A stretch of 64,000 nucleotides of DNA from a virus. Under the pieces are notes generated by a model that was given only the letters and a program-made list of their open reading frames with translations, was not told the origin of the DNA and searched no databases. The position numbers and the translations under genes are program-made. The stretch is from IMG/VR virus record IMGVR_UViG_3300031565_014867, positions 17,783 through 81,782 of that record. The stretch is one strand, 5' to 3'. Shown here one piece after another: positions 1-64,000 of this stretch. Positions within the stretch are counted from its first letter, which is position 1, and the number at the start of each line of letters is the position of its first letter.

Positions 1-51
1 TCCGATTGGAGGGATGTGACAAGGGGAAGGAGAGGAGGAGGGATCGCGAGA

Positions 52-810
52 CTACGATTGGCTCTCGCGGCTGATGGTCGGCTCGACGGCATTGCACCGG
101 CCGCTGACCGAAACGGTTGCCTCGCCCAGGTCGAACTCCTTGCTGTCAGCGCGGAAGTCGGGGAAGATCGAGATTTCCATGTCGGCACCGCCGCAGGGCG
201 GGATGTGCTCGACTTCGACGTCCACGGCGAAGGGTTCACACGGGTCGGCCGAACTGCTTACCCACTCGGCGGCCCCGCCACGACCCTTGATGGCATCCAT
301 CGGCGTGATGGCCTCGCCCGTGCCGGTGGTGACAAACTCGTAGACGAAGTCGAGGTTCACGTCCATCGGCACCTGATTGCCTTCGCGCACGGTGTCCAAC
401 TGACCGCGATCCAGTTCGTACTCGTACTCCGAATTCTCGGTGTACGTCAGGTTTCCGTCGCCGACCTTCACGTCAATCTGCTGTGGCAGGAACGTAATCA
501 CGGCATCATCGACCGGGATGCCGTCGGCGGTGGCCAGTGCCGGCGTGAACTCGATGTTCGTGGTCGTTGCGCTGCCATCGGCGGGCGTGCGGCCGGTGAC
601 GGTGTAGGTCACGTCGGTCGCGCCGACGACGGTGAATCGGGCTCCGATCGGAACCACGTCGGTCCCCAGCTTGCCGTTGACGACGATGGTGTCGATGTCA
701 AAATCCGTGTCGCCGTCAGCAGGCGGCGTGGTCGATTCGTTGACGGCGGCCGTGCCGCTGAAGCCGTCAAGAATTCTGATTGTAGCGTGTCTCAACTCTA
801 TACGCGCCAT
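52..810 (-). CDS. Tail-tube-like virion structural protein
   Basis: A 252-residue protein from the ATG at 810 (another in-frame ATG lies six codons upstream at 828). It is rich in Asp, Thr and Val with alternating beta-strand character (for example VTYTVTGRTP and FTVVGATDVTYTV), as expected for tail-tube or other virion shell proteins, and has no enzyme motif. It is the most distal structural gene seen, after head-tail joining genes in the leftward late operon, which is where a major tail protein usually sits. The family assignment is inference from position and composition. Confidence 0.5.
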   Translation of the reverse strand: MARIELRHATIRILDGFSGTAAVNESTTPPADGDTDFDIDTIVVNGKLGTDVVPIGARFTVVGATDVTYTVTGRTPADGSATTTNIEFTPALATADGIPVDDAVITFLPQQIDVKVGDGNLTYTENSEYEYELDRGQLDTVREGNQVPMDVNLDFVYEFVTTGTGEAITPMDAIKGRGGAAEWVSSSADPCEPFAVDVEVEHIPPCGGADMEISIFPDFRADSKEFDLGEATVSVSGRCNAVEPTISRESQS

Positions 811-832
811 TACTACATCTCCTGTCAAGAAA

Positions 833-1678
833 CTAGAGGTAACAAGTTCCGTGTGGCCAATTGCCAGACTTAGCGTGTTGCTGAAGACGCCATCTAAGTG
901 TGCTGTAATTCACACCCAAGGCTTCAGCAGCTTCTTTGACACAGCCATACTCGGCTCCATCCACAAGGACACGTTTTGCGCGGTGGGACTTTGTGCCCTT
1001 GCGTGATTCACTCATGCGACGGCGGGCTTGAGGCGAAGCCTTCCGCCCCTTTGAAGCCAAACCGATTTGTCGGCCATGTTCCTTTCGATCAAAAGGCTCA
1101 TAAGTAGCTTTGCCGCTCTCGACAAGTCGCCGCACTGTTTCACGGGACACTCCGAGACCTTCTGCTGCATCCTTCATGCAACCATATCGAACACCGTTCA
1201 GAACGGCGGATTTGGCACACGGATGGTCCGCGCCCCGCCCGTTCATCTCGCGAAGGCGAGTAAGCACTTCCGGGCTGCATTCTCTTCCTTTGCAGGCTTC
1301 ACTGATCTTTCGGCGGGTTTCCTCAGAATGCGGGCCAAGCTCGCTTCCGCTGTGAGCTTCACTCATCCTCCGTTTGGTTCCATCCGACGCTTGCCACCCA
1401 AGCGATCCATCACCACCCAGCGTTAGGTTGTACCCAGATGGTGCGAAGGTGTCTAAAGCGAGGACTGTACGGTACTCCATCATCTTGGCCCATCGATCAT
1501 CTCCCTCGTACCAAGGTTCAAATAGCAGGCTGTTGATTCCGTACTTCTGGATCGCTTGATAAACAAGTTGTGAACCATGCCCTGAGATGTGCTCTCGACA
1601 ACGTCTCTCAAAGTCGACAGTAGCACCGACATACTGCTCACCAGTGATGAGGTTCGTTATGACGTAGACCGTCGTCAT
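833..1678 (-). CDS. GIY-YIG homing endonuclease with NUMOD3 and IENR1-type DNA-binding repeats
   Basis: A 281-residue free-standing homing endonuclease. The N-terminus carries the GIY-YIG core (VYVITNLITGEQYVGAT, then the RRCREH helix). Residues about 115-160 contain NUMOD3-type segments (HSEETRRKISEACKGRE). Two helix-turn-helix repeats of the IENR1/NUMOD1 type follow (YGCMKDAAEGLGVSRETVRR and YGCVKEAAEALGVNYSTLRW). The start at 1678 overlaps the stop of the upstream gene (ATGA at 1675-1678), so it has become translationally coupled inside the structural operon. The longer upstream reading frame overlaps the structural gene and is not needed. Such genes copy themselves into cognate sites of related phages and have no known virion role. 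Confidence 0.9.
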   Translation of the reverse strand: MTTVYVITNLITGEQYVGATVDFERRCREHISGHGSQLVYQAIQKYGINSLLFEPWYEGDDRWAKMMEYRTVLALDTFAPSGYNLTLGGDGSLGWQASDGTKRRMSEAHSGSELGPHSEETRRKISEACKGRECSPEVLTRLREMNGRGADHPCAKSAVLNGVRYGCMKDAAEGLGVSRETVRRLVESGKATYEPFDRKEHGRQIGLASKGRKASPQARRRMSESRKGTKSHRAKRVLVDGAEYGCVKEAAEALGVNYSTLRWRLQQHAKSGNWPHGTCYL

Positions 1679-2175
1679 GTGGTCACCATGAGGTGCATTC
1701 TGTACCGGGCATCGACGGCGCTCTGGCGGAGCCGATCGTCGCGGCTGATCTGTCCGAAGTGAATCACGCGGATCGCATCCCGCTTGCCGGAGCGGAGCGT
1801 GAGGCAACCGAGTAGCGACTGGTCGTCATCCGGCCCTTCTCCCCACTTCCGCACGGGGATCGGCCCGCCGGCCGCTTGAAGCAACACGCCGGCTTGCTGC
1901 ACGATGTCGTAGGCGTTCTTGGTCTGGCCGCCCATCATGCTCGTCAGCAGCAGGTTCACGTCCACGTCGAGCCGAAAATAGCCCCGGCTGAGTTCCGTTA
2001 CGGCCGGGCCGTTGATGCGGAATTCGACGTGATCGTTCGCCCGCATCTTCTCGGCCTCGCGTTCGTCGAGCCCTTCAATCAGGATGGGCAGTTCGATCCC
2101 GTCGGCCGCCTGCTTGAAGTAGTCGGCGGCCGAGGCGAATATCCATCGCGGCCAGTGCGGGTTGGGGATGCTCAT
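1675..2175 (-). CDS. Phage structural or tail-completion protein (hypothetical)
   Basis: A 166-residue protein with no motif I recognise. It has beta-rich segments (HVEFRINGPAV, YFRLDVDVNLLLTSMMG) and ends MVTT. It is joined by ATGA overlaps to both neighbours (2172-2175 upstream and 1675-1678 downstream), so it is co-translated with the head-tail genes. Its place between a head-closure-like protein and a tail-tube-like protein suggests a tail-completion or terminator role, inferred only from synteny. Confidence 0.6.
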   Translation of the reverse strand: MSIPNPHWPRWIFASAADYFKQAADGIELPILIEGLDEREAEKMRANDHVEFRINGPAVTELSRGYFRLDVDVNLLLTSMMGGQTKNAYDIVQQAGVLLQAAGGPIPVRKWGEGPDDDQSLLGCLTLRSGKRDAIRVIHFGQISRDDRLRQSAVDARYRMHLMVTT

Positions 2176-2675
2176 TGTCGACTGGCTCCCACCGCGAGGC
2201 TCAACAGGCTATCGGCCGTGACCAGGTGGACTTGTTCGGGCGCACGGCCCATCAGTTCCTTGCCGACGACGATCCATGCCGCACCGAACTCGAATTCCCA
2301 GATGGCCTTGATCTCGTAACGACGGCCGTTGTAGACCAGCCAGTCGTCGCTGGTGAACACAAAGCCATCCGGCATATCACGGGCGTCGATGATGAATTTT
2401 CGTAAGCCGCTATCGAAGCTGCCACCATAGACGAACGCCTTGTTGGCCGAAATCTGCGAGATGCTCTGGATCACCTCGCGGCTGACCTTGACGGGCAAGA
2501 CGACCGCCCGCCGGACGACGAACACGTCCTTGTCGATCTGTTTGCGGCCGGTTCGCACGTCGGTCTCGGTGTCATTGAGACGATAGACGCTCACCGTTCC
2601 TCCGTACTGCCGTTTGAGCGAGTACAAGGTTCGCTGGATCATCCGATTGAGCGTGCGGTCGGCCGGGTACATCAA
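2172..2675 (-). CDS. Head-tail joining-like protein (hypothetical)
   Basis: A 167-residue protein beginning MMYPADRTLNRM. The middle has beta strands (FVVRRAVVLPVKVSREVIQS) and a segment typical of head-closure or neck proteins, FTSDDWLVYNGRRYEIKAIW, in which the (Y/I)-x-(V/I)-x-x-I-x pattern near the C-terminus resembles head-completion families. It overlaps the next gene by ATGA. Function is inferred from shape and position between coat and tail genes. Confidence 0.55.
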   Translation of the reverse strand: MMYPADRTLNRMIQRTLYSLKRQYGGTVSVYRLNDTETDVRTGRKQIDKDVFVVRRAVVLPVKVSREVIQSISQISANKAFVYGGSFDSGLRKFIIDARDMPDGFVFTSDDWLVYNGRRYEIKAIWEFEFGAAWIVVGKELMGRAPEQVHLVTADSLLSLAVGASRQ

Positions 2676-2678
2676 CGT

Positions 2679-2912
2679 TTACCTGTCCAGGGCCCTTTCC
2701 AGCCGCTGCATAACGACCGTGTTCTGGGCGATCACGGTCGAGCAACGATCGACCAGTGGCAGCAAAACCTCCCGCTGCTCGTCTTCAAGGGTCTCGATCC
2801 GCGCGGCCAGCCGGTCCTCCCGGCGATAATCCCGCCACAGGAAGAAGATCACGGCAATCAACAGCGGCCCGAACTGCTTGAGCAGCCACATCAGGTCCAT
2901 GAAGTTGTCCAC
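2679..2912 (-). CDS. Small single-pass membrane protein, holin-like or virion membrane protein
   Basis: A 77-residue protein starting with GTG at 2912, preceded by GAGG nine bases upstream. An ATG at 2900 is the alternative, and the longer frame to 3026 lacks a ribosome site. One hydrophobic span near the N-terminus (LLIAVIFFLW) is followed by a charged coiled-coil-like tail with the heptad-like stretch RLAARIETLEDEQREVLL. A single membrane span plus a coiled coil matches small holin or spanin-like proteins, but lying between the coat and neck genes it could also be a virion component. Confidence 0.6.
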   Translation of the reverse strand: MDNFMDLMWLLKQFGPLLIAVIFFLWRDYRREDRLAARIETLEDEQREVLLPLVDRCSTVIAQNTVVMQRLERALDR

Positions 2913-3034
2913 GGTGCGTTCCTCGACAGCGTTGGAGACAAGACGGGCAGAGCAAGAAATGGGAAGGGACGCCCGGCGCGGAACACGACGAAAGCGTGCC
3001 GCACCGGGCAATCCCCCGAACGACAAGAAGGCGA

Positions 3035-4447
3035 TCAGCCCTGGAGCACCACGGCCAGGTCCGGGTCGAGGACCGCGACGCCGGCCAGGATGTCCATGTT
3101 GACGACCGTGCCCTGCTTGATGCTGTTGTATTGCATCGTGATACGCATGGCGATGTCGTTGTACGCTGCCACGGCGGCCATCACGCCCATCGACTGGTTG
3201 GGCAACGCCAGCGGCCGGGTGACCAGGGCCAGGGCGTCACGGTGCAACGCGAGGTTCATCGCGCCAGCCGGGCCGGGGAAGGCTAGGTCGTTGTCGGCCA
3301 GGGCGGTTTCGAGCGGGCGGTCGAGCCAGACGACCCGATCGGAGCCCGATGCCTCCGACTCGATCACCGTGTAGGTGTGGCGGCTGCCACCGGTGCCGAA
3401 GGAGACGAGCTGACCGACCTGGAGCGACTGGGTGAAGCCGTCGACCGTGATGCCCTTGGTGTAGTCGGCCGGGTAGTCGCCCTTGACGCTCTGGGCCTTG
3501 TACACGGTGATGGCTGCGCCGGCCTCGGTGGCGAACTTGTTCGCCTCGTGGAGCGTTACGGCCGTCGTGTCGCCAGCGGCGGTCGTGGCCGCGGTCACGT
3601 AGGTAGGCTGGTCGTTGCCTTCGACCACGGCGTACTCACCCGCCTGCGCCTCATAGCCGGTGATGGCCACTGCCTGCGAGCCGGTCGCACCGATGCTCGC
3701 GGCATTGGTCACGGTTCCGGTCGCCACGTCGGACGTGCCTTCGGCGATGTCGTTGACGTTCTGGTCCATCCAGGTGTCGAAGCCGAGGATGCGGCCCAGC
3801 CGGGCGTTTTCCAGGGCCGTTCCGCCATCGCCCCGCTGATCGGCCGCGATGAACAACTCGTTCTTGAGCAGGGCCGTCTCGCTGGCCGAGCCGAGCACCA
3901 GGTTCCGCGCCGTCACCGGGGCCTTGTTGTCGTTGAGCACCTTGCGGGCTTCGAGCAGGTAGTCCTTCGAGTTGTCCTCGTCGAGGTTCAACAACCGCCC
4001 GACTCGCTTGGCCGGACCGCTGAGAAACCGGTGGACCTGACCGAGCACCGCGCGATCGACGCCGCGAGCGATGACTTGCATGGCCGGCAGCAAGTAGATC
4101 GCGACCAATTCCTGGAACGACTTGCTCGCCTCGCCATCCTTGATGACGAACGAGTTGTAGATGTGCTGATCGAGCGGGACCTGCACGTTGGTCGAACGGG
4201 CGTCCTGGGTCTCGACGTCGTCGTCATCCGTCTTGCGGCGAATCTTGAAGCTGGCCGGCTGCCGGGTGTTGACCACGTCGCCGAACTCACGGACCTCGTC
4301 CTCGAAGTCACGGTGGACCATCGCGGCGGCCACCATGTTCTCTTCGAGGATGGCCAGGCCCTCTTGCGCCCATCGCTCGGGAATGTAGGCGTCGTTGTCG
4401 TTGGCGTAGCAGGTGGGCTCCGCCGAGGAAAGGTAGAGAGGATTCAT
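3035..4447 (-). CDS. Major capsid (coat) protein, P22 coat family
   Basis: A 470-residue protein from ATG 4447. The N-terminal third has the helical pattern of P22-type coat proteins (WAQEGLAILEENMVAAAMV, then VREFGDVVNTRQPASFKIRR). The central region is Thr/Ala-rich beta structure, which may be an inserted domain in the HK97 fold (about residues 240-350). The C-terminus NIDILAG-like segment ends LDPDLAVVLQG. It follows a scaffold gene and precedes the neck genes, as in P22-like head modules. The longer reading frame to 4528 overlaps the scaffold gene and is less likely. Confidence 0.85.
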   Translation of the reverse strand: MNPLYLSSAEPTCYANDNDAYIPERWAQEGLAILEENMVAAAMVHRDFEDEVREFGDVVNTRQPASFKIRRKTDDDDVETQDARSTNVQVPLDQHIYNSFVIKDGEASKSFQELVAIYLLPAMQVIARGVDRAVLGQVHRFLSGPAKRVGRLLNLDEDNSKDYLLEARKVLNDNKAPVTARNLVLGSASETALLKNELFIAADQRGDGGTALENARLGRILGFDTWMDQNVNDIAEGTSDVATGTVTNAASIGATGSQAVAITGYEAQAGEYAVVEGNDQPTYVTAATTAAGDTTAVTLHEANKFATEAGAAITVYKAQSVKGDYPADYTKGITVDGFTQSLQVGQLVSFGTGGSRHTYTVIESEASGSDRVVWLDRPLETALADNDLAFPGPAGAMNLALHRDALALVTRPLALPNQSMGVMAAVAAYNDIAMRITMQYNSIKQGTVVNMDILAGVAVLDPDLAVVLQG

Positions 4448-4524
4448 CGTGAGGAGTTCTCCGTTGTGGGGTGTTGCGGCGAGTGCCGCGAAAGGTGGGA
4501 CAAACGAACCCCTGGAAGAAAAGG

Positions 4525-5385
4525 TCAACGGCCGCGCTTCGGTTTCAATCCGAGAAGCTCAGGGTTCTTCTCGCGGATTTCGCGGTACTGCGTGGGAGAC
4601 AGCTTCCGCACGTCGATCTGGCCGTTCGCTCCCGGTGCAAGGCCACCGGTAGCCGAATTTCCGCCGATGCCACTGACGACACCGGATTTGAAGAGGTTGC
4701 CGTACAGGTCGGGCAATTCCTGCATCCGCTTGACCGCGTTCTCGGGCGTGCGCTGGGTCATCACCGACTCGCCCGTTTCGAGGTCGACGTCGGCGAAGTC
4801 GATCATCGGCTCGAACTCGCCGAGCCCGCGCCCCTTCTCGTCGGTCTTCTCGACCATCTTGGTCATGGGTCGCAATAGCGCGATGACCTGCGACGGGTTA
4901 TACGCCTCGTGCGAGACGGCGGCGTCCTGGAGCGCCCGGGAGATCGTCGACTCCATGTAGCGGCGCTCCCAAACCTCGTACTGCTTCTCGGCCTCCGCCA
5001 GTCGCTCGCTGTATTCCTCTTCGAGCTTCTTGCGATCGTGCGCCGCCTGCTGCTCCTTGGTGCGATACTGGGCGCGGAGGTTTTCGAGCGACTCTTCCAG
5101 CTTGTTGCGTTCGTCCTTGCTGAGGCTCTCGTTTTCCAGGAGTTGCTGGTACGACTGCTCCAGCGATTCGTATTTCTCCTGGTGCTTGCGACGGTCACTC
5201 GCCAGGAACTTGTTAACCTCTTCCTGGGTGAACGTCCGATCGCCGCCTTGATCGCCCTGGTCGCCTTGACCGCCATCGCCTCCCTTTTGGTCGGCATTAT
5301 CGGTTTGGCCACCTTCGCCACCGCCGTCGCCTTCGTTGTCGTAGCAGGTCGCCAGTGGGTCGGAGAGGTACAGGTCGCACAACAT
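4525..5385 (-). CDS. Capsid scaffolding protein
   Basis: A 286-residue very acidic, helical protein. A low-complexity Gly/Asp/Gln N-terminal stretch (about residues 20-50) is followed by a long coiled coil (residues about 60-150, rich in E, K, R, L and Q) and a Gly/Pro-rich C-terminal part ending in a basic tail (LGLKPKRGR), typical of scaffold coat-binding tails. It sits directly upstream of the coat gene. The ATG at 5385 is preferred because AAAGGAAG lies just upstream. An ATG at 5401-5403 forms a TGATG overlap with the previous gene and is the alternative. Confidence 0.85.
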   Translation of the reverse strand: MLCDLYLSDPLATCYDNEGDGGGEGGQTDNADQKGGDGGQGDQGDQGGDRTFTQEEVNKFLASDRRKHQEKYESLEQSYQQLLENESLSKDERNKLEESLENLRAQYRTKEQQAAHDRKKLEEEYSERLAEAEKQYEVWERRYMESTISRALQDAAVSHEAYNPSQVIALLRPMTKMVEKTDEKGRGLGEFEPMIDFADVDLETGESVMTQRTPENAVKRMQELPDLYGNLFKSGVVSGIGGNSATGGLAPGANGQIDVRKLSPTQYREIREKNPELLGLKPKRGR

Positions 5386-5402
5386 GGTCACACTTCCTTT
5401 CA

Positions 5403-6857
5403 TCAGGAAACCCTACTCAGTCGAATGGCGTCGTCGTCGCGAAGGAACGGTCGCAGGTATCGCCACGCCAGAGCGTTGGGCACACCGTTGACAATGTGTT
5501 CGATCGGGACATGGGCGCGGGAGTAGGTTGTCCGCACCGACGCATAGCCCTGGGAAACGATTCCCAGGTTCTCCAATTCCAGTTCGGGGTCCTTGCCGTC
5601 GAGCAAGGAATGGGCGATCTCGTAACAGGCGATCCGTATCGCCTCGGGAACCTCCGTGTCGTCACCGCGCGGGAACTCCAGCACTTGCTCGGCCTCGGCC
5701 GCGCGGATCGTCTGATCGCTTGCCCCCGAGCCGAGTGCATGGACCGAGTGTTTTCGGCCCTTGAAGTTCAGCGTGTCGATCACGAGTGTCGCCGCACGCA
5801 ACGCCCTGGGACGATCGATCGGCCTGGCTTGCGACCATGCGTGCTCGTGCAACCGCATGGCGAAGTAGTCCGCCGCTTCCTGGACCGAACCGTAGGTCTC
5901 TTGCGAGATTCCTTTGGGCTTTTGAGGGTCCACGGGCTGCGGAGGGCTCGCCGGACCGATCTTCAACACCTCGGTGGCATCGAATGGAATCCCGTAGATC
6001 ATGCCGCTCGGCGCGAGGACAGCACCTTGCCATTTGTAGGTCCCGGCCAGATTCCCGAAGGTCGACACGGCGTCGATCACCGGATCGATCTTCAGCACCC
6101 CCGTGGCGTTGTAAGGAACTGCGTAAATGCAGCCGTTGGAGGCTACAACGCCGGCGTTCCACTTGTGGGCACCGGGAAGGTCACCGAAGGTCGACGTGGT
6201 GTCGGAGTCCGGATTGATCTTGAGCACCTGGGCAGCGTCTCTCGGAATCCCGTAGATGATCCCGTTCGGCGCCAGGACGCCGAAGGCCCATTTGTTTGTC
6301 TCGGTCCCCAGGCTGCCAAAGGTGGTCGCTGTGTCAGCGGCGGGATCGATCTTCAGAATCGCGGCGTGGTTCTTCGGAATCCCGTAGATACAGCCGTTGG
6401 GCGCCAGAACGCCGTCAAACCACTTGTTTGTCCCGGTAAAGTTCCCGAAAGTGGTCGCCGTGTCGGTGGCAGGATCGATCTTCAGAACTTCGGTGCTGCT
6501 GAACGGAATCCCGTAAATGCAACCGTTCGGTGCCAGAACGCCGCCGAGCCATTTGTTTGTTCCGGGCAGGCTGCCGAATGTGGATATGGTGTCGGTGGCA
6601 GGGTCAATCTTCAGGACCTTGGTGCTGCCGTACGGAATCCCGTAGATACAGCCATTGGGTGCCACAACGCCTGCAGTCCATTTGTGTGTTCCGATCAGTC
6701 CACCAAACAGGGACGCGGTATCGGTGGCCGGATCGATCTTCAACACCTGTGTGGCGTCGTACGGAATCCCGTAGATGCAGTCATTGGAAGCCAGCACGCC
6801 GCCGACCCACTTGTAGGTACCCACGAAGTTCCCGAACGTGGAGAGGGTGTCAGTCAT
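5403..6857 (-). CDS. Seven-repeat beta-propeller fused to a head-completion-like domain
   Basis: A 484-residue two-part protein. Residues 1 to about 300 are seven tandem repeats of about 43 residues, each built as G-T-x-K-W, hydrophobic, APNGCIYGIP, then VLKIDPATDT and a closing TFG. Seven four-stranded repeats predict a closed seven-bladed propeller. After a proline-rich linker (PPQPVDPQKPKG), the last 165 residues form an alpha-helical domain (YGSVQEAADYFAMR, IRIACYEIAHSLLDG) that resembles the DnaT-like or gp6-like domain common in phage head-completion positions. The gene lies between portal and scaffold and overlaps portal by 8 bases. The propeller is probably a virion surface decoration or host-binding module. 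The fusion is visible in one uninterrupted frame. Confidence 0.8.
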   Translation of the reverse strand: MTDTLSTFGNFVGTYKWVGGVLASNDCIYGIPYDATQVLKIDPATDTASLFGGLIGTHKWTAGVVAPNGCIYGIPYGSTKVLKIDPATDTISTFGSLPGTNKWLGGVLAPNGCIYGIPFSSTEVLKIDPATDTATTFGNFTGTNKWFDGVLAPNGCIYGIPKNHAAILKIDPAADTATTFGSLGTETNKWAFGVLAPNGIIYGIPRDAAQVLKINPDSDTTSTFGDLPGAHKWNAGVVASNGCIYAVPYNATGVLKIDPVIDAVSTFGNLAGTYKWQGAVLAPSGMIYGIPFDATEVLKIGPASPPQPVDPQKPKGISQETYGSVQEAADYFAMRLHEHAWSQARPIDRPRALRAATLVIDTLNFKGRKHSVHALGSGASDQTIRAAEAEQVLEFPRGDDTEVPEAIRIACYEIAHSLLDGKDPELELENLGIVSQGYASVRTTYSRAHVPIEHIVNGVPNALAWRYLRPFLRDDDAIRLSRVS

Positions 6858-8646
6858 CGACCGGCTCCTTCCCTACACCGCGGGTGCGCTCGGTCGTCGT
6901 GTCGCGGAACGTGGTGTCCCGTGACTGGGCCTTCTCGTCACTGCCGGCACCGGCCGGATCGGTCGAAAGGTCTTTCACACCCCGCGCGGCCGGATCACTG
7001 TCGTCATCGTCGCTGCTCTGCGCCGCAGCGATGCGGAGGATGCGGGCCGTGTGGTCTTCGCGGGCGGTCAGGTGCTCATCGTCGTCGAAGCCGAGGGCGA
7101 CCGACGCCGTCTTCTCGCCGACCAGCCCGGCGTTCTTCGCGTCGATGATGATCTTGGGATCGCTGGTCGTGTAGTGCGAAGCGTCGATTTCGCGGTGGAT
7201 GCGCTCGATCCGTTCGACGCTGACCTTGCCGGCCAACAGCACGGTGACGATGTTCTTGGCGATCTCACGCTTGACCGTTCGGCCCGGCATCTTGTGCATC
7301 AACTTGGCTAGCTTGTCGGCCTCGTCGATCCGCTCCTCGTCCGACTTCAGACTGTAGCGGTCGGGGTACTTGACCGTGGCGACTTGCCTGCGGGCCTGCC
7401 GTCGCTCTTCGTAGGCGGCCCAGAACTCGGCGACCCGCCGCTCGGCGCTTTCGAGCACCAGGCCGATGTACGAGAGGCCCGCTTCGAGCCCCTGGTTGTC
7501 CATCTGCTTCGACTCGGCCGACGCGCGGGTCGCGAGGTTCACCACCGCCAGGTTGACCAGCTTGCGAACGTCCTCCTCCAACTTGCTCTGGAGCTTCAAA
7601 CTGGCTTCGAGCGGCTCCGAGGGTGGTGCGATGAACGCCGGCGCATCGGCCTTGATGTCGTACGCCCGGCCTTGCGTCGAGCCGACCTTGATGTCCGTAT
7701 CGGCCGCGCCCTGACCGCCTTGGGTGGCCGTGCCGTCGGCGCTGGCGGCGACCTTCAAGTGACCGCCGACTGCCCGCAGGTCGCGTTGTTCAATGTAGAA
7801 GGGGAAGTTGGCTTTCAGCGCGTGGTTCACGTCACTGGAACCGAGGTTCAACAAGGCGATCTGGTGTTGGCAAACGTCCTTGATAAGGCTGTCGCCAATG
7901 TCGAGCATCACGAAGGGGATGCGATCCAGTTCGAGCAACACGGGGCCGGCCGGATTGCCGTCGCGGTCGATCGGGTTGCCGTCCGTGTCGTAGAGTTGCA
8001 GGGCTACCTTGCCGGTTTCGGGATCGATCCACAACAGCCGATACCGCTGGAAGGTCTGCGTCGGCAGTCCCGTCCGCTCGTCGAGATCGAGACAAGAATC
8101 CCGCAACAGTAGCGATTGGAACTCGGACGGTTCCTCGGGCTTCGAGCAGGCCCATGACAGAATGTCTTCGACCTGGTAACTGTAGAGGTAGGGCCGGCGT
8201 CCAGTGGCGTCGGCCAGCGTACTGACCCCATCGACAACCGGATGGTCCACGTACACGCCCACGCGGCCCATCACCAGCAGATCGGTCAACACCTTCATGC
8301 CCAGGAAGGAAGTCATCGTCGCGCCCCGGCGATCGACACCGCCTTCCAGCCCGGCCACGGCCTGTTGGTATGCACCGCTGCCACCGGTCCGCAACACGTC
8401 GCTCATGCGTTGATAGATCGAGTTGCGAATGTCGTTCACAGCCGCCTTGGCAAACGCCGGGATCGGCGTGACCGCCTTGCGGCTGTTGAAGTCGCCTTGC
8501 TCTTCCCGTGTACTGAACTGTTCCAGGAACCGATCCCGAAACTCGTCGCCGCCGCGATACGTCAATCGCCACTTCTCCCAGTCCGACATGCAGGACAGGT
8601 AGTTCGGGTGCCGACTGTCGATGATGTTGTGCGAAGACCGTTTCAT
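6850..8646 (-). CDS. Portal protein
   Basis: A 598-residue protein immediately downstream of the terminase. It has the DUF4055-like portal pattern: N-terminal WEKWRLTYRGG and RFLEQFSTREEQGDF, FGMKVLTDLLVMGRVGVYVD-type core, then SYQVEDILSW, YRLLWIDPETG and RIPFVMLDIGDS. A long helical C-terminal clip/stem region follows (LEASLKLQSKLEEDVRKLVN). It forms the dodecameric DNA channel at the capsid vertex and docks the terminase. The acidic, disordered C-terminus (about 60 residues) is usual for portals. The start at 8646 lies 11 bases after the terminase stop. Confidence 0.85.
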   Translation of the reverse strand: MKRSSHNIIDSRHPNYLSCMSDWEKWRLTYRGGDEFRDRFLEQFSTREEQGDFNSRKAVTPIPAFAKAAVNDIRNSIYQRMSDVLRTGGSGAYQQAVAGLEGGVDRRGATMTSFLGMKVLTDLLVMGRVGVYVDHPVVDGVSTLADATGRRPYLYSYQVEDILSWACSKPEEPSEFQSLLLRDSCLDLDERTGLPTQTFQRYRLLWIDPETGKVALQLYDTDGNPIDRDGNPAGPVLLELDRIPFVMLDIGDSLIKDVCQHQIALLNLGSSDVNHALKANFPFYIEQRDLRAVGGHLKVAASADGTATQGGQGAADTDIKVGSTQGRAYDIKADAPAFIAPPSEPLEASLKLQSKLEEDVRKLVNLAVVNLATRASAESKQMDNQGLEAGLSYIGLVLESAERRVAEFWAAYEERRQARRQVATVKYPDRYSLKSDEERIDEADKLAKLMHKMPGRTVKREIAKNIVTVLLAGKVSVERIERIHREIDASHYTTSDPKIIIDAKNAGLVGEKTASVALGFDDDEHLTAREDHTARILRIAAAQSSDDDDSDPAARGVKDLSTDPAGAGSDEKAQSRDTTFRDTTTERTRGVGKEPVDD

Positions 8647-8656
8647 ATTGGGCTCG

Positions 8657-10360
8657 TCACAGGAACGATTTGATGTCCTGGTTGGTCTCTCGTGCCGCTA
8701 CCAGCGGCAGAGCGATCTCGGCATAGGTTCGGGCGTGGGCGAAGTGGTCAGGGCCGGTCGAAACGAACGTCGCCACCACGTTGCCGCCGCTCTTGGCTTG
8801 CTGATCCTTCTTGGTGTCTTTCTTCTCGCGCTCGTAGGTCCGGACCGGCGCTTTCAAGTGCTCTTGGTATTCATGCGACACGTCGCGCGGCAGGATGATC
8901 CGCCGTGGTTGGCGAAACCGGCCGAGCGACGCACTGAGCCAGTTGGTTCGATCGACCGTGGCAAGCGGTGCTCCGTCTTCGTCGTCGGTGATCGAGATTT
9001 CCTTGGCCGTCACACCTCGCCGATAGCGGCACAGCCACACGTAGCCGGGAAACCGCTTGGCAAACCGTCGCGCTTCCATCGGCCACGGATCGGCGTCGAT
9101 CACGCAGGCGAGAACTTGCCACTCCCGCATCAGTTCGTCGAGCCGCTGGTCCCATTCGTCCTCGTAGAACTTGCCTTCCCACAGGACCTTGGCCGTGGCC
9201 ACCGCATTCAGGTCGTGCGTGTACTGGTCGTAGAACCACTCGCAGACCTCGACGTAGCTCCACTTGCCCTGGTCGACGCCCATCGTGATAATCCGCTCGC
9301 CGCCGATCTCCGGTCGGGCATCGTCTTTGGTGTGGTTGCGAACGCACGCCTGCAAATCCTCGTCGGTGACTTTGGCCCCGTCGCCAATGAACGGAAGGCC
9401 GAGCTTCGAGTTGTGGAATTCCTTATTGGCAAGCTCGTCGCCGAAGCCACGAAAATAGGCCACGACCAATTCGCCGGGCGTGACCGTGAAACTGTACAGT
9501 TGGTTGACATGAAACCCGCGAATGTCCGGGTTTGCGTTCTTCGCCGTCGCGTTCCACGTTCCCGTGCCTAGCCAATCGGGTTTCGTCTCGTGAACGAGCT
9601 TGTTCTTGCATTCCTTGCACTTGAGAAACGATTCGTGACATCGCACGTCCGCAACATGCTCGCCGATGATCTCGATGCAATCGGGCCACACGAACTCGGT
9701 CCACCGAGAACAGCAGGGGCACTTGAAGACGAAGTGCTCCTGCGTGCTTGTCATGTACAGCTTGTGGATGCCGTAGTTCGGGATCGTCGGCGTCGAGATT
9801 CCCCAGACGTGCTTGTGGACCTGGCCCGAAAGCCGCTCCAAGGCAAGCCATATCTGCTTCTGATCCATCTCGTCGATTTCGTCCAGGAACAACTCCGAGA
9901 CGGGAATCGACTTGAGATTGCTGTCGCCACGCGAGCCACGAATGTAGAGGGTGTTGGTCCCGGCCTGTTTCAGGTTGACCGTATTCGTATCCGTGAAAAT
10001 CTCGGCCAGCTTCGGACTCAAGGCCAACGCCGTGGCGAACCGTGCCTTGCTGAAATCGCTCGCATTCAGCGAAGTCGGCAAGACATAGAGGACATCGCGC
10101 CGTAGTCTGTCCAACACGTAGAGCGCCCGGTTGATCGCAACTTCCGTTACGCCTGCCTGCGCCGACTTCATCGCGTAGTTGAACGACGCATTGCTGTCGT
10201 GCATCTCGCGGACCCACGGGTGGTAGGTCCACGAATAGGGGCCAGGGAACGGTTCGCCCATCACGCGACGATTCGCCGCCCAACGCGAACAACTCGTCAA
10301 CGACCGGTCGGTCAGGCCGTCCGCGATGGACCGTTTCAATTCGTCGATCAAGTTGCTCAT
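8657..10360 (-). CDS. Terminase large subunit (GpA-like)
   Basis: A 567-residue DNA-packaging ATPase/nuclease. The Walker A position is an unusual KSAQAGVTE (about residue 65), which lacks the canonical GKT lysine, as in the lambda gpA-type deviant P-loop. Walker B is ELFLDEIDEMD. A zinc-binding segment (FKCPCCSRW, then CHESFLKCKECKNK) sits between ATPase and nuclease, also a GpA trait. The RNase H-like nuclease begins with TMGVDQGKW, with further acidic residues at VIDADPWP. It starts at 10360 with no gene directly overlapping. The small subunit is not certain; the proteins at 10635-11132 or 14124-14669 are candidates. Confidence 0.9.
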   Translation of the reverse strand: MSNLIDELKRSIADGLTDRSLTSCSRWAANRRVMGEPFPGPYSWTYHPWVREMHDSNASFNYAMKSAQAGVTEVAINRALYVLDRLRRDVLYVLPTSLNASDFSKARFATALALSPKLAEIFTDTNTVNLKQAGTNTLYIRGSRGDSNLKSIPVSELFLDEIDEMDQKQIWLALERLSGQVHKHVWGISTPTIPNYGIHKLYMTSTQEHFVFKCPCCSRWTEFVWPDCIEIIGEHVADVRCHESFLKCKECKNKLVHETKPDWLGTGTWNATAKNANPDIRGFHVNQLYSFTVTPGELVVAYFRGFGDELANKEFHNSKLGLPFIGDGAKVTDEDLQACVRNHTKDDARPEIGGERIITMGVDQGKWSYVEVCEWFYDQYTHDLNAVATAKVLWEGKFYEDEWDQRLDELMREWQVLACVIDADPWPMEARRFAKRFPGYVWLCRYRRGVTAKEISITDDEDGAPLATVDRTNWLSASLGRFRQPRRIILPRDVSHEYQEHLKAPVRTYEREKKDTKKDQQAKSGGNVVATFVSTGPDHFAHARTYAEIALPLVAARETNQDIKSFL

Positions 10361-10468
10361 TCACCGGCCCCTTGTCGGGAAATCGCACACCCGAGAGGGA
10401 AACGACCAGCAGCAAGGCAGCGATCGACGCTTGGAAGGCTGTTGCGTTCATTCGGGCGCTCTCGTGGC

Positions 10469-10816
10469 TTACGGTTGGGGAACTTCAGGCTTGGGAGCAT
10501 CCGCCTTCTTCTCAGCGGGCTTCTCGATCGGCTTGTCAGCGGGCTTGGGCTTCGGCGGATCGTTCTTCGCTGGGGCTTCGCTTGTGGCCTTCAAGACGAT
10601 CGGCTCGATCCGCATGTCCGGCTCGCCGCAGGCGTTACACAGTTGGGCCGTGACTCCGACCTGGTGCTCGCGCATCCCCTTCGGGATCGCCACTTCCAAC
10701 GTCGAATGGGAATCGTCCAGCGTCGTCGTGGTCTCGCCCTTCGGCGTCTTCACCGTCACGCGGACCAGTGGATGCGTCTGACTCGACGGCAGATTCACTG
10801 TCAACACGTTCTGCAT
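10469..10816 (-). CDS. Hypothetical protein with Pro/Lys/Glu-rich tail
   Basis: A 115-residue protein. Residues 1-80 are compact with beta character (VLTVNLPSSQ, VRVTVKTPKGE) and contain a CNACGEP motif that could hold part of a metal site. The last 35 residues are a repetitive P-A-K-E tail (KPADKPIEKPAEKKAD). It overlaps the 3' 182 bases of the upstream gene in another frame. No family recognised. Confidence 0.55.
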   Translation of the reverse strand: MQNVLTVNLPSSQTHPLVRVTVKTPKGETTTTLDDSHSTLEVAIPKGMREHQVGVTAQLCNACGEPDMRIEPIVLKATSEAPAKNDPPKPKPADKPIEKPAEKKADAPKPEVPQP

Positions 10817-11132
10817 GGTCTTGTTCCTCGGTGGATTGGATGATCTGGTCCAGGTCGTCCCGCAGCATATTGAGTTGCGGAATCGAACAGCCGGGGATGC
10901 CGGTCATCGCGTAGGTTTCCAGCATCCGAAGGTGGGCACCAACTGCCGTACACGCCCGAGCCCAAAGCCCCGCCCCTTGGTCATGCGTGAACTGGTCGGG
11001 CGTCACGACCGGGGCCGCTGCGGAGGACGCTTTCTTCGTCTGCCCGCAACCCGGGCACGGCTCTTTCGTTCGAGCCACGTTCGTCCCCGGCTTGGGGCCG
11101 CGTTGGTTCATCGGATCGTTGCGAACGGCCAT
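10635..11132 (-). CDS. Hypothetical protein, possible terminase small subunit
   Basis: A 165-residue protein. The N-terminal part has a basic QRGPKPGTN stretch, a CPGC motif, then helices (ARACTAVGAHLRMLETYAM, LNMLRDDLDQIIQ). The last 60 residues are low-complexity acidic and overlap the next gene on the same strand by 182 bases, which is unusually long. Only the first 105 residues look folded. Its place two genes before the terminase large subunit makes a small-subunit role possible, but I see no diagnostic motif. Confidence 0.5.
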   Translation of the reverse strand: MAVRNDPMNQRGPKPGTNVARTKEPCPGCGQTKKASSAAAPVVTPDQFTHDQGAGLWARACTAVGAHLRMLETYAMTGIPGCSIPQLNMLRDDLDQIIQSTEEQDHAERVDSESAVESDASTGPRDGEDAEGRDHDDAGRFPFDVGSGDPEGDARAPGRSHGPTV

Positions 11133-11147
11133 TGGGGCCTCCGTGAG

Positions 11148-11522
11148 TTAGAACAGGCGAAGGATGAAGCGGAGGATTTTGATGAGCAGAAGGATGCTCT
11201 CAGTCCGCTCCACTTCCTCACCGTCTTTCAGGACGATGTAGGTCGGCAGTCGCCGGACCCGGTACTTCCGCACCAAGTCGGGCCGGGCGTCGTAGTCGAT
11301 CTCGATCACCTCGACGCCTTGTCGCCGCAGGTCGGCCAGTTTGGGTTTGTCCTGCTGGCACGCCTGGCACCAGTCGACCGTGAAGGCCAAGACCTGGTGC
11401 GTGGTCTGTGGCGTGGGGGTCGGACGCGAGCGGTCCGGTGTCTTCAGTGAGGGGGAAGGCGTTTGCACTTCGCACCCACAGAAGAGCACCAGGACCGTCG
11501 CAGTGAGAAGAAACCGACGCAT
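11148..11522 (-). CDS. Exported thioredoxin-fold lipoprotein
   Basis: A 124-residue protein with an N-terminal export signal ending in a lipobox-like LVLFCGC, a Pro/Thr-rich linker, then a thioredoxin fold with the redox motif WCQAC and a cis-proline loop LPTYIVLKDGE. It would act outside the cytoplasmic membrane as a disulfide reductase or isomerase. A phage carrying an exported thioredoxin is unusual. Neighbouring genes also encode signal peptides. The stop lies 1 base past the ATG of the downstream gene's partner at 11522, consistent with one operon. Confidence 0.8.
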   Translation of the reverse strand: MRRFLLTATVLVLFCGCEVQTPSPSLKTPDRSRPTPTPQTTHQVLAFTVDWCQACQQDKPKLADLRRQGVEVIEIDYDARPDLVRKYRVRRLPTYIVLKDGEEVERTESILLLIKILRFILRLF

Positions 11523-11938
11523 CAGACCACCGCCGGCGTCAAGGGGGAGGGACTCGCGGGCTGCGGCGTGGCGGGCTTGTCGAACTCCGCCAACTTGGCG
11601 GCAACGTAGGTCCGGCCTTCCTTGCTTCGGAGCTTCGCTTCCAAGACACGCTCGAAGACGTGCTGGAATTCCTTGACGACGTGCTCCTCGCCGCTGAGGA
11701 ACAACCGCGACAGATCGCCGATCTTGTGGGCCATGCCCGAATAATCCCCGACGCTGTAGTCGACCAGGAATTCGGGCGTCTTCTCCAGACCGTAGCTTTT
11801 CAGCACGGCGGCCAACTTGGCGGCACCGCGCCGACGATCCTCAATCTCCGTGTCCTTCTGGAAGAGCCACTTCGCGCCGAGGAAAGTCACGAGCGGGAGC
11901 AAGACCAGGATGGCGATGCTGGAAGGGGTGAGTACCAT
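11522..11938 (-). CDS. N-terminally membrane-anchored helical protein
   Basis: A 138-residue protein from ATG 11938. It starts with one clear transmembrane helix (IAILVLLPLVTFLGAKWLF), followed by a charged helical domain and a Pro-rich tail. The longer frame to 12223 would add 95 Arg/Pro-rich residues that read as out-of-frame sequence of the upstream gene. Function is unknown; a lysis or envelope-associated role is possible from context. Confidence 0.65.
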   Translation of the reverse strand: MVLTPSSIAILVLLPLVTFLGAKWLFQKDTEIEDRRRGAAKLAAVLKSYGLEKTPEFLVDYSVGDYSGMAHKIGDLSRLFLSGEEHVVKEFQHVFERVLEAKLRSKEGRTYVAAKLAEFDKPATPQPASPSPLTPAVV

Positions 11939-12003
11939 TTGTGTACCTCGTTGTGAAAAGGTGGTTGTCGAAGAGAACGGGACTAGACGAGACGTTGCCG
12001 AGC

Positions 12004-12675
12004 CTACTTGCTGCCCGAGGGGTAGTAGGTCTCTTTCCACTTGGCGACCAGGCCGGCACCCGCGCCGAGCACGCCCAGGCCAACGAGCGCCCACCAGGGC
12101 GGCAGGCCCGACGTCGGTTCGGGGGCCACGTCGGGCGGTCCCGTATGGTCCAACGGCTGCGGGGCCGGGTCCGGCTGAGGCTGGGGCTCCGGCTGGGGTT
12201 GCGGTTGAGGCTGCGGGCAACACCGGCGTCGGCGGAACAGTTCAGTTCGGATCGCCTGATCCAAGGCGTCGGCCGACATGGGGATATCCTGGCCGCACAC
12301 TTGGTATTGCACTTTCCCATCGGCCGACTGAATCCGGACGCACGGCACTTGTCGCGTGCTCTTCGCATAGCGGTCGCGGAAAATCGCCGTGGTCGTGGCG
12401 ATCGGATGGAAATGTGTCTGGGCCTTCAGGTGTTTCAGGCTCGGGTGCGAATCGAACCAACCCTTGACGGTCTGATACCTCGCATCGCACGGGTTGCCGA
12501 CCACGCTGATGTGCCACTTGCCCTGATCGGCGGGCAGGTCGATCACACGCTCTTCGGCGTGCAGAACGCCGTAGGCCGCATCGGCCTTCAACTCGTCAGC
12601 GGAATCGTCCGCCCAACAAGGGCAGGCTGTGGCGACAATCGCCAACAGCATCAGGGAACACAAAACTCGGATCAT
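12004..12675 (-). CDS. Exported protein with thioredoxin-like core, PQ repeats and C-terminal membrane anchor
   Basis: A 223-residue protein from ATG 12675 (ATGA overlap with the gene upstream). It has a signal peptide (LMLLAIVATACPCWADD), then a core with thioredoxin-like order (KWHISVVGNPC, RQVPCVRIQSADGKVQYQV, where VPC occupies the cis-proline position). A (PQ)n/(PE) linker of about 30 residues and a final hydrophobic helix (WWALVGLGVLGAGAGLV) follow. The layout is a periplasmic domain tethered at both ends. The fold call is inference from strand order; no CxxC active site is present. Confidence 0.65.
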   Translation of the reverse strand: MIRVLCSLMLLAIVATACPCWADDSADELKADAAYGVLHAEERVIDLPADQGKWHISVVGNPCDARYQTVKGWFDSHPSLKHLKAQTHFHPIATTTAIFRDRYAKSTRQVPCVRIQSADGKVQYQVCGQDIPMSADALDQAIRTELFRRRRCCPQPQPQPQPEPQPQPDPAPQPLDHTGPPDVAPEPTSGLPPWWALVGLGVLGAGAGLVAKWKETYYPSGSK

Positions 12676-13271
12676 CGGTCCCTCCAATACGGTAAGGGTG
12701 GAGCGGGAGAATACACGGGCGTTGTCGCCCACGAATTGCTGTTGAACCATTCAGCGAGGAACGTCTTGCGCGGAACCCACTTGATCTGGCGGGGATCGTT
12801 GTTGTCGAGGATGCCGGCCCACTGGTCGTCGAAGTGGACCAGACAAACCATGTGCCGGCCGCCGAGAACCGTCACGCCGCAGCCTCGCCGGGTTGAGCAC
12901 GCCCATTCAAGAAAACCCACGTCATCGCCGCCGACCGTGTACGCGAAGCGGACGCCTTCTCGCTCCATCTTGTCGGCCAGACCGGCCGCCCATTCACCGT
13001 TGCCGTAGGTCCGCCGCCAGTAGTCGGCCATCGCGTTGCGGCCCTGCCATCGGAACAGCGAGATCATCGAGGCGTGGACGCACGAGCCCTCACCCTCGTT
13101 GCCTCGCCAGTTGGCCTGACGCAAGGCGACCGGCAGGTTGACGGTCGGGTATTCGATCGGCGTGGTCGGGGCCGGGCGATTGTCTACCGGCTCGTTGTCG
13201 AGACGGAGTTCGATACCGTCGCAACCCGCGACCGCGGCCAAGAGCAATGCGATGACGGACAGTCGCTTCAT
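12672..13271 (-). CDS. Lipoprotein with C39/papain-like cysteine peptidase fold
   Basis: A 199-residue lipoprotein (lipobox AVAGC) from ATG 13271. The mature part shows a papain-fold order of catalytic candidates: GEGSCVHASM (Cys), GRHMVCLVHFDD (His) and ILDNNDPRQI (Asn/Asp). C39-like peptidases use this Cys-His-Asp order. It is overlapped by ATGA on both sides. It could cut envelope proteins or cell-wall crosslinks; substrate unknown. Confidence 0.7.
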   Translation of the reverse strand: MKRLSVIALLLAAVAGCDGIELRLDNEPVDNRPAPTTPIEYPTVNLPVALRQANWRGNEGEGSCVHASMISLFRWQGRNAMADYWRRTYGNGEWAAGLADKMEREGVRFAYTVGGDDVGFLEWACSTRRGCGVTVLGGRHMVCLVHFDDQWAGILDNNDPRQIKWVPRKTFLAEWFNSNSWATTPVYSPAPPLPYWRDR

Positions 13272-13864
13272 TTGAGCCTCCAGGGTTTCAGCAGGATTCC
13301 TCGTCGCCGCTCCGTCCGAACCAATCGGTTTGGGCTCCAACGGCCAGCGTGGTCGGTGCGGAAAACGCCGACACGGGCGTGCGCCGCTGCGCAATACTCG
13401 GAGCAAAACAAACTCGAAAGGTCTTGCCGGCGGAGTTTCGATTCGAGCCACGACCATCCGATCCCGCCTGCTCGGAAAGCGCCAATCGCGTCATAGTCCT
13501 TGCCGATGTACTCCAGCAGGAACGCACTGAGCCGCTTGCTCTCAAACGGATACAGCGGTCGGTAGAGCGGGTAATGCCACACCTTGCCGCCATACGCTTG
13601 CACACACTCGTCGAGCCGGTGAGCCTGTGTGCCCCAGACCGGCTTTCTTTGAATCGCGCACGACAGTTCTGAGAGCGATGTCGATTCAAACAGCAGCAGT
13701 TCGCCGTCGTGCTCGCCGACGATGCCGACGTGGCTCAAACTCCAGAACGGGATGCCATACGTCGCCAGGTTGATCCCGACGCTCAGCCAGCTATCGCCGC
13801 TGAAACCGATGATCTCACCGGCTTTCGGCGTGGGCCGAGGCTTCTTGGATAGAGAGAGGATCAT
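13268..13864 (-). CDS. NlpC/P60-superfamily (YiiX-like) cysteine hydrolase
   Basis: A 198-residue protein from ATG 13864. It has the permuted papain-like YiiX/YebB pattern: GEIIGFSGDSWLS at the start, LSHVGIVGEHDGE supplying the histidine, and LFCSEYCAAAH supplying the catalytic cysteine. Members act on amide or ester bonds of peptidoglycan peptides or lipids. With the neighbouring peptidase-like lipoprotein it may form the phage lysis or wall-penetration set. The upstream in-frame extension to 13960 is Pro/Arg-rich and unsupported. Confidence 0.7.
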   Translation of the reverse strand: MILSLSKKPRPTPKAGEIIGFSGDSWLSVGINLATYGIPFWSLSHVGIVGEHDGELLLFESTSLSELSCAIQRKPVWGTQAHRLDECVQAYGGKVWHYPLYRPLYPFESKRLSAFLLEYIGKDYDAIGAFRAGGIGWSWLESKLRRQDLSSLFCSEYCAAAHARVGVFRTDHAGRWSPNRLVRTERRRGILLKPWRLK

Positions 13865-14037
13865 GGGCGCGTGTCCGAACGGACGCTTGGTGGGCGAATA
13901 ACCCGCCGGGGCCGAGCTGCGCTTCGGCAAGTCCGGCGGGGAATGGATGGAGCCCGACAAACGGATTCGCTGCCGGACTACCCGATCGGCGCGTTTGATG
14001 GCCGCACCGGGTTTTGTAAGAAGGTGGGAGGAGGGCA

Positions 14038-14083
14038 GAAAAAGCTAGGTGGGAGGCCCGATGGGCTGGTAGGTCCATCGGGC
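14038..14083 (-). terminator. Stem-loop with downstream T tract, possible leftward terminator
   Basis: A perfect 9-bp stem (GCCCGATGG at 14056-14064 with CCATCGGGC at 14075-14083) with a 10-base loop. On the minus strand it is followed 12 bases later by a run of five T. It sits between the gene at 14124-14669 and the peptidase genes, so it may attenuate rather than end the late transcript. Confidence 0.5.
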
Positions 14084-14123
14084 AAACCCGGCTTTGGCGA
14101 GGTGAGCCGTGCCGGGGGAGTCG

Positions 14124-14669
14124 TCAGTCAGTGTCAGCCGACGTGGTGCCGGCTGCGACGATCGCCTCAACGATTCGATGGTTGATGCGATCGACGATCG
14201 CCTCGTAGTCGTCGATTCCTTCGAGTTCTTCAACGATGACTTGGGAAATGGACTGGCCCAGCGCCAGCACGGTCGGCTTCGAGAGGAGGGCACCGAGGTT
14301 CTGCTCGATGGAGTGCGCCGACTTGACAAGCCGCTCCACGGTCAGCAGGGCCGTATTGATCGGCCCGAAGGCCGCAATCAGGTCGCCGTCGTTCTTGACC
14401 TTGTTGAACCGTTCCTCGATCAACATCCGGGCCAACGCGATCTCGTCCCTGAGCGACTTGATCTGCTCGTGCTCCGACAACTGGGCCAGTCGCATCCGAT
14501 GCTGCGCCTTCGTCAGAAGGTACAGTCGCTTATCCTGCACCGCTTCCTTGTCCCGGCCCCCGTGGACGCGGCACCGATCGCAGCCGGGCTCGGCCACGTT
14601 CAAGCACTGCCCTTCGGGAGCAGCGCCCGTGCATCGTCTCGGGTCAGCCGGGTCTTTGACGCGGTGCAT
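14124..14669 (-). CDS. Zinc-motif phage protein, possible terminase small subunit or DNA-binding protein
   Basis: A 181-residue protein from ATG 14669. The N-terminus has a Cys/His cluster (RRCTGAAPEGQCLN, then GCDRCRVHGG) like the short zinc knuckles seen in phage packaging and HNH-associated proteins. The rest is all-helical (LAQLSEHEQIKSLRDEIALA, TALLTVERLVKSAHSIEQNL). It is the first gene after the 46-nt promoter-like element at 14701 and so leads the late operon. The longer frame to 14801 would cross that element and is rejected. Confidence 0.6.
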   Translation of the reverse strand: MHRVKDPADPRRCTGAAPEGQCLNVAEPGCDRCRVHGGRDKEAVQDKRLYLLTKAQHRMRLAQLSEHEQIKSLRDEIALARMLIEERFNKVKNDGDLIAAFGPINTALLTVERLVKSAHSIEQNLGALLSKPTVLALGQSISQVIVEELEGIDDYEAIVDRINHRIVEAIVAAGTTSADTD

Positions 14670-14700
14670 ATTGTGTCTCGTTTGGTTCCGAACGAAAGCC

Positions 14701-14746
14701 TCTACTAAAGTAAAGTGATTTGAAGGGGGGTTTGTTTCAAGAATCT
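14701..14746 (-). promoter_or_regulatory. 46-nt conserved element, copy A (late operon)
   Basis: Read on the minus strand toward the gene at 14669, it contains TTGAAACA, a run of six C, then AATCACTTTACTTTAGTAGA. The same layout with identical length recurs at 39161-39206 and 39314-39359. In all three the TTTACTTTAGTAGA end faces the nearby start codon (31 nt here). This suggests a promoter class or operator controlling three operons. Confidence 0.75.
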
Positions 14747-14862
14747 GAAGATTATCGCTGATTCGCGGCGATTCGCGGAGACTCCACGGAGAAGCACGCA
14801 AGAAGAGAAACTGCCGCGTCGGAAGTCCAACGCGGCAGCGCGATGAAGGTGCGAACTACGAG

Positions 14863-15576
14863 CTACGAAGCCCGAAGCAGAACACGGCGGACGGCTGCCC
14901 GCGTGAACGGTTTCTTTGCCGTGGTGCGGTGGCCTTGCTCGTTGAGCCACTCGGCGATCTGTTGGAACGACTCGCCGGACACGCGCCGATCGCGGATCGC
15001 CGGCACGAGGAAGTCGTAGGCTTCTCGTGCTCGCTTGGATCGCTTCTCGGCGGCCACCTGTGTTGCCTTCGCTTGCCCTTTCGCCCGAAGGTGTTCCCGA
15101 TCCTGCCAATGATCGCAACGGGCTGAACCGAGCCGCACGCCACGGGCTTTGGCCGCTTTCAAGGCTGCCTTGGTCCGCGCACTGATGCGTTGGGCTTCGT
15201 CTTCGGCGACGGCTGCCAGGATGTGGATGGTCAGTCGATTGGCGTTTGGGTTGTCGCAGGCGACGAAGTCGACGCCGCTGTTCATCAGCCCGGCTGTAAA
15301 ATGGACGTTGCGTGCCAGCCGATCCAACTTGGCAATAACGAGCGTGGCCCCCGAGAGCTTGGCGTGGGCGATCGCCTTGGCCAGTTCGGGTCGATCCGCG
15401 CGCTTGCCGGTTTCGACCTCGGTGTACTCGGCGAGAATCTCGCCATCGTTCCGACTGGCGAAACTCCATACTTCCGCTTGTTGGGCTTCCAGGCCGAGTC
15501 CGCTGCGGCCTTGCTTCCTGGTACTGACCCGGTAGTACGGGATGATCTCCTGTTTGCTCTTCTGTTGCGTTACCAT
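14863..15576 (-). CDS. Serine recombinase (resolvase/invertase family)
   Basis: A 237-residue small serine recombinase. The catalytic serine motif is YYRVSTRKQGRSGLGLEAQ near the N-terminus, and the conserved arginine region is LVIAKLDRLARN. The E-helix (EDEAQRISARTKAALKAAKA) and a short helical DNA-binding C-terminus (FQQIAEWLNEQGHRT, FTRAAVRRVLLRAS) follow. ATG 15576 is chosen because GAGG stands six bases upstream. It lies between the late operon and the signalling cassette and is transcribed away from the cassette. It could resolve multimers or have brought in the adjacent cargo. Confidence 0.9.
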   Translation of the reverse strand: MVTQQKSKQEIIPYYRVSTRKQGRSGLGLEAQQAEVWSFASRNDGEILAEYTEVETGKRADRPELAKAIAHAKLSGATLVIAKLDRLARNVHFTAGLMNSGVDFVACDNPNANRLTIHILAAVAEDEAQRISARTKAALKAAKARGVRLGSARCDHWQDREHLRAKGQAKATQVAAEKRSKRAREAYDFLVPAIRDRRVSGESFQQIAEWLNEQGHRTTAKKPFTRAAVRRVLLRAS

Positions 15577-15950
15577 TTGTTCCTCGCGATGCGTCGTCAA
15601 GATGGTCCGTTTCCTTCAGCTTGCTCGATCCTCGGCTGAAGTCAAGTCGACATTATCAGGGCGAACGCTCGCTCAGAACTGCGCACCGCCTCACTGGTTC
15701 CCGAAGACGAGAGAATTCGGCGATGACGGAGCAGGACACTGAGTCATGCAGCCAGATTGGGGGGGGCTTGAGGCCGCAAGGTCGCGAGATTGAGGACGGT
15801 GGTGAGTGGACCTGGTGGTCTCGCCCAGACAATGCCGCGGATGTACGAGAGCGCCGGCATCGGTTATCATTTCGGGGTCCAAATGTCGTTGCTTCGTTTC
15901 AAGGAATTGCACCCCAGCTTGGGGGGCCATAGGTTCATGGGCGCATTCCG
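15577..15950. other. Divergent intergenic region between recombinase and signalling cassette
   Basis: A 374-base region without a convincing gene; short frames here are Pro/Arg-rich noise. It holds a 7-bp inverted repeat (CTTCAGC at 15614-15620, GCTGAAG at 15635-15641) next to the recombinase start. A small CCCCA-GCT-TGGGG hairpin (about 15911-15924) lies 30 bases before the ATG of the large cassette gene. Either could be an operator for the divergent promoters. Confidence 0.4.
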
Positions 15951-18900
15951 ATGAGTGCCGACACGTTTCCCTTCGAGATCCATTCCAACCTTGAACTGGG
16001 TGCCCTTCCTCCGCAATTGCGGGCGCTTAGCCGGTTCGTCGCCGAACGCTCAGAGACTGCCCACCCTTGGGGAAACCTTCATGTTACCTGGTCCAGTGAC
16101 TGGTCAGATCTGACCCTTCTTGCGTACTTCGGGCAAGTGCTGCGACTATGCCAGAGGCGATTCGCCCAGGTCAACCTTCAACTGGATGGCCCGATGGTCA
16201 AGAAGATCCCGTTCTTGTGGAAGTGTGGGTTCTTTGACTGCGTGCGGGCCAACCGCGTCGGGAGCATTCTGGAATGCTTCCCGGATCCTTGGCGCCATCG
16301 CCCAGACACCGACCTCGTCCGCGCCAACTACACGCCTCTCGTCATGTTGGATGTCGCTCCAGTTGGCCAAGGTGACACCAAGCCCCAGTTCAGAGACCGT
16401 CAGGTGACCGACTGCATTAACGATTGGGACGTCGGTCTCCGTTCCACCGCATCTTTTCCTGTGGTGCGCAACGCCGATGCTATCCACTCGCGAGAGTATC
16501 TTTACTTGTTATTGTGGGAACTCCTGAATAATGCATACATCCACTCCGAAACTCATCATGTCACGCTCGCGGGGCAGATATTTTTGTCGCAAGAACACAT
16601 CGCCGCCTTGAAGAACCTTGCCGATGATATCAGCAACGATTATCTGCTCCAATCCGCGGGCTCAGTCCCTTCGCTTCTCGACGCGTTGGCAGTGCAGCAC
16701 AGAATCGAAGTACAACACACCCAGTTGACGGCTCGCCGTACCTGGTTGAAAAACCACAGAGATCGGTCTTTCCTGTTGCTTAGTTGCACCGATTCCGGAA
16801 TGGGTATCCCGCAATCTCTGAAAAGGTCGGAGGTCGTCGCAGAGCAAGAAACCGATGGTCACGCGCTGGCGCGTGCCTTCAGTCCGTGGACATCGACGCG
16901 ACGGAATGATCCTACTTTGTATGACGTTCACGGGTTGTCGCAGATCCTCCGACTCGTGGAAGAGTACGACGGATATTTGTTCCTGCAAAGTGGTGCCGCG
17001 TACCTAGAGTTCACGCGCACTACGCCGTTGTCCGATGGACAACGACTCCCCGAAGAGAGGGTCCTAGACGGCTCGCTATTTCAAATCCTTCTACCTCTGA
17101 GCGCGGAGCCTGCCAGTCGGCCGGTTCGCAAGTGGATGGCGCCCGGCCACTCGCCGGGATCCCCGGAGCCCGCCGATCCCGAACACAGAAGTGTCTTCGT
17201 GGTCGGCGAACTACGGCGTGCCGGAATCGACGTTCCCGTACGAGAGGAGGACTGGACGCGAGCGGCCGACGTGGTGATCCGTTGTGCTGATGCGATCACT
17301 ACCGATCCCCTATTTCTCGATCTTGTCCGGATGCCACACGATCACCAGTTCCTGAGTTTCCTTTTGCGAAGCGTCCGCCGCACCAGACTCTCGCACGGCG
17401 TTGTAGTGGTCAACGCGTCGCGTGAGTTTCTAGCGATTGCCAAGAACATGCAGAGGATCGATCTGGGTGACATCGCGGATGAACAAGTGAAGAGTTGCGC
17501 CGAACTAGATCGAGACTTGGCCCTGGCACTCAGCCGAGGAGAGATCGGGTGCTTGCCGCTGTTGCTGCCTTTCTTGGCACTCGCTGACGACGGAAGTCCC
17601 GCGGGTGTTCTGTGGCTTGGACTAGGTTGCTACGCACCGACACGGCGACGGGCAGTGGAAATCGCCTTGAACTATCTCCTGGGCTCGGAGGGAGCTGAGT
17701 TCAGTTGGAAAGAACTGTTTGAAATCGCTACTGCCCACGATCCAGTAGAAGGTCTTACCGAACAGGAATTTGGCTTACTCTTTGACGCTATCGTTCGCTG
17801 CAATCGGTCATTACTCGCCCCGGTTGCTGGCGGATGTCGCTCGGTGTTGACATCTTACGATGTGGAGTACGTTTCACTGGCCTCACTCCGAAAGGAAGTG
17901 GAAAACCTGATACCGCGGATGGAACACCAAAAGGCTCGCGACCAGCAGGACTTCCTCTATAGTCTCGCCTGGCACCCGCCCGAGCGGCGTTTCCGTAAGC
18001 GCTACTATCGTACTTGGCCTGTGCTCGCGGATGAGCACTATCGTCACATCTGCGCGCGATTGCTCGTGCAACAAGCCTATGAGACTCTGGGAGACGTGGT
18101 TGCGGCGGCCCGCGCCGTCGTTTGCGCCACGCCCTCGGCAGGGCTGCTGGGACGAGAGGTCGCTGCGATTCTCGGTACGGCCTTCTACGAAGTCCCGAGC
18201 ATTTATGAGATCGATCATCGGGATTGGATCCCACGGCTCAACGGACCCGCGATTGTGGTCGACGACGTTCTCGACACTGGTACACTTACACAGCAGTTGG
18301 TGCAGTACCTACAAAAGGTCGGGGCACACTGTCCCTGTGTCCTCACACTCCTGGAAAACGCGGAAACAGCGCAAGAAAGGCCCAGCCTGCCCCTCGTTCT
18401 GAAGGGGAGTGCCATCGACCTCGGTATTCCGACGACGGAAGAAGTGGCAAGGGCTATCGAGTCTCAAGGCTACTTTGAGGTCGATCCGCACACACTCGAC
18501 CCGCTTCCTCCCAGAACCTCGGCTCGTGATTCCCTGTCCAGGGAAACGCGCCGGCGCCTCGAAACGCTGGCGCATGAAAAGGCCATCTTCAGCGGGCATA
18601 TCGTGCATGGAGACCACCACTACAACATGTACTTCAGCCTGCGCGATGCTCTCGCGTCACCGACAGCGCGCGATGAAATCCTGACATGGGTGCTCGACGA
18701 GATCCGCGCGTTTGCCCGACAAGCACAGAAGCAAGGGGCTCACGCGATTACGCTCGTATATCCGTACTACTCGCCCGTCTACAGACTAGTCTCGCGAATA
18801 CTCGCTCGTTGGTACCAAGAAGCCGCAGTTGGCGTCGAACTTCGCTGCCTGGTGGCCAAGCCATGCCAATTGAGTGGAACTCGCATCGGGTATCAACTGG

Positions 18901-20759
18901 CCGATGTAACAAACCGCGGGACGCGCGACCTAGAACATGCCGTGTTCTTGGATGACGGCATTGCCTCCGGTGGCACCATGTCGGCGGTCCTGGACGAATT
19001 GGTTTCGCGCAACGCACGCGCCGTCGTGGCTCTAATACTATTTGACCGAATCGGCCTTCAGCCGCGACGCCATCTGCGCAGTATCCGCTCATACCGTACG
19101 CCAAACGGCCGCTCCCTGTCGTTTTCGTTTCGCACTCTTGTTTCGATAAACGTGCGGTCGCACTATGTCAACAACTGCCCTGAGTGCCTGTTGGCTCGGG
19201 ACATACTCGGACATGCTCGTTTGCACCCGGGCTTCCTTTCTACTGGAACGGCGACTCTCGAATCTCTCCTGGCGAGGACCATTGTGAGTTCTGAAAGTGT
19301 CCATATAGCCTCCCGGCTCGGGGCTGAGGATGTTCTTTCCGTACTCAGTTTCCGGCACGCGGTTCTCTCGGACATGCCAAGCCCCCAAGAGATCGAAAGG
19401 AGCTTGGCTGGCCGTGCAGGCGCTCCCCGGCTAGAGTGCCTCGCGACCGTGTTGTCCGATCCCAAGCTGTTCCGGCAGATCACGGATCACGAGGCCTGTG
19501 AGCGATGGATGACCGAGGACATCGCCGACCCATCTGTGGCTCCTGACTTCCGTGCCCGCTTTGTCCTTCACTTGGGCGCATGTGCTGACAGGAGCTTCGC
19601 GCGGGGATACGTTACGGAAGGTCTTCCTCAAGCCTACATTCGTTTGGCTGGCCGGCCGGAAGCCAAGTGTGACGGCTCGCTCAACCGTTACTTCAATGCG
19701 CACCCGATCGAATTCCTTGCGGTGGCGGCGGCCCTCTACTCGCTTGCTGACCGAGTTGGCCGCGACAAAGAGGCACCAGTAGCATGTCTACAAGGATGGA
19801 AGACAGCGCTAGGTTCTGGCTCGGAGATGAATACCGAGGCCAATCTCTATACGTTCCATTTGGAAACCCTATTTGATCCAGAATCTGAACTCCCCGTGAA
19901 AGAGGCGGAGCACTTGGTCGCGAACTTTGCCGGCAGTTTCTCGCACCACGGTGACAGCTTCGCCGTGCGCATGTCGCGTTGCCGATTGGCAGTGAATACC
20001 CATCTCGCTGGCGTTGCCTGCGAGCAGATGCCACCGGAAATGTTCAGCGTTCTAACCGATATGGTCAGACGCACGCAGGACCACTTCAAGGTCTGGCCGT
20101 TCGGAAAGGACGAACGAGACGAGATAAGGGAGGCTGAGGCGCGATGGCAGGAGGATCGCGATGGCACCATCTTGGCAACGGTCATCAGCCGCCATTTTCT
20201 CTCGGAAATGCCTGCCACACGCCCGGCAACAATTGACCGACTCCTCGCCCACCTTGCACCACGCTTGGGTTACATCCTTGGTAAGGCCATCGCCGATTAC
20301 CGTACCCGCACACGGGCACCTGTTAATGTGCATAATGAGTTCGAATCCAACACATCAGAAGACAGCCGCGTACTCGGCACCTCCTTCTATTTGTGGAGGG
20401 TGTTGTCGAACCTGCTCGATAATGCACAGGAAGCGTGGAACAGGCGCCGCGGAGAGGAGAGCGGCGCCCCGACGCCCGACTTGGCAGTGCGGATACTTGT
20501 GCGCCCCGTGCCGCCCCACCGGCTCGCCATTGAAGTCCGAGACAACGTCCCCTGCGAAGATCAAGACGTTGAGGGGTTCTTTGTGCCTGGCAGTGCATTG
20601 GCCACGCACCGGTCTGAGATCGTGAACTGGGGTGGGGCTTTACGGGGAGACAAACTTCCCAACGGTTGGAAACGTATTGTGGTAGAACTGAGAACGCTCG
20701 ACGTTGAGCGCCCATTGCAGGACCCTGAAGATGAGAATCCCCAAGCTGCTTCTATGTGA
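15951..20759 (+). CDS. Giant GHKL-ATPase / double phosphoribosyltransferase-like / GHKL signalling protein
   Basis: A 1602-residue protein. Residues about 50-110 look like a STAS-type domain. A GHKL ATPase follows, with N-box LLLWELLNNAYIHS (about 183-196), G1 box LLSCTDSGMGIP (about 277) and a G2-like DVHGLSQILRLVEEYDGY. A long helical middle leads to a type I phosphoribosyltransferase-like domain with the PRPP loop IVVDDVLDTGTL (about 768), and a second one with FLDDGIASGGTM (about 998). The C-terminus is a second GHKL module with N-box LWRVLSNLLDNAQEAW (about 1481) and a weak G1 box IEVRDNVP. I see no histidine phosphoacceptor helix. It overlaps the receiver-HD gene, so the two are one operon. 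Base composition looks less GC-rich than the phage genes. A role in stress signalling or phage defence is inference. Confidence 0.8.
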   Translation: MSADTFPFEIHSNLELGALPPQLRALSRFVAERSETAHPWGNLHVTWSSDWSDLTLLAYFGQVLRLCQRRFAQVNLQLDGPMVKKIPFLWKCGFFDCVRANRVGSILECFPDPWRHRPDTDLVRANYTPLVMLDVAPVGQGDTKPQFRDRQVTDCINDWDVGLRSTASFPVVRNADAIHSREYLYLLLWELLNNAYIHSETHHVTLAGQIFLSQEHIAALKNLADDISNDYLLQSAGSVPSLLDALAVQHRIEVQHTQLTARRTWLKNHRDRSFLLLSCTDSGMGIPQSLKRSEVVAEQETDGHALARAFSPWTSTRRNDPTLYDVHGLSQILRLVEEYDGYLFLQSGAAYLEFTRTTPLSDGQRLPEERVLDGSLFQILLPLSAEPASRPVRKWMAPGHSPGSPEPADPEHRSVFVVGELRRAGIDVPVREEDWTRAADVVIRCADAITTDPLFLDLVRMPHDHQFLSFLLRSVRRTRLSHGVVVVNASREFLAIAKNMQRIDLGDIADEQVKSCAELDRDLALALSRGEIGCLPLLLPFLALADDGSPAGVLWLGLGCYAPTRRRAVEIALNYLLGSEGAEFSWKELFEIATAHDPVEGLTEQEFGLLFDAIVRCNRSLLAPVAGGCRSVLTSYDVEYVSLASLRKEVENLIPRMEHQKARDQQDFLYSLAWHPPERRFRKRYYRTWPVLADEHYRHICARLLVQQAYETLGDVVAAARAVVCATPSAGLLGREVAAILGTAFYEVPSIYEIDHRDWIPRLNGPAIVVDDVLDTGTLTQQLVQYLQKVGAHCPCVLTLLENAETAQERPSLPLVLKGSAIDLGIPTTEEVARAIESQGYFEVDPHTLDPLPPRTSARDSLSRETRRRLETLAHEKAIFSGHIVHGDHHYNMYFSLRDALASPTARDEILTWVLDEIRAFARQAQKQGAHAITLVYPYYSPVYRLVSRILARWYQEAAVGVELRCLVAKPCQLSGTRIGYQLADVTNRGTRDLEHAVFLDDGIASGGTMSAVLDELVSRNARAVVALILFDRIGLQPRRHLRSIRSYRTPNGRSLSFSFRTLVSINVRSHYVNNCPECLLARDILGHARLHPGFLSTGTATLESLLARTIVSSESVHIASRLGAEDVLSVLSFRHAVLSDMPSPQEIERSLAGRAGAPRLECLATVLSDPKLFRQITDHEACERWMTEDIADPSVAPDFRARFVLHLGACADRSFARGYVTEGLPQAYIRLAGRPEAKCDGSLNRYFNAHPIEFLAVAAALYSLADRVGRDKEAPVACLQGWKTALGSGSEMNTEANLYTFHLETLFDPESELPVKEAEHLVANFAGSFSHHGDSFAVRMSRCRLAVNTHLAGVACEQMPPEMFSVLTDMVRRTQDHFKVWPFGKDERDEIREAEARWQEDRDGTILATVISRHFLSEMPATRPATIDRLLAHLAPRLGYILGKAIADYRTRTRAPVNVHNEFESNTSEDSRVLGTSFYLWRVLSNLLDNAQEAWNRRRGEESGAPTPDLAVRILVRPVPPHRLAIEVRDNVPCEDQDVEGFFVPGSALATHRSEIVNWGGALRGDKLPNGWKRIVVELRTLDVERPLQDPEDENPQAASM

Positions 20760-22374
20760 GGACGATATCTGGGAACGTGAAAACCTTCCAGGGATCATCG
20801 AGTCCTCTTGGAAGGACATGTTTGCCGGTGAACAAGTCGAGGTCCACGGTTGCTCCGATGTTGCCCGCGAGGACCGGCCACGTCCCCCGATTATTCCCCT
20901 TGACAAAGTCGGACAATACGATGCTCTTCTGCTCGATATTTGGTGGGGAAAACCCAGTTCCGGGTCACCTCATGGCGTCGAGATTGCCGAGACAGTACGT
21001 CGGCGCTATCCGGAAATGCCAATTATCGTGTTCTCACGACACGTCTCGCTTGAAGACTTTCAATCTCTGATACCTCACGGCATCGCAGGATATCTGACCA
21101 AAACCGATCCCACGGCCCAAACCTGGTGTGCCGAAATCCACCGCGTCTTGGAAACCACTGGCCGCGAACGTTCCGGTCACCCTCTGTATCAACTCCTCAG
21201 GCATCTGCTAGCTGAAACCCCCAACGCCTGGTGTCGGAATGAGGTCGACCAAGCTGCCTCTGAAGTCTGGCGTCATGAGAACCCTTATCAGAAATGGGAA
21301 CAGTTTTGGGGAGTGTGGGTGCCGTATTTGGGGCAAAAACGCATCAACATCCCCTGCGACGACATCGCTCGGTTCTTTGCCAAGGAAGAACTCCTAACGA
21401 TCTCTGTAGGCGAAGCCTTGCGCGGACATCTGGAACATGTCTTGCATGTGTATTTCACCGGGTACATTATAAGCCATGTCGCACCGGGGTTTCGCGATCA
21501 TGTACTGAACGCCGTTCGCTATCTTCTAAAGGAAGATTATCGCGAGGACCAGACGGAAGCCTATTGGGACATGTTCCAAGCAAGTTGGCTCGTCGCCGCC
21601 ACGCTGCACGACGCCGCCTATCCGCTAGAGATTCTCCCTGACGTCGTGCATGAAGCATCCCAGATTCAAGACATGTTTCCCTTTGCGCAACTCACTCCCA
21701 CCGTTCCGTCTGTGGCTCCTTCGGGCGTAGCGTGGAACAGTACGGAGGGGCGAGCGGCACGGGATGCGTTTCGTTTTGTTCTTGACCGCCTCTACGACAA
21801 TACGAGTGCCCTCCGCTTTGTGCAAGCGAACGCATTGTTCTCCGACGGGAAGGTACAGCGGTTCAACCATGGTGTCGCTTCTGGCGCATGCTTCATGAAG
21901 GAAGCTCAAAAATGGGGTGACCTTCCCAATTCGCTGCCATTGGTGTTCCTTCAATGGGCCGCCACAGCCATGGCCCTCCATGCCTTGAAACATGCTGCGG
22001 AGCCAAACGGCGTGTGCATTGCTCTCCAGCGAGATCCTTTGTCGTTCCTGTTGGCTTTGTGTGACGAGTTGCAGGTGTGGAATCGCAGTCGTCCCGATGA
22101 GACACCAACGTCATCAGATTTCCGTCGCGTCGATTTGCACGCAATGGAATTTGACGGCAACAAGCTCTCTGCCACCATTGAATACGATTTGTTTCCACTG
22201 GTTGATACACATCGACAGAAGAAGGCTGTAAATGCGATCACAAGCCGTCTCAGCAAAGACCAGCGTTTAATGAAGATCTATCTTAAGCCGGAACCACTAG
22301 GAGTAGAGATTCTGAGCCGGATACGGGATCCATTCACCGAACTGCCGCCGATCCTGCTGGGCGATGCTGATTGA
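20731..22374 (+). CDS. Response-regulator receiver domain fused to an HD-type hydrolase domain
   Basis: A 547-residue partner of the giant GHKL protein, overlapping it by 29 bases. ATG 20731 is chosen because receiver domains begin just before the first strand; an ATG at 20704 is possible. Receiver features: KLLLCEDD acidic pocket, phosphoacceptor Asp in YDALLLDIWWG, Ser in IIVFSRHVS and Lys in YLTKTD. The C-terminal 380 residues are helical with HD-family motifs: LVAATLHDAAYPLEIL (His-Asp pair), FNHGVASGACFM, and PLSFLLALCDELQVWNR (late Asp), a pattern like the HD-CE domains of bacterial conflict systems. It probably hydrolyses a nucleotide or phosphoester when phosphorylated or otherwise signalled. 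The substrate is unknown. Confidence 0.8.
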   Translation: MRIPKLLLCEDDIWERENLPGIIESSWKDMFAGEQVEVHGCSDVAREDRPRPPIIPLDKVGQYDALLLDIWWGKPSSGSPHGVEIAETVRRRYPEMPIIVFSRHVSLEDFQSLIPHGIAGYLTKTDPTAQTWCAEIHRVLETTGRERSGHPLYQLLRHLLAETPNAWCRNEVDQAASEVWRHENPYQKWEQFWGVWVPYLGQKRINIPCDDIARFFAKEELLTISVGEALRGHLEHVLHVYFTGYIISHVAPGFRDHVLNAVRYLLKEDYREDQTEAYWDMFQASWLVAATLHDAAYPLEILPDVVHEASQIQDMFPFAQLTPTVPSVAPSGVAWNSTEGRAARDAFRFVLDRLYDNTSALRFVQANALFSDGKVQRFNHGVASGACFMKEAQKWGDLPNSLPLVFLQWAATAMALHALKHAAEPNGVCIALQRDPLSFLLALCDELQVWNRSRPDETPTSSDFRRVDLHAMEFDGNKLSATIEYDLFPLVDTHRQKKAVNAITSRLSKDQRLMKIYLKPEPLGVEILSRIRDPFTELPPILLGDAD

Positions 22375-22698
22375 ACACTTCGCAGCTTGGGCGACTTGTT
22401 CCCCATCCCTCCAATTCTCGTGCTTGTCACCGGGTCAAACGTTGCGTGACGGAGCCAATTGCGACGCAACTGGTGCTAGTGGCCCCGTGTCCAACACTCC
22501 GACCGCTGCCTCCGCAGGATATTGGCACTTCTCTGCCGCGTATGCTGGAAGTCTGCTCTCATCCCGAGCGCTGTACTTTTCGACCGCCCGGCGCTGCGCT
22601 TTCGGACCGCCGTTCATAATTTGCCGCGTCAATGGTTGGAACGGCCAAGCGCAGGCAGTCGAAAGGGCAGGGAACGGCGTGCCAACCCTACATTCGTT

Positions 22699-22881
22699 TC
22701 AATCGGCAAATTTGACCCCGCCCCCTTCGCCCCGCACGACCGGACTACCCGGCCCGGTACAACCCGAATGCCATCCACCCAACGGCTGGGTTTTCGTTGG
22801 GTTTGGGCGGGTTCTGCCGGCTGGTTGGCCGCAATATCGGCATGGGTCGACACCGTTGACGTCCGACAAGGGTGTCGACAC
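22699..22881 (-). CDS. Possible small zinc-motif protein
   Basis: A 60-residue frame starting with GTG and reading GVDPCRYCGQPAGRTRP, then GGWHSGCTG. A CxxC pair followed by an HxxxC pair could bind zinc. There is no convincing ribosome site, and the flanking sequence is non-coding in appearance, so it may be chance. Confidence 0.3.
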   Translation of the reverse strand: MSTPLSDVNGVDPCRYCGQPAGRTRPNPTKTQPLGGWHSGCTGPGSPVVRGEGGGVKFAD

Positions 22882-23262
22882 AACGGGGCGAGAATCACGG
22901 CTTTCGGGGCAACCTGATTGCCGTAAGTGATTGCATAGAAATGTGTTATGTCGTCTAGTGGCGGGGTCCAGCGCGGGTATCGGGCCGAATCGGGGCGAGA
23001 ATTCCGAGAAAATGACGCGGCCGGGCCGGTTGGGGTGGTTGTCGGAAGTGTGCGGCCGGATCGGACCGGATTCGGTGTGGGTGGGTTGTGTCGGCTCCCC
23101 CAGTTATGTCTATTCGAGCGATTCGGCGGGGAAAACCTGGAACATGGCGCGCGCACCTAACCGCGCGAGAGAAAACGGAAACTCAGTCGTTGTAACTGGC
23201 GTTGTGACAACGGGTTGCGGCGCGCACATTGGATGGTTGGTCTTGTCTTGCCGCGTCGGGGA

Positions 23263-23377
23263 GAATGATTACTTCTCTGGTTTGCCCTATTTACTCATAT
23301 ATTTATTGTGTGTGTACACAGTATGTAGAAGTGTTTGCATAAAGCGATAATAGGTGAAACTAGAGAAGTAATCATTC
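23263..23377. repeat. AT-rich element flanked by 21-bp inverted repeats
   Basis: The left arm at 23263-23283 and right arm at 23357-23377 are inverted copies with one mismatch (shared core AGAGAAGTAATCATTC on the outward strand). The 73-base interior is strikingly AT-rich for this genome and contains a TGTGTACACA palindrome. Possible identities are a miniature inverted-repeat element (no target duplication seen), a divergent promoter/operator, or a replication origin. Confidence 0.6.
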
Positions 23378-23605
23378 CGCCTACACTCGCCACCTATCGC
23401 AACCTGCCCGAACCGCCAGTCCCGCCCCAGAGCCACGACGTCGCCCGACGTCGCGTTTCGCATCCCGCCCCCGTCTCGGAACGCCCCGATTTGCCAACGG
23501 CCCTTTACGGGCCGACGTCGGCCGACGTCGGCTGCGCATGAAGAAAGCCGCCCGTTGGACGGCTTGCCGCGTTCATCCCGCCCGCGTCTTGCCGCAATGC
23601 CGCGT

Positions 23606-23932
23606 CTATCCTGCCCGCATTGCCGCGTACACTCGGCCGGCTTCAAACGAGCGTTCCCGGTGCATTGCCGCCGTAGCCCGGTGGACCACGCGCGGCCGGT
23701 AGCCGATCCGCTCCAATTCCCGGACAAGGGGCGCGCCTTCCGCGCTGGTTGCCGGTCGGCTTGCCCGGACGCAACGCCAGTAGTCGGCCCCGCTATGTTG
23801 GCCTACGTGCGCGTAGGCGTCGCAATACCGGCCGTGTTCGTCACTTGGCAACGTAGGGAAGAGCGCGAAGACTCCGCCCCCGTCCCGCCAAACCCGCAAC
23901 ACAACGGGGATAGCTTGCTGGTTGTCTGTCAT
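23606..23932 (-). CDS. Conserved hypothetical accessory protein
   Basis: A 108-residue protein from ATG 23932. It opens with a compact beta segment VVLRVWRDGGGVFALFP followed by PSDEHGRYCDAYAHVGQHS and ends with a helical part (LVRELERIGYRPRVVHRAT). This pattern is a widespread small hypothetical family in mobile elements, of unknown function. Its leader CTTGAACCGATGGGA resembles the one before the gene at 26532. It is the last gene of the leftward accessory cluster. Confidence 0.65.
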   Translation of the reverse strand: MTDNQQAIPVVLRVWRDGGGVFALFPTLPSDEHGRYCDAYAHVGQHSGADYWRCVRASRPATSAEGAPLVRELERIGYRPRVVHRATAAMHRERSFEAGRVYAAMRAG

Positions 23933-24035
23933 GGTCAATCGTCCCATCGGTTCAAGGTATCCGGCGCCAACCCGGCGCTATCACGGCGCGCCGCCTGCGC
24001 CATGGCGGCGCCATCCGGGCGCGCCGGTTTCGGTG

Positions 24036-25235
24036 TCAGTCTCGGGGTTCAACAGACGACAACGTGTAGACGTCGAACCAGACGGTTTCGCAGTCAAGGC
24101 AGTACATACGTTGCGTGCAATAGTCGCCACCGAAGTCGACGGAATCCCCTTCGGTTTGGTGTGACTCACAGTTGGGGCAGAAGCCCCCTCCCATTTCGAC
24201 GTACCGCTTTGCGTGGGGCAAGGTCGAATCCTGCGCCGATTCCTGCGCGGGTTCGCGTGACGCTATGCCCAGTTCAACCAGTCTCTCGAAAGCCGCCTTG
24301 TCGGACGGATACCGCCCGCAGGAATCGCAACGTTCAACCTTCGCGCCTTCCGCCAGTCGGCCGTTCTCGACACGCGCCAGAATTCCGGGAACACCCGAAC
24401 GGAAGCGGCCGGGTTGTTCGCACTCACACACCGGGGCAGCCCCGTTAGCCAGCCCGAGAAAGGTTGCGCCAATCGTTGGGTTTCCGTATTCGTCCAGAAT
24501 CCCTGGGGTCGACATTGCCGTGTCAAGCAGACGGTCGAAGGCATAGCCCAATGCGTCGGGATCGGTGACGTCCCGATCGAAGTAGACTGGAAAACTGAGC
24601 ACGCATTCTCCCGTTGCCATTGGCTGTTCGCACTCAGACACCGGCGCAACCTGTTGCTCGAATGCCAACGCCAATATCATTACGTTGTCGAGTTGGGAGG
24701 CATCATCGGCGGCCTCTTCGTAGCTGGTGTAGACGGTGGTGGTTGCCAAGTCTTCAGTGTCGTGATCGTAGAGTATGTAGCGGCGCGTTTCCGTGGCCCC
24801 GTGTTCGGCCACTTGCGGCGGGAACATTTCGCGGAGTCGCGCGACGGTCAGCGGTGGCGTTTCAAAGTACGTTCCATCGTCGCCGTGTTTTGCGGCCGCG
24901 CGCCAATGGATCGAATCGGCGGTGACAACTACCGTTGCGGCCGATACCGATTGTAGACAACCATCGGGCCACCGGTGGTTGTCGGGTGCTTGCACCCACT
25001 CGCCATCCGAGTCAATCAGTTCGCTGGTTTCATCGTTCAGCGCGCCAAGCACCGAACCGTATTCGACGGCCGAGTCAAACAACTCGACCGCGTAGAACGT
25101 ATCATGCGCTCCCTTGAATTCTGCCGCCTTGTCGGCAACGCGAAGCAACCACGCCGCGTAGTCGGGCGTTATGTCGACGGTTGCGTACTCGAAAGCGAAA
25201 CCGTCCCCGTTGGTCAGACTGCAGGCTAGACGCAT
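24036..25235 (-). CDS. Acidic hypothetical protein with C-terminal zinc ribbons
   Basis: A 399-residue acidic protein from ATG 25235, one base after the stop codon of the gene at 25237. The N-terminal region is mixed alpha/beta (DITPDYAAWLLRVADKAAEF). The C-terminal 150 residues hold three Cys pairs: CDSCGRYPSD, FCPNCESHQ and YCLDCETVWFD, the last two forming a plausible zinc ribbon. No family recognised. Its position in the ArdA cluster suggests an accessory, possibly host-interaction role. Confidence 0.65.
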   Translation of the reverse strand: MRLACSLTNGDGFAFEYATVDITPDYAAWLLRVADKAAEFKGAHDTFYAVELFDSAVEYGSVLGALNDETSELIDSDGEWVQAPDNHRWPDGCLQSVSAATVVVTADSIHWRAAAKHGDDGTYFETPPLTVARLREMFPPQVAEHGATETRRYILYDHDTEDLATTTVYTSYEEAADDASQLDNVMILALAFEQQVAPVSECEQPMATGECVLSFPVYFDRDVTDPDALGYAFDRLLDTAMSTPGILDEYGNPTIGATFLGLANGAAPVCECEQPGRFRSGVPGILARVENGRLAEGAKVERCDSCGRYPSDKAAFERLVELGIASREPAQESAQDSTLPHAKRYVEMGGGFCPNCESHQTEGDSVDFGGDYCTQRMYCLDCETVWFDVYTLSSVEPRD

Positions 25236-25236
25236 C

Positions 25237-25950
25237 TTAGGCTTTCCTTTCCGCAATGTCCCTGATGCAAGTTTCAACGTCGCCGATCCCCAGTTGGTCG
25301 ACCAGCCAAGCTACTTGTTCGTCCAAGCCCGCGTTGTCGATCGATGCCGCCAGATTGCCCGCCGCATCGTGTACCATTTCGTCCAGGTCTTCCGGCTGAA
25401 GCCCCAGTTTGCTTGCCGTATCGACAAGCCGCGCAATGTCCTTCTGTAGCCCGTGTCGTTTCTCTTGTTGCTCCACGAATAGCCAAGCATTGAAATACTC
25501 GATATTCGTAGCGGTAACGAACACGGCCCCGCCCCCGAATTCGCCTACGCGCGGCTTGGAGCAAGTACCCGCGTAGGTGAGTGACCAACACGCATCGGGC
25601 CGAAACGCGCGTAGAAACTTCTGGACAAGATGCGCCACCCGATCCACGCAACCGTGTTCCTCGGAGTGAATCCACAAGTGTCGGCCCCGGTCTTCGTCGA
25701 CGCCTTCGGAAAACGAGTAGCCGAAGCCGACGTCCTCGCCGAAGTCGGGGTCATAATCTTCCATGTCGCGGTATGCGCGGCAGCCGATCCACGTTGCGTC
25801 CCCGGTGTCCCCATTGTCGGGCAACGTGTCTTCCGTGTACTCTGCGCCGTCGATGACGTGGACCAATTCCAGTTGGTTCTGCAGCCAGTCGACTTCCGCG
25901 TCGGTCAGATGCGTTAGCGTTTCCGAGAATTCCAAGTAGTGATCGGCCAT
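25237..25950 (-). CDS. Acidic hypothetical protein
   Basis: A 237-residue acidic protein. The N-terminus has helices (LTDAEVDWLQNQLELV), and the centre has GRHLWIHSEEHGCVDRVAHL and FLRAFRPDACWSLTYAGTCSKPR, a pattern found in several uncharacterised plasmid and phage proteins. The C-terminal half is helical. It is preceded by the recurring CA-rich leader (CACAACACAACGGGAGACAA), which includes its GGGAGA ribosome site. Confidence 0.65.
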   Translation of the reverse strand: MADHYLEFSETLTHLTDAEVDWLQNQLELVHVIDGAEYTEDTLPDNGDTGDATWIGCRAYRDMEDYDPDFGEDVGFGYSFSEGVDEDRGRHLWIHSEEHGCVDRVAHLVQKFLRAFRPDACWSLTYAGTCSKPRVGEFGGGAVFVTATNIEYFNAWLFVEQQEKRHGLQKDIARLVDTASKLGLQPEDLDEMVHDAAGNLAASIDNAGLDEQVAWLVDQLGIGDVETCIRDIAERKA

Positions 25951-25986
25951 TGGGGTTGTCTCCCGTTGTGTTGTGGTTTGTTGTTC

Positions 25987-26532
25987 TCAGTCGGTTACAA
26001 TCTCGAAAGGTTCAAGCGGGGTGACCACGGGGGGCAGTTGTGCGCGTAGTTGCCCGTGCGCGTCCCGTAGCATCGATGCGGCTTTGTCGGTCGATCCGTT
26101 CTCCAATTGCTCAAGCGCGCCGGTCAGCAATTCGTCGACCGGCCGCAACACGGAAGCGTCGACGACCGGTTCGCCATCCGCGTCGGTCGGGATACAAACG
26201 GGGTCCTGCCCCGCGCGGAATTCGACAATCTCGCCGTTGTATACGGCCCCGCCATCGTCGCGCCGGGTGAAGGGGATATCGTGTTCCTGCAGGAATCCTT
26301 CCAGGCTATCGAATCGGCCCCATGATGCTTGCTCGTCGCAAAGGTAGAGAACCGCCGCGCCTTCACAGTCAACGCGGGCCTGCAGCAATTCCTCGGCAGT
26401 CTTCGGGGCGAATCGCCCCGCGCCCCAATCCAGGGCCACCCCCTCGGCGTCAATCTCGCCGCATAGCCCGTCGACCAGTTGTGCGGGAACCTTGCCGCCG
26501 ATCCAGATTTGCGCCGCCATACGTTCGGACAT
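25987..26532 (-). CDS. Acidic hypothetical protein
   Basis: A 181-residue protein from ATG 26532, eight codons inside the longest frame. It is rich in Asp, Glu and Ala with short hydrophobic strands (AAVLYLCDEQASWGRF). No motif recognised. The leader CTTGAACCGATGGGA matches that of the gene ending at 23606. Confidence 0.6.
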   Translation of the reverse strand: MSERMAAQIWIGGKVPAQLVDGLCGEIDAEGVALDWGAGRFAPKTAEELLQARVDCEGAAVLYLCDEQASWGRFDSLEGFLQEHDIPFTRRDDGGAVYNGEIVEFRAGQDPVCIPTDADGEPVVDASVLRPVDELLTGALEQLENGSTDKAASMLRDAHGQLRAQLPPVVTPLEPFEIVTD

Positions 26533-26552
26533 AGTGCTATTCTCCCATCGGT

Positions 26553-26762
26553 TCAAGTAATCAGTTCAAAGGTGAGACTTGCCAACCCGTCGCCCTGGAC
26601 GGTATACGCTCCGTCCGGGTGCGCGGTCATGCTGTAGCGTCGCCCCAATACGTTCAAGATGTAGCCGGCTTGTTTGTACGCTTCGCGCCGCGGGTCGCGC
26701 GCTTCCACCGTGTTCCCGCGCTTCGTTTGATAGATAGCCGCAAACGCAATTCCCGTTGTCAT
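26553..26762 (-). CDS. Small hypothetical protein
   Basis: A 69-residue basic protein with a helix (REAYKQAGYILNVLGRRYSM) and a C-terminal strand. GGGGAGGGG lies upstream of its ATG, supporting translation. It sits directly downstream of ardA. Function unknown. Confidence 0.55.
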   Translation of the reverse strand: MTTGIAFAAIYQTKRGNTVEARDPRREAYKQAGYILNVLGRRYSMTAHPDGAYTVQGDGLASLTFELIT

Positions 26763-26778
26763 GGCGCGCCCCTCCCCG

Positions 26779-27306
26779 TTAGCAGTTACGGAAGACGTAA
26801 AGCCGGCCCGAATCGCCCGTTACGCTGTAGTTGTCGCCCATGAAAACGTCCCGCGCGAATGCGTCGTAATCGATGTAGTTCTGGACGTGTTCGGGGACGT
26901 CGTGCAAGTAGCATTCGTCAAACAACTCTTCAGCGTAGGCCCGTTCCGAATCGTATTCCCCGCAATACGCTTCCTGGAACCCGTCCGCCGTTGCGTGGTC
27001 GATTCCGACGTTATCCGCGTAGGCTGCGAACGCTTCCCCGTGTTCTTCAATCAGTGCGCCCACTTCGGCAACCCGGTCGATGTCTTCCCATTCCGAAAGG
27101 CGAATACCGCCGAAGTTTTCGTAATCGTGAATCGCCCACTCCTCGGCAATCGGTTGCCGAGACTTGGCAAGCATGTTTTCGATTGCTTCGCGTATTTCGT
27201 CGGCGTCGGTTGCGTCGATCCATTCCCCGTGGAGAATGCCCGCGTTGTAGGACGCCAAACAGGCAACGTAGATTCTGGGGGTGTCGGTGTCGGTTGTGGT
27301 TGTCAT
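26779..27306 (-). CDS. ardA: ArdA-family anti-restriction protein
   Basis: A 175-residue highly acidic protein from ATG 27306. The sequence follows the ArdA family closely: PRIYVACLASYNAGILHG and EWIDA at the start, EEWAIHDYENFGGIRLSEWE, EEHGEAFAAYADNVG, then EAYCGEYDSERAYAEELFD and the C-terminal NYIDYDAFARDVFMGD. ArdA is a DNA-mimicking dimer that blocks type I restriction-modification enzymes and protects newly entered DNA. Its leader is the CA-rich type shared in this cluster. Confidence 0.95.
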   Translation of the reverse strand: MTTTTDTDTPRIYVACLASYNAGILHGEWIDATDADEIREAIENMLAKSRQPIAEEWAIHDYENFGGIRLSEWEDIDRVAEVGALIEEHGEAFAAYADNVGIDHATADGFQEAYCGEYDSERAYAEELFDECYLHDVPEHVQNYIDYDAFARDVFMGDNYSVTGDSGRLYVFRNC

Positions 27307-27310
27307 GGTG

Positions 27311-27496
27311 TCAGTTCCCGTTGTGTTGTGTCGTATCTGCGGTAGTGAATTCTGTATCCGGTGGACATAGGCAAATGTCGCCGTCAACAAACGCCACCCG
27401 CTGCAATGCCCCGTTCACTGCGGTAGACGATTGGACTACCTTTCGGCCGCGGGCGGTTTCTACGGTCATGCCCTTGCGTAGGTCGGTTGCTATCAT
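27311..27496 (-). CDS. Small hypothetical protein
   Basis: A 61-residue protein that looks like one small beta domain (VETARGRKVVQSSTAV, RVAFVDGDICLC). The GGAAGGAG upstream of ATG 27496 supports it. It ends four bases before ardA starts, so the two are likely co-expressed. Confidence 0.6.
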   Translation of the reverse strand: MIATDLRKGMTVETARGRKVVQSSTAVNGALQRVAFVDGDICLCPPDTEFTTADTTQHNGN

Positions 27497-27508
27497 GGTG
27501 TCTCCTTC

Positions 27509-28357
27509 CTACCCGCAAGGCCACGGGGCAAGATGCAACAAACCGCCGCAATAGGGGCAATGCCCGTTGTGGTCATCGTCTACCCAAACCACGCCCGCGC
27601 ACGGTTCGGGCCGTTCGGGTAGGTCGATCGGCAAGCTACGCTGCGCGGGGTCGGGCCGTTCGGGATAGTCGGGCCGTTCGTCGGTTGCCGGGTAGTCTTC
27701 CAGGTTTGTGCGGTCCCGACCGCAACACCCATCGGGATACCAATTGCAGCTATCGTCGGTGTCCCAATGCTTGCCGCAATCGTCGCAATAGATCGACGCG
27801 CGGGCATTGTCGAGAATCGACGTCCCATCGTAGTCGGCTACGTCAAACGCAACGGGCGTTGTGTATCCGCCCCGCGCGTCGCAACCCCCGTGAATCTGCA
27901 GCATGACGTGGACCCCATCGTCATCGGTCCAGTAGACGTACTGCAGAATCTGGGAAAGCAAGTCTTCCCCGTTGTACGTGTTGACGGTCAGCGGTTCGCC
28001 TTCCCCGTAGATCCCGCTTGCACCGTCCAGGGTTTCGACAAACGCCCGCGCCGACGGTAGGTCAAGGCGCAGCGCTTCCCGCTCGACGTATTCGCGGTAG
28101 CGCTCGTCTAGTTCCGGGTTGTATTCCAGCCGATCCTTCAGGAAGTGGTAGACGTTGACGGTAGGGAGAATGTCCGATTCCCCGTCCCGTTGCCAGAATT
28201 CGAGCCGGCCTTCAGGCTGCGCTTCAAAGTCTGCGCCCTGATTGGCTTCCCAATTGCGGCCGTAGTGGTCGCCCGAATCCAGGAAGCTACGGCCCGTGTT
28301 CTCTTGGAGCATTTCGGCCAGTTTGTCGGCGGTTGTGTCGGTTACGGTTGCGGTCAT
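27509..28357 (-). CDS. Acidic hypothetical protein with zinc-ribbon motifs
   Basis: A 282-residue acidic protein from ATG 28357. The N-terminal half is helical with the segment FLKDRLEYNPELDERYREYV. The middle has LLSQILQYVYWTDDDGVHVM and QIHGGCDARGGYTTPVAF. The C-terminal part holds IYCDDCGKHW, YPDGCCGRD and a final zinc-ribbon pair HCPYCGGLLHL. No known function. A CA-rich leader and CGGAGA ribosome site precede the ATG. Confidence 0.65.
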   Translation of the reverse strand: MTATVTDTTADKLAEMLQENTGRSFLDSGDHYGRNWEANQGADFEAQPEGRLEFWQRDGESDILPTVNVYHFLKDRLEYNPELDERYREYVEREALRLDLPSARAFVETLDGASGIYGEGEPLTVNTYNGEDLLSQILQYVYWTDDDGVHVMLQIHGGCDARGGYTTPVAFDVADYDGTSILDNARASIYCDDCGKHWDTDDSCNWYPDGCCGRDRTNLEDYPATDERPDYPERPDPAQRSLPIDLPERPEPCAGVVWVDDDHNGHCPYCGGLLHLAPWPCG

Positions 28358-28413
28358 GTTTTTTATCTCCGGTTGGCGGTTGTGGTCGGTTGCGTTGTGT
28401 TCGCGGGTGTCGA

Positions 28414-28836
28414 TCAAAGGGGGCGGCAATGCGGGGGCAAGAGGTTTTCGTCAAGGCAGGCATGGTTGCGGCAATCGGTTCGCCCGCAAGCATCGCAGCG
28501 CGTCGCCCCGGCTTCGTTCCATCGAATCGAAACGTGGTAATGCGCTTCGCCCGTTTCATCGCAGCCGAATTCGGCCGCTACGCTTGGCGTTGTGGGAATT
28601 GCCTTCAGCCCCTCTTGCGCCATGATTCGCGCTTCCATACCTTCCGTATCCCACCCGTCCGTTGCGACTTGCTCTAGGCAATCGTCGATAGCTTCGGCCG
28701 GGTTGTCGCCGATGCCCGTTGCGACATTGGCGAACCGTGTAAAGGCAACCCCGCAACCCTGGAAGTATTGGGAATGCTCTATCCCGTGGTCGATCAATTC
28801 AAACTCGCCGATACGCTTTGCCGTGTTGCTGGCCAT
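28414..28836 (-). CDS. Hypothetical protein with C-terminal Cys/His cluster
   Basis: A 140-residue protein. The first 60 residues (DHGIEHSQYFQGCGVAF, NPAEAIDDCLEQVA) look like a small alpha/beta domain. The C-terminus has RCDACGRTDCRNHACL, likely a zinc site. It is the first gene after regulatory leader copy 1, with the CA-rich ribosome-site region in between. Confidence 0.65.
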   Translation of the reverse strand: MASNTAKRIGEFELIDHGIEHSQYFQGCGVAFTRFANVATGIGDNPAEAIDDCLEQVATDGWDTEGMEARIMAQEGLKAIPTTPSVAAEFGCDETGEAHYHVSIRWNEAGATRCDACGRTDCRNHACLDENLLPPHCRPL

Positions 28837-28889
28837 GTTCGTTGTCTCCCGTTGCGTTGTGGTTCGTTGTGGTTTCGTCGGCCGGGTAT

Positions 28890-29055
28890 CTGAAGCCTTT
28901 CCTTCAGACAGCCTTCAGTCAAACTTGCAAACATCGACTACGATTGCCGCGCAATTGCGCGGCAATGTCGCAATACGCAAGGGGCCGATTGCCCCAACCC
29001 GACGCTCCGGCCGAACCACACCAAAGTCCTAACGCGCCCTAACTATGTGCTTAAC
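28890..29055 (-). promoter_or_regulatory. 166-nt regulatory leader, copy 1
   Basis: On the minus strand it begins with GTTAAGCACATAGTTAGGG and ends with the hairpin CTGAAGGAAAGGCTTCAG, 54 bases before the ATG at 28836. A second copy of exactly the same length lies at 33384-33549 in front of the gene starting at 33340. The ends are conserved and the middle diverges, except for a GCAATTGC core. It is likely a promoter plus 5' leader, possibly a cis-regulatory RNA. Confidence 0.65.
28943..28966. promoter_or_regulatory. 24-bp perfect palindrome
   Basis: ATTGCCGCGCAA followed by its exact reverse complement, with no spacer. It lies inside regulatory leader copy 1. A perfect palindrome of this length suggests a dimeric repressor site or a strong hairpin in the transcript. 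Confidence 0.6.
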
Positions 29056-29238
29056 TTCCGGTGAGACTTCTACGGCCGACAACCGCAGGCAAACCAGCGG
29101 CGACGCCAACCGTGTAACAGCCGCTGGCGCGACTACGCTTATGGCAACCGCCACTCGCTTCGTTCTTTCGGTCTGTGCTGAATCATCCCCAACGCCTTCT
29201 TCACGCACGCCAGAATCCAGACGCGCCCCAAGCACACG

Positions 29239-29514
29239 TCAGTAGGGCAACCGGCCGTAGTGCTTCTGGATTGCCGTCTGCATATACGGTTCCAACACCA
29301 GGAACTCGCATACGAAAAGGATGTACGAATGGTCGTGAATGGGGCTCTTCGGAACCGCTAGGTTGACCTGCACGCGCACGCCGCGGTTCTTCCGGGCGAA
29401 GTCCATTGCATACTGGACCGCCGTATCGAAGTCGGTCGGGTGAAACTCGGAGATACGTGGCTCGCCGGGGAAGTTGAGAATGATTTGAAGCTGCAAGTCT
29501 GGTTTGTTGGGCAT
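29239..29514 (-). CDS. Small hypothetical protein
   Basis: A 91-residue protein from ATG 29514. It has alternating strands and a helix (LQLQIILNFPGEPRISEF, FDTAVQYAMDFARKNRGV, SYILFVCEFLVLEPYMQTAI). There is no known motif. The larger frame upstream crosses the structured element and is not used. Confidence 0.6.
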   Translation of the reverse strand: MPNKPDLQLQIILNFPGEPRISEFHPTDFDTAVQYAMDFARKNRGVRVQVNLAVPKSPIHDHSYILFVCEFLVLEPYMQTAIQKHYGRLPY

Positions 29515-29812
29515 AGTAGGTTTCCTGATGTTTGCCCGCGCGTGGCGCGACTGTTCGGCCGGTTTCGGATCGAACGGCCGCCCGGGCGAGTGTAAGTAGG
29601 ACTGACCAGGCCGGCGCGAACCGGCCAGAAGCGTGAAGAGCATCGGATGAGAACACAGTGCGGTGAGTGTTGCCGCCGTGTCGAAGTGGTGTAGTTTGCG
29701 TAAGCGCCTGAAGGGGTCCAAGCGCGAATGGAGCGCCGCCTTGGGGCGGTCCGTTATGACCCTCCCCTTACGGCCGCAAGCGCGAAGCGCCGTCGGCCGT
29801 CGCCAAGCGCTA
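29515..29812. other. Intergenic region containing structured element copy I
   Basis: About 300 bases without a convincing gene. Apart from the structured element at 29689-29792, it contains only the upstream leader of the gene starting at 29514. Confidence 0.4.
29689..29792 (-). ncRNA. Structured repeat element, copy I, downstream of the DUF6876-like gene
   Basis: It shares with 34182-34279 the blocks GGTGTAGTT, CGTAAGCGCC, GGGGTCCAAGCGCGAAT and a G/C-rich hairpin with an 11-base loop of the pattern GTCANAACNGA (minus strand). Each copy lies about 20 bases past the stop codon of a leftward gene. The conserved loop and the many GCGCTT repeats suggest a structured RNA or a terminator-like 3' element. 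Confidence 0.5.
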
Positions 29813-30181
29813 TCAATACTCGCTCGGGAGCATCAATGTCCCGTTGCAGACATAGAACTTGATTTGCGCCAGCGGGAAGTCAGTGAAGGGAATCTCTTGT
29901 GTGATGACGGCCGGTAGGCCCGAATCGCCGCGCATCGTAAGGACTGCGCTCTTGTCTTCGGCCACGACCAGTTCCCAAAGCTGGAAGTCCACCAGGTCGG
30001 GCCGTGACGCGATTCGCTTGTCCGGCTGGTAGGACGCCACGGCGTCGATCAGCCAGTAGGCCCCACCGTGCTCCGCCATGTGCCGAACACCCTCGGTGTA
30101 GACCAGCCGCTTGGTCCAATGCTGAAAGAACTCGCTACTGCCGCAGAACTGGATCAGGTCGGATTCTCGAAGCGTCGTCAT
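29813..30181 (-). CDS. DUF6876-like protein
   Basis: A 122-residue protein from ATG 30181 (GGAG upstream). The pattern is that of the DUF6876 family found in mobile elements and phages: LIQFCGSSEFFQHWTKRLVY, then GVRHMAEHGGAYWLIDAVAS, QLWELVV and a C-terminal FTDFPLAQIKFYVCNGTLML. The function of the family is not known. Confidence 0.8.
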   Translation of the reverse strand: MTTLRESDLIQFCGSSEFFQHWTKRLVYTEGVRHMAEHGGAYWLIDAVASYQPDKRIASRPDLVDFQLWELVVAEDKSAVLTMRGDSGLPAVITQEIPFTDFPLAQIKFYVCNGTLMLPSEY

Positions 30182-30286
30182 GGTGTCGTTCTCCAATGCC
30201 AAATGATCGTCGTTGTGATTCCGTTTTCAATTCGTTGTCAGTCGACTTTCGGTACGGTGTCCTAGTGAAACGCCATAGGCCGTTGG

Positions 30287-30502
30287 CTAGTCAAGGTTTC
30301 GTCTCCGCTTCATTTCGTCGGTGGTGACAATATCGCCGGAGGGAACCATCCGGTGCATCCCGTTTCCCACCGGGTCAGAACCGATGTCACCGGACACCGG
30401 GAGGAGTGGTTCGCGGATGACACTACCATCTGCGGCGATGTCATACGCACCCAGAACACGCAAGGGCTTGCCAGTGTCTTTCGCTATCAATCGCTTTGTC
30501 AT
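30287..30502 (-). CDS. Small hypothetical protein
   Basis: A 71-residue protein with a beta-rich N-terminus (RLIAKDTGKPLRVLGAYDI) and a charged tail (DEMKRRRNLD). GGAGG precedes its ATG, and that ribosome site overlaps the stop of the upstream gene, indicating coupling. Function unknown. Confidence 0.55.
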   Translation of the reverse strand: MTKRLIAKDTGKPLRVLGAYDIAADGSVIREPLLPVSGDIGSDPVGNGMHRMVPSGDIVTTDEMKRRRNLD

Positions 30503-30517
30503 GCCCAGTGCCTCCGA

Positions 30518-30958
30518 TCAAGCCGGTTGTTCAAGCTGGCCCCATACCACGTCCCAAAGGCGTCCGTCACAGATATACGGCGTGTCGATCAGGTCAGCGC
30601 CGAGTTCCTTGCCCAGCCGCTGAAGGGTTTCTTCGTCGGCCGGTTCGTCCCACAAGCCGATGCCGTGGCCGAGACTGTTCATAAACAGCCGGTACAGGCG
30701 AAGCGAAACGTCGGTGCCGTCGTCGAGCCAACCGGCCCGCTTGAAAACCTCGACGACGGGCACGCCCCAGTGTTCGCCAATGGCCTTGAGGTACTCGTTC
30801 GCAATCGGAAGCAGTTCTTCTTCAGGGCCGTAGTCGGTGATGGAGCACAACTCCGCGCCGGCCGGAGGGCCGTCGCCCCGTTCCTCCATTTCAGACCAGT
30901 ACAGGTCGGTGTAGGGAACGTGAATCGCTTCCAAGAGGATTTGTTTGTCGAATTGCAT
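30518..30958 (-). CDS. Hypothetical protein
   Basis: A 146-residue acidic, mostly helical protein (LLEAIHVPYTDLYWSEMEER, PIANEYLKAIGEHWGV, ADEETLQRLGKELGADLI). No recognisable motif. Part of the leftward accessory cluster. Confidence 0.6.
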   Translation of the reverse strand: MQFDKQILLEAIHVPYTDLYWSEMEERGDGPPAGAELCSITDYGPEEELLPIANEYLKAIGEHWGVPVVEVFKRAGWLDDGTDVSLRLYRLFMNSLGHGIGLWDEPADEETLQRLGKELGADLIDTPYICDGRLWDVVWGQLEQPA

Positions 30959-31006
30959 CGGGCTGTTCCGTAGTGAGAAGACAAAGGAGAAGAGGGGCGT
31001 AGCCGG

Positions 31007-31675
31007 TCAGTCGGTCCAAGAGAAGAGGGTTCGATTGCGCCGGAAGCGGTCGCGTTTCTGCTGTCGCGTATCCGCCGGGTCCGGCGTCGGCTTGCCCGTG
31101 ACGACGCAGCCGGCCTGTTCCAGTTGGTGGGCAATGTTCTCGGCACACTCGCGGCGCACTTCGTCGTGGGCGTAGTCGAAGTCGTCAATCCCGCCCACGC
31201 CGTCAGAGAAGCCTTTGTATTCGCCCCCGCAGCACCACCACTCCCATCCGTGTTCGTACCACTTGCGGAGTTGGTCAAGCCGCTTGCGGAGCGACAGCGC
31301 CACCATTTCCCGGGCAACCTGCTTGCTTGCGCCGTTGTCGCGATACCAGCGGTACAGGTCGTCGTCCCATCCGGCGGTGATGACGATGCGCTCGCGGTGG
31401 CCGTCGCTGTAGCAGTAGCCACGGCGCTGGTCGGCTGTATCCCGCCCTTCGTCAAGCCGCGAAACCCGTTCGACCGTATGCACGTATCCGTCGCACCAGT
31501 CCCACGGCGTTTCGCCATTCATGGTGATATCAGGGAAGACTTCCACGGCCGCCAGAATGTCGTCGAAGTCGACGTAGACGGATTCCACGTCCGTAGTGAC
31601 CGTGGTATGTACCAGCACGTCGCCCGTGCGGATCGTCGTGGTTGCGGTCTTGCTTTGTTTCAGTTGCGTTGTCAT
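31007..31675 (-). CDS. Hypothetical protein with Trp/Cys-rich segment
   Basis: A 222-residue protein. It has VYVDFDDILAAVEVFPDI and GETPWDWCDGYVHTVERV in the N-terminal half, a helical stretch KRLDQLRKWYEHGWEWWCCG in the middle, and a basic C-terminus. The start has AGGAG upstream within CAACAGGAGCA, a ribosome-site string repeated before the gene at 32716. Function unknown. Confidence 0.6.
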   Translation of the reverse strand: MTTQLKQSKTATTTIRTGDVLVHTTVTTDVESVYVDFDDILAAVEVFPDITMNGETPWDWCDGYVHTVERVSRLDEGRDTADQRRGYCYSDGHRERIVITAGWDDDLYRWYRDNGASKQVAREMVALSLRKRLDQLRKWYEHGWEWWCCGGEYKGFSDGVGGIDDFDYAHDEVRRECAENIAHQLEQAGCVVTGKPTPDPADTRQQKRDRFRRNRTLFSWTD

Positions 31676-31695
31676 GGTTGTTATGCTCCTGTTGA

Positions 31696-32340
31696 TTAGT
31701 ATTCACTCTGACAATGCGCTTCTCTCACTTCCTCGATCGCGTCGTCCGCCATCACACTTGTCAACTCGTTTACTGGCATCCCGCCATTACCCTCTTGCGG
31801 AAGAAAGCCCTCACGAAAAGGCGTGTCGAGAATTCGGTCAATCTCGGGCACGCCAAAGTAGCTCACGTCCTCTGTCTGTGTGTCTCCCTCTCGAATCGCC
31901 TCCCATAGCTCCTCGTCTTCGGTGTCTGTGAGTTCGCGGCTTGTCTCCCATTGGCTTCCGAGAAAGTGAAGCTCATAAGTGGCCTCGAAGCTACAAAGGT
32001 GGAAGTGTTGGCGACGATCAAACACGTAGACACCATACAGCCGACTCGTGCGTTCCAAGATCATTGGATCAACCCAATGTTCCCGTTCGTCGAGTTTGAC
32101 AATCCACAAGTCGGGGAGAAGTTCTACGCGCTCGTTTTCTTCCAAGCCCTCATGCCTCCCGTAGCGACGATAGATACGGGGCTCCCGGTTGTTCTCCCAT
32201 TCGTCTTGCGTGTAAAGCCAACCGCTGTTGTTCTCGCTGTCGAGGTGAAGCAATGTCCGGTTATCTTCAGCAATGAGAACAGCGGTAGGTTTGAAAGGTG
32301 CCCTTGAGTCGCTCATGGTTTGTTCCAGTTGTGTCGTCAT
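31696..32340 (-). CDS. Acidic hypothetical protein
   Basis: A 214-residue protein, charged and Trp-rich, with strands such as LWIVKLDEREHWVDPMILER and LYGVYVFDRRQHFHLCSF. Its first residues MTTQLEQ match the neighbouring gene (MTTQLKQ at 31675), suggesting related translation starts. GGGAG lies upstream of ATG 32340. Function unknown. Confidence 0.6.
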   Translation of the reverse strand: MTTQLEQTMSDSRAPFKPTAVLIAEDNRTLLHLDSENNSGWLYTQDEWENNREPRIYRRYGRHEGLEENERVELLPDLWIVKLDEREHWVDPMILERTSRLYGVYVFDRRQHFHLCSFEATYELHFLGSQWETSRELTDTEDEELWEAIREGDTQTEDVSYFGVPEIDRILDTPFREGFLPQEGNGGMPVNELTSVMADDAIEEVREAHCQSEY

Positions 32341-32344
32341 GGTG

Positions 32345-32716
32345 CTATGCTCCCACTTTCAGGTCATAGTCGCGGTAGTAGTCAGCCCACAATTCGGCCA
32401 CTTCCCCGCCTTCTCGAATCGCTTCACACACATACTCGACGCCATCGGTGGTCAACTCGTTTTCGAGCCAAGCGCCGACTTTGTGGCTGTCGTCGAATTC
32501 AATGGCGTTGACACACTGCGGCCCCGCCCCGCAATGTTGCGGGCAATCGGCTTCTCCGCCCCCGTCCGGGTACGGCCCTTTCGGGAATTCCTCGGAATCG
32601 TAGCTCCGTTCGTCGTCCGGATCGGCCGGCGCGAGCCCTTCGCGGGTTATTCGCTCGCGGATTGCTTCCCCGCACTGTTCGCAGTAGATGTCAGCAGCGT
32701 AGATGTAGACCAACAT
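32345..32716 (-). CDS. Acidic hypothetical protein with Cys pairs
   Basis: A 123-residue protein with DIYCEQCGEAIRERI near the start and CPQHCGAGPQC in the middle, which together could bind one zinc. A helical acidic C-terminus follows. The ribosome site is CAACAGGAGCA. It ends five bases before the next gene. Confidence 0.6.
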   Translation of the reverse strand: MLVYIYAADIYCEQCGEAIRERITREGLAPADPDDERSYDSEEFPKGPYPDGGGEADCPQHCGAGPQCVNAIEFDDSHKVGAWLENELTTDGVEYVCEAIREGGEVAELWADYYRDYDLKVGA

Positions 32717-32737
32717 GGCGATTGCTCCTGTTGAACC

Positions 32738-33340
32738 CTATTGAGCGGGGATGAACCGGCCGTGTTCTTCGTCCCAATCCCATCGGTCATAGTCCAGGGG
32801 ACTGATTCCTTCGGGCGGGAAGCCGGGGGCGTGATACGTGACGGGGAACGGCATTCCCTTACCGCTGGCGATACCCTCTTGCCCTTCCACGTAGAGGTTG
32901 TCGGTGTCGTACCATACGCCTTGCCCCGACATACTTGGTTGGCCGATGCAGCCGCCTTCAACGAAGTTCCCTTTCAGTGTCAGCCACAATTCGCTCTCGG
33001 GAATGCCGAGTCGCCGGGCAGCTTCTTCGGCCTTGGCGGACATTTCGGCCGTCAGTTCCATCCCGTCGCTTAGGGGCTCGCCGTAGTCGTCACCTTCAAC
33101 GTCGACGTCGATTGCGATGATGCTGCCGTGCTCTTCAGACTCGGCCAGTATGTCGATAGCGTCAGATACGTTGTCGGCTTCGACGATGTAGTGTGGGCCG
33201 CCCGTATTGGAGATACAGACGGACAGATGCCACGTCTTACCGAACCAGTCGCCGGCGTTGACGACGGGCGCTTCGTAGTCTCTTCCGTCAACAGTCCACT
33301 TGGCCGTAACCTTCGGCTCGCTTGTGTCGTTGCTAGTCAT
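32738..33340 (-). CDS. Acidic hypothetical protein, first gene after leader copy 2
   Basis: A 200-residue acidic protein. It begins with a beta-rich domain (KWTVDGRDYEAPVVNAGDWF, HYIVEADNVSDAIDILAESE) that looks like a small double-psi or ferredoxin-like fold; then a helix AEEAARRLGIPESELWLTLK and a Gly/Asp-rich end. It is the first gene behind regulatory leader copy 2 and is probably strongly expressed early. Function unknown. Confidence 0.6.
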   Translation of the reverse strand: MTSNDTSEPKVTAKWTVDGRDYEAPVVNAGDWFGKTWHLSVCISNTGGPHYIVEADNVSDAIDILAESEEHGSIIAIDVDVEGDDYGEPLSDGMELTAEMSAKAEEAARRLGIPESELWLTLKGNFVEGGCIGQPSMSGQGVWYDTDNLYVEGQEGIASGKGMPFPVTYHAPGFPPEGISPLDYDRWDWDEEHGRFIPAQ

Positions 33341-33383
33341 GGTTGTTTCTCTTCGATCAAAGTGCGTTGCGTTCGTCTTGTAC

Positions 33384-33549
33384 CTGAAGCATTTCCTTCA
33401 GTCGGCCTGAAGTCAAACAGGAACCATGCGAAGCAAAACAGCGCGCAAGTGCGCAAGTATTCGGATGCAATTGCTACACACCTAGCCGTGTCCAACGCCA
33501 TCCCAACCGGACCGGCGCCGGGCATGTTCGCCCTAACTATGTGCTTAAC
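33384..33549 (-). promoter_or_regulatory. 166-nt regulatory leader, copy 2
   Basis: Same boundaries and length as 28890-29055: GTTAAGCACATAGTTAGGG at the distal end and the hairpin CTGAAGGAAATGCTTCAG at the gene-proximal end, 44 bases before ATG 33340. Equal length despite a divergent middle argues for constraint on spacing. Confidence 0.65.
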
Positions 33550-34181
33550 CGATGGCGCTGAAGTACGGCATGAAACCATGCCGGTAGCAACACGCGCTTA
33601 ACCGTATGGTTTCCGCTAGTGTTCGCATGTCGCAGGCACGTTGCGATCGAGTGACTGCACCATGCCACGCGAACCAGGGGCCCCGATGCCTTCTGTTCAC
33701 TCATTGCGATACATCCCCTGCTTGTCGCTCCATGCTGCGTGCGGTTTTTCTTCACGGTTCATTCGTTCTCCGAGCGAGCAGTCTCCTCCCAAGTTCCGTG
33801 TTCACGCAGCATCTCGTGACGCCAGCGCGAACACAGCAGCTTTCGATACAGTGGATTACTCAACGACAAGGCAGGTGTGTGTGTCTTGGCTCTCAAACGA
33901 CGGCCATCGACGGGCGAGTGCGCGGCCGCCGGTGGTCATCGTGGCATTCGGAGCCGAAGCAGCCACGTTCTGTTCCTTCGGAGGCCAGGATTGCGCGCAC
34001 CGTGAGCGCAACAGGGCACCGGTTCGACGGCGACCATGCGACTGCGTGGCGCAGCCAGGTCAACGTCGGGTCAACACGGCAGGAAGATCACAGATGCAAG
34101 CGACAAGGATGCAGGTAGGTGGGCACGATCCATTTGGGCAGTTGCGGTCCGGCCGCCCCTTCGGGTCGATCGTGTTGTGGC

Positions 34182-34279
34182 AGGTGTAGTTATTCGTAAG
34201 CGCCAAATGGGGTCCAAGCGCGAATCAAGCGCGCCCTCGGGGTGGTCTGTTCTGACCCACCCCGAAGCGCTAAGCGCCG
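34182..34279 (-). ncRNA. Structured repeat element, copy II, downstream of the exonuclease gene
   Basis: Related to 29689-29792. It contains a perfect 8-bp hairpin (34238-34264, CGGGGTGG with CCACCCCG) around an 11-base loop, plus repeated GCGCTT motifs. It begins 18 bases past the stop codon of the leftward exonuclease gene. Confidence 0.5.
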
Positions 34280-34297
34280 AGTGGCGGCAGTGTTTCG

Positions 34298-34918
34298 TCA
34301 GAACAAGTCCATTGTCACCATTGCACGGTACACCGCTGCTTCGGCCAGGGCATCACTCAGCGCATCGTGGGGATTCTCATTGGTGACGCGGAACCTGCGG
34401 CAGAGGGAGCCGAGGCCGACCTTGTTGAAAGGCAGCTTCTCGCCGGCGAAGGCGGCACGGTCGTTCATCGAGAGAGCTAGCAGGAAAGCATCACGGGCGT
34501 GGGAATGGAAGAGCGTCTGTTTCTCGTCGATGCCCAGCCAGGCCGTGAGAAATGCAGACTCGAAGGCCCAGTTGTGGGCCAGGGGCACCAGCGTCTTGCC
34601 GGCCGGCAGATCGAGCCGCTCCCACCATTCTCGCAGCAGATCGGCCACCTTGCCGGGATGCGGGGCATGGAGGATCAAGTCTTCGAGATTCAGACCGTGG
34701 ACCTGGGAGGCTTCACGCTCGGCCCGCTCCGGGTGGAGCGGACGGACGTTGTGATAGAACGGGCGGACGCCATGCAATGGTCGGATGTCGGAATCAAGCG
34801 GCACGACGGCGATCTGCAGAATCTCATGGTAGCCGGGCCGACGCCCGGTCGTTTCAAGATCGACCGACGCCAGCAGGTTGCCGTTGAGCGCAACAAGGCC
34901 CGAGTAGATGTTAGGCAT
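34298..34918 (-). CDS. DEDDh 3'-5' exonuclease (DnaQ-like)
   Basis: A 206-residue protein from ATG 34918. Exo I motif ASVDLETTGRRPGYHEILQI, Exo II region PLAHNWAFESAFL and Exo III NENPHDALSDALAEAAVYR give the full DEDDh set. It could proofread or process DNA for the phage replisome. Its start lies within the 3' end of the dNMP kinase gene (8-base overlap), so it is the last gene of the leftward replication operon. Confidence 0.85.
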   Translation of the reverse strand: MPNIYSGLVALNGNLLASVDLETTGRRPGYHEILQIAVVPLDSDIRPLHGVRPFYHNVRPLHPERAEREASQVHGLNLEDLILHAPHPGKVADLLREWWERLDLPAGKTLVPLAHNWAFESAFLTAWLGIDEKQTLFHSHARDAFLLALSMNDRAAFAGEKLPFNKVGLGSLCRRFRVTNENPHDALSDALAEAAVYRAMVTMDLF

Positions 34919-35582
34919 CAGTGGCAACCTCCACCTTGAGGTTTTCGGCACGGTCCTCTGGAGTCTGCTCGGGCCGGGGGCCACCACCGACCAGCCAGCA
35001 GGCGCAGCGGTCGGCCCAGACGCGAAGCCGACCGATGGATTTGCTGCTGCCGGCGTCGCCGCCGATCACGTAGTCCCATCCGTCGTAGCCCAAAAGCGCC
35101 CGGTCGGCGACGTCGGGGCCGGGACCGTAACCTGGGCGGACGATCTTCACCAGCACACCGCCCGACTTACGGATCGCCTCGGCTTCGTTGGGGAAGCGCA
35201 CGTCGGGGATGACCAGTACGTCGAGGTCGTGCCGGCCTTTCAAGAGGTAGTCCAGCCACGTCGGTTCGTAGACGTTCTCGCGGATCGCCTTGGTTCCCAT
35301 GTCGATCCAGATTTGTCGAGGACTCTTGCCGATCTCGGGCAGGACGACTTCGCGGTAGTGTTCGCCATCGCATGTCTCGTAGAACTCCGGCTCGCGCAGT
35401 CCTGCCCAACCATAGAGATCGTGGCAGACCTGCTTGAGCTTGTACGCGAATGACCGTTTGCCAATAGCGAAATGCGGGTCACGTTCGCGGCACGCCTCGA
35501 CGAGAAAGTTGGCGAATGTATCCTTGCCAACGCGTTTGTATGCCCCCAAGCCGATGATAAGCGTTGCTGTTGTTGTGTTCAT
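34911..35582 (-). CDS. Phage deoxynucleoside monophosphate kinase
   Basis: A 223-residue P-loop kinase from ATG 35582. The P-loop is LGAYKRVGKDTFANFL (GxxxxGKDT as in phage dNMP kinases), followed by FAYKLKQVCHDLYGW, the IWIDMGTKAIRENV region and the DVRFPNEAEAI segment conserved in this family. It would phosphorylate dNMPs (possibly modified ones) to feed replication. ATGA overlap with the HNH gene upstream. Confidence 0.8.
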   Translation of the reverse strand: MNTTTATLIIGLGAYKRVGKDTFANFLVEACRERDPHFAIGKRSFAYKLKQVCHDLYGWAGLREPEFYETCDGEHYREVVLPEIGKSPRQIWIDMGTKAIRENVYEPTWLDYLLKGRHDLDVLVIPDVRFPNEAEAIRKSGGVLVKIVRPGYGPGPDVADRALLGYDGWDYVIGGDAGSSKSIGRLRVWADRCACWLVGGGPRPEQTPEDRAENLKVEVATDA

Positions 35583-36094
35583 ACCGCAGTCCTCCCAGTA
35601 AGATAAGACCAGTTTCTGCCTTTGAGAATTGCCCCTATGGATGCTTTGCTCACGCCGTACTTGCGGGCGATGTCGATCCAGCGCATCTTGCCTTCGTGGC
35701 CCAGTATTTCGAGCACTTGCTTTTCTGTGAGCTTTGCCAGATGGTGCCGGGTTCCTCTGCACCGGCGACCTTTCTCGTGGCAATCCACCATGTTGTCGTG
35801 ATGCGTTCCGAGGAACAGGTGATGGGGATTCATGCACCTTGGGTTGTCGCACGTATGGCAGACAAGCAAGTCACCAGGTTGCTTTCCGTAATGATCGAGG
35901 TACGCGATTCGAGTTGCCGTGAATTGGACATTGTTGATCCACACCAGCGGGTAACCAGAACCACCGATTCGACCTTGCCAAGGCCAACAATCGTGCTTGG
36001 GCCCTTTCTTGACTTTGGCCCACAAGTTGTCCCGCTGTTTCTGCGAAAGACATGGTGGAAGTGGCAGCACGTTGTGCGTTGTTGGTGTGGACAT
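35579..36094 (-). CDS. HNH homing endonuclease
   Basis: A 171-residue protein from ATG 36094 (GAGGT seven bases upstream). The HNH core is LLVCHTCDNPRCMNPHHLFLG followed by THHDNM and a C-terminal helix-turn-helix (WIDIARKYGVSKASIGAILK) for DNA recognition, together typical of free-standing phage homing endonucleases. It sits between primase-helicase and dNMP kinase, overlapping the kinase by ATGA. The longer frame upstream is unrelated. Confidence 0.85.
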   Translation of the reverse strand: MSTPTTHNVLPLPPCLSQKQRDNLWAKVKKGPKHDCWPWQGRIGGSGYPLVWINNVQFTATRIAYLDHYGKQPGDLLVCHTCDNPRCMNPHHLFLGTHHDNMVDCHEKGRRCRGTRHHLAKLTEKQVLEILGHEGKMRWIDIARKYGVSKASIGAILKGRNWSYLTGRTAV

Positions 36095-36197
36095 GAGATT
36101 ACCTCTTGAACAAGAGTCAACGTCGCCAAGGTGGGACCGGTGTGCGCCGGTGGACGACAGGGTGAGAAGTGAGTAAAGGAAAGGACCAGAGGAAGAC

Positions 36198-39074
36198 TCA
36201 ATCGCCTTCAAGCCGCAGCTTGCCGTCGATGCGGACGTATCGCTTGGCGTCTGCCGGCAACGTCCCTGGCTTCTCCCAGGCGAGGTTGCCGATGAACTTC
36301 TTGTTGTCCGTCCCTGCACCAACCGGGAATCGCGTGGGCATCGCGCGGGAAGTCTTGATCTTGCCCCATTGATGACAGTCCTCGGCCGGAAGCCACTTAT
36401 GGAATGCTCCGTGGAACTCGGCAAGCAGCACCTTCGAGCCGGGGACCTCATGGCAGTGCTCGGCCAGGAACTCCTCCAACGCATTGCGCGAGAACTGCTC
36501 GGCCTCTTGCTTGTGTCCGGTCGCCACGATAGGGATGCGCAGCCGACCCACGACAGGCGGCAGGTGCAGGTCCACTAACGTCCGCATGAAATGCGATGCC
36601 TCTTCTTCGAGCTTGCCCAGCAGAACCTTCTTAGGGATTTCTTCCACCAGGTCTGGAACGTAGATCATCGTGATACGGGTATCGCCGGGAAAGATCGGGC
36701 AGGCATCTTGTCGGTTGGCACACTGTATCCAGTGCGTCGTGTTGGGTTGCGAGTAACTGTCGGTCCGCATCTTGCGAATCGAAATCGTTCTGCCCGTGAC
36801 CCATTCCTTGATCCGATTGTGCGCCGAGGCCCCGGCCACGCTGATGTTCTTTTCCTCGACGACGCAGAGCACGGCGTTTGCCAGTTCACCGTTGAAGTCG
36901 TTCTTGTTCGTCAAGGACCGGTCCGCGAAAACGACTCCCGAAGTCATCAACAGACTGATTGCTTCGTGCAGGATCGACTTGCCGCTGTTCTCCGGGCCAA
37001 AGAGAAAGAGGTATGGCAGCGGCTCGAACGGATCACGCAGCAGGCAGGCGGTCCACGCCAATAGGTAGTCAGCGCCCGACTTGATGTTGGCTCGCTCGGC
37101 CCACGGCAGTTTGCGCAACGATGGTGTGAGGTCTTGACCGATGTGCTGGAGAATCTTGTCCCAATGCGGATGTTGGGGAACCTGGTCGTCAACCAGTTCG
37201 ACCGGTTGATACCGATACTGGGCCGCTTCAAGGTTCCAGCGCCGATTGCCGGGGTACTCGGGTTGGAACGGCAGGTTGACCAACTCCCATGCTTTCAAGA
37301 TGGCTCCACCCATGATGATGTCGGCCTCGGCCTTCTTGCAGCCGAGGGCCATCAGAGCCGACCTCACGTCATCCTTCGGCTGGCGAATCCAACGGCCGTT
37401 CTGCACCCTCCCCATCCAGCCCGCCCGCTCACCGGCCGGAGTGTAGAGACATCGAAGGGCATTGTCATGCTCCGCAGCATCGAGGTCTTCCTTCCTCTGT
37501 TCGGTGTGTACGTTGCACACCCGCTCCCACCAACCACGTCCTTTTGCCCAACCCTCGCCCGGCTTCTGGTCGACTATAGGGTCAGGATCGCCCAAAATCT
37601 CCATTTCGACACCGTCGAGAATTACCAAGACGCGATCGTCGTCGGTCCTCTTGACTTCTGCCCCCTGCTTGCGCCACTTTTCGAGGGGGTCGGCAGCGCG
37701 ATTCCTTCCAGTTCCATTACCCTCTCGGTGCTTTATCAGCACAACGAGTTGACCATTCTTGTTCTTCTTGAGCTTGGCTTCACGGTCCAGCCACTTCTCG
37801 TCGAGTTCGATTTTCTGGCCGAGGGCCTCCGCCGCTTTGAGTGCGTCCCTGGCACGGTCGAACTGAAATGTGCCATCGGACAATTCCGCACCGCCGGCGA
37901 CCCTTGCTGCCAAGGCCAGGTCGGGCAGACGATTGAAGTAGCAGCACGTCCACCCCTCGCCATCCTGTTCCCACGTCTCAGCCTCCGCGATGCCGGGCGA
38001 AAAGCGAAAGACGCGCCACGCGCCGTCGAGCATCGGGAACATGAAGCAGTTCGGCGTGGCCCGGTCGTTACCTTCCGAGATCGTCCTAAAGATACCCCTC
38101 AGTCCCAGTTCGCGCCGTTTGTCGGGGTCATCGATCAAGTTGGCCAGGACCTTTGTGTGAGTTTGCAGCAGGTGGTGGTCGGTGGTCCATACTGTGGAGA
38201 ACCTGCTCGTGGTCAATTCGTCGATAAGGGCTTTGTGCTTGTCATCCAGCAGTACGGTGGTGCGTGACGAAGCTAATGCCTCAAACGGGTCGAGATGCTC
38301 GTCGGCCACGGCCTGGACGCGAACCTTGGCACGACGACGGGTGACGACTTCCACATGGTCTCGCCAATTGGCCGGCAGGTCGGTCACCGACAGTCCCTTC
38401 TCGGCGGCTGCGAGCAGTTCCAATCCCCGGTTTTCCGGGGTCATCTTCCGTGCCCAAATCCAAAGCAGTCCGCCGCAGCAGTCGATCTGGCTGGCAAAGT
38501 CGAAACCTGTTTCGTTCGACATCATCCCGAGGATCGCCCGCGCCAGTGCGGCGTGCTCCGTATGGTTGTTCGTCGGGATGCCCTCTTCGTCGAAGTAGAC
38601 ATAGAGATGAAGGCCGTTGCCGCCGGTGCTCCGGCGGGCCTCGACGTAAGGCAGGTCTTCGGCCGCTTTGCGAATCTCGGCGAGTTGCTCGTAGGTCACG
38701 CCAATCCCAGCCGCGTGCCCAGTAATACTGTCGAAGTCGAAGCCCACCCAACGCGATCGCCGGGCTTGCCAGTCCCAGCCCGTGCAGCCGATCGCATCGG
38801 CGTGCAGGTCCAACGGCCACGTCATTTCATAGTCGCGGAACTCGGGATCAGCGTGGGCGTTCTTCGGAATACGGATGTTCCACCACTCGTCGACACCATC
38901 CGTGTACGTGTTTCGTTTGCCAGTGACCGGCTCGCCCTTGCCGGCGGCCACGTTGATCTGCGTTTCCATTGCCGGCGTCCAGCGGTCCAGCAGATCGGGA
39001 CCGTTGTGCGAAGCACGCCGCGCGCGGAAGAACGATCGCAGCGATTCGGTGACCGTGGGCATAATGCCCTCCAC
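36198..39074 (-). CDS. Primase-helicase (AEP primase plus D5-like SF3 helicase)
   Basis: A 958-residue replication initiator. The N-terminal archaeo-eukaryotic primase shows the DxD motif WVGFDFDSITGH (about residue 110) and the sxH motif STGGNGLHLYVYFDE (about 150). The C-terminal D5/SF3 helicase has Walker A FLFGPENSGKSILHE (about 670), Walker B LCVVEEKN, and sensor THWIQCANRQDACP. It makes primers and unwinds DNA for the phage. It reads from promoter-like element B at 39161. ATG 39074 is used, though one at 39062 is also possible. Confidence 0.9.
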   Translation of the reverse strand: MEGIMPTVTESLRSFFRARRASHNGPDLLDRWTPAMETQINVAAGKGEPVTGKRNTYTDGVDEWWNIRIPKNAHADPEFRDYEMTWPLDLHADAIGCTGWDWQARRSRWVGFDFDSITGHAAGIGVTYEQLAEIRKAAEDLPYVEARRSTGGNGLHLYVYFDEEGIPTNNHTEHAALARAILGMMSNETGFDFASQIDCCGGLLWIWARKMTPENRGLELLAAAEKGLSVTDLPANWRDHVEVVTRRRAKVRVQAVADEHLDPFEALASSRTTVLLDDKHKALIDELTTSRFSTVWTTDHHLLQTHTKVLANLIDDPDKRRELGLRGIFRTISEGNDRATPNCFMFPMLDGAWRVFRFSPGIAEAETWEQDGEGWTCCYFNRLPDLALAARVAGGAELSDGTFQFDRARDALKAAEALGQKIELDEKWLDREAKLKKNKNGQLVVLIKHREGNGTGRNRAADPLEKWRKQGAEVKRTDDDRVLVILDGVEMEILGDPDPIVDQKPGEGWAKGRGWWERVCNVHTEQRKEDLDAAEHDNALRCLYTPAGERAGWMGRVQNGRWIRQPKDDVRSALMALGCKKAEADIIMGGAILKAWELVNLPFQPEYPGNRRWNLEAAQYRYQPVELVDDQVPQHPHWDKILQHIGQDLTPSLRKLPWAERANIKSGADYLLAWTACLLRDPFEPLPYLFLFGPENSGKSILHEAISLLMTSGVVFADRSLTNKNDFNGELANAVLCVVEEKNISVAGASAHNRIKEWVTGRTISIRKMRTDSYSQPNTTHWIQCANRQDACPIFPGDTRITMIYVPDLVEEIPKKVLLGKLEEEASHFMRTLVDLHLPPVVGRLRIPIVATGHKQEAEQFSRNALEEFLAEHCHEVPGSKVLLAEFHGAFHKWLPAEDCHQWGKIKTSRAMPTRFPVGAGTDNKKFIGNLAWEKPGTLPADAKRYVRIDGKLRLEGD

Positions 39075-39160
39075 AAGACATGGGGAGTGAGGTGGGGCGG
39101 GACGAGGAGCGGGACGAGGAGCGGGCGTACCTTGCGAACGAAGGCACGACTTCCTAGATG

Positions 39161-39206
39161 TCTACTAAAGTAAAGTAATTCCGAGGGGGGTCTGTTTCGA
39201 GAATCT
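39161..39206 (-). promoter_or_regulatory. 46-nt conserved element, copy B (primase operon)
   Basis: On the minus strand: TCGAAACA, a C6 run, then AATTACTTTACTTTAGTAGA, aligning without gaps to copies A and C. It lies 86 nt before the primase-helicase ATG. Confidence 0.75.
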
Positions 39207-39313
39207 CCAGAATTCTTGGAATCTCCCGACACCAGTGCGATTACGCCGCGTCAGTGGGCCGTTTATGCGGGCTCGTGCCGCGTCGAATAGCAACGTCTTT
39301 GGTGCTTTCTTGT

Positions 39314-39359
39314 AATATCTCGAAACAGCCCCCCGTCAAAATCACTTTACTTTAGTAGA
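39314..39359 (+). promoter_or_regulatory. 46-nt conserved element, copy C (ParB operon)
   Basis: On the plus strand: TCGAAACA, a C6 run, then AATCACTTTACTTTAGTAGA. It lies 21 nt before ATG 39381 of the ParB-like gene. Confidence 0.75.
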
Positions 39360-39380
39360 TACGCTTCGGAAGGGAGCAAC

Positions 39381-40280
39381 ATGCAGGACAAAGCGGCGGA
39401 CATTCCGATCGACCAAATCACCGAGCCGAGAACCGTGCTGCGCCTTGTGGATAAGGACTCGGTGGAGTACCTCGAAATGCGCGACTCGATTGCCGCCGAG
39501 GGCTTTTGGAACTCGATCTCGGTCCGTCCGGCGAAGGACGACGGCAAGTACGAGATCATCGACGGTCTATACCGCTATACCTGCGCACGCGAGTTGAGTC
39601 TGCAGTCGATCCCCTGCATCATCAAGTACAAACTCTCGGATGATGCGGTGCTTGCCGCACAGATTCAAGCAAATGCCATTCGGCCGGAGACGAAGCCGGT
39701 GGAGTTCGCCCGGCAAATGAAGCGGATGTTGACCCGTCGTCCCGAGATGACGTTCGACGAATTGGCCCACCTGATCCACAAGTCGCCAAGCTGGGTGCGG
39801 AAGACCCTTGGGTTGCTCCGGCTCGTCCGCAAATCGCGGAAGATGGTCGATCGGGGTGAAATTGCGATCCAATCTGCCTACATGCTGGCCAAGATTCCGC
39901 ATCACCTTCAAGCGGGCTACCTCGACCCGGCTCGGACACTGCCAAGCCGGGAGTTTCGAGCGCTGGCGGCCAGTGTCATCAAACAGTACACCGAGGCGGT
40001 TAAGCAAGGGAGGATGAAAGCGTTTTGGTGTGGCGAGTTCCGGCCGCAGGCCCACCTCCGTTCGTTACGCGACATCCAATCGGAAACGCAACGGCAGGAA
40101 GTGGGCGCGTTGCTCGTCACGGCAGAGCAATGCAAAACGCCCGTGGACGGATTCTACGCCGCCTTGCGCTGGGCCATGCACTTGGATCGTCAGAGCGTCG
40201 AGGACCAAGAGCGATCCGCCCTCGCCCGTTTACGACAATCACTGCCCGAAGAAAGTGAGGTGCAACATGTGACCGACTAG
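39381..40280 (+). CDS. ParB/Srx-like DNA-binding protein
   Basis: A 299-residue ParB-family protein. The N-terminal ParB domain has LEMRDSIAAEGFWNSISVRP and YEIIDGLYRYTCARELS in place of the usual GxRRxxA box. A helix-turn-helix follows (MTFDELAHLIHKSPSWVRKT) and a helical C-terminus. It could be a partition protein or a transcription regulator of the adjoining divergent promoters. It is the first gene of the rightward replication operon, just behind element C. Confidence 0.8.
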   Translation: MQDKAADIPIDQITEPRTVLRLVDKDSVEYLEMRDSIAAEGFWNSISVRPAKDDGKYEIIDGLYRYTCARELSLQSIPCIIKYKLSDDAVLAAQIQANAIRPETKPVEFARQMKRMLTRRPEMTFDELAHLIHKSPSWVRKTLGLLRLVRKSRKMVDRGEIAIQSAYMLAKIPHHLQAGYLDPARTLPSREFRALAASVIKQYTEAVKQGRMKAFWCGEFRPQAHLRSLRDIQSETQRQEVGALLVTAEQCKTPVDGFYAALRWAMHLDRQSVEDQERSALARLRQSLPEESEVQHVTD

Positions 40281-40351
40281 CCGCTGCCCGCCCGCCAACT
40301 CCTCCCTCCTCATCTTTTCCCACCCCATCCTCTCTTCTTTAGGACCATGCT

Positions 40352-41080
40352 ATGTCCACATCTACCGATCTGGTTCCCGTCGACATGACCCAGTTGCCTT
40401 CCACGCAGGTCGGCAGCGACGAAACCTTCAACGAGTTGGCCAAGAGCGGCGACTTCCTCGGCCGTTTGCAACTCTTCACCAAGGGCAAGGCGATCGACAA
40501 GGGCCTGATCCGGCCCGGCCATTACGGCATCCCCGAGTCGGGTGACGAGATCGTCGATCTGGGCGACACGATCGATGTCGTCCCGCTGGCACGTCGGCCG
40601 AAGGCGATCGACATGAACGACAAGGAAGCCATCATCGTCTGCCACGACCACGAGTCGGACGAGTTCAAGCGGATCGCGGCGCAGTCGCTCGAAAAGGAGT
40701 CGCACTGCATGTACGGCCCCAGCTTCCTCGTCTTCGAGCGGTCCAGCGGCCGGCTGCTGGAGTTCTTCTGTGGCTCGAAGAGCACACGTGGCGAAGCGAA
40801 GAAGATATACCCGTACCTGCCGCTCACCGAGGCCGACATCGCGGCCCGCGAGCTGTCCGGCGCGGAGCCGCACGGCCCGTTGCCGCTCACACTCAAGAGC
40901 CGGTTGGTTGAGAAGGGCACGTATTCGTGGCACGTTCCGGTCGTGGTGAAGTGCTCGACGCCGTTCACGAACCTGCCGTCGATGGCGGCCATCGTGCGGG
41001 AGATCGAGAAGTTCGTCAACGTCAAGGACGACGGCGTGGAGAAGGTCTCCGAGGAACAGGCGAATCGACGCGCCCGCTGA
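40352..41080 (+). CDS. Conserved phage replication-module protein, unknown function
   Basis: A 242-residue protein. It begins with an acidic helix (ETFNELAKSGDFLGRLQLFT), followed by beta-rich sequence (HYGIPESGDEIVDLGDTIDV, MYGPSFLVFERSSGRLLEFF) and a strand YSWHVPVVVKCSTPF near the end. The fold and position, next to the replication genes, would fit a single-strand DNA-binding or recombination accessory protein, but I cannot name a family. Confidence 0.65.
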   Translation: MSTSTDLVPVDMTQLPSTQVGSDETFNELAKSGDFLGRLQLFTKGKAIDKGLIRPGHYGIPESGDEIVDLGDTIDVVPLARRPKAIDMNDKEAIIVCHDHESDEFKRIAAQSLEKESHCMYGPSFLVFERSSGRLLEFFCGSKSTRGEAKKIYPYLPLTEADIAARELSGAEPHGPLPLTLKSRLVEKGTYSWHVPVVVKCSTPFTNLPSMAAIVREIEKFVNVKDDGVEKVSEEQANRRAR

Positions 41081-41139
41081 TCGGATGCGTCGGGACCGGA
41101 CTTCTCTGCATTTCCCACACGCTTTCCTGGAGCCACGCT

Positions 41140-41346
41140 ATGAAAGCCGTTACCGCTACGTTTCTGTCAGTCATACTGGTCGTCTCTTTCGGCTGTGAAT
41201 TCTCGCAGTCGCCAGCCGTTCACCCCACATCTCCGCTGCAACGTAGCGACAACATGGATGTGAATCCCGACGAAACGGATTCTCCATTCCAACTGCTCGA
41301 AGGCTACCAGGTTCGTCCGGCCCGGAAGCGAGACCAGACGGCGTAG
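41140..41346 (+). CDS. Small lipoprotein
   Basis: A 68-residue protein with an N-terminal signal (FLSVILVVSFGC) ending in a lipobox-like cysteine, then a short Pro/Ser/Asp-rich mature part. GGAG precedes the ATG. Function unknown; small lipoproteins in phages often block superinfection or affect lysis. Confidence 0.6.
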   Translation: MKAVTATFLSVILVVSFGCEFSQSPAVHPTSPLQRSDNMDVNPDETDSPFQLLEGYQVRPARKRDQTA

Positions 41347-41354
41347 TCGCTGAT

Positions 41355-41422
41355 GCTGGGAGTTTCTCAGCAGACCCCGTTGCCGAATGGGGCACGCGCG
41401 GGTTCGATTCCCGCACGGGGTC
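41355..41422 (+). ncRNA. tRNA-like structure without anticodon arm, preceded by a hairpin
   Basis: A 7-bp acceptor-like stem (ACCCCGT at 41374-41380 with ACGGGGT at 41415-41421), extendable by G41373:C41422, encloses one hairpin (TGCC-GAATGG-GGCA) and a perfect T-arm (GCGGG, loop TTCGATT, CCCGC at 41398-41414) abutting the acceptor exactly as in tRNA. There is no room for an anticodon arm, and CCA is not encoded. A 7-bp hairpin (GCTGGGA-GTT-TCTCAGC at 41355-41371) lies just upstream. It could be a decayed tRNA or a functional RNA-processing signal for RNase P/Z. Confidence 0.65.
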
Positions 41423-41478
41423 TTTTCCTACCCTCCCCCTATCCCACCTATCGCGTTCTGCGAACAACCGAGTTTTCC

Positions 41479-42006
41479 ATGCAACCCGACGCCGTGCTGA
41501 TTCAGCGGCCGGCAGTCGACTTCACGACGTTTTTGGGCCTGAGCCACCAGATGCTCGGCTACAGCCCGGCGCGTGCGGTCGACGCCTGCCCTCGTGAACT
41601 GACCGATGCCGAACGATTCCTTTCGTGTCTTGCCGCGCTGCGTGATCCGGATGCACCGGTCGGGCTGACTCCCAATCTCCTGGCGCACGTCTCATTCAGC
41701 GTGTTCGTTGCAGCCGACGAACGGGACTTGCTCGACGTTCTCGAAGCGGCGTCGGGTATGTCGTTCGTCACGACGGAGACGCTCGCCCGCGGCGTTCAGG
41801 TAGCTGTCATCACCGGCACGCTCGGCCAATGGCGCGATGCGGTCCGGTCCGGCACGAAGCAGACGGCCGAACCGACCGTTCGGGCCTGCTACTGCAAGAT
41901 TCTCGTCCTGTTCGAGCAGGCCGGTCTCGGCCACGTCTGGGCCGACTGCGAAAAGCGTCCCGCCCCGAACCAACTCTTCTACCTCGAAGACAAGAGAAAT
42001 CGATGA
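41479..42006 (+). CDS. Hypothetical phage protein
   Basis: A 175-residue protein from ATG 41479, 57 bases after the tRNA-like structure. It is mainly helical with ELTDAERFLSCLAALRDPDA and a later AVITGTLGQWRDAVRSG, followed by ACYCKILVLFEQAGLGHVW. The C-terminal half resembles a small alpha/beta domain. ATGA overlap with the helicase gene indicates translational coupling. Confidence 0.65.
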   Translation: MQPDAVLIQRPAVDFTTFLGLSHQMLGYSPARAVDACPRELTDAERFLSCLAALRDPDAPVGLTPNLLAHVSFSVFVAADERDLLDVLEAASGMSFVTTETLARGVQVAVITGTLGQWRDAVRSGTKQTAEPTVRACYCKILVLFEQAGLGHVWADCEKRPAPNQLFYLEDKRNR

Positions 42007-43985
42007 TCGCCACGCCCCAAGACATCTCCACCAAGCTCGTTACGGAAACGGCCAAGGGCACTCTCATCAAGGTTCCCGTGACACTTCGCTACGTCGCCGG
42101 TCGGATCGAGTTCGTCAAGTCGCCGTTCGCGCTCAAGTCAGAGATCAAGGCGATGGCCGGTTCGCGGTGGCACGGCTACATCGAAGGGGACAAGCGGAAG
42201 ATATGGTCGGTGGCGGACTGTCCACGCAACCGGTTTCAACTCGGCTATCTCCAGGGTGAGAACGTCTACGAGTGGTTCGATCGTGAGCTTGTACGGCACC
42301 AGTACCGGCGTCCGCTCATGCCGCATCAACGCGATATGGCCAACGCCGGACTGACGTATCACTTTCAAATCTGGGCAGCGGAAATGGGCACCGGCAAGAC
42401 CCTCTCAGCCCAAGAAGTGATGGAACGCTCAGGGGCGGACTGCTGGTACTGGATCGGTCCCAAAACAAGTCTGCCCAACATCCGGCGCGAGTTCCGCAAG
42501 TGGAGCATGGACCCGATGGTCCGCGTCGAGATGATGACCTACGAGGCGCTCGTCCGCAAGGTCGACGACTGGAAGTCCGACGACGAGTTGCCGCGCGGCG
42601 TGATCTTCGACGAGTCGAGCAAACTCAAGACGCCCACTTCGCAACGCTCGAAGGCCGCCCAACGCCTGGCCGACATGATCCGTGCCGAGTATGGCTTCGA
42701 CGGCTATGTGATCCTCATGTCTGGCACGCCGTCACCCAAATCACCCATCGACTGGTGGTCGCAAGCCGAGATCGCCTGGCCCGGATTCCTGCGCGAAGGT
42801 TCGGTCAAGGCTCTGGAACAACGGCTGGCGTTCATGGCCGATAAGCAGTTCGACGCAGGGGTCTTCAAGAAACGGGTTGGCTGGAAGGACGACGACTCCA
42901 AGTGTGATGTCTGCGGTGAGACCGAGCTTGAGGGGCCGCACGAACTTGACGGCATCACCGATCCCGACGACTACCACCGGTTCGAGCCGAGCAAAAACGA
43001 AGTCGCGTTCATGTACGAGCGACTCTCGGGGCTCGTCATTATCAAGCACAAGAAAGACTGTCTCAGTCTGCCCGAGAAAAGCTATCGCAAGATCGTCTGC
43101 AAACCGACTACCAGCACCTTGCGGGTCGCCCAGGCCATCGCCTCGTCTGCGCCGAACGCCGTGACTGGCATGACACTCTTGCGGGAATTGAGCGATGGCT
43201 TCCAGTACCGCGAGGTCAAGGACGGCAAGACGAAGTGCCCACACTGTCCCGAGAGTTGTGGCACGGTCCACGAATGGTTCGATCCCGACGACGACGATCG
43301 CACGTTCCGCGCCATCGACATGCTCGACGAGGCGCTTGTCGCTCGACTGGAGAAGCGGGAAGTGGCCTGCCCGCGGTGCGGCGGATCGGGCGAGGTCGAC
43401 AAGATGAAGCGGATCGTCCGCGAGGTGCCATGCCCGAAAACCAAGGCTCTCAAGGCCCTGCTCGAAGAGAACGAAGAGGTCGGCCGTATCGTGATCTTCG
43501 CCGGCTTCACCGGGTCGGTCGATCGCGTGACCGGCATCTGCCACAAAGAGGGCTGGGATGTCGTTCGCTGCGACGGTCGTGGCTTCCAGGTCACCAAACA
43601 CGACGGCCAGGTCATTACTGACGTGGACCCGCTCGACTACTGGGCCGACGCGGAGAACAACCCGCGAGTCGCCTTCGTCGCCCATCCCGAATCGGGTGGC
43701 ATGTCGCTCACGCTGGTCGAGGCCCGCACAGCGGTCTACTGGTCAAACAGCTTCAAACCCGAGTACCGCGCCCAGTCCGAGGACCGCATTCACCGCAAGG
43801 GGATGGACGAGAACCTTGGCTGCACGATCGTCGACCTGGTCCACCTGCCGACCGATGAACGTGTGCTCGAAGTCATCCGTGAAAACAGACGCCTCGAAAA
43901 GATGACGATGGGCGACTTCAGCGACGCCCTGACTGAAGACGCAGCCGACGAGTCGGAGGCGATGGAGGTGGTTGATGCTTGTTGA
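42003..43985 (+). CDS. SF2 (SNF2-type) helicase with zinc-binding inserts
   Basis: A 660-residue DNA-dependent ATPase. Motif I is AAEMGTGKTLSAQEV, motif II GVIFDESSKLKT (DEAD-like DESS), motif III LMSGTPSPKSP. The C-terminal RecA domain carries IVIFAGFTGSVDRV, SGGMSLTLVEARTAVYWSNS and motif VI YRAQSEDRIHRKG. Two zinc-type inserts are visible: CDVCGETELEGPHELDG, and CPHCPESCGTVHEWF with CPRCGGSGEVDKM. It probably remodels or unwinds phage replication or recombination intermediates. Starts at the ATGA overlap with the previous gene. Confidence 0.85.
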   Translation: MIATPQDISTKLVTETAKGTLIKVPVTLRYVAGRIEFVKSPFALKSEIKAMAGSRWHGYIEGDKRKIWSVADCPRNRFQLGYLQGENVYEWFDRELVRHQYRRPLMPHQRDMANAGLTYHFQIWAAEMGTGKTLSAQEVMERSGADCWYWIGPKTSLPNIRREFRKWSMDPMVRVEMMTYEALVRKVDDWKSDDELPRGVIFDESSKLKTPTSQRSKAAQRLADMIRAEYGFDGYVILMSGTPSPKSPIDWWSQAEIAWPGFLREGSVKALEQRLAFMADKQFDAGVFKKRVGWKDDDSKCDVCGETELEGPHELDGITDPDDYHRFEPSKNEVAFMYERLSGLVIIKHKKDCLSLPEKSYRKIVCKPTTSTLRVAQAIASSAPNAVTGMTLLRELSDGFQYREVKDGKTKCPHCPESCGTVHEWFDPDDDDRTFRAIDMLDEALVARLEKREVACPRCGGSGEVDKMKRIVREVPCPKTKALKALLEENEEVGRIVIFAGFTGSVDRVTGICHKEGWDVVRCDGRGFQVTKHDGQVITDVDPLDYWADAENNPRVAFVAHPESGGMSLTLVEARTAVYWSNSFKPEYRAQSEDRIHRKGMDENLGCTIVDLVHLPTDERVLEVIRENRRLEKMTMGDFSDALTEDAADESEAMEVVDAC

Positions 43986-44802
43986 CCGAATCCTCCACGG
44001 CGACTGCCTCGACATCATGCCGACGATCCCCGACGCGAGCGTCGACATGGTGCTGGCCGATCTGCCCTACGGTGTGACGCAGAACCAGTGGGATCAAGTC
44101 ATCCCGTTCAACCGGCTGTGGGACGAGTACCGCCGCGTGACGAAGTCCAATGCGGCGATCGTGCTCACGGCCACCCAACCGTTTGCCGCGCAGTTGATCG
44201 CCTCGAACCGGAAGATGTTCCGCTATGACCTGATTTGGCGGAAGAACAAATCGACCGGATTCTTGAACGCCAACCGGATGCCGCTTCGGCAGCACGAATC
44301 GATCCTCGTTTTCTATCGCCGACTGCCGGTCTACCATCCGCAGAAGTCGCACGGCCACGCCCCGGTCCATTCGTTCACAAAGCACACGAGCGACGGGACC
44401 AACTACGGGCAGACGAAGCGAGGCGTGCAAGGCGGCGGCCAGACCGATCGACATCCTACTTCGGTGATCGACATTCCCGTGGTCAACAACGACTCGAACG
44501 GGAAGAGTCATCCCAACCAGAAGCCGGTCGCGCTTTTCGAGTACCTGATTCGGACATTCACCGCTGAAAACGCCATCGTCCTCGACAACTGTATCGGCAG
44601 CGGCACGACCGCCATCGCCTGCCTCAACACGGGCAGACACTTCATCGGCATCGAGCAGGACGCCGAGTTCTGCAGGCTCGCGAATGAACGAGTCGCCCAG
44701 CATCAACCCTCCGAACTGCAAATCACATGCCCGACCAAACCCCAACGCCACCGCAAATGCCCTCGATTCCCGATCGGGCATGGAACCTTGCCAAAGCCTT
44801 GA
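43975..44802 (+). CDS. DNA (N4/N6-type) methyltransferase 1
   Basis: A 275-residue methyltransferase of the beta/gamma class: target motif MVLADLPYGVTQNQWDQV (motif IV, DLPY), then the region of VVNNDSNGKSHPNQKPVALF and SAM-binding motif I late in the sequence (IVLDNCIGSGTTAIACLNTG, F-x-G-x-G replaced by CIGSG). There is no restriction endonuclease partner. GGAGG stands six bases before ATG 43975, inside the end of the helicase gene. It likely self-methylates phage DNA. Confidence 0.85.
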   Translation: MLVDRILHGDCLDIMPTIPDASVDMVLADLPYGVTQNQWDQVIPFNRLWDEYRRVTKSNAAIVLTATQPFAAQLIASNRKMFRYDLIWRKNKSTGFLNANRMPLRQHESILVFYRRLPVYHPQKSHGHAPVHSFTKHTSDGTNYGQTKRGVQGGGQTDRHPTSVIDIPVVNNDSNGKSHPNQKPVALFEYLIRTFTAENAIVLDNCIGSGTTAIACLNTGRHFIGIEQDAEFCRLANERVAQHQPSELQITCPTKPQRHRKCPRFPIGHGTLPKP

Positions 44803-44984
44803 CGGCCTTCGCCGCTGATGGTTGCCGGACCGTGCCCAGAACGACCTACCGTATCCGCCTTCAGACCTGCGCGTCGTGCCCACGACGAAATGACAACTGG
44901 TGCCTGGAGTGCGGTTGCTTCTTGCCCGTCAAGGCCAAGGGGCGGGCTTGGCAATGTCCGCTCGACAAGTGGCCCGCAGCTTGA
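44727..44984 (+). CDS. Small zinc-ribbon protein
   Basis: An 85-residue protein overlapping the methyltransferase 3' end. The C-terminus has TCASCPRRNDNWCLECGCFL followed by KGRAWQCPLDKW, giving five to six cysteines in zinc-ribbon spacing similar to small phage DUF6171-type proteins. Probably a nucleic-acid-binding accessory. Confidence 0.65.
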   Translation: MPDQTPTPPQMPSIPDRAWNLAKALTAFAADGCRTVPRTTYRIRLQTCASCPRRNDNWCLECGCFLPVKAKGRAWQCPLDKWPAA

Positions 44985-45024
44985 GCGGTCCACACATTGA
45001 ACACGACCTACGTGGAGATACCCC

Positions 45025-46338
45025 ATGCCTCGATTGAAAACGGAGAAGGTCCGGCGCATCAAGGCCGACTTGTGCAAACCCGGTGCAACGCAGCCCCAGG
45101 TGGCGAAAAAGCATCGGGTCAGTCGGTCGGCCGTCTCCGACATCGCTACCGAACGTACTCACAAGGACGTCCCCTGGCCTGATGGTGGTCCGCCGAAAAA
45201 GCGATCCGGCGGACAGCGGAAGCCGATCACCGACTACGATCCGACCAACGCCCGCATCCTGGAACTCGAAGCCGACATCGCGCACCTCACCGAAGAGCGC
45301 AATCGGGAACGACGCAAAGCCAAAGCCGGGGCTCGGGATCGGGGCTTGTTCAACGCGATGGCCGACGTACTGTCCGAGAAGATCGTTGCCGTCAAGCCGC
45401 TGCCCAAGGTGCGCCGGGATGTTGGTAAAAAGGGCAAGGTCATCGAAGAGCACTGCGTGATGCACATTTCCGACGGCCATCACGACCAGATCGTCCGGCC
45501 CGAGGAGTGTGGCGGCCTTGAGCAGTATGACTTCCCCATCTCCTGTTGTCGGGCGGAGCGGTACGTCGATCGGGTCATCCACTGGACTCAACAGACGCTC
45601 CATCCACAGTTCTGCTTCACGCATCTATGGGTACTCGCCTATGGGGATCACACATCGGGCGAGATTCACGGTCACACGCAACGGTCCTACTTTCGCAACC
45701 AATTCAAGAACGTCATGGCGATCGGCAAGCTGCACGCCCTGATGTATCGCGACCTGGCCCCGCACTTCGACCAGGTCAACGTCGTCTACGTGCCGGGCAA
45801 CCACGGTCGGCGATCGAAGAAGAAAGACTATCATGGGGCGCACGACAACTGGGATTACCTCATTGCCGAGTTGGCCCGCCTCTACTGCGCCGACGTCGCC
45901 AACGTCGAATTCGTGATTCCCGATGCCTTTAGTGTGAATCTCGACATCGGCGGCGTCGGCTTCAATATCTCACACGGCGACGATGTGCGCGGATCGTTGG
46001 GAATCCCGTACTACGGCTTGCAGCGTCGCCAGCGGAGCCTCACGGCGTTGGGACACACGCAGGACGGTCCCCGCACTCGTTACTTCTGCTGCGGCCATTT
46101 TCACAAGCCCGGCATCGTCGGCGACATGGACGGCGAAATGTTGGTGAACGGCCCGTGGGTGGCGACCGACGCCTACTCCTTCAATGCCTTCGCCGGCTAC
46201 ACCGAGCCAAGCCAATGGTTGCATGGCGTCAATCCTAAGTACGGCATCACCTGGCGAATGGCCGTCAACCTCCGCAGCGAGCAAGAGAAGAAAGGACCGC
46301 AACGATACGTGATCGACGTGGATGCAGACGAAGTGTAG
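45025..46338 (+). CDS. HTH-fused metallophosphoesterase
   Basis: A 437-residue protein. The N-terminal 40 residues are a helix-turn-helix (VAKKHRVSRSAVSDIATERT) and a coiled coil of about 40 residues follows (ELEADIAHLTEERNRERRKA). The calcineurin-like phosphoesterase domain has the full metal set: MHISDGHHD (D-x-H), VLAYGDHTSGEIHG (GD..), VPGNHGR (GNH), ISHGDD and CGHFHKPGI (GHxH). It could be a nuclease or nucleotide phosphatase brought to DNA by the HTH. Confidence 0.85.
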   Translation: MPRLKTEKVRRIKADLCKPGATQPQVAKKHRVSRSAVSDIATERTHKDVPWPDGGPPKKRSGGQRKPITDYDPTNARILELEADIAHLTEERNRERRKAKAGARDRGLFNAMADVLSEKIVAVKPLPKVRRDVGKKGKVIEEHCVMHISDGHHDQIVRPEECGGLEQYDFPISCCRAERYVDRVIHWTQQTLHPQFCFTHLWVLAYGDHTSGEIHGHTQRSYFRNQFKNVMAIGKLHALMYRDLAPHFDQVNVVYVPGNHGRRSKKKDYHGAHDNWDYLIAELARLYCADVANVEFVIPDAFSVNLDIGGVGFNISHGDDVRGSLGIPYYGLQRRQRSLTALGHTQDGPRTRYFCCGHFHKPGIVGDMDGEMLVNGPWVATDAYSFNAFAGYTEPSQWLHGVNPKYGITWRMAVNLRSEQEKKGPQRYVIDVDADEV

Positions 46339-46356
46339 TTCCGATCGGCACAGACC

Positions 46357-47166
46357 ATGAAGCGACTGGAGCAATACGACGTGTTCTCGTTGCCCGTGTC
46401 GGAGGTGTTCTACGACGCGGACTTCAACTGTCGTGGTGCGTTCACGCTTCAGTCGGTCGAGGAGCTTGCCCAGAGCATCGACGAACTGGGGTTGCAGTTC
46501 CCGGTGGTCGTGCAGCCGTCCGAGGAAATCGAGGAGTTGGAGCATGAGGGGTTTCGATGGCGACTGATTGCCGGGCATCGACGATTTCGAGCAGTAACGA
46601 CCTTCCTCAAGTGGACGGAGATACCGGCGTCTGTGTGGCAAGGGCTGACGGAGCGGCAGGCCCGGATGTTCAACTTCACCGAGAACCTGGAGCGGAAAGA
46701 CCTGAACGTGTTGGAGGAAGCCCGGGCGTTGGGCCGGCTCTTCCCCCAGGGCACATCGTTACGAGAGGCCGCAAGGGAACTGAAACGGCACACCCGATGG
46801 GTCCAGGCCCGGTTCCGACTACTCAGGCTGCCCAAGGAAGTGCAGATCAAGGTGGCGGCTGGGACGCTGAGCCTGGTGGACATGGAGGCCGTCGCCCAAT
46901 TCGAGACGCCAGACGAACAGATCAAGGCGGCCAATGACATCGCCAAGGCGAAGCGGCGCGGCCGCCATCCGAGCGAGACCAAGCCGGGCCGCAGCTTCCG
47001 CTATCGGAAAACAAAATCGCAGATTAACCAGATGATTGCGAAGTTGATGGAACACGGGCTCGACGGACTCACGACACGCGCACTGGCTTGGGCTGCCGGT
47101 TCTATTGGTGACAACGAGTTTGACGAGGACATTCGGCAAATAGAGCGTGAGTGCGAGCGATCGTAG
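46357..47166 (+). CDS. ParB-like DNA-binding protein 2
   Basis: A 269-residue ParB-domain protein: VEELAQSIDELGLQFPVVVQ, WRLIAGHRRFRAVTTF (the GxRR box), and NFTENLERKDLNVLEEARAL are diagnostic. A central helix-turn-helix (SLREAARELKRHTRWVQARF) follows. It differs from the first ParB-like protein, which has a degenerate box. Four 9-bp direct repeats directly behind its stop codon could be its binding site. Confidence 0.85.
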   Translation: MKRLEQYDVFSLPVSEVFYDADFNCRGAFTLQSVEELAQSIDELGLQFPVVVQPSEEIEELEHEGFRWRLIAGHRRFRAVTTFLKWTEIPASVWQGLTERQARMFNFTENLERKDLNVLEEARALGRLFPQGTSLREAARELKRHTRWVQARFRLLRLPKEVQIKVAAGTLSLVDMEAVAQFETPDEQIKAANDIAKAKRRGRHPSETKPGRSFRYRKTKSQINQMIAKLMEHGLDGLTTRALAWAAGSIGDNEFDEDIRQIERECERS

Positions 47167-47168
47167 AT

Positions 47169-47204
47169 ATTCCAGCGATTCCGATGATTCCAATGATTCC
47201 AGTA
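47169..47204 (+). repeat. Four 9-bp tandem iterons
   Basis: Four consecutive units of ATTCC followed by a variable four-base end (AGCG, GATG, AATG, AGTA), starting two bases after the ParB-like stop codon. They resemble centromere or operator iterons, or may belong to the promoter region of the DNA polymerase gene. Confidence 0.65.
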
Positions 47205-47349
47205 GTTGTAGGGGTACACGGAATTCCTTTGATTGTGGCAATCCCGCATCTTTTGCCTTTTTTAACATTCTCGCAGCGAAGAGTCGATTTCGCTTTGTAC
47301 GAGGACGCATAACCGGCATGGATTGCCTGACTTCACACAGGGGACATCC

Positions 47350-49776
47350 ATGTCCAAGGTCTTCATCGACAGCGAAACGTGCGGCTTGCACTCGATGATG
47401 GTCCTCCTCCAGTACGCGGAGGAAGACGGGCCGATTCACCTCTACGACGTGTGGAAGCGGCCGATCCGCGAGACGCTACGGCTGATCGAGTGGCTCTGTG
47501 AGCATACCGTCGTCGGGTTCAACCTCGCGTTCGATTGGTTCCAAATCGTCAAGGTCTATACGACGTTTCGGCTGGCCGATCCTGATTGGAATCCGGAAGA
47601 GCATATCGACGAGATCGCCCTACTGGAGCCGCAGGCCCAGGAAGGGCCGTGCGTGAAGCCGGCCAGTGCGCTCGACCTGCTGCTGCACTCTCGCAAAGGG
47701 CCATACCAGTCACTCATGGCACGAGAGGACATTCGCATCCGTCGGGTGCCGACCGCCCTGGCCTACGCCTTGGCCGAGGAACTCGAAGGGCGCGTCGAGT
47801 TGGACGGCATCTACTTCGCCCGCAGTGCCGACAAAGACGCTCCCCGCTGGAAGGTGTTTGACGTCAAGGATCGGGACGGCGAGATCGACCCGAACTTCAA
47901 GGACGTGGTGCTCAAGTTCAACCCGTCCGGCGGACTGAAGTTCCTGGCCGAGTACGCGATGGGGTTCAAGCCCAAGTACCACTACAAGGATGTCGAGCCG
48001 AACCCCAAGTGGTTTCCCAGGGAACTCGGCTATGCCCCGACCGCATTGGCGCTGAGCAGCCCCGAACAGAATTGGGAGGTCTACGAGACGGATAAGAAGA
48101 CCGGCGAACGTGTGCTCAAAGGCCACGCCTGGCCCGCCGTGATTCAGAAGTTCATCGACCATTGGGCGACCAACGAGCCCGCCCGAGACTATGCCCGCGA
48201 TGACATCGTGTACACCCGAGCCCTCGATAAACACTTCGGCAATCCCGAGCCCGGCGACGACGACAGCATTCTCGCCTGCATGGTGCCGGTTGTTCGATGG
48301 CGCGGGTTCCAGATCGACCTTCCCGGCATCAAGGAACTCTTGGCAAAGGCCCAATGCGTCGTGGCCAATTCACCCGTCAATGTCAACAAACCATCGGAAG
48401 TCCGCGCCTTCCTCGGCGAGTGCATGGACGAGATGGAGAAGGTTACGATCGAGGAGACGACCAAGAAGGCCAAGCTCGAAGCGGTTTCCAAGTGGCACCT
48501 CACTGAGGATGAAGAGTGCAGCAAGTGCCTGAGTGAAGACCCAGACTGCCAGCGGTGCAATGGCACGGGCATGTTGTCGAGCGCCGGTGACATTACCGAC
48601 TATTCCGGCAACCATCCGGCCGCAGTCCGTGCCGCCAGGATTCTCGCCGTGAAAACGGCCGTCAAGGAGATCGAACTGTACTCGAAGCTCTTGGTGGCCG
48701 GCAAGTTCCACGCCTCGTTCAACGTCGTCGGCACACTTTCGTCCCGCATGTCCGGCGGCGACGGACTGAACGCCCAAGGCATCAAGAAGACGAAGGAAGT
48801 CCGGCGGATGTTCCCGCTGGCGTGGGATGGCTACGAACTGTGCGGCGGCGACTTCGACTCGTTCGAGGTGACGTTGGCCGATGCGGTCTACAACGACCAG
48901 ACGCTCCGCTCGGACCTTCTGAGCGGCAAGAAGATCCACGCGCTGTTCGCGATGGCCCTGTTTCCCGGCAAGACCTACGAAGAGGTCATCGCCTCGGACG
49001 GCTCGTCCTTCGACATGTACCACAAAGGCAAGACGGCCGTGTTCCGGATGATCTATGGCGGCGGCTGGGAAGGACTCGCCGACGCCCTGGGCATCCCCGA
49101 GGACGCTGCGCGAGGGGCCTTCGAGAGTTTCGGGCAACGATACAAGGGCGTCGAAAAGGCAAGGGGCAAGACGTTCGATTCGTTCTGCTCGATGCGACAG
49201 CCCGCCGGTGTCGGCAGTGCGGTCATCTGGCACGAGCCGGCCGAGTACGTCGAATCGTTCCTGAAGTTCCGCCGCTATTTCACGCTTGAGAACACGATCA
49301 CCAAAGCCCTGTTCGACCTGGCCCGCAAGGTGCCGGCGGCCTGGCGAAAGACGGACATCAAGGTGATGCGTCGGCCTGGTCGCATCCAAACCGCCGGCGG
49401 CGCTGTCTCCTCGGCGCTGTACGGGGCAGCCTTCGGTATCCAGGCCGCCAACATGCGGGCAGCAGCGAATCACGAGATTCAGTCGCCCGGTGGACAAATT
49501 ACCAAGGCCGTGCAGCGTCGCGTTTGGGACTTGCAGCCGGCAGGCGTTCACGAGTTGCGCGTGGCCCCTATGAACATCCATGATGAAATCATGTGCGTTA
49601 CGCATCCCAGCCAGGTCAAACAAGTCACCGAGCAGGTGCGTGATACCGTCGAATCGTTCCGCCCGCAGGTGCCGCTGATCGGCATGTCGTGGTTCGAGTC
49701 GATGGCGAACTGGGCCGAGAAGAAGGCCGGTGCCGAGAAGGTCAAGATTCGTTGTCCCGAGATGATGGAGGTTTGA
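47350..49776 (+). CDS. Family A DNA polymerase with 3'-5' exonuclease
   Basis: An 808-residue replicative polymerase from ATG 47350 (AGGGG seven bases upstream). Exonuclease motifs: FIDSETCGL (D-x-E), VGFNLAFDWF, and the third motif ARDYARDDIVYT. Polymerase motif A is GGDFDSFEVTLADAV instead of the common DYSQIELR; motif B KTAVFRMIYGGG keeps Lys, Phe and the Tyr-Gly; motif C MNIHDEIMC keeps HDE. A Cys-rich knuckle (ECSKCLSEDPDCQRCNGTG) sits between the two domains, which is unusual for this family. No 5'-3' nuclease domain. It is the phage's own replicase. Confidence 0.9.
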   Translation: MSKVFIDSETCGLHSMMVLLQYAEEDGPIHLYDVWKRPIRETLRLIEWLCEHTVVGFNLAFDWFQIVKVYTTFRLADPDWNPEEHIDEIALLEPQAQEGPCVKPASALDLLLHSRKGPYQSLMAREDIRIRRVPTALAYALAEELEGRVELDGIYFARSADKDAPRWKVFDVKDRDGEIDPNFKDVVLKFNPSGGLKFLAEYAMGFKPKYHYKDVEPNPKWFPRELGYAPTALALSSPEQNWEVYETDKKTGERVLKGHAWPAVIQKFIDHWATNEPARDYARDDIVYTRALDKHFGNPEPGDDDSILACMVPVVRWRGFQIDLPGIKELLAKAQCVVANSPVNVNKPSEVRAFLGECMDEMEKVTIEETTKKAKLEAVSKWHLTEDEECSKCLSEDPDCQRCNGTGMLSSAGDITDYSGNHPAAVRAARILAVKTAVKEIELYSKLLVAGKFHASFNVVGTLSSRMSGGDGLNAQGIKKTKEVRRMFPLAWDGYELCGGDFDSFEVTLADAVYNDQTLRSDLLSGKKIHALFAMALFPGKTYEEVIASDGSSFDMYHKGKTAVFRMIYGGGWEGLADALGIPEDAARGAFESFGQRYKGVEKARGKTFDSFCSMRQPAGVGSAVIWHEPAEYVESFLKFRRYFTLENTITKALFDLARKVPAAWRKTDIKVMRRPGRIQTAGGAVSSALYGAAFGIQAANMRAAANHEIQSPGGQITKAVQRRVWDLQPAGVHELRVAPMNIHDEIMCVTHPSQVKQVTEQVRDTVESFRPQVPLIGMSWFESMANWAEKKAGAEKVKIRCPEMMEV

Positions 49777-49779
49777 ACT

Positions 49780-49917
49780 ATGGCATTGCCGTCACGACTC
49801 ATCACATTCCGCGATGCTTGCACGTTCGTCAACCGGGAGAACATGCACAAGCGCAAGGACTCATGCCGTGACCGACAACGCCTGCCCGAATCAACGCACC
49901 GACAATGCGAAAACTAA
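49780..49917 (+). CDS. Small basic hypothetical protein
   Basis: A 45-residue frame with GGAGG upstream of ATG 49780, inside the end of the polymerase gene, and overlapping the VRR-NUC start by 13 bases. It is basic and Cys-poor (ENMHKRKDSCRDRQRLPEST). Overlap and ribosome site support translation, but its length makes it uncertain. Confidence 0.45.
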   Translation: MALPSRLITFRDACTFVNRENMHKRKDSCRDRQRLPESTHRQCEN

Positions 49918-50306
49918 CTATCCCAGGTAGACGAGGGCCGGAATGGCACATCCAACGCGACTTGAAACAGTTCCTTTCAGATCGCGGATGGTTGGTCGAG
50001 CACACGCACGGCAACCTGTACCAACAGGGATTGCCCGACCTGTTCGTGGCGCATCCGCGATACGGACAGCGTTGGATCGACTGCAAACACCCCAAGCGAT
50101 ACTCGTTTACCAAAGCGCAACGAATCAAGTGGCCGCTTTGGGAACAACACGGCGTCGGCATTTGGATCATCACTGCCGCAACGCAGGAACAGTACGACAA
50201 ACTGATGGGGCCGCCGAACTGGCGAGACTATTGGAAACCGTCCTGGGGCGAGATGCCGGACATTGACGCCTTGCTCGACGAACTCGCCGTGAGTGAGATC
50301 GAGTAG
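49905..50306 (+). CDS. VRR-NUC nuclease (PD-(D/E)XK fold)
   Basis: A 133-residue nuclease. The catalytic core is GLPDLFVAHPRYGQRWIDCK (PD...D-x-K), with HTHGNLYQQ upstream giving the conserved Gly-Asn region and the helix FTKAQRIKWPLWEQHG. VRR-NUC proteins act as Holliday-junction or flap endonucleases. It follows the polymerase, as in many phage replication modules. Confidence 0.85.
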   Translation: MRKLTIPGRRGPEWHIQRDLKQFLSDRGWLVEHTHGNLYQQGLPDLFVAHPRYGQRWIDCKHPKRYSFTKAQRIKWPLWEQHGVGIWIITAATQEQYDKLMGPPNWRDYWKPSWGEMPDIDALLDELAVSEIE

Positions 50307-50418
50307 ACAACCCACCGCGACCATTCGTGTCGCACAACAACCTGCCTGAAAGAAGAACCCCCCAACCCCAACTGCGCTCCCCGTGCGCGCTCACTGAGAC
50401 AACCCAAACCAACATCCC

Positions 50419-51618
50419 ATGAAACTCCAAACGAAACCCAACCCCTGGTCGTGCGTCGGATCGGCGTTCGCAATGGTGCTCGACATTTCCGCGGCCGACT
50501 TCTTCGGCCACGTCGGGCACGATGGCAGCGAGATCGCTTTTCCCATGCTGCCCGATCCGATGGCACGTCGGGGGCTTCATATCCAAGAGTGCATCACCGC
50601 TTGTGTGAAACTCGGCAATGCTGTCACGCCGATCGAGTTGTTCCCGGTGATTCAGGCAACGACCCCTGACGAGAACAACGTCCTCGTTCTCTTCGGCGAC
50701 GACGAGTCGGCCAATTGGCATCGCTTGGAGAAGGTCGTTCAAACATCAACCGGTGTGCTCGAAGGCGTCGGCCGCCGATGCCTCCATGCTGTGGCCTACG
50801 ACCACGGCATGATCTTCGATCCGGACGGCGACCACTATCCCTATTCCCGCCCCGCCTGCGAGTCGCGTGGCTTTTGGCCTCGCCGTGCATGGCGCGTAGA
50901 CCGTCTCCACTCTCCACCTCCCAATCCATCTATCCCAGAACTCCTCCGAAAGGACCATACCGTGAGTTCCTATGACTACGATTTGACAAGCAAGATTCCA
51001 AAGGCATTGGACCGCAAACAGAACGAGCGGCTCTACGCCCGCGTCATGGCGGGCGACGGCAAAGCTCGCGAGGAAATGATTGAGGGCAACATGCCGCTGG
51101 TGATTGCCAAGGTGGACGCCTATGTCGGCTGCCATCCGCAGGTCGCCTATCTGCGCGACGACCTGCACAGTGCCGGCTTCCTCGCGTTGGTCAAGGCGGT
51201 CAACACGATGGCCGATCACGACCAACCGAGCAACGTGAATCCCACGGGCTACATCTCAGTCGCCATTACCCACGAGATCACCAGAGTGACAGAGAAGGAG
51301 TCGGCAATGGGCCTGACGAGCATTCCCGAATCAGTGGATGGTCCTGTCAGCAACCACGACGTTCCCGAGGTGGAACACGACATTCCCGATTCAACCACCG
51401 ACGTGAACGAGAGCGCAGTGCAGGGACTATTCGAGTTGCGAGACGTGCTCCAGTCGTGCTGTGAATCCGACAAGGAGCGCACGCTGCTCCGGATGCGCGA
51501 AGAGGGTTACTCGGACCGTGAGATTGCCGAGACGCTCGACCTTCCCCACATCACCACGTTTCGACTCCGCAAGGAACTGGAAGAGCGTTTCAACCAGAAG
51601 TGCCGCGAATTGGAGTAG
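50419..51618 (+). CDS. C39-like cysteine peptidase domain fused to a sigma-70-type RNA polymerase sigma factor
   Basis: One 399-residue frame. Residues 1-150 show a C39-like peptidase pattern: PNPWSCVGSAFAMVL (Cys), GRRCLHAVAYDHG (His) and MIFDPDGDHYPYS (Asp). After a Pro-rich linker, residues 182-399 form a sigma factor: region 2 helices AREEMIEGNMPLVIAKVDAY and LRDDLHSAGFLALVKAVNTM, and a region 4 helix-turn-helix EEGYSDREIAETLDLPHITT with FRLRKELEERF. GTG at 50962 (with GAAAGGAC upstream) could start a separate 218-residue sigma factor, so the fusion may yield one or two proteins. Likely partner of the three 46-nt elements (inference). Confidence 0.8.
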   Translation: MKLQTKPNPWSCVGSAFAMVLDISAADFFGHVGHDGSEIAFPMLPDPMARRGLHIQECITACVKLGNAVTPIELFPVIQATTPDENNVLVLFGDDESANWHRLEKVVQTSTGVLEGVGRRCLHAVAYDHGMIFDPDGDHYPYSRPACESRGFWPRRAWRVDRLHSPPPNPSIPELLRKDHTVSSYDYDLTSKIPKALDRKQNERLYARVMAGDGKAREEMIEGNMPLVIAKVDAYVGCHPQVAYLRDDLHSAGFLALVKAVNTMADHDQPSNVNPTGYISVAITHEITRVTEKESAMGLTSIPESVDGPVSNHDVPEVEHDIPDSTTDVNESAVQGLFELRDVLQSCCESDKERTLLRMREEGYSDREIAETLDLPHITTFRLRKELEERFNQKCRELE

Positions 51619-51623
51619 TAGCC

Positions 51624-52223
51624 ATGCTTCCAACGCGAATCCTATTGGACCTGGACGACGTGTGCAATCGGTTCACGATGTACGCGCTCAAGCAAGTCGG
51701 TTGCCCCGTTGACGAACTGGCCTACCGCGACTTCAACCCCGCATGGGGCTGGGACATCGTGGGTGCGGCCAACGCGCTGCATTTGACCCGCGAGTTCACG
51801 CCGGCCGAGTTCTGGGACTCGCTGGACAGGGACGTGTGGGCAAGCGTGCCGGAGTCGGGCGAGTTCAAGACTCTGCTTCGTCGGTGCGAAGCCCTGGTCG
51901 GTCCCGAGAACGTCTGCATCCTCAGCAGCCCGACGCTCGATCCAGACTGCCTGGCAGGCAAGCTCGAATGGATTCACCGTCACTTTCCGAAGCGGATGCA
52001 CCGGCAATTCCTGATCGGTCCGCGAAAGCACTTTTGCGCCCGGCCAGATGCCTTGCTGATTGACGACGGCGACCACAACGTCGAAGCGTTTCGCGCCCAC
52101 GGCGGCCAGGCGATCCTCGTACCCCGCCCGTGGAATTCGCTTCACTACATGCCCACCGAGACCCACCTTCACGACGCACTCTCCATGTTCTTCCACATGA
52201 AAGAACATGCCGGAGTCGCGTGA
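51624..52223 (+). CDS. HAD-family 5'(3')-deoxyribonucleotidase-like phosphatase
   Basis: A 199-residue HAD hydrolase from ATG 51624. Motif I is LLDLDDVCNRF (DLDDV), motif II CILSSPT, motif III Lys in IGPRKHFCA and motif IV LLIDDGDHNVEAF. Phage enzymes of this shape dephosphorylate dNMPs to adjust nucleotide pools, matching the dNMP kinase and MazG genes here. It starts five bases after the sigma factor's stop codon. Confidence 0.8.
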   Translation: MLPTRILLDLDDVCNRFTMYALKQVGCPVDELAYRDFNPAWGWDIVGAANALHLTREFTPAEFWDSLDRDVWASVPESGEFKTLLRRCEALVGPENVCILSSPTLDPDCLAGKLEWIHRHFPKRMHRQFLIGPRKHFCARPDALLIDDGDHNVEAFRAHGGQAILVPRPWNSLHYMPTETHLHDALSMFFHMKEHAGVA

Positions 52224-52301
52224 CCCACCTTCGTTTCCCCTCCTCGTCCTACTCCTCAGTCATCCCGTCCAACAACATCTCAACGTGAAAGGTACGCGCC
52301 C

Positions 52302-53399
52302 ATGTCGCGTCGAGAACTGCTGCAACTGGCCCACACCTACAAGCCGGAGAAGCACAAGATCGCCGGTTGGTTCATATCAGAGAAATGCGACGGCACACGC
52401 TGCTTCTGGGACGGCGGACTCAGCCGTGGTGTACCGACCGACCAGGTGCCGTGGGCGAGCATCACCGATCCGAAAACCGGTAAACGCAAGGCCAAGATCA
52501 AGCCTGTCGCTACTGGCCTCTGGTCTCGTTACGGCAACCCGATCATGGCTCCCGACTGGTTCCTCAATCTCTTGCCGTGTTGCCCGCTCGACGGCGAACT
52601 TTGGGCCGGTCGTGGGAACTTCCAACTCTGTCGATCGATCTGCGCCGGCGACGCTCCGGACCCGCGGTTCGACCGGATTCAATACGCCGTCTACAGCACG
52701 CCGGCTCTGCCCTACGTGTTCGCGGATGGCGAGATCAAGAACGCCAACATGCACCGCACAATCAAGTTGGCGGAGATCGAGTCGTGGATCAACGGCCGAC
52801 GTGCCGAACTGGCTGACTTTGCCTCGGTCGACACGCCCGCCACGTTTGACGGTGAGTTGGCTTTCCTCTGCGAAAACATCCCGTCACAAGACGACCGGGT
52901 GTTCTTGCATCGCCAAGTCAAGCTGGCAAACAGCGAGACGGAAGCCCGCGACAAGGCCAATGCCTTCCTCGAAAAGGTGCTCGACCAGGGTGGCGAGGGG
53001 GTAGTGATCCGCGATCCGCAAGCGTCGTGGTTCCCCAAACGCAATCGGGGCCTGCTCAAGTACAAGCCGTTCGACGATTCCGAAGCGACCATCGTGGGTT
53101 ATGTGGCCGGCAGGGAAGGCAAGCAAGGCAACGTGCTCGGCAAGATCGGAGCCCTGCGGGTCCGCTGGCGCGACATCGAGTTTGAGATCGGCTCCGGCAT
53201 GACGATGGCCGAACGCGAATTGCTCGACGACCGGGCCTTCGACTATGCCGCCGCGCATCCCGGCGAAGTGCTGCCCGACTGGTGCGACGGCAAACACCTC
53301 AAACGTCGGCAGACCATCACGTTCAAGTACCGCGAGCTGTCTGACGACGGCGTGCCCAAAGAGGCCCGCTTCTGGCGGCGACGAGAGGGCGTCGAATGA
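52302..53399 (+). CDS. ATP-dependent DNA ligase
   Basis: A 365-residue ligase. Nucleotidyltransferase motifs: I FISEKCDGTRCFWD (KxDG), III CPLDGELWAG, IV GGEGVVIRDP, V GLLKYKPFDDS, then an OB-fold C-terminus (IGALRVRWRDIEFEIGS). Minimal ligases like this seal nicks during phage replication and recombination. A C/T-rich leader precedes it. Confidence 0.9.
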   Translation: MSRRELLQLAHTYKPEKHKIAGWFISEKCDGTRCFWDGGLSRGVPTDQVPWASITDPKTGKRKAKIKPVATGLWSRYGNPIMAPDWFLNLLPCCPLDGELWAGRGNFQLCRSICAGDAPDPRFDRIQYAVYSTPALPYVFADGEIKNANMHRTIKLAEIESWINGRRAELADFASVDTPATFDGELAFLCENIPSQDDRVFLHRQVKLANSETEARDKANAFLEKVLDQGGEGVVIRDPQASWFPKRNRGLLKYKPFDDSEATIVGYVAGREGKQGNVLGKIGALRVRWRDIEFEIGSGMTMAERELLDDRAFDYAAAHPGEVLPDWCDGKHLKRRQTITFKYRELSDDGVPKEARFWRRREGVE

Positions 53400-53569
53400 A
53401 GTTGCTCCTTTTCTATGTACTGTGCTTGGCTGCCTTCTACGCAACGAGCCTTGTCGGCGGTCAGTGCCACGCAAAGAGAAACCCGTGGCTGGCGGCAGTC
53501 TGCGCGCTCAGTTGCGTCGCCTGGACCGTGCTGATGATCTACTCACTTTTCATCTGGTTGATCCCATGA
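53396..53569 (+). CDS. Small two-span membrane protein
   Basis: A 57-residue protein placed by ATGA overlaps between the ligase (53396-53399) and a methyltransferase (53566-53569). Two hydrophobic spans (LLLFYVLCLAAFYA and LAAVCALSCVAWTVLMIY) are joined by a short basic loop. It could be a holin-like or superinfection-exclusion protein. Confidence 0.65.
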   Translation: MKLLLFYVLCLAAFYATSLVGGQCHAKRNPWLAAVCALSCVAWTVLMIYSLFIWLIP

Positions 53570-54915
53570 CTGACAAACGCACACCGACCACGCTCGACCA
53601 AGCCACGCTTTACTGCGGTGATTCGTGGGACGTGCTTCCGTCGCTGGAGCCGGAGCAGTTTACGGCCTGTGTGTGCGATCCGCCCTATCACCTGACGCAG
53701 GCGAGCCGAAAAGGCAGTCCGCGCAACAACGATCCTGAGACGCCGTTCGGCCGCACCCGTCTCGGCTCCAAAGGGTTCATGGGCAAGACGTGGGATGGTG
53801 GAGACATCGCCTTCCGCCCCGAGTTCTGGACTGAGGTACTGCGGGTTCTCAAACCTGGAGCGATGCTCCTGGCCTTCGGTGGCACGCGGACCTTTCACCG
53901 TCTGACGTGTGCCATCGAAGATGCCGGCTTTGAGATACGCGATTGCCTCATGTGGCTCTATGGTTCGGGGTTTCCGAAGTCGCTCGACATCTCGAAGGCC
54001 CTCGACAAAGCGGCCGGAGCAGATCGCGAAGTCGTGGGAAGCAAAGTCAGACTTCCGGGGTACTCTCTCAATCAATCTGATAGTCCCGGCGGCGTTGCAA
54101 TGTCCGGCAACATAGACAACTCCCTTCGCAATCCTGAAAAGGAGTGTGCCATCACCGCGCCGGCCACCGGACTCGCCCGGCGCTGGGACGGCTGGGGCAG
54201 TTCGCTCAAACCGGCATGGGAACCTATCGTCCTGGCGATGAAGCCACTCGACGGGACGTTCGCCAGGAATGCGCACCGTTACGGCGTGGCGGGCTTGAAC
54301 ATCGACGACTCGCGGATCGGCGTCGGCAAGGGCGGGCATCGCAACGGTGAGAAGACTGCCGAGAAGCGATACGCCGACCGCGGCTCGACCAACTTCGCGC
54401 CGACGCCCGGACCGCGCGGCGGCGATGCGAAAGGCCGCTGGCCTGCCAACCTTCTGCTCGACGAAGAGTCGGGGGCGATGCTCGACCGGCAGAGCGGTGA
54501 GCGTCCGGGGTGCAAGTCGCGCAGCCACGCCAAGCCGGAAAGCAAGTTCCGCCCCAACCAGGGCGAATACATGCCCCAAGGACCGATCTACCCCGACACG
54601 GGCGGCGCGTCTCGCTTCTTCTACTGCGCTAAGGCCAACAAGCGAGATCGAACGTGCGACGGCCAGGTCGAGAACAGCCACCCGACCGTTAAGCCGCGAT
54701 CGCTGATGGAGTATCTCTGCCGTCTCGTCACGTCGCCCGGTGGCGGAGTCATCCTCGACCCGTTCATGGGCTCGGGATCGACCGGCATCGGCGCACTCTC
54801 AACCGGCAACCAGTTCGTCGGGATTGAGCTTGAACCCGAGAGTGTCGAGACCGCGCGACGACGCATCGAAATCGTTTCACAAGCCATTTCTGCATCGGAG
54901 ACAACCAATGCGTAA
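53566..54915 (+). CDS. DNA methyltransferase 2
   Basis: A 449-residue methyltransferase. Motif IV is VCDPPYHLTQ; motif I is VILDPFMGSGSTGIGALSTG (F-x-G-x-G), with TVKPRSLMEYLCRLV just before it, a beta-class order. Long Gly/Arg-rich inserts (residues about 170-330) are typical of phage 'DPPY' enzymes. No restriction partner is adjacent. It starts at an ATGA overlap with the small membrane protein gene. Confidence 0.85.
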   Translation: MTDKRTPTTLDQATLYCGDSWDVLPSLEPEQFTACVCDPPYHLTQASRKGSPRNNDPETPFGRTRLGSKGFMGKTWDGGDIAFRPEFWTEVLRVLKPGAMLLAFGGTRTFHRLTCAIEDAGFEIRDCLMWLYGSGFPKSLDISKALDKAAGADREVVGSKVRLPGYSLNQSDSPGGVAMSGNIDNSLRNPEKECAITAPATGLARRWDGWGSSLKPAWEPIVLAMKPLDGTFARNAHRYGVAGLNIDDSRIGVGKGGHRNGEKTAEKRYADRGSTNFAPTPGPRGGDAKGRWPANLLLDEESGAMLDRQSGERPGCKSRSHAKPESKFRPNQGEYMPQGPIYPDTGGASRFFYCAKANKRDRTCDGQVENSHPTVKPRSLMEYLCRLVTSPGGGVILDPFMGSGSTGIGALSTGNQFVGIELEPESVETARRRIEIVSQAISASETTNA

Positions 54916-55945
54916 GCCGGAACACCTCAGCTACTCGTCGCTGTCCCTCTGGTACAAGGATCGGGACGAGTTCTTCATCCGCTACCTTTCGGACACCAAG
55001 GCCCCACGCCTGCCGCAAGAGAACTATATGTCGATCGGCTCAGCCTTCGACGCCTACGCGAAGTCGGCCCTACACGAGGCGCTTTTCGGAAGTGGGGCCG
55101 ACCCGCAGTTCGAGTTCGACGCAATCTTCACCGATCAGGTCGAAGAGCACAACCGCGACTGGGCACGCGAGCATGGTCGGTATGTATTCGACTGCTACGT
55201 CCACACGGGAGCCTACGCCGAACTTCTCGCGATGCTCTTGAATTCCCGCGAGGAGCCCCGCTTCGAGTTCACCGTCAAGGACGTCATTGGTGACCGCGTG
55301 CCGTTCCTCGGCAAGCCCGACTGCCAGTTTGTCCACGAGTGCGGCGTCCACGTCATCCTCGACTGGAAGGTCAAAGGCTACTGCTCGAAGTATGGGGCCA
55401 GCCCGAGCAAGAACTACATGCTCTGCCACGATGGTTACGACGCGGTGAAGCTCGGCGTTGGGGCGACCAAGAAGAACCCCGAGGGCAAGCAAAGCGCCAG
55501 TCACGGCAAGCCCCACAAGAACTTCGAGCCTCACGACCACCACGGCATGACGATCCATGCCGGCTCGATGGAATACTCCAACCCCGAGTACGCCGACCAA
55601 CTCTCCATCTACGGCTGGCTACTCGGCGAGAAGCCCGGCGACGAGAACGTGGTCGTCTGCGTCGACGAGATCGTCTCGAAGTACATGGGCGAGGGCAAGA
55701 AGCCGTTGTTGCGTGTCGCCAATCACCGCGCCCGAGTCCAACGCGACCACCAAATGCAACTGCTCGATCGAGCGACCGCCTGCTGGGACGCGATCACCAG
55801 CGGCCACATCTTCACCGACCTCTCGCGCGAGGACAGCGACGCCCGTTGCGAGGTGCTCTCCGAGGTGTCGGTCGGCCTGCACAGCAACGGCTCCTCGAAA
55901 GAGGACTGGTTCGCTGAAGTCGTCCGGCCCCAGTTCGCAAGGTAA
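54908..55945 (+). CDS. Cas4/RecB-like PD-(D/E)XK nuclease
   Basis: A 345-residue nuclease. Catalytic core: FLGKPDCQFVHECGVHVILD with WKVKGY (PD...D-x-K). N-terminal helices include SYSSLSLWYKDRDEFFIRYL. The C-terminal half has YSNPEYADQLSIYGWLLGE, a QhxxY motif of RecB-type nucleases. It likely serves phage recombination or host DNA processing. It overlaps the methyltransferase gene by 8 bases. Confidence 0.8.
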   Translation: MRKPEHLSYSSLSLWYKDRDEFFIRYLSDTKAPRLPQENYMSIGSAFDAYAKSALHEALFGSGADPQFEFDAIFTDQVEEHNRDWAREHGRYVFDCYVHTGAYAELLAMLLNSREEPRFEFTVKDVIGDRVPFLGKPDCQFVHECGVHVILDWKVKGYCSKYGASPSKNYMLCHDGYDAVKLGVGATKKNPEGKQSASHGKPHKNFEPHDHHGMTIHAGSMEYSNPEYADQLSIYGWLLGEKPGDENVVVCVDEIVSKYMGEGKKPLLRVANHRARVQRDHQMQLLDRATACWDAITSGHIFTDLSREDSDARCEVLSEVSVGLHSNGSSKEDWFAEVVRPQFAR

Positions 55946-55950
55946 TCGTC

Positions 55951-56178
55951 ATGCCCATCCACCAACCCACATTCGACCGACTCCGCGCTGCGAAGATCAG
56001 CGGCGCTGGGCTGGCAACCATCCTTGAGCAAATGGCCGCCGGCGTCGAGACGCTTGGGGCCGCCACATCACAGCTTCAACTCGACTGGCAACAACCCGAC
56101 GACGAGGTTCGCGAGGGCGACCTGCTGCCCGTCGTCACGTTGTCTCTGCGGCCGGCGCTGCCGGAGGAGGCCCGATGA
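55951..56178 (+). CDS. Small hypothetical protein
   Basis: A 75-residue helical protein (LRAAKISGAGLATILEQMAA) with an acidic C-terminus. It overlaps the MazG gene by ATGA. Function unknown. Confidence 0.6.
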   Translation: MPIHQPTFDRLRAAKISGAGLATILEQMAAGVETLGAATSQLQLDWQQPDDEVREGDLLPVVTLSLRPALPEEAR

Positions 56179-56507
56179 TTCGCACGTTCGACGACTACCA
56201 GACGGTCGCTGTCTTGACTGCCATTTATCCAGACGACATCCGCATTCTCTACCCGGCCCTTGGCCTTGCCGGAGAGGCCGGCGAGGTCGCCAACAAGGTC
56301 AAGAAGATTTACCGCGACGATGGTGGCCAAGTGACCGACGATCGGCGGACGCAGATCGCTAACGAACTCGGCGGCGTGCTTTGGTACGTGGCAGCGGTCT
56401 GCACGGACTTGAACCTCAACATAGGCGATGTGGCCCGCGAGAACGCTGCCATCCTCGCTTCACGTCAAGAGCGTGGCACGCTGTACGGTGACGGAGACGA
56501 ACGCTGA
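56175..56507 (+). CDS. MazG-like nucleotide pyrophosphohydrolase
   Basis: A 110-residue all-helical protein with the MazG metal motifs: PALGLAGEAGEVANKVKK (EAGE) and NELGGVLWYVAAVCTDLN (E-x-x-x-D-like). MazG enzymes hydrolyse (d)NTPs or ppGpp and help phages control nucleotide pools or starvation signals. ATGA and TGATG overlaps tie it to both neighbours. Confidence 0.8.
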   Translation: MIRTFDDYQTVAVLTAIYPDDIRILYPALGLAGEAGEVANKVKKIYRDDGGQVTDDRRTQIANELGGVLWYVAAVCTDLNLNIGDVARENAAILASRQERGTLYGDGDER

Positions 56508-57283
56508 TGCAAAACCACAAGCTGATCCACGGCGATTGTCTCAAAGTGCTTCGGGTGTTGGACGAGGCGACTTGCCTGTTCGCCGACCCGCCTGACAACA
56601 TCGGCCTTGGCTACAACGAATTCAAGGACAAACAGCCGGACGACACCTACGTGGCATGGCTCGGCGACTGCCTGCGGCTGTTCATCCAGAAGGCCGGCAT
56701 CGTGTGGGTCTCGTACAACGCCAAGTGGAGCTTCGCGATGGGCATGATCGTCCACGATCTGCTCCGCGAGCACCAGTGGCTCGAAGCGAAGCCGTGCGTG
56801 CAAACATTCACGTTCGGACAGCATCGCCACAACGACCTGGGCAACAACCACCGGCCGCTTCTCCGTCTCAAACGAGACGACGCGCCGCTCTACCCCGACG
56901 CCATTCGCGTCCCGTCCTGGCGACAACTCAACGGCGACAGGCGGGCCGATCCGCGTGGCCGCGTACCCGGCGATGTCTTCGATGTCCCGCGAGTGACCGG
57001 CAACTCGAAGCAGCGCCGCCGATGGCATCCGACCCAACTCAACGAAGAACTGGTCGAACGATGCGTGAAGCTGAGCACGCGGGAAGGTGAACGAGTGATC
57101 GACCCGTTCGGCGGCACCGGCACCACGCTCCGTGTCTGCGACCGGATCGGCCGACCCTGCACGCTAGTCGAGTACGACCGCGCGTACTGCAACCACATTG
57201 CCGCAGAACACAACCTCAAGCCGCAAGGCACCAATGCAACCGTTTTCCTGCCAACCAAAGAACCTGGAGCCCAACCATGCTGA
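56507..57283 (+). CDS. DNA methyltransferase 3
   Basis: A 258-residue methyltransferase. Motif IV reads LFADPPDNIGLGY (DPPD in place of DPPY), the linker has RRRWHPTQLNEELVERCVKL, and motif I is VIDPFGGTGTTLRVCDR. It is a third orphan methyltransferase in the same operon. Confidence 0.8.
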   Translation: MQNHKLIHGDCLKVLRVLDEATCLFADPPDNIGLGYNEFKDKQPDDTYVAWLGDCLRLFIQKAGIVWVSYNAKWSFAMGMIVHDLLREHQWLEAKPCVQTFTFGQHRHNDLGNNHRPLLRLKRDDAPLYPDAIRVPSWRQLNGDRRADPRGRVPGDVFDVPRVTGNSKQRRRWHPTQLNEELVERCVKLSTREGERVIDPFGGTGTTLRVCDRIGRPCTLVEYDRAYCNHIAAEHNLKPQGTNATVFLPTKEPGAQPC

Positions 57284-57477
57284 ACCGTACCCCGTTCTTT
57301 CTTCGCCATGATCCCGCCGTCACCTATGCTCGTCGAGTCTTCGGCTATGCCACGTTGGGCGAGTTGGGCGTTGTCCTCACCAACCTCTCGCTGTTTGTCA
57401 CTTGCCTCGGTGCGAGTGTGTTCACGGCCACCCTGGCGGCAAGCCTCGGACTGAAACTGACCGGCATCCTGCCGTAA
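57277..57477 (+). CDS. Small membrane protein
   Basis: A 66-residue protein overlapping the methyltransferase by 7 bases. One long hydrophobic span (LGVVLTNLSLFVTCLGASVF) is followed by a second short one. Possibly a holin-like or inner-membrane protein. Confidence 0.55.
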   Translation: MLNRTPFFLRHDPAVTYARRVFGYATLGELGVVLTNLSLFVTCLGASVFTATLAASLGLKLTGILP

Positions 57478-57525
57478 CGAACCTCCGTCGTCCCTAGCCA
57501 CCTCCCAACCCGTCGGAGAGAAACC

Positions 57526-57780
57526 ATGCTCGACACACCCGCGCAGAACATCGACCAGCCCACGGTTCCTGCCAACGACTTCCTCGGTCGCCTGATCGAA
57601 GTCGGCCACACGATCGTCTACCCGACTCGTCGCGGCTCGAAGATGTGGATGCAGAAGGCGAACGTCACGCAGGTCGTCCAGCACGACCGCACGCAGCCGC
57701 CGTTGCTCGTCTGCCAGAACCCGACCGGCCGCAAGGTGACGATCCAGAACCTCGACAACTGCATCGTCGTCGGAGGGTAA
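57526..57780 (+). CDS. Small hypothetical protein
   Basis: An 84-residue protein with a beta-strand-rich pattern (RLIEVGHTIVYPTRRGSKMW, KVTIQNLDNCIVVGG) that looks like a small SH3-type barrel. GAGAG precedes the ATG. Function unknown. Confidence 0.6.
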   Translation: MLDTPAQNIDQPTVPANDFLGRLIEVGHTIVYPTRRGSKMWMQKANVTQVVQHDRTQPPLLVCQNPTGRKVTIQNLDNCIVVGG

Positions 57781-57784
57781 AACC

Positions 57785-57979
57785 ATGCCCGCATACGACT
57801 ACATCTGCGACGCCTGCGAACACAAGTTCGAGGGGTTGCACGGAATGGGCGACAAACCGCCCAGGACTTGCCCGGAGTGCAAACGTCGGAAGGTCCGCCG
57901 CGACTTCACGTCGCCACCGGCCATTCACCATCACTACTCACTCATACACCCGCGCCGCAATCGCGGGAGAGGATACTGA
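57785..57979 (+). CDS. FmdB-type zinc-ribbon protein
   Basis: A 64-residue protein with the FmdB-type pattern MPAYDYICDACEHKFEGLHG followed by RTCPECKRRKVRRDF. The two CxxC pairs form a zinc ribbon. Often a putative transcription regulator of unknown target. Basic C-terminal tail. Confidence 0.8.
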   Translation: MPAYDYICDACEHKFEGLHGMGDKPPRTCPECKRRKVRRDFTSPPAIHHHYSLIHPRRNRGRGY

Positions 57980-57980
57980 C

Positions 57981-58607
57981 ATGACGAATAGCAAACCTGT
58001 GAATCGGATCGCCAAACACCTTGGCAACGGCCAGGTAACGACGAAAGCCGCTGCCCGCGAGGACTACGTCGGCAAGATCGCCCTGGTCGAACCGCCGGTC
58101 GGAACCTTTGGGGCCGGCGAGTACATCATCGTCGACCAGACCGACAACGCCTTGTACGGCGTGAAGCTCGGTTCGGCGTTTGACGGCAGCGAGGTCAAGC
58201 TGATCCCACTCGTCGGCCCGGTCGCCTGGACGATCGTTCGCGTCGAGCCGGACACGTATGGCCTGACCGAATCGACGATCCTCCTCTTGAGCAACTTCGC
58301 CGCCACGCCGCCCGAGGACCGACACGAGGACCTCGAAGCCTGCATCTATGAGGGTGCCGATTACGCCGCCGGTGCGCTCTTGCGGATGCTCGAACGTCGC
58401 CAGCACGAGCGGTGTGAGGCCCTGGTCCACGAGTTGGAACGTATCGAGCGGGATGCCGCGGCTCACTTCAACGGCAACCCCTCAGCCAATGGTTCCGGCT
58501 CCGACGACACGAAACTCACAGCCAACGCAGCCGCCGACAACAATCCCATCCCCGTGTTGCTGATCGACCTGAGCAGATTCGACATGGCCTTCGCCTGGCT
58601 CGTCTGA
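57981..58607 (+). CDS. Hypothetical protein
   Basis: A 208-residue acidic protein from ATG 57981, one base after the FmdB-like stop. The N-terminal 100 residues are beta-rich (KIALVEPPVGTFGAGEYIIV, WTIVRVEPDTYGLTESTIL), and the middle is helical (LRMLERRQHERCEALVHELE). No motif recognised. Longer frames upstream are not supported. Confidence 0.6.
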   Translation: MTNSKPVNRIAKHLGNGQVTTKAAAREDYVGKIALVEPPVGTFGAGEYIIVDQTDNALYGVKLGSAFDGSEVKLIPLVGPVAWTIVRVEPDTYGLTESTILLLSNFAATPPEDRHEDLEACIYEGADYAAGALLRMLERRQHERCEALVHELERIERDAAAHFNGNPSANGSGSDDTKLTANAAADNNPIPVLLIDLSRFDMAFAWLV

Positions 58608-58639
58608 TCTTCTCTTCCCTTCCTCTCTTCGATGACAAG

Positions 58640-58687
58640 CCGATGGGTCGGGCTCGACGTGCGCCTGACATACGCCCGGCCCATCGG
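58640..58687 (+). terminator. Strong stem-loop between genes
   Basis: CCGATGGGTCGGGC at 58640-58653 pairs with GCCCGGCCCATCGG at 58674-58687 with one mismatch, leaving a 20-base loop. No T tract follows, so it may be an attenuator, RNA-stability element or protein binding site rather than a classical terminator. Confidence 0.5.
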
Positions 58688-58701
58688 CGGCGGGTAGTCC
58701 C

Positions 58702-59151
58702 ATGCAGTTCAAACGCAAACGAATCCGCGGCAAGACGCAGAAGACCTACAAAGAGTGGCGTTCCGACTGCGGCCACTACCGGGTCTGCTGGCGCAACGAA
58801 ATCCCCGGCCTCGGTTCCGCCCGGTACTACGCCGCGGTCCGTTGCGACCGCGGCGACGGTCGCGAGCTTTGGGACTTCGCGGCCGATCGCCGCCCCTACC
58901 GAACGCTGAAGGCCGCGCAAGAAGCCTGCCAGAAGAACCAGTGCGTGTGGCAACAGTTCATCGGCCTGGCCGACGCCCCGCGCAAAGGCCGCCTCGATCT
59001 CGCCCGGCAACAGATCGCCAATTCGGTCGTCGGCACCAAACCCACAGCCGGCCGCATCCTCAATTCCTGCCCGCCAGTCTGGGCATTGCCCAAGCTCGCT
59101 CCCTGGCTCTTGAACCTCGTCTCTCCAGATTACAGGGAATCCCACACATGA
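58702..59151 (+). CDS. Hypothetical protein
   Basis: A 149-residue basic protein. It has WRSDCGHYRVCWRNEIPG, then YYAAVRCDRGDGRELWDFAA and YRTLKAAQEACQKNQCVW, suggesting a small alpha/beta fold. Its last 30 codons (GRILNSCPPVWALPK) are matched by a decayed copy just upstream of the exonuclease gene at 61253, which marks this gene as the left partner of a partial duplication. Confidence 0.65.
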   Translation: MQFKRKRIRGKTQKTYKEWRSDCGHYRVCWRNEIPGLGSARYYAAVRCDRGDGRELWDFAADRRPYRTLKAAQEACQKNQCVWQQFIGLADAPRKGRLDLARQQIANSVVGTKPTAGRILNSCPPVWALPKLAPWLLNLVSPDYRESHT

Positions 59152-59242
59152 ACACGACCCCAACGTCGGTCCCTGCGTCAGCATCGACATCGAAACCACC
59201 GGACTCAATACGGAGAATTGCCAAATCCCGGAGATCGGTGCA
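59036..59242. repeat. Left copy of imperfect direct duplication flanking the NUDIX cargo
   Basis: It aligns with 61141-61335, from ATCCTCAATTC-type sequence in the end of the gene at 58702 through the exonuclease start (CGACATCGAAAC core) to GGAGATCGG. The match is about three quarters identical by eye over roughly 200 bases. Confidence 0.7.
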
Positions 59243-59269
59243 TTTGCCGCTCGGGCCAATTGCCCCTAG
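59148..59269 (+). pseudogene. Truncated, frame-shifted remnant of the DEDDh exonuclease gene
   Basis: A remnant starting with ATG but shifted by one base. In the adjacent frame it reads VSIDIETTGLNTENCQIPEI, nearly the same as the start of the intact exonuclease at 61253 (VSIDIETTGLNPENCQILEI), and ends at a TAG at 59267-59269. It was cut off by the insertion of the NUDIX cargo. Confidence 0.75.
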
Positions 59270-60072
59270 TCAAAAAGGATGTCGAAAACCGTGCGACGCT
59301 TGAGATCGATATTCGCAAAAGTGACATGTGGATAGGGGACAACACCGGGCGATTCAAACTCCACCATGAGAAACCGATTCGTGGAAGCTGACAGGCAGTC
59401 TTCTATGAGTTTCGGTTCCGAGTCGAGAATCCAACTCCAAACCAACGTCTGATACCCTCCCATGCCAAATGCGACCAGAAGCTTCACATTGTCTGCAATG
59501 CCAGGAACAGCAAGCCACAAAAGAACTCCGATGGTCCGTTCGTAATCGAGAGACCGCCCGGACAGGCTCGTGATTTCCGCGGCATCACCGTACTTGTTGA
59601 TTTTGAGTGATTCGTACTGCGATGCGTCCTCGGAAACCTCCGAATCTATAGACGGATGAGAAATCGCCTCCATGACCCTCTCCGAAAGAAACGCTGATCC
59701 TCGATCGAGACTATCGAACGCTGCACGAAGAGAAGCAAATAGTGACTGTTCCACGGAGTTCCCGCCCTGGTCTACACGACGACGCGGGCCCGCGTCTGCA
59801 TCATCAAGCGGAGGGCGAGTGGGCAGGATCAAGACATCCCCAGGGGCAATCGGTGGTAAAGACGTTCTTTCATTCACGATTGGCTTGTCCGAAGGTAGGT
59901 TCAGAATCTGGCCACCGAACCGGTAGCCCTTACCTGCAAGTTGCGAAGCGAGGGCTACGGACATCGTGGTATCTCTTATGCGATGAATATCGACAGGAAA
60001 CGATTTGTGCGAATCCTTTTCACGCAGACTTTGTTTGGGAGTCTGGTAACCCACGAGGAAAAAGCTCGGCAT
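59266..60072 (-). CDS. Cargo protein of unknown function
   Basis: A 268-residue protein on the opposite strand to the surrounding operon; a shorter start at 59964 (232 residues) is possible. It has a Gly/Pro-rich early segment (ILILPTRPPL-type), acidic helical middle, a hydrophobic stretch TIGVLLWLAVPGIADNVKLL and GMGGYQTLVWSWILDSEPK, then a beta-rich end. No family recognised. Its composition looks less GC-rich than the operon, indicating acquired cargo together with the NUDIX gene. Confidence 0.6.
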   Translation of the reverse strand: MPSFFLVGYQTPKQSLREKDSHKSFPVDIHRIRDTTMSVALASQLAGKGYRFGGQILNLPSDKPIVNERTSLPPIAPGDVLILPTRPPLDDADAGPRRRVDQGGNSVEQSLFASLRAAFDSLDRGSAFLSERVMEAISHPSIDSEVSEDASQYESLKINKYGDAAEITSLSGRSLDYERTIGVLLWLAVPGIADNVKLLVAFGMGGYQTLVWSWILDSEPKLIEDCLSASTNRFLMVEFESPGVVPYPHVTFANIDLKRRTVFDILFD

Positions 60073-60123
60073 GTGTGGAATTCCCTATCCTGCGGACAAC
60101 ACGAACCTGACGCAGCACGTAGT

Positions 60124-60924
60124 CTATCGTGGAATGGTCCAGTATTGGAAGTCGCCAGAGTATTTTTCGTAGGAGATTCGGCCCGCCTCAAGCTTGGCAT
60201 CCTCGTAGCCTCCCGAAAACTCATGCTCGGCGTAGAAGTCGTTGTCAGGGCAACCGCATCCAGGCTCATCCGGCGTTGAGCAGGCAAAGCAAATGAGCCA
60301 ATCGCCGGCCTCGACGAACTCATGGACACGCCGAGAAAACTCCTGATCGGACTTCATACGCAACAGAACCCTTCCAAGCCCATCGGCGCAGAACTCGGGG
60401 TTGCTTTCGCAGCGACAGAGTAGTTCGGCCAGCGGGAACCAACAGACGTCAAGGGACACCAACTCGTCATTGTCATCGATATCCTGTGCTTCCACCTCGT
60501 AGAACTCATGGATACGAACGCCGACCAGCGTTGACCATTCTCGATTTGTTCGGGAATCCATCACCATTTCACACGGCTCCGAGATTGCCTTGAAGACATC
60601 ACTCTTCCAGGTATCACGCCATCCGTTGCCCGCCGAGAAGCGATGGTGGAGGCTGAGTTCCTCATTTGCTTCGCGAAATGCCGTACGAAGATGCACATCA
60701 CCGCCTCCGGACAAGTCGACCGGGTCTTCGTGGCCGCCTGGGATGTCGATGCGTCCGGCGAAAGACTGATGTTGCCCACGAGTTATCGTGAGAACACGCC
60801 CTGCCTGACAAACGAGAAGCAGGGCAGATTTATGCCAAAGACCCTCTTGATGCACGACTTGCTTCGTTTTCTCGCCGATGAGTACGCCTTTTTTGTCGTA
60901 GCACGGAATCAATTGCTGGCTCAT
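60124..60924 (-). CDS. NUDIX hydrolase
   Basis: A 266-residue NUDIX-family protein from ATG 60924. The box begins IDIPGGHEDP and, after a short extra loop, continues AFREANEELSLHHR (REANEE), so G-G...E...REAxEE is kept with an insertion. The rest has YEVEAQDIDDNDELVSLDVC and CFACSTPDEPGCGCP. It probably hydrolyses a nucleotide diphosphate derivative. It lies with a gene of unknown function inside a segment bounded by a partial duplication. Confidence 0.75.
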   Translation of the reverse strand: MSQQLIPCYDKKGVLIGEKTKQVVHQEGLWHKSALLLVCQAGRVLTITRGQHQSFAGRIDIPGGHEDPVDLSGGGDVHLRTAFREANEELSLHHRFSAGNGWRDTWKSDVFKAISEPCEMVMDSRTNREWSTLVGVRIHEFYEVEAQDIDDNDELVSLDVCWFPLAELLCRCESNPEFCADGLGRVLLRMKSDQEFSRRVHEFVEAGDWLICFACSTPDEPGCGCPDNDFYAEHEFSGGYEDAKLEAGRISYEKYSGDFQYWTIPR

Positions 60925-61140
60925 GGTTTGGTCCCTTATTGAGGTGGTGAAGTGAACGCCTACTGGTGATTTTATCGCCCGACCAAGCGTTTCGATTTTC
61001 CGCCGGAAAATCTCCGCGGAGGCGAACCGGAGCCGCGAGAACACCGCATGTGAAAGAGAACAGAGTGGCGTCAATCGCATTGTCGCTTCTGCGACACATT
61101 CTGCCGCAGGGTGATGTCCCGCCCTGCGGTCATTCCGACC

Positions 61141-61335
61141 GTCAAACTGCCAACCAGCCGTATCCTCAATTCTTGCCTGCCAACCTGGGCAATCCCTCAC
61201 CTCGCCCCCGGCTCCTCCATCTCGTCTCACTAAATAGAAAGGTTCCAAACCCATGACCACAACCTACGTCAGCATTGACATCGAAACGACCGGGCTCAAT
61301 CCCGAGAACTGCCAGATCCTGGAGATCGGCGCGGT
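61141..61335. repeat. Right copy of imperfect direct duplication flanking the NUDIX cargo
   Basis: It contains the remnant of the 3' end of the gene at 58702 (readable as PTSRILNSCLPTWAIPHLAP with an in-frame stop) followed by the start of the intact exonuclease gene. It pairs with 59036-59242. Confidence 0.7.
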
Positions 61336-61858
61336 GATCGACGATGGCACCACGTCGCTCGAAGACTGCCCCACCTTCCACTGTTACGTCGACCACGGAC
61401 TGATCCTCGGCGAGTCTTATGCGTTGTCGATGCACCCGACGATCCTCCGCCGCATTGCCACGAAAGAGGAAGGCTACACATACATCCAACCTTGGGAAGT
61501 CGCCACCCGTTTCCGTGACTTCCTCAAAGAACACGGTCTCGACTCGGAAAACGAAAAGGTCTTCGTTGCCGGCAAGAACTTCGCCAGCTTCGACGCCCGT
61601 TTTCTGAGCAAGATCACCAGTTGGGACAAGCACGTCCAGGTCCACCACCGCAGCCTGGACCCGGCCGCTCTGTACTGGCAGCCGGAGACCGATGGCGTCG
61701 AACTCCCCGACACAAAGACCTGCATGGAACGAGCCGACATCCCCGGCGAGGTTGCCCACACGGCCGTCGAGGACGCGCAAGTGGTCGTTCGTCTCATCCG
61801 TCACGCGATCAACAATCGGAAGACGCTCACCACGGACAACCTGACCCTGGCCAGTTGA
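61253..61858 (+). CDS. DEDDh 3'-5' exonuclease 2
   Basis: A 201-residue exonuclease: Exo I VSIDIETTGLNPENCQILEI, Exo II VAGKNFASFDARFL, and Exo III AHTAVEDAQVVVRLIRHAI. It is distinct from the exonuclease at 34298. A truncated copy of its start remains at 59148. Confidence 0.85.
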   Translation: MTTTYVSIDIETTGLNPENCQILEIGAVIDDGTTSLEDCPTFHCYVDHGLILGESYALSMHPTILRRIATKEEGYTYIQPWEVATRFRDFLKEHGLDSENEKVFVAGKNFASFDARFLSKITSWDKHVQVHHRSLDPAALYWQPETDGVELPDTKTCMERADIPGEVAHTAVEDAQVVVRLIRHAINNRKTLTTDNLTLAS

Positions 61859-61911
61859 ACCCCGCCGTGTCGCCCCCTCCAACACCATCTCTTCTACGGA
61901 GTTCTTTCACC

Positions 61912-62127
61912 ATGCCTGAAACCACTGTAGCCCTCCCGCCGGCCAAGGAAGTGCGGCTGTTGGACGTGAAAGCGGTTGCACGATTCTTGTCGTGCAGTGC
62001 GCGGCACGTTTACCGGCTGGCCGACTCGGGCCGGATGCCCCGCCCCCAGAAGCTGGGGGCGTTGGTCCGATGGGACCGTATCGAACTCGAAAAGTGGCTC
62101 GCCGACGACTGCCCGGTGTGTCGGTAG
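61912..62127 (+). CDS. AlpA/MerR-type HTH excisionase-like protein
   Basis: A 71-residue protein from ATG 61912 with the helix-turn-helix LLDVKAVARFLSCSARHVYR and LADSGRMPRPQKLGALVRWD, then ELEKWLADDCP, the standard AlpA/Xis pattern. It sits directly before the integrase and is probably the excisionase or a regulator of integration. Confidence 0.85.
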   Translation: MPETTVALPPAKEVRLLDVKAVARFLSCSARHVYRLADSGRMPRPQKLGALVRWDRIELEKWLADDCPVCR

Positions 62128-62171
62128 ATGCTGCAAAACGCGCCAACATTCCACCGTTCGATCGAAAGTCG

Positions 62172-62208
62172 GGCTTCAGCGAGGGACGTCCTTGCTGAAG
62201 CCTCTTTC
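62172..62208 (+). terminator. Rho-independent terminator behind the excisionase gene
   Basis: A 9-bp stem (GGCTTCAGC at 62172-62180, GCTGAAGCC at 62194-62202), extended inside by AGG/CCT, and followed by TCTTTCT. It separates the rightward operon from the integrase gene. Confidence 0.75.
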
Positions 62209-62281
62209 TGCAATCACAATGTCGACAAGAGCCGGCGATTGCCACCGGGCCGGTAATCGCGTCTTCCGTGGGAGAAATGAA

Positions 62282-64000
62282 ATGGGTAGCGTCTACAAGA
62301 AAGCTGTCACGAAGCCTTTGCCGCCTGACGCGGAGATCGTCACCAAGAAGAAGGGGCAATGCGCTCAGTGGAAGGATCGGCGAGGCAAGACCTACTCTGC
62401 GCCTCTCACGACCGGCCGTGACGGGAAGCCGCGAATCCGTGTCGAGGCCAAGACCTATACGGCCAAGTACCGTGACGGTTTGGGTGTCGTTCACGAACAT
62501 GCCACCGGCTGCCGGGGCAAACGTGCGGCGGAGATGGTGCTCGCCAAACTGGAGGAAGAGGCGGAGAAGGTGAAGGCCGGTGTGCTCACCAGCGTCGAAA
62601 GCGAGATGTCGAAGCATCGCGACACGCCTCTGCTGGAGCATGTCGACGAGTACATCACGCATCAATCGGCCAAGGGCGTGAATGCCCAACGAGTGAAGAG
62701 CACGAAGAGCCGGCTGCTACGACTTTCCGAGCAGTGCAATCTTCGTCGGCTCACCGACATATCCGCCGACGCCTTGGAACGTTGGATGCTCGAAAAGGCC
62801 GAGCATGATGACCGAACCAAGAAACCGATGGGGGCCGGTGCTCGCAACGGTTATCGGGAAGCCGCCATCGGTTTCGGAAACTGGCTGGTCAGGAAGAAGC
62901 GAATTCCGGCGAATCCGTTTTCCGACGTTCCCAAAGCCGATGCCAATGTGGATTGCCGTCGTAAACGACGCGCCTTGAACGAAGACGAACTTCGCCGACT
63001 ACTCGACGTGGCCCGACGCCGGCCGCTCGAAGATGCGATGACGGTTCGACGCGGCCCGAAGAAGGGACAACTCACGGCCAACGTCCGGCCAGAGGTTTGT
63101 GAACGACTGGAGCGACTTGGGCGCGAACGGTCGCTGATCTACAAGACGATGGCCCTGACCGGGCTGCGCAAGAACGAACTGGCGACCCTGCTGATTGGCT
63201 GGCTGGAGCTTGGAGCCGAGCCGCCCCATCTGATCCTCGACCCGAAGAACGAGAAGAACCGGGAGGGCAACAGCATCCCGCTCCGCTCGGACCTGGCCGA
63301 AGACCTCCGAGCTTGGATTGCCGAGAAGTCGGAGGCGGAAGCCGGCCCTGACGCTCCGCTGTTCAACGTCCCGACCGGCCTGCTGCGGATTCTCAACCGC
63401 GATCTGAAGTCCGCCGGCATCCCGAAGAAAGACTGCCGCGGCCGGACGGTTGACATCCACGCCCTGCGGCACACCTTCGGCACGATGCTTTCGGCAGCCG
63501 GGGTCAAGCCAAGGACGGCCCAGGAAGCCATGCGGCACAGCGACATCAAACTGACGATGAACGTCTACACCGACCCGGCACTGTTGGACGTGGCTGGGGC
63601 CATCGAGTCGCTGCCCGACCTCCCCCTCGACCGGGGCCAGCCGAACGGTCGACGTCTGCGCTCGGAGCGGAAACCGAGAGAAGAAGCCCATCTCCAGTTT
63701 GCACCAGAGTTTGCACCAACCACGGGGCACCCTGGGCAATTTGGGACAATTCCTGTCAAAATGGCAGTCCCGGACGATCCTCCGCCCGCGTTGTTGTCTC
63801 GCGCCGTAAAGTCATGCTATGACAACAGTAAAGGGCCGCTGTCAACTGCTGACAACGACCCTTTCAAGGTCGGGGCGACTGGATTTGAACCAGCGACCTC
63901 TGCGTCCCGAACGCAGCGCTCTATCCAGGCTGAGCTACGCCCCGATGTTCTAAGTTGTTGCTGGCAATGGCTTTGCGACGAGTGCTTTCGCAACCGATGA
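62282..64000 (+). CDS. Tyrosine integrase (reading frame continues into the tRNA gene and past the window)
   Basis: Starts at ATG 62282. An N-terminal basic region and SAM-like core-binding domain (LLEHVDEYITHQSAKGVNAQ) precede the catalytic domain with LTGLRKNELATLL (Arg), DIHALRHTFGTML (His-x-x-Arg), MRHSDIKLTMNVYTDP (His and the nucleophile Tyr). The conserved domain ends near 63600. The frame then continues through the att region and through the tRNA-Pro gene in antisense to the end of the window, so no stop is seen. The reading of the tRNA gives GATGFEPATSASRTQRS, a known artefact of translated tRNA-Pro. Confidence 0.85.
   Translation: MGSVYKKAVTKPLPPDAEIVTKKKGQCAQWKDRRGKTYSAPLTTGRDGKPRIRVEAKTYTAKYRDGLGVVHEHATGCRGKRAAEMVLAKLEEEAEKVKAGVLTSVESEMSKHRDTPLLEHVDEYITHQSAKGVNAQRVKSTKSRLLRLSEQCNLRRLTDISADALERWMLEKAEHDDRTKKPMGAGARNGYREAAIGFGNWLVRKKRIPANPFSDVPKADANVDCRRKRRALNEDELRRLLDVARRRPLEDAMTVRRGPKKGQLTANVRPEVCERLERLGRERSLIYKTMALTGLRKNELATLLIGWLELGAEPPHLILDPKNEKNREGNSIPLRSDLAEDLRAWIAEKSEAEAGPDAPLFNVPTGLLRILNRDLKSAGIPKKDCRGRTVDIHALRHTFGTMLSAAGVKPRTAQEAMRHSDIKLTMNVYTDPALLDVAGAIESLPDLPLDRGQPNGRRLRSERKPREEAHLQFAPEFAPTTGHPGQFGTIPVKMAVPDDPPPALLSRAVKSCYDNSKGPLSTADNDPFKVGATGFEPATSASRTQRSIQAELRPDVLSCCWQWLCDECFRNR
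63830..63865 (-). terminator. Hairpin downstream of tRNA-Pro
   Basis: AAAGGG at 63830-63835 pairs with CCCTTT at 63859-63864, with an inner TGTCA/TGACA stem. It stands 5 bases from the tRNA 3' end and likely terminates or processes the tRNA transcript. It also lies in the att region next to the integrase. Confidence 0.5.
63870..63944 (-). tRNA. tRNA-Pro (anticodon CGG)
   Basis: Full cloverleaf on the minus strand: acceptor CGGGGCG with CGCCCCG, D-stem GCTC/GAGC, anticodon stem CTGCG/CGCAG with loop TTCGGGA (anticodon CGG), T-loop TTCAAAT. CCA is not encoded. Its 3' end faces the integrase, so it is the likely attachment site of the element. Confidence 0.95.

Follow-up and report, generated by a model that had tools for sequence, protein, structure and literature searches.

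Is a peptidase-like domain joined in frame to a phage sigma factor one protein selected as such, or are these two genes that have lost the stop between them? The question arises at positions 50419-51618 (plus strand) of a 64,000-nucleotide stretch, here called the window, of an 81,782-base IMG/VR virus record, where a reading frame runs open from ATG to TAG and encodes 399 aa. An earlier note had described this frame as an uninterrupted peptidase-sigma fusion, and the frame is indeed uninterrupted: two domains occupy residues 1 to ~162 and 182-399, and the stretch between them reads HSPPPNPSIPELLRKDHT.

Two domains in one open frame

Since the window proteins themselves have almost no database matches, we used motif and profile scans of related phages to assemble the families. 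Single-protein scans with either window domain found no viral relatives, and tblastn against cultured phages returned none for the N-terminal domain and weak matches alone for the sigma part. The N-terminal domain (50419..50904, plus strand) is a C39/papain-like cysteine peptidase domain with Cys12, His123 and Asp134-Pro135, encoded as a separate gene in all relatives. Its homology stops at about residue 162 and stays in frame up to the domain end, which rules out a frameshift within it. An AlphaFold model of the domain has a pLDDT of 94, and confidence drops to 61-75 from residue 161 onward. In the PDB, the best structure matches come from PCAT1 and LahT, namely their C39 peptidase domains (E 5e-4 to 3e-3, Foldseek probability 1.0), with TM-scores by target length of 0.59-0.66 against isolated C39 domains. 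In the model, as in LahT (PMC6363468), the first helix opens with the Cys, and the His and Asp are carried by consecutive strands; the Asp-Pro motif has its counterpart in Asp121-Pro122 of CvaB (PMC3335142).

The family alignment of this domain (57 sequences, A3) shows Trp10, Cys12, Gly33, Gly36, Glu57 and His123 to be invariant. Among the catalytic residues, C12 and H123 are present in 57/57 sequences, D134 in 55/57 (Asn in the other two) and P135 in 55/57. The oxyanion-hole Gln, which in CvaB is Gln26, six residues before the Cys (PMC3335142), is Lys6 in the window; Gln stands there in just 10 of the 57 sequences and Lys or Arg in 37. As judged from these residues, the C39-like protein is likely, yet not certainly, an active cysteine peptidase, since the oxyanion Gln is swapped for Lys/Arg in most members. 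Outside the catalytic triad, GHDGSE (residues 33-38, 50515-50532) and HxQE (residues 54-57, 50578-50589) are nearly invariant and possibly have a structural or metal-binding role. A Pfam scan of the 57 members found no C39 or other peptidase family up to E 0.1, no PHROG matched the family reliably, and a PDB sequence search with it returned just repeat-protein and polymerase noise.

The C-terminal part (50962..51618, plus strand) is a sigma-70-type factor with a predicted role at RNA polymerase and promoters. It matches PHROG 351 with E 9e-12, as do 35/39 members of the sigma family, and the family profile matches SigF (1l0o) with E 3e-20 together with many SigA, RpoS and RpoD chains. Region 2 (core binding, -10) of the profile aligns to region 2 of SigF and SigA (E 3e-20 and 4e-12, respectively). 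A second aligned stretch corresponds to SigF 200-241, the region 4 helix-turn-helix (-35), and the predicted model is helical; the window sigma sequence itself has weak HTH and Sigma70_r4_2 matches under the Pfam cut-off. Thus, both domains named in the earlier note were correctly recognised, the first by its fold and its Cys12/His123/Asp134 and the second by PHROG 351 and the SigF profile. A different sigma architecture was seen in one related locus (L135:2974-4575), where a sigma domain carries a ~320-aa C-terminal extension and no C39-like gene lies nearby. The window also has two ParB-like genes (39381-40280 and 46357-47166; Pfam ParB_N and HTH_ParB).

Related phages and the closest relative

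We compared the frame with about 63 related records, comprising 60 IMG/VR loci, two more reached via the sigma gene and two MAG contigs, with one locus lacking a detected sigma gene. An in-frame peptidase-sigma fusion is absent from all of them. A search based on the C39 domain yielded 60 loci, every one with its own C39 stop (60/60), and a sigma-like gene follows downstream on the same strand in 59/60; the stop lies at most 60 nt from the sigma start in 47/60. In a handful of distant loci the sigma scores are weak and the gaps wider; Pfam support for some of these sigma-like genes is weak or absent. An independent search based on the sigma gene yielded 38 loci, with a C39 gene directly upstream in 37/38 and always with its own stop. 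These locus counts are not independent events, since some contigs are near-identical. The typical junction ends the C39 protein with ...AWRIDPIGERTCE and its stop, overlapped by the sigma GTGAGTAA in frame +1; others are ATGA-type overlaps in frame +2. In L162 (3001-3471), the C39 gene and a downstream helix-turn-helix/sigma-like gene share one frame and are parted by a single TAA (CAATAAATG). A long open frame in L023 was considered as a second fusion and ruled out, because the C39 domain there uses a different frame, closed by a stop of its own.

The closest relative, L136, is the sister of the window with support of 100/99. There the C39 gene ends AWRVDHLS-TAA, and a 16-nt spacer with AGGG precedes the sigma ATG. 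Protein identity to the window is about 73-74% for C39 and 65-66% for sigma, compared with 85-89% for PolA, the nuclease, NT5C and the ligase and 76% for the methylase, so that C39 and sigma form the fastest-diverging gene pair in this comparison. Both are under purifying selection, with dN/dS values against L136 of 0.21 (C39) and 0.19 (sigma). The two domains and all five neighbours align between window and sister as single collinear unbroken pieces. The L136 contig was binned in a Pirellulales MAG and that of a further relative, L137, in a Chloroflexi one, which hints weakly at the hosts.

The relatives also bear on two further claims of the earlier note. It had proposed that the GTG at 50962 with a ribosome site could make the sigma factor alone, and at this GTG an independent sigma gene does begin, with a start that is conserved. 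The AAAGGA site before it (50949..50954, plus strand) gives a duplex energy of -5.6 kcal/mol, compared with a mean of -6.5 for the sigma starts of relatives and -3.4 for shuffled sequence. The proposal of a functional fusion that processes itself or releases its sigma factor found no support, as the homologues are two separate genes in every relative examined, the sister included.

The junction and its missing stop

The two domains are separated by 57 nt (50905..50961, plus strand) without an in-frame stop, whereas the closest relative has TAA at the corresponding place. The translated stretch exists as the "Pro-rich linker" that had been described, but its DNA is composed like a spacer (47% C, 7% G, resembling spacers of the same phage). 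Its log-odds for coding vs intergenic sequence is -13.5 bits, lower than every 57-nt window of both domains, and is a rough value since the coding model was trained on the same two domains and the intergenic model on 318 bases. At this composition, 19 codons would be free of stops with a chance of ~0.62-0.67, so that an open junction is unremarkable once it is in frame, and one in three junctions is expected to be in frame. Both alternative frames terminate at the sigma start. In one of them, the C39 frame would end at the TGA at 50963..50965 (plus strand), which lies within GTGA, and in the remaining one, the frame of the +1 relatives, at the TGA at 50973..50975 (plus strand).

Could the frame nevertheless have been selected as a fusion, in which a tethered peptidase processes itself or holds the sigma factor inactive until cleaved? 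The frame and the triad are intact and both domains are under purifying selection, which would fit this reading, but we regard it as very improbable: no relative is fused, the sister included, the linker is composed like spacer DNA, and sigma has retained its start and ribosome site. A sequence or assembly error, in which a one-base indel or substitution hides the junction stop of a genome that carries two separate genes, is unlikely to a lesser degree. The in-frame state is a singleton, seen in one record, and either other frame would stop at one of the two TGAs, like the relatives. Against an error, the unbroken collinearity with L136 gives no sign of poor sequence, and the window junction is ~20 nt longer than that of L136, to which it aligns poorly, a difference that no single error accounts for.

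We therefore favour the reading of two genes rather than one designed fusion, with the separating stop probably lost on the branch of the window by turnover of the junction. That the junction turns over is indicated by L056 (3001-3627), where the C39 gene has also lost its usual stop, in this case out of frame, and overlaps the sigma gene by ~125 nt. The fusion in this phage would then be a local accident that is not conserved, tolerated rather than selected. In the cassette of this phage lineage, the C39 gene overlaps or abuts the sigma gene, which is equipped with a start and a ribosome site of its own; the window contig lacks the C39 stop, and its junction is by chance open in the sigma frame. 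Translation from ATG 50419 would yield the 399-aa C39-linker-sigma protein, and GTG 50962 would yield sigma alone, by re-initiation or by independent initiation as in the relatives.

The conserved gene pair and known systems

Beyond showing how a stop gets lost where two genes overlap, the fusion itself tells us little; the conserved C39-sigma pairing, rather than the fusion, is the mildly interesting part. No described C39-sigma pair was found in the open-licence papers searched, and both the C39-like family and the pairing are absent from the libraries and papers covered, a search limited in scope, making the pair a modest new observation.

In most loci, the two genes sit in a cassette with the order PolA, small nuclease-like gene, C39, sigma, NT5C and ligase. 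The small upstream gene (49905..50306, plus strand) is conserved and nuclease-like by eye, without a Pfam match, and we take it to be VRR-NUC-like. The usual downstream neighbour (51624..52223, plus strand) is an NT5C-type 5'(3')-deoxyribonucleotidase. Because the whole cassette order is conserved, C39-sigma adjacency is weak evidence of joint function, and it may reflect shared descent instead. That the genes have no functional link, being merely co-located in a conserved early/middle cassette while the C39-like enzyme acts elsewhere, is a possibility that we take seriously without favouring it. The synteny of the entire block fits it, but the C39-sigma order survives in divergent loci whose flanks (3 kb for most loci) showed neither PolA nor the nuclease, and in L137, where NT5C has moved elsewhere. 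The distances of C39 and sigma correlate with r 0.88, the highest of the pairs tested (others 0.68-0.81), a value confounded by shared phylogeny. L137, this correlation and the low identity that both genes show between the window and L136 make the case for joint function a little stronger. Across all loci, sigma evolves fastest among the five genes compared and C39 at about the rate of NT5C.

If the two genes do act together, the C39-like protein could be a non-proteolytic regulator or partner of sigma, an anti-sigma factor or chaperone, like SpoIIAB upstream of SigF. The tight coupling of the genes, their rapid divergence between window and L136, their correlated distances and the resemblance of the sigma factor to SigF are consistent with such a partner, as are the replaced oxyanion Gln and the existence of catalytically dead C39-like domains that merely bind substrate (PMC6363468). 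The invariant Cys and His and nearly invariant Asp in 57 sequences argue for catalysis, however, and the shared phylogeny behind the distance correlation weakens that point too, so that we hold this alternative to be somewhat doubtful. Our own guess, offered tentatively, is that an active C39-like peptidase made alongside sigma helps the phage factor to gain host RNA polymerase, most likely by cleaving a transcription regulator of the host or the phage. Pairing of an unannotated C39-like family with sigma in >60 uncultured phage records would then suggest that phage takeover of transcription may include a proteolytic step. More speculative still, and in our estimate rather improbable, is a widespread switch in which a C39-like peptidase translationally coupled to the phage sigma factor cuts a regulator so that sigma takes RNA polymerase, with the two parts here made as one protein.

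Among known systems, the C39 family (PCAT1, LahT, CvaB), whose peptidases cut after double-glycine leaders, shares with the phage proteins the fold, the positions of Cys, His and Asp on it (the head of the first helix and two successive strands) and the Asp-Pro motif. Here, in contrast, the domain is a stand-alone small phage protein without an ABC transporter, with 10-15% identity and no Pfam match, and the phage family adds GHDGSE and HxQE and has Lys/Arg for the oxyanion Gln in most members. The sigma part resembles SigF/SigA-type sigma-70 factors and the PHROG 351 phage sigmas, as regions 2 and 4 match by profile, but it is short and divergent, its region 3 is unrecognisable, and it is paired with a C39-like gene. 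In gene arrangement, the closest parallel named here is the SpoIIAB-SigF operon. SpoIIAB is an ATP-binding anti-sigma kinase whose gene lies directly upstream of the SigF gene. Although SpoIIAB is unrelated to C39, in both cases a gene for the partner or putative partner stands directly upstream of the sigma gene and, judged by position, is probably co-transcribed with it.
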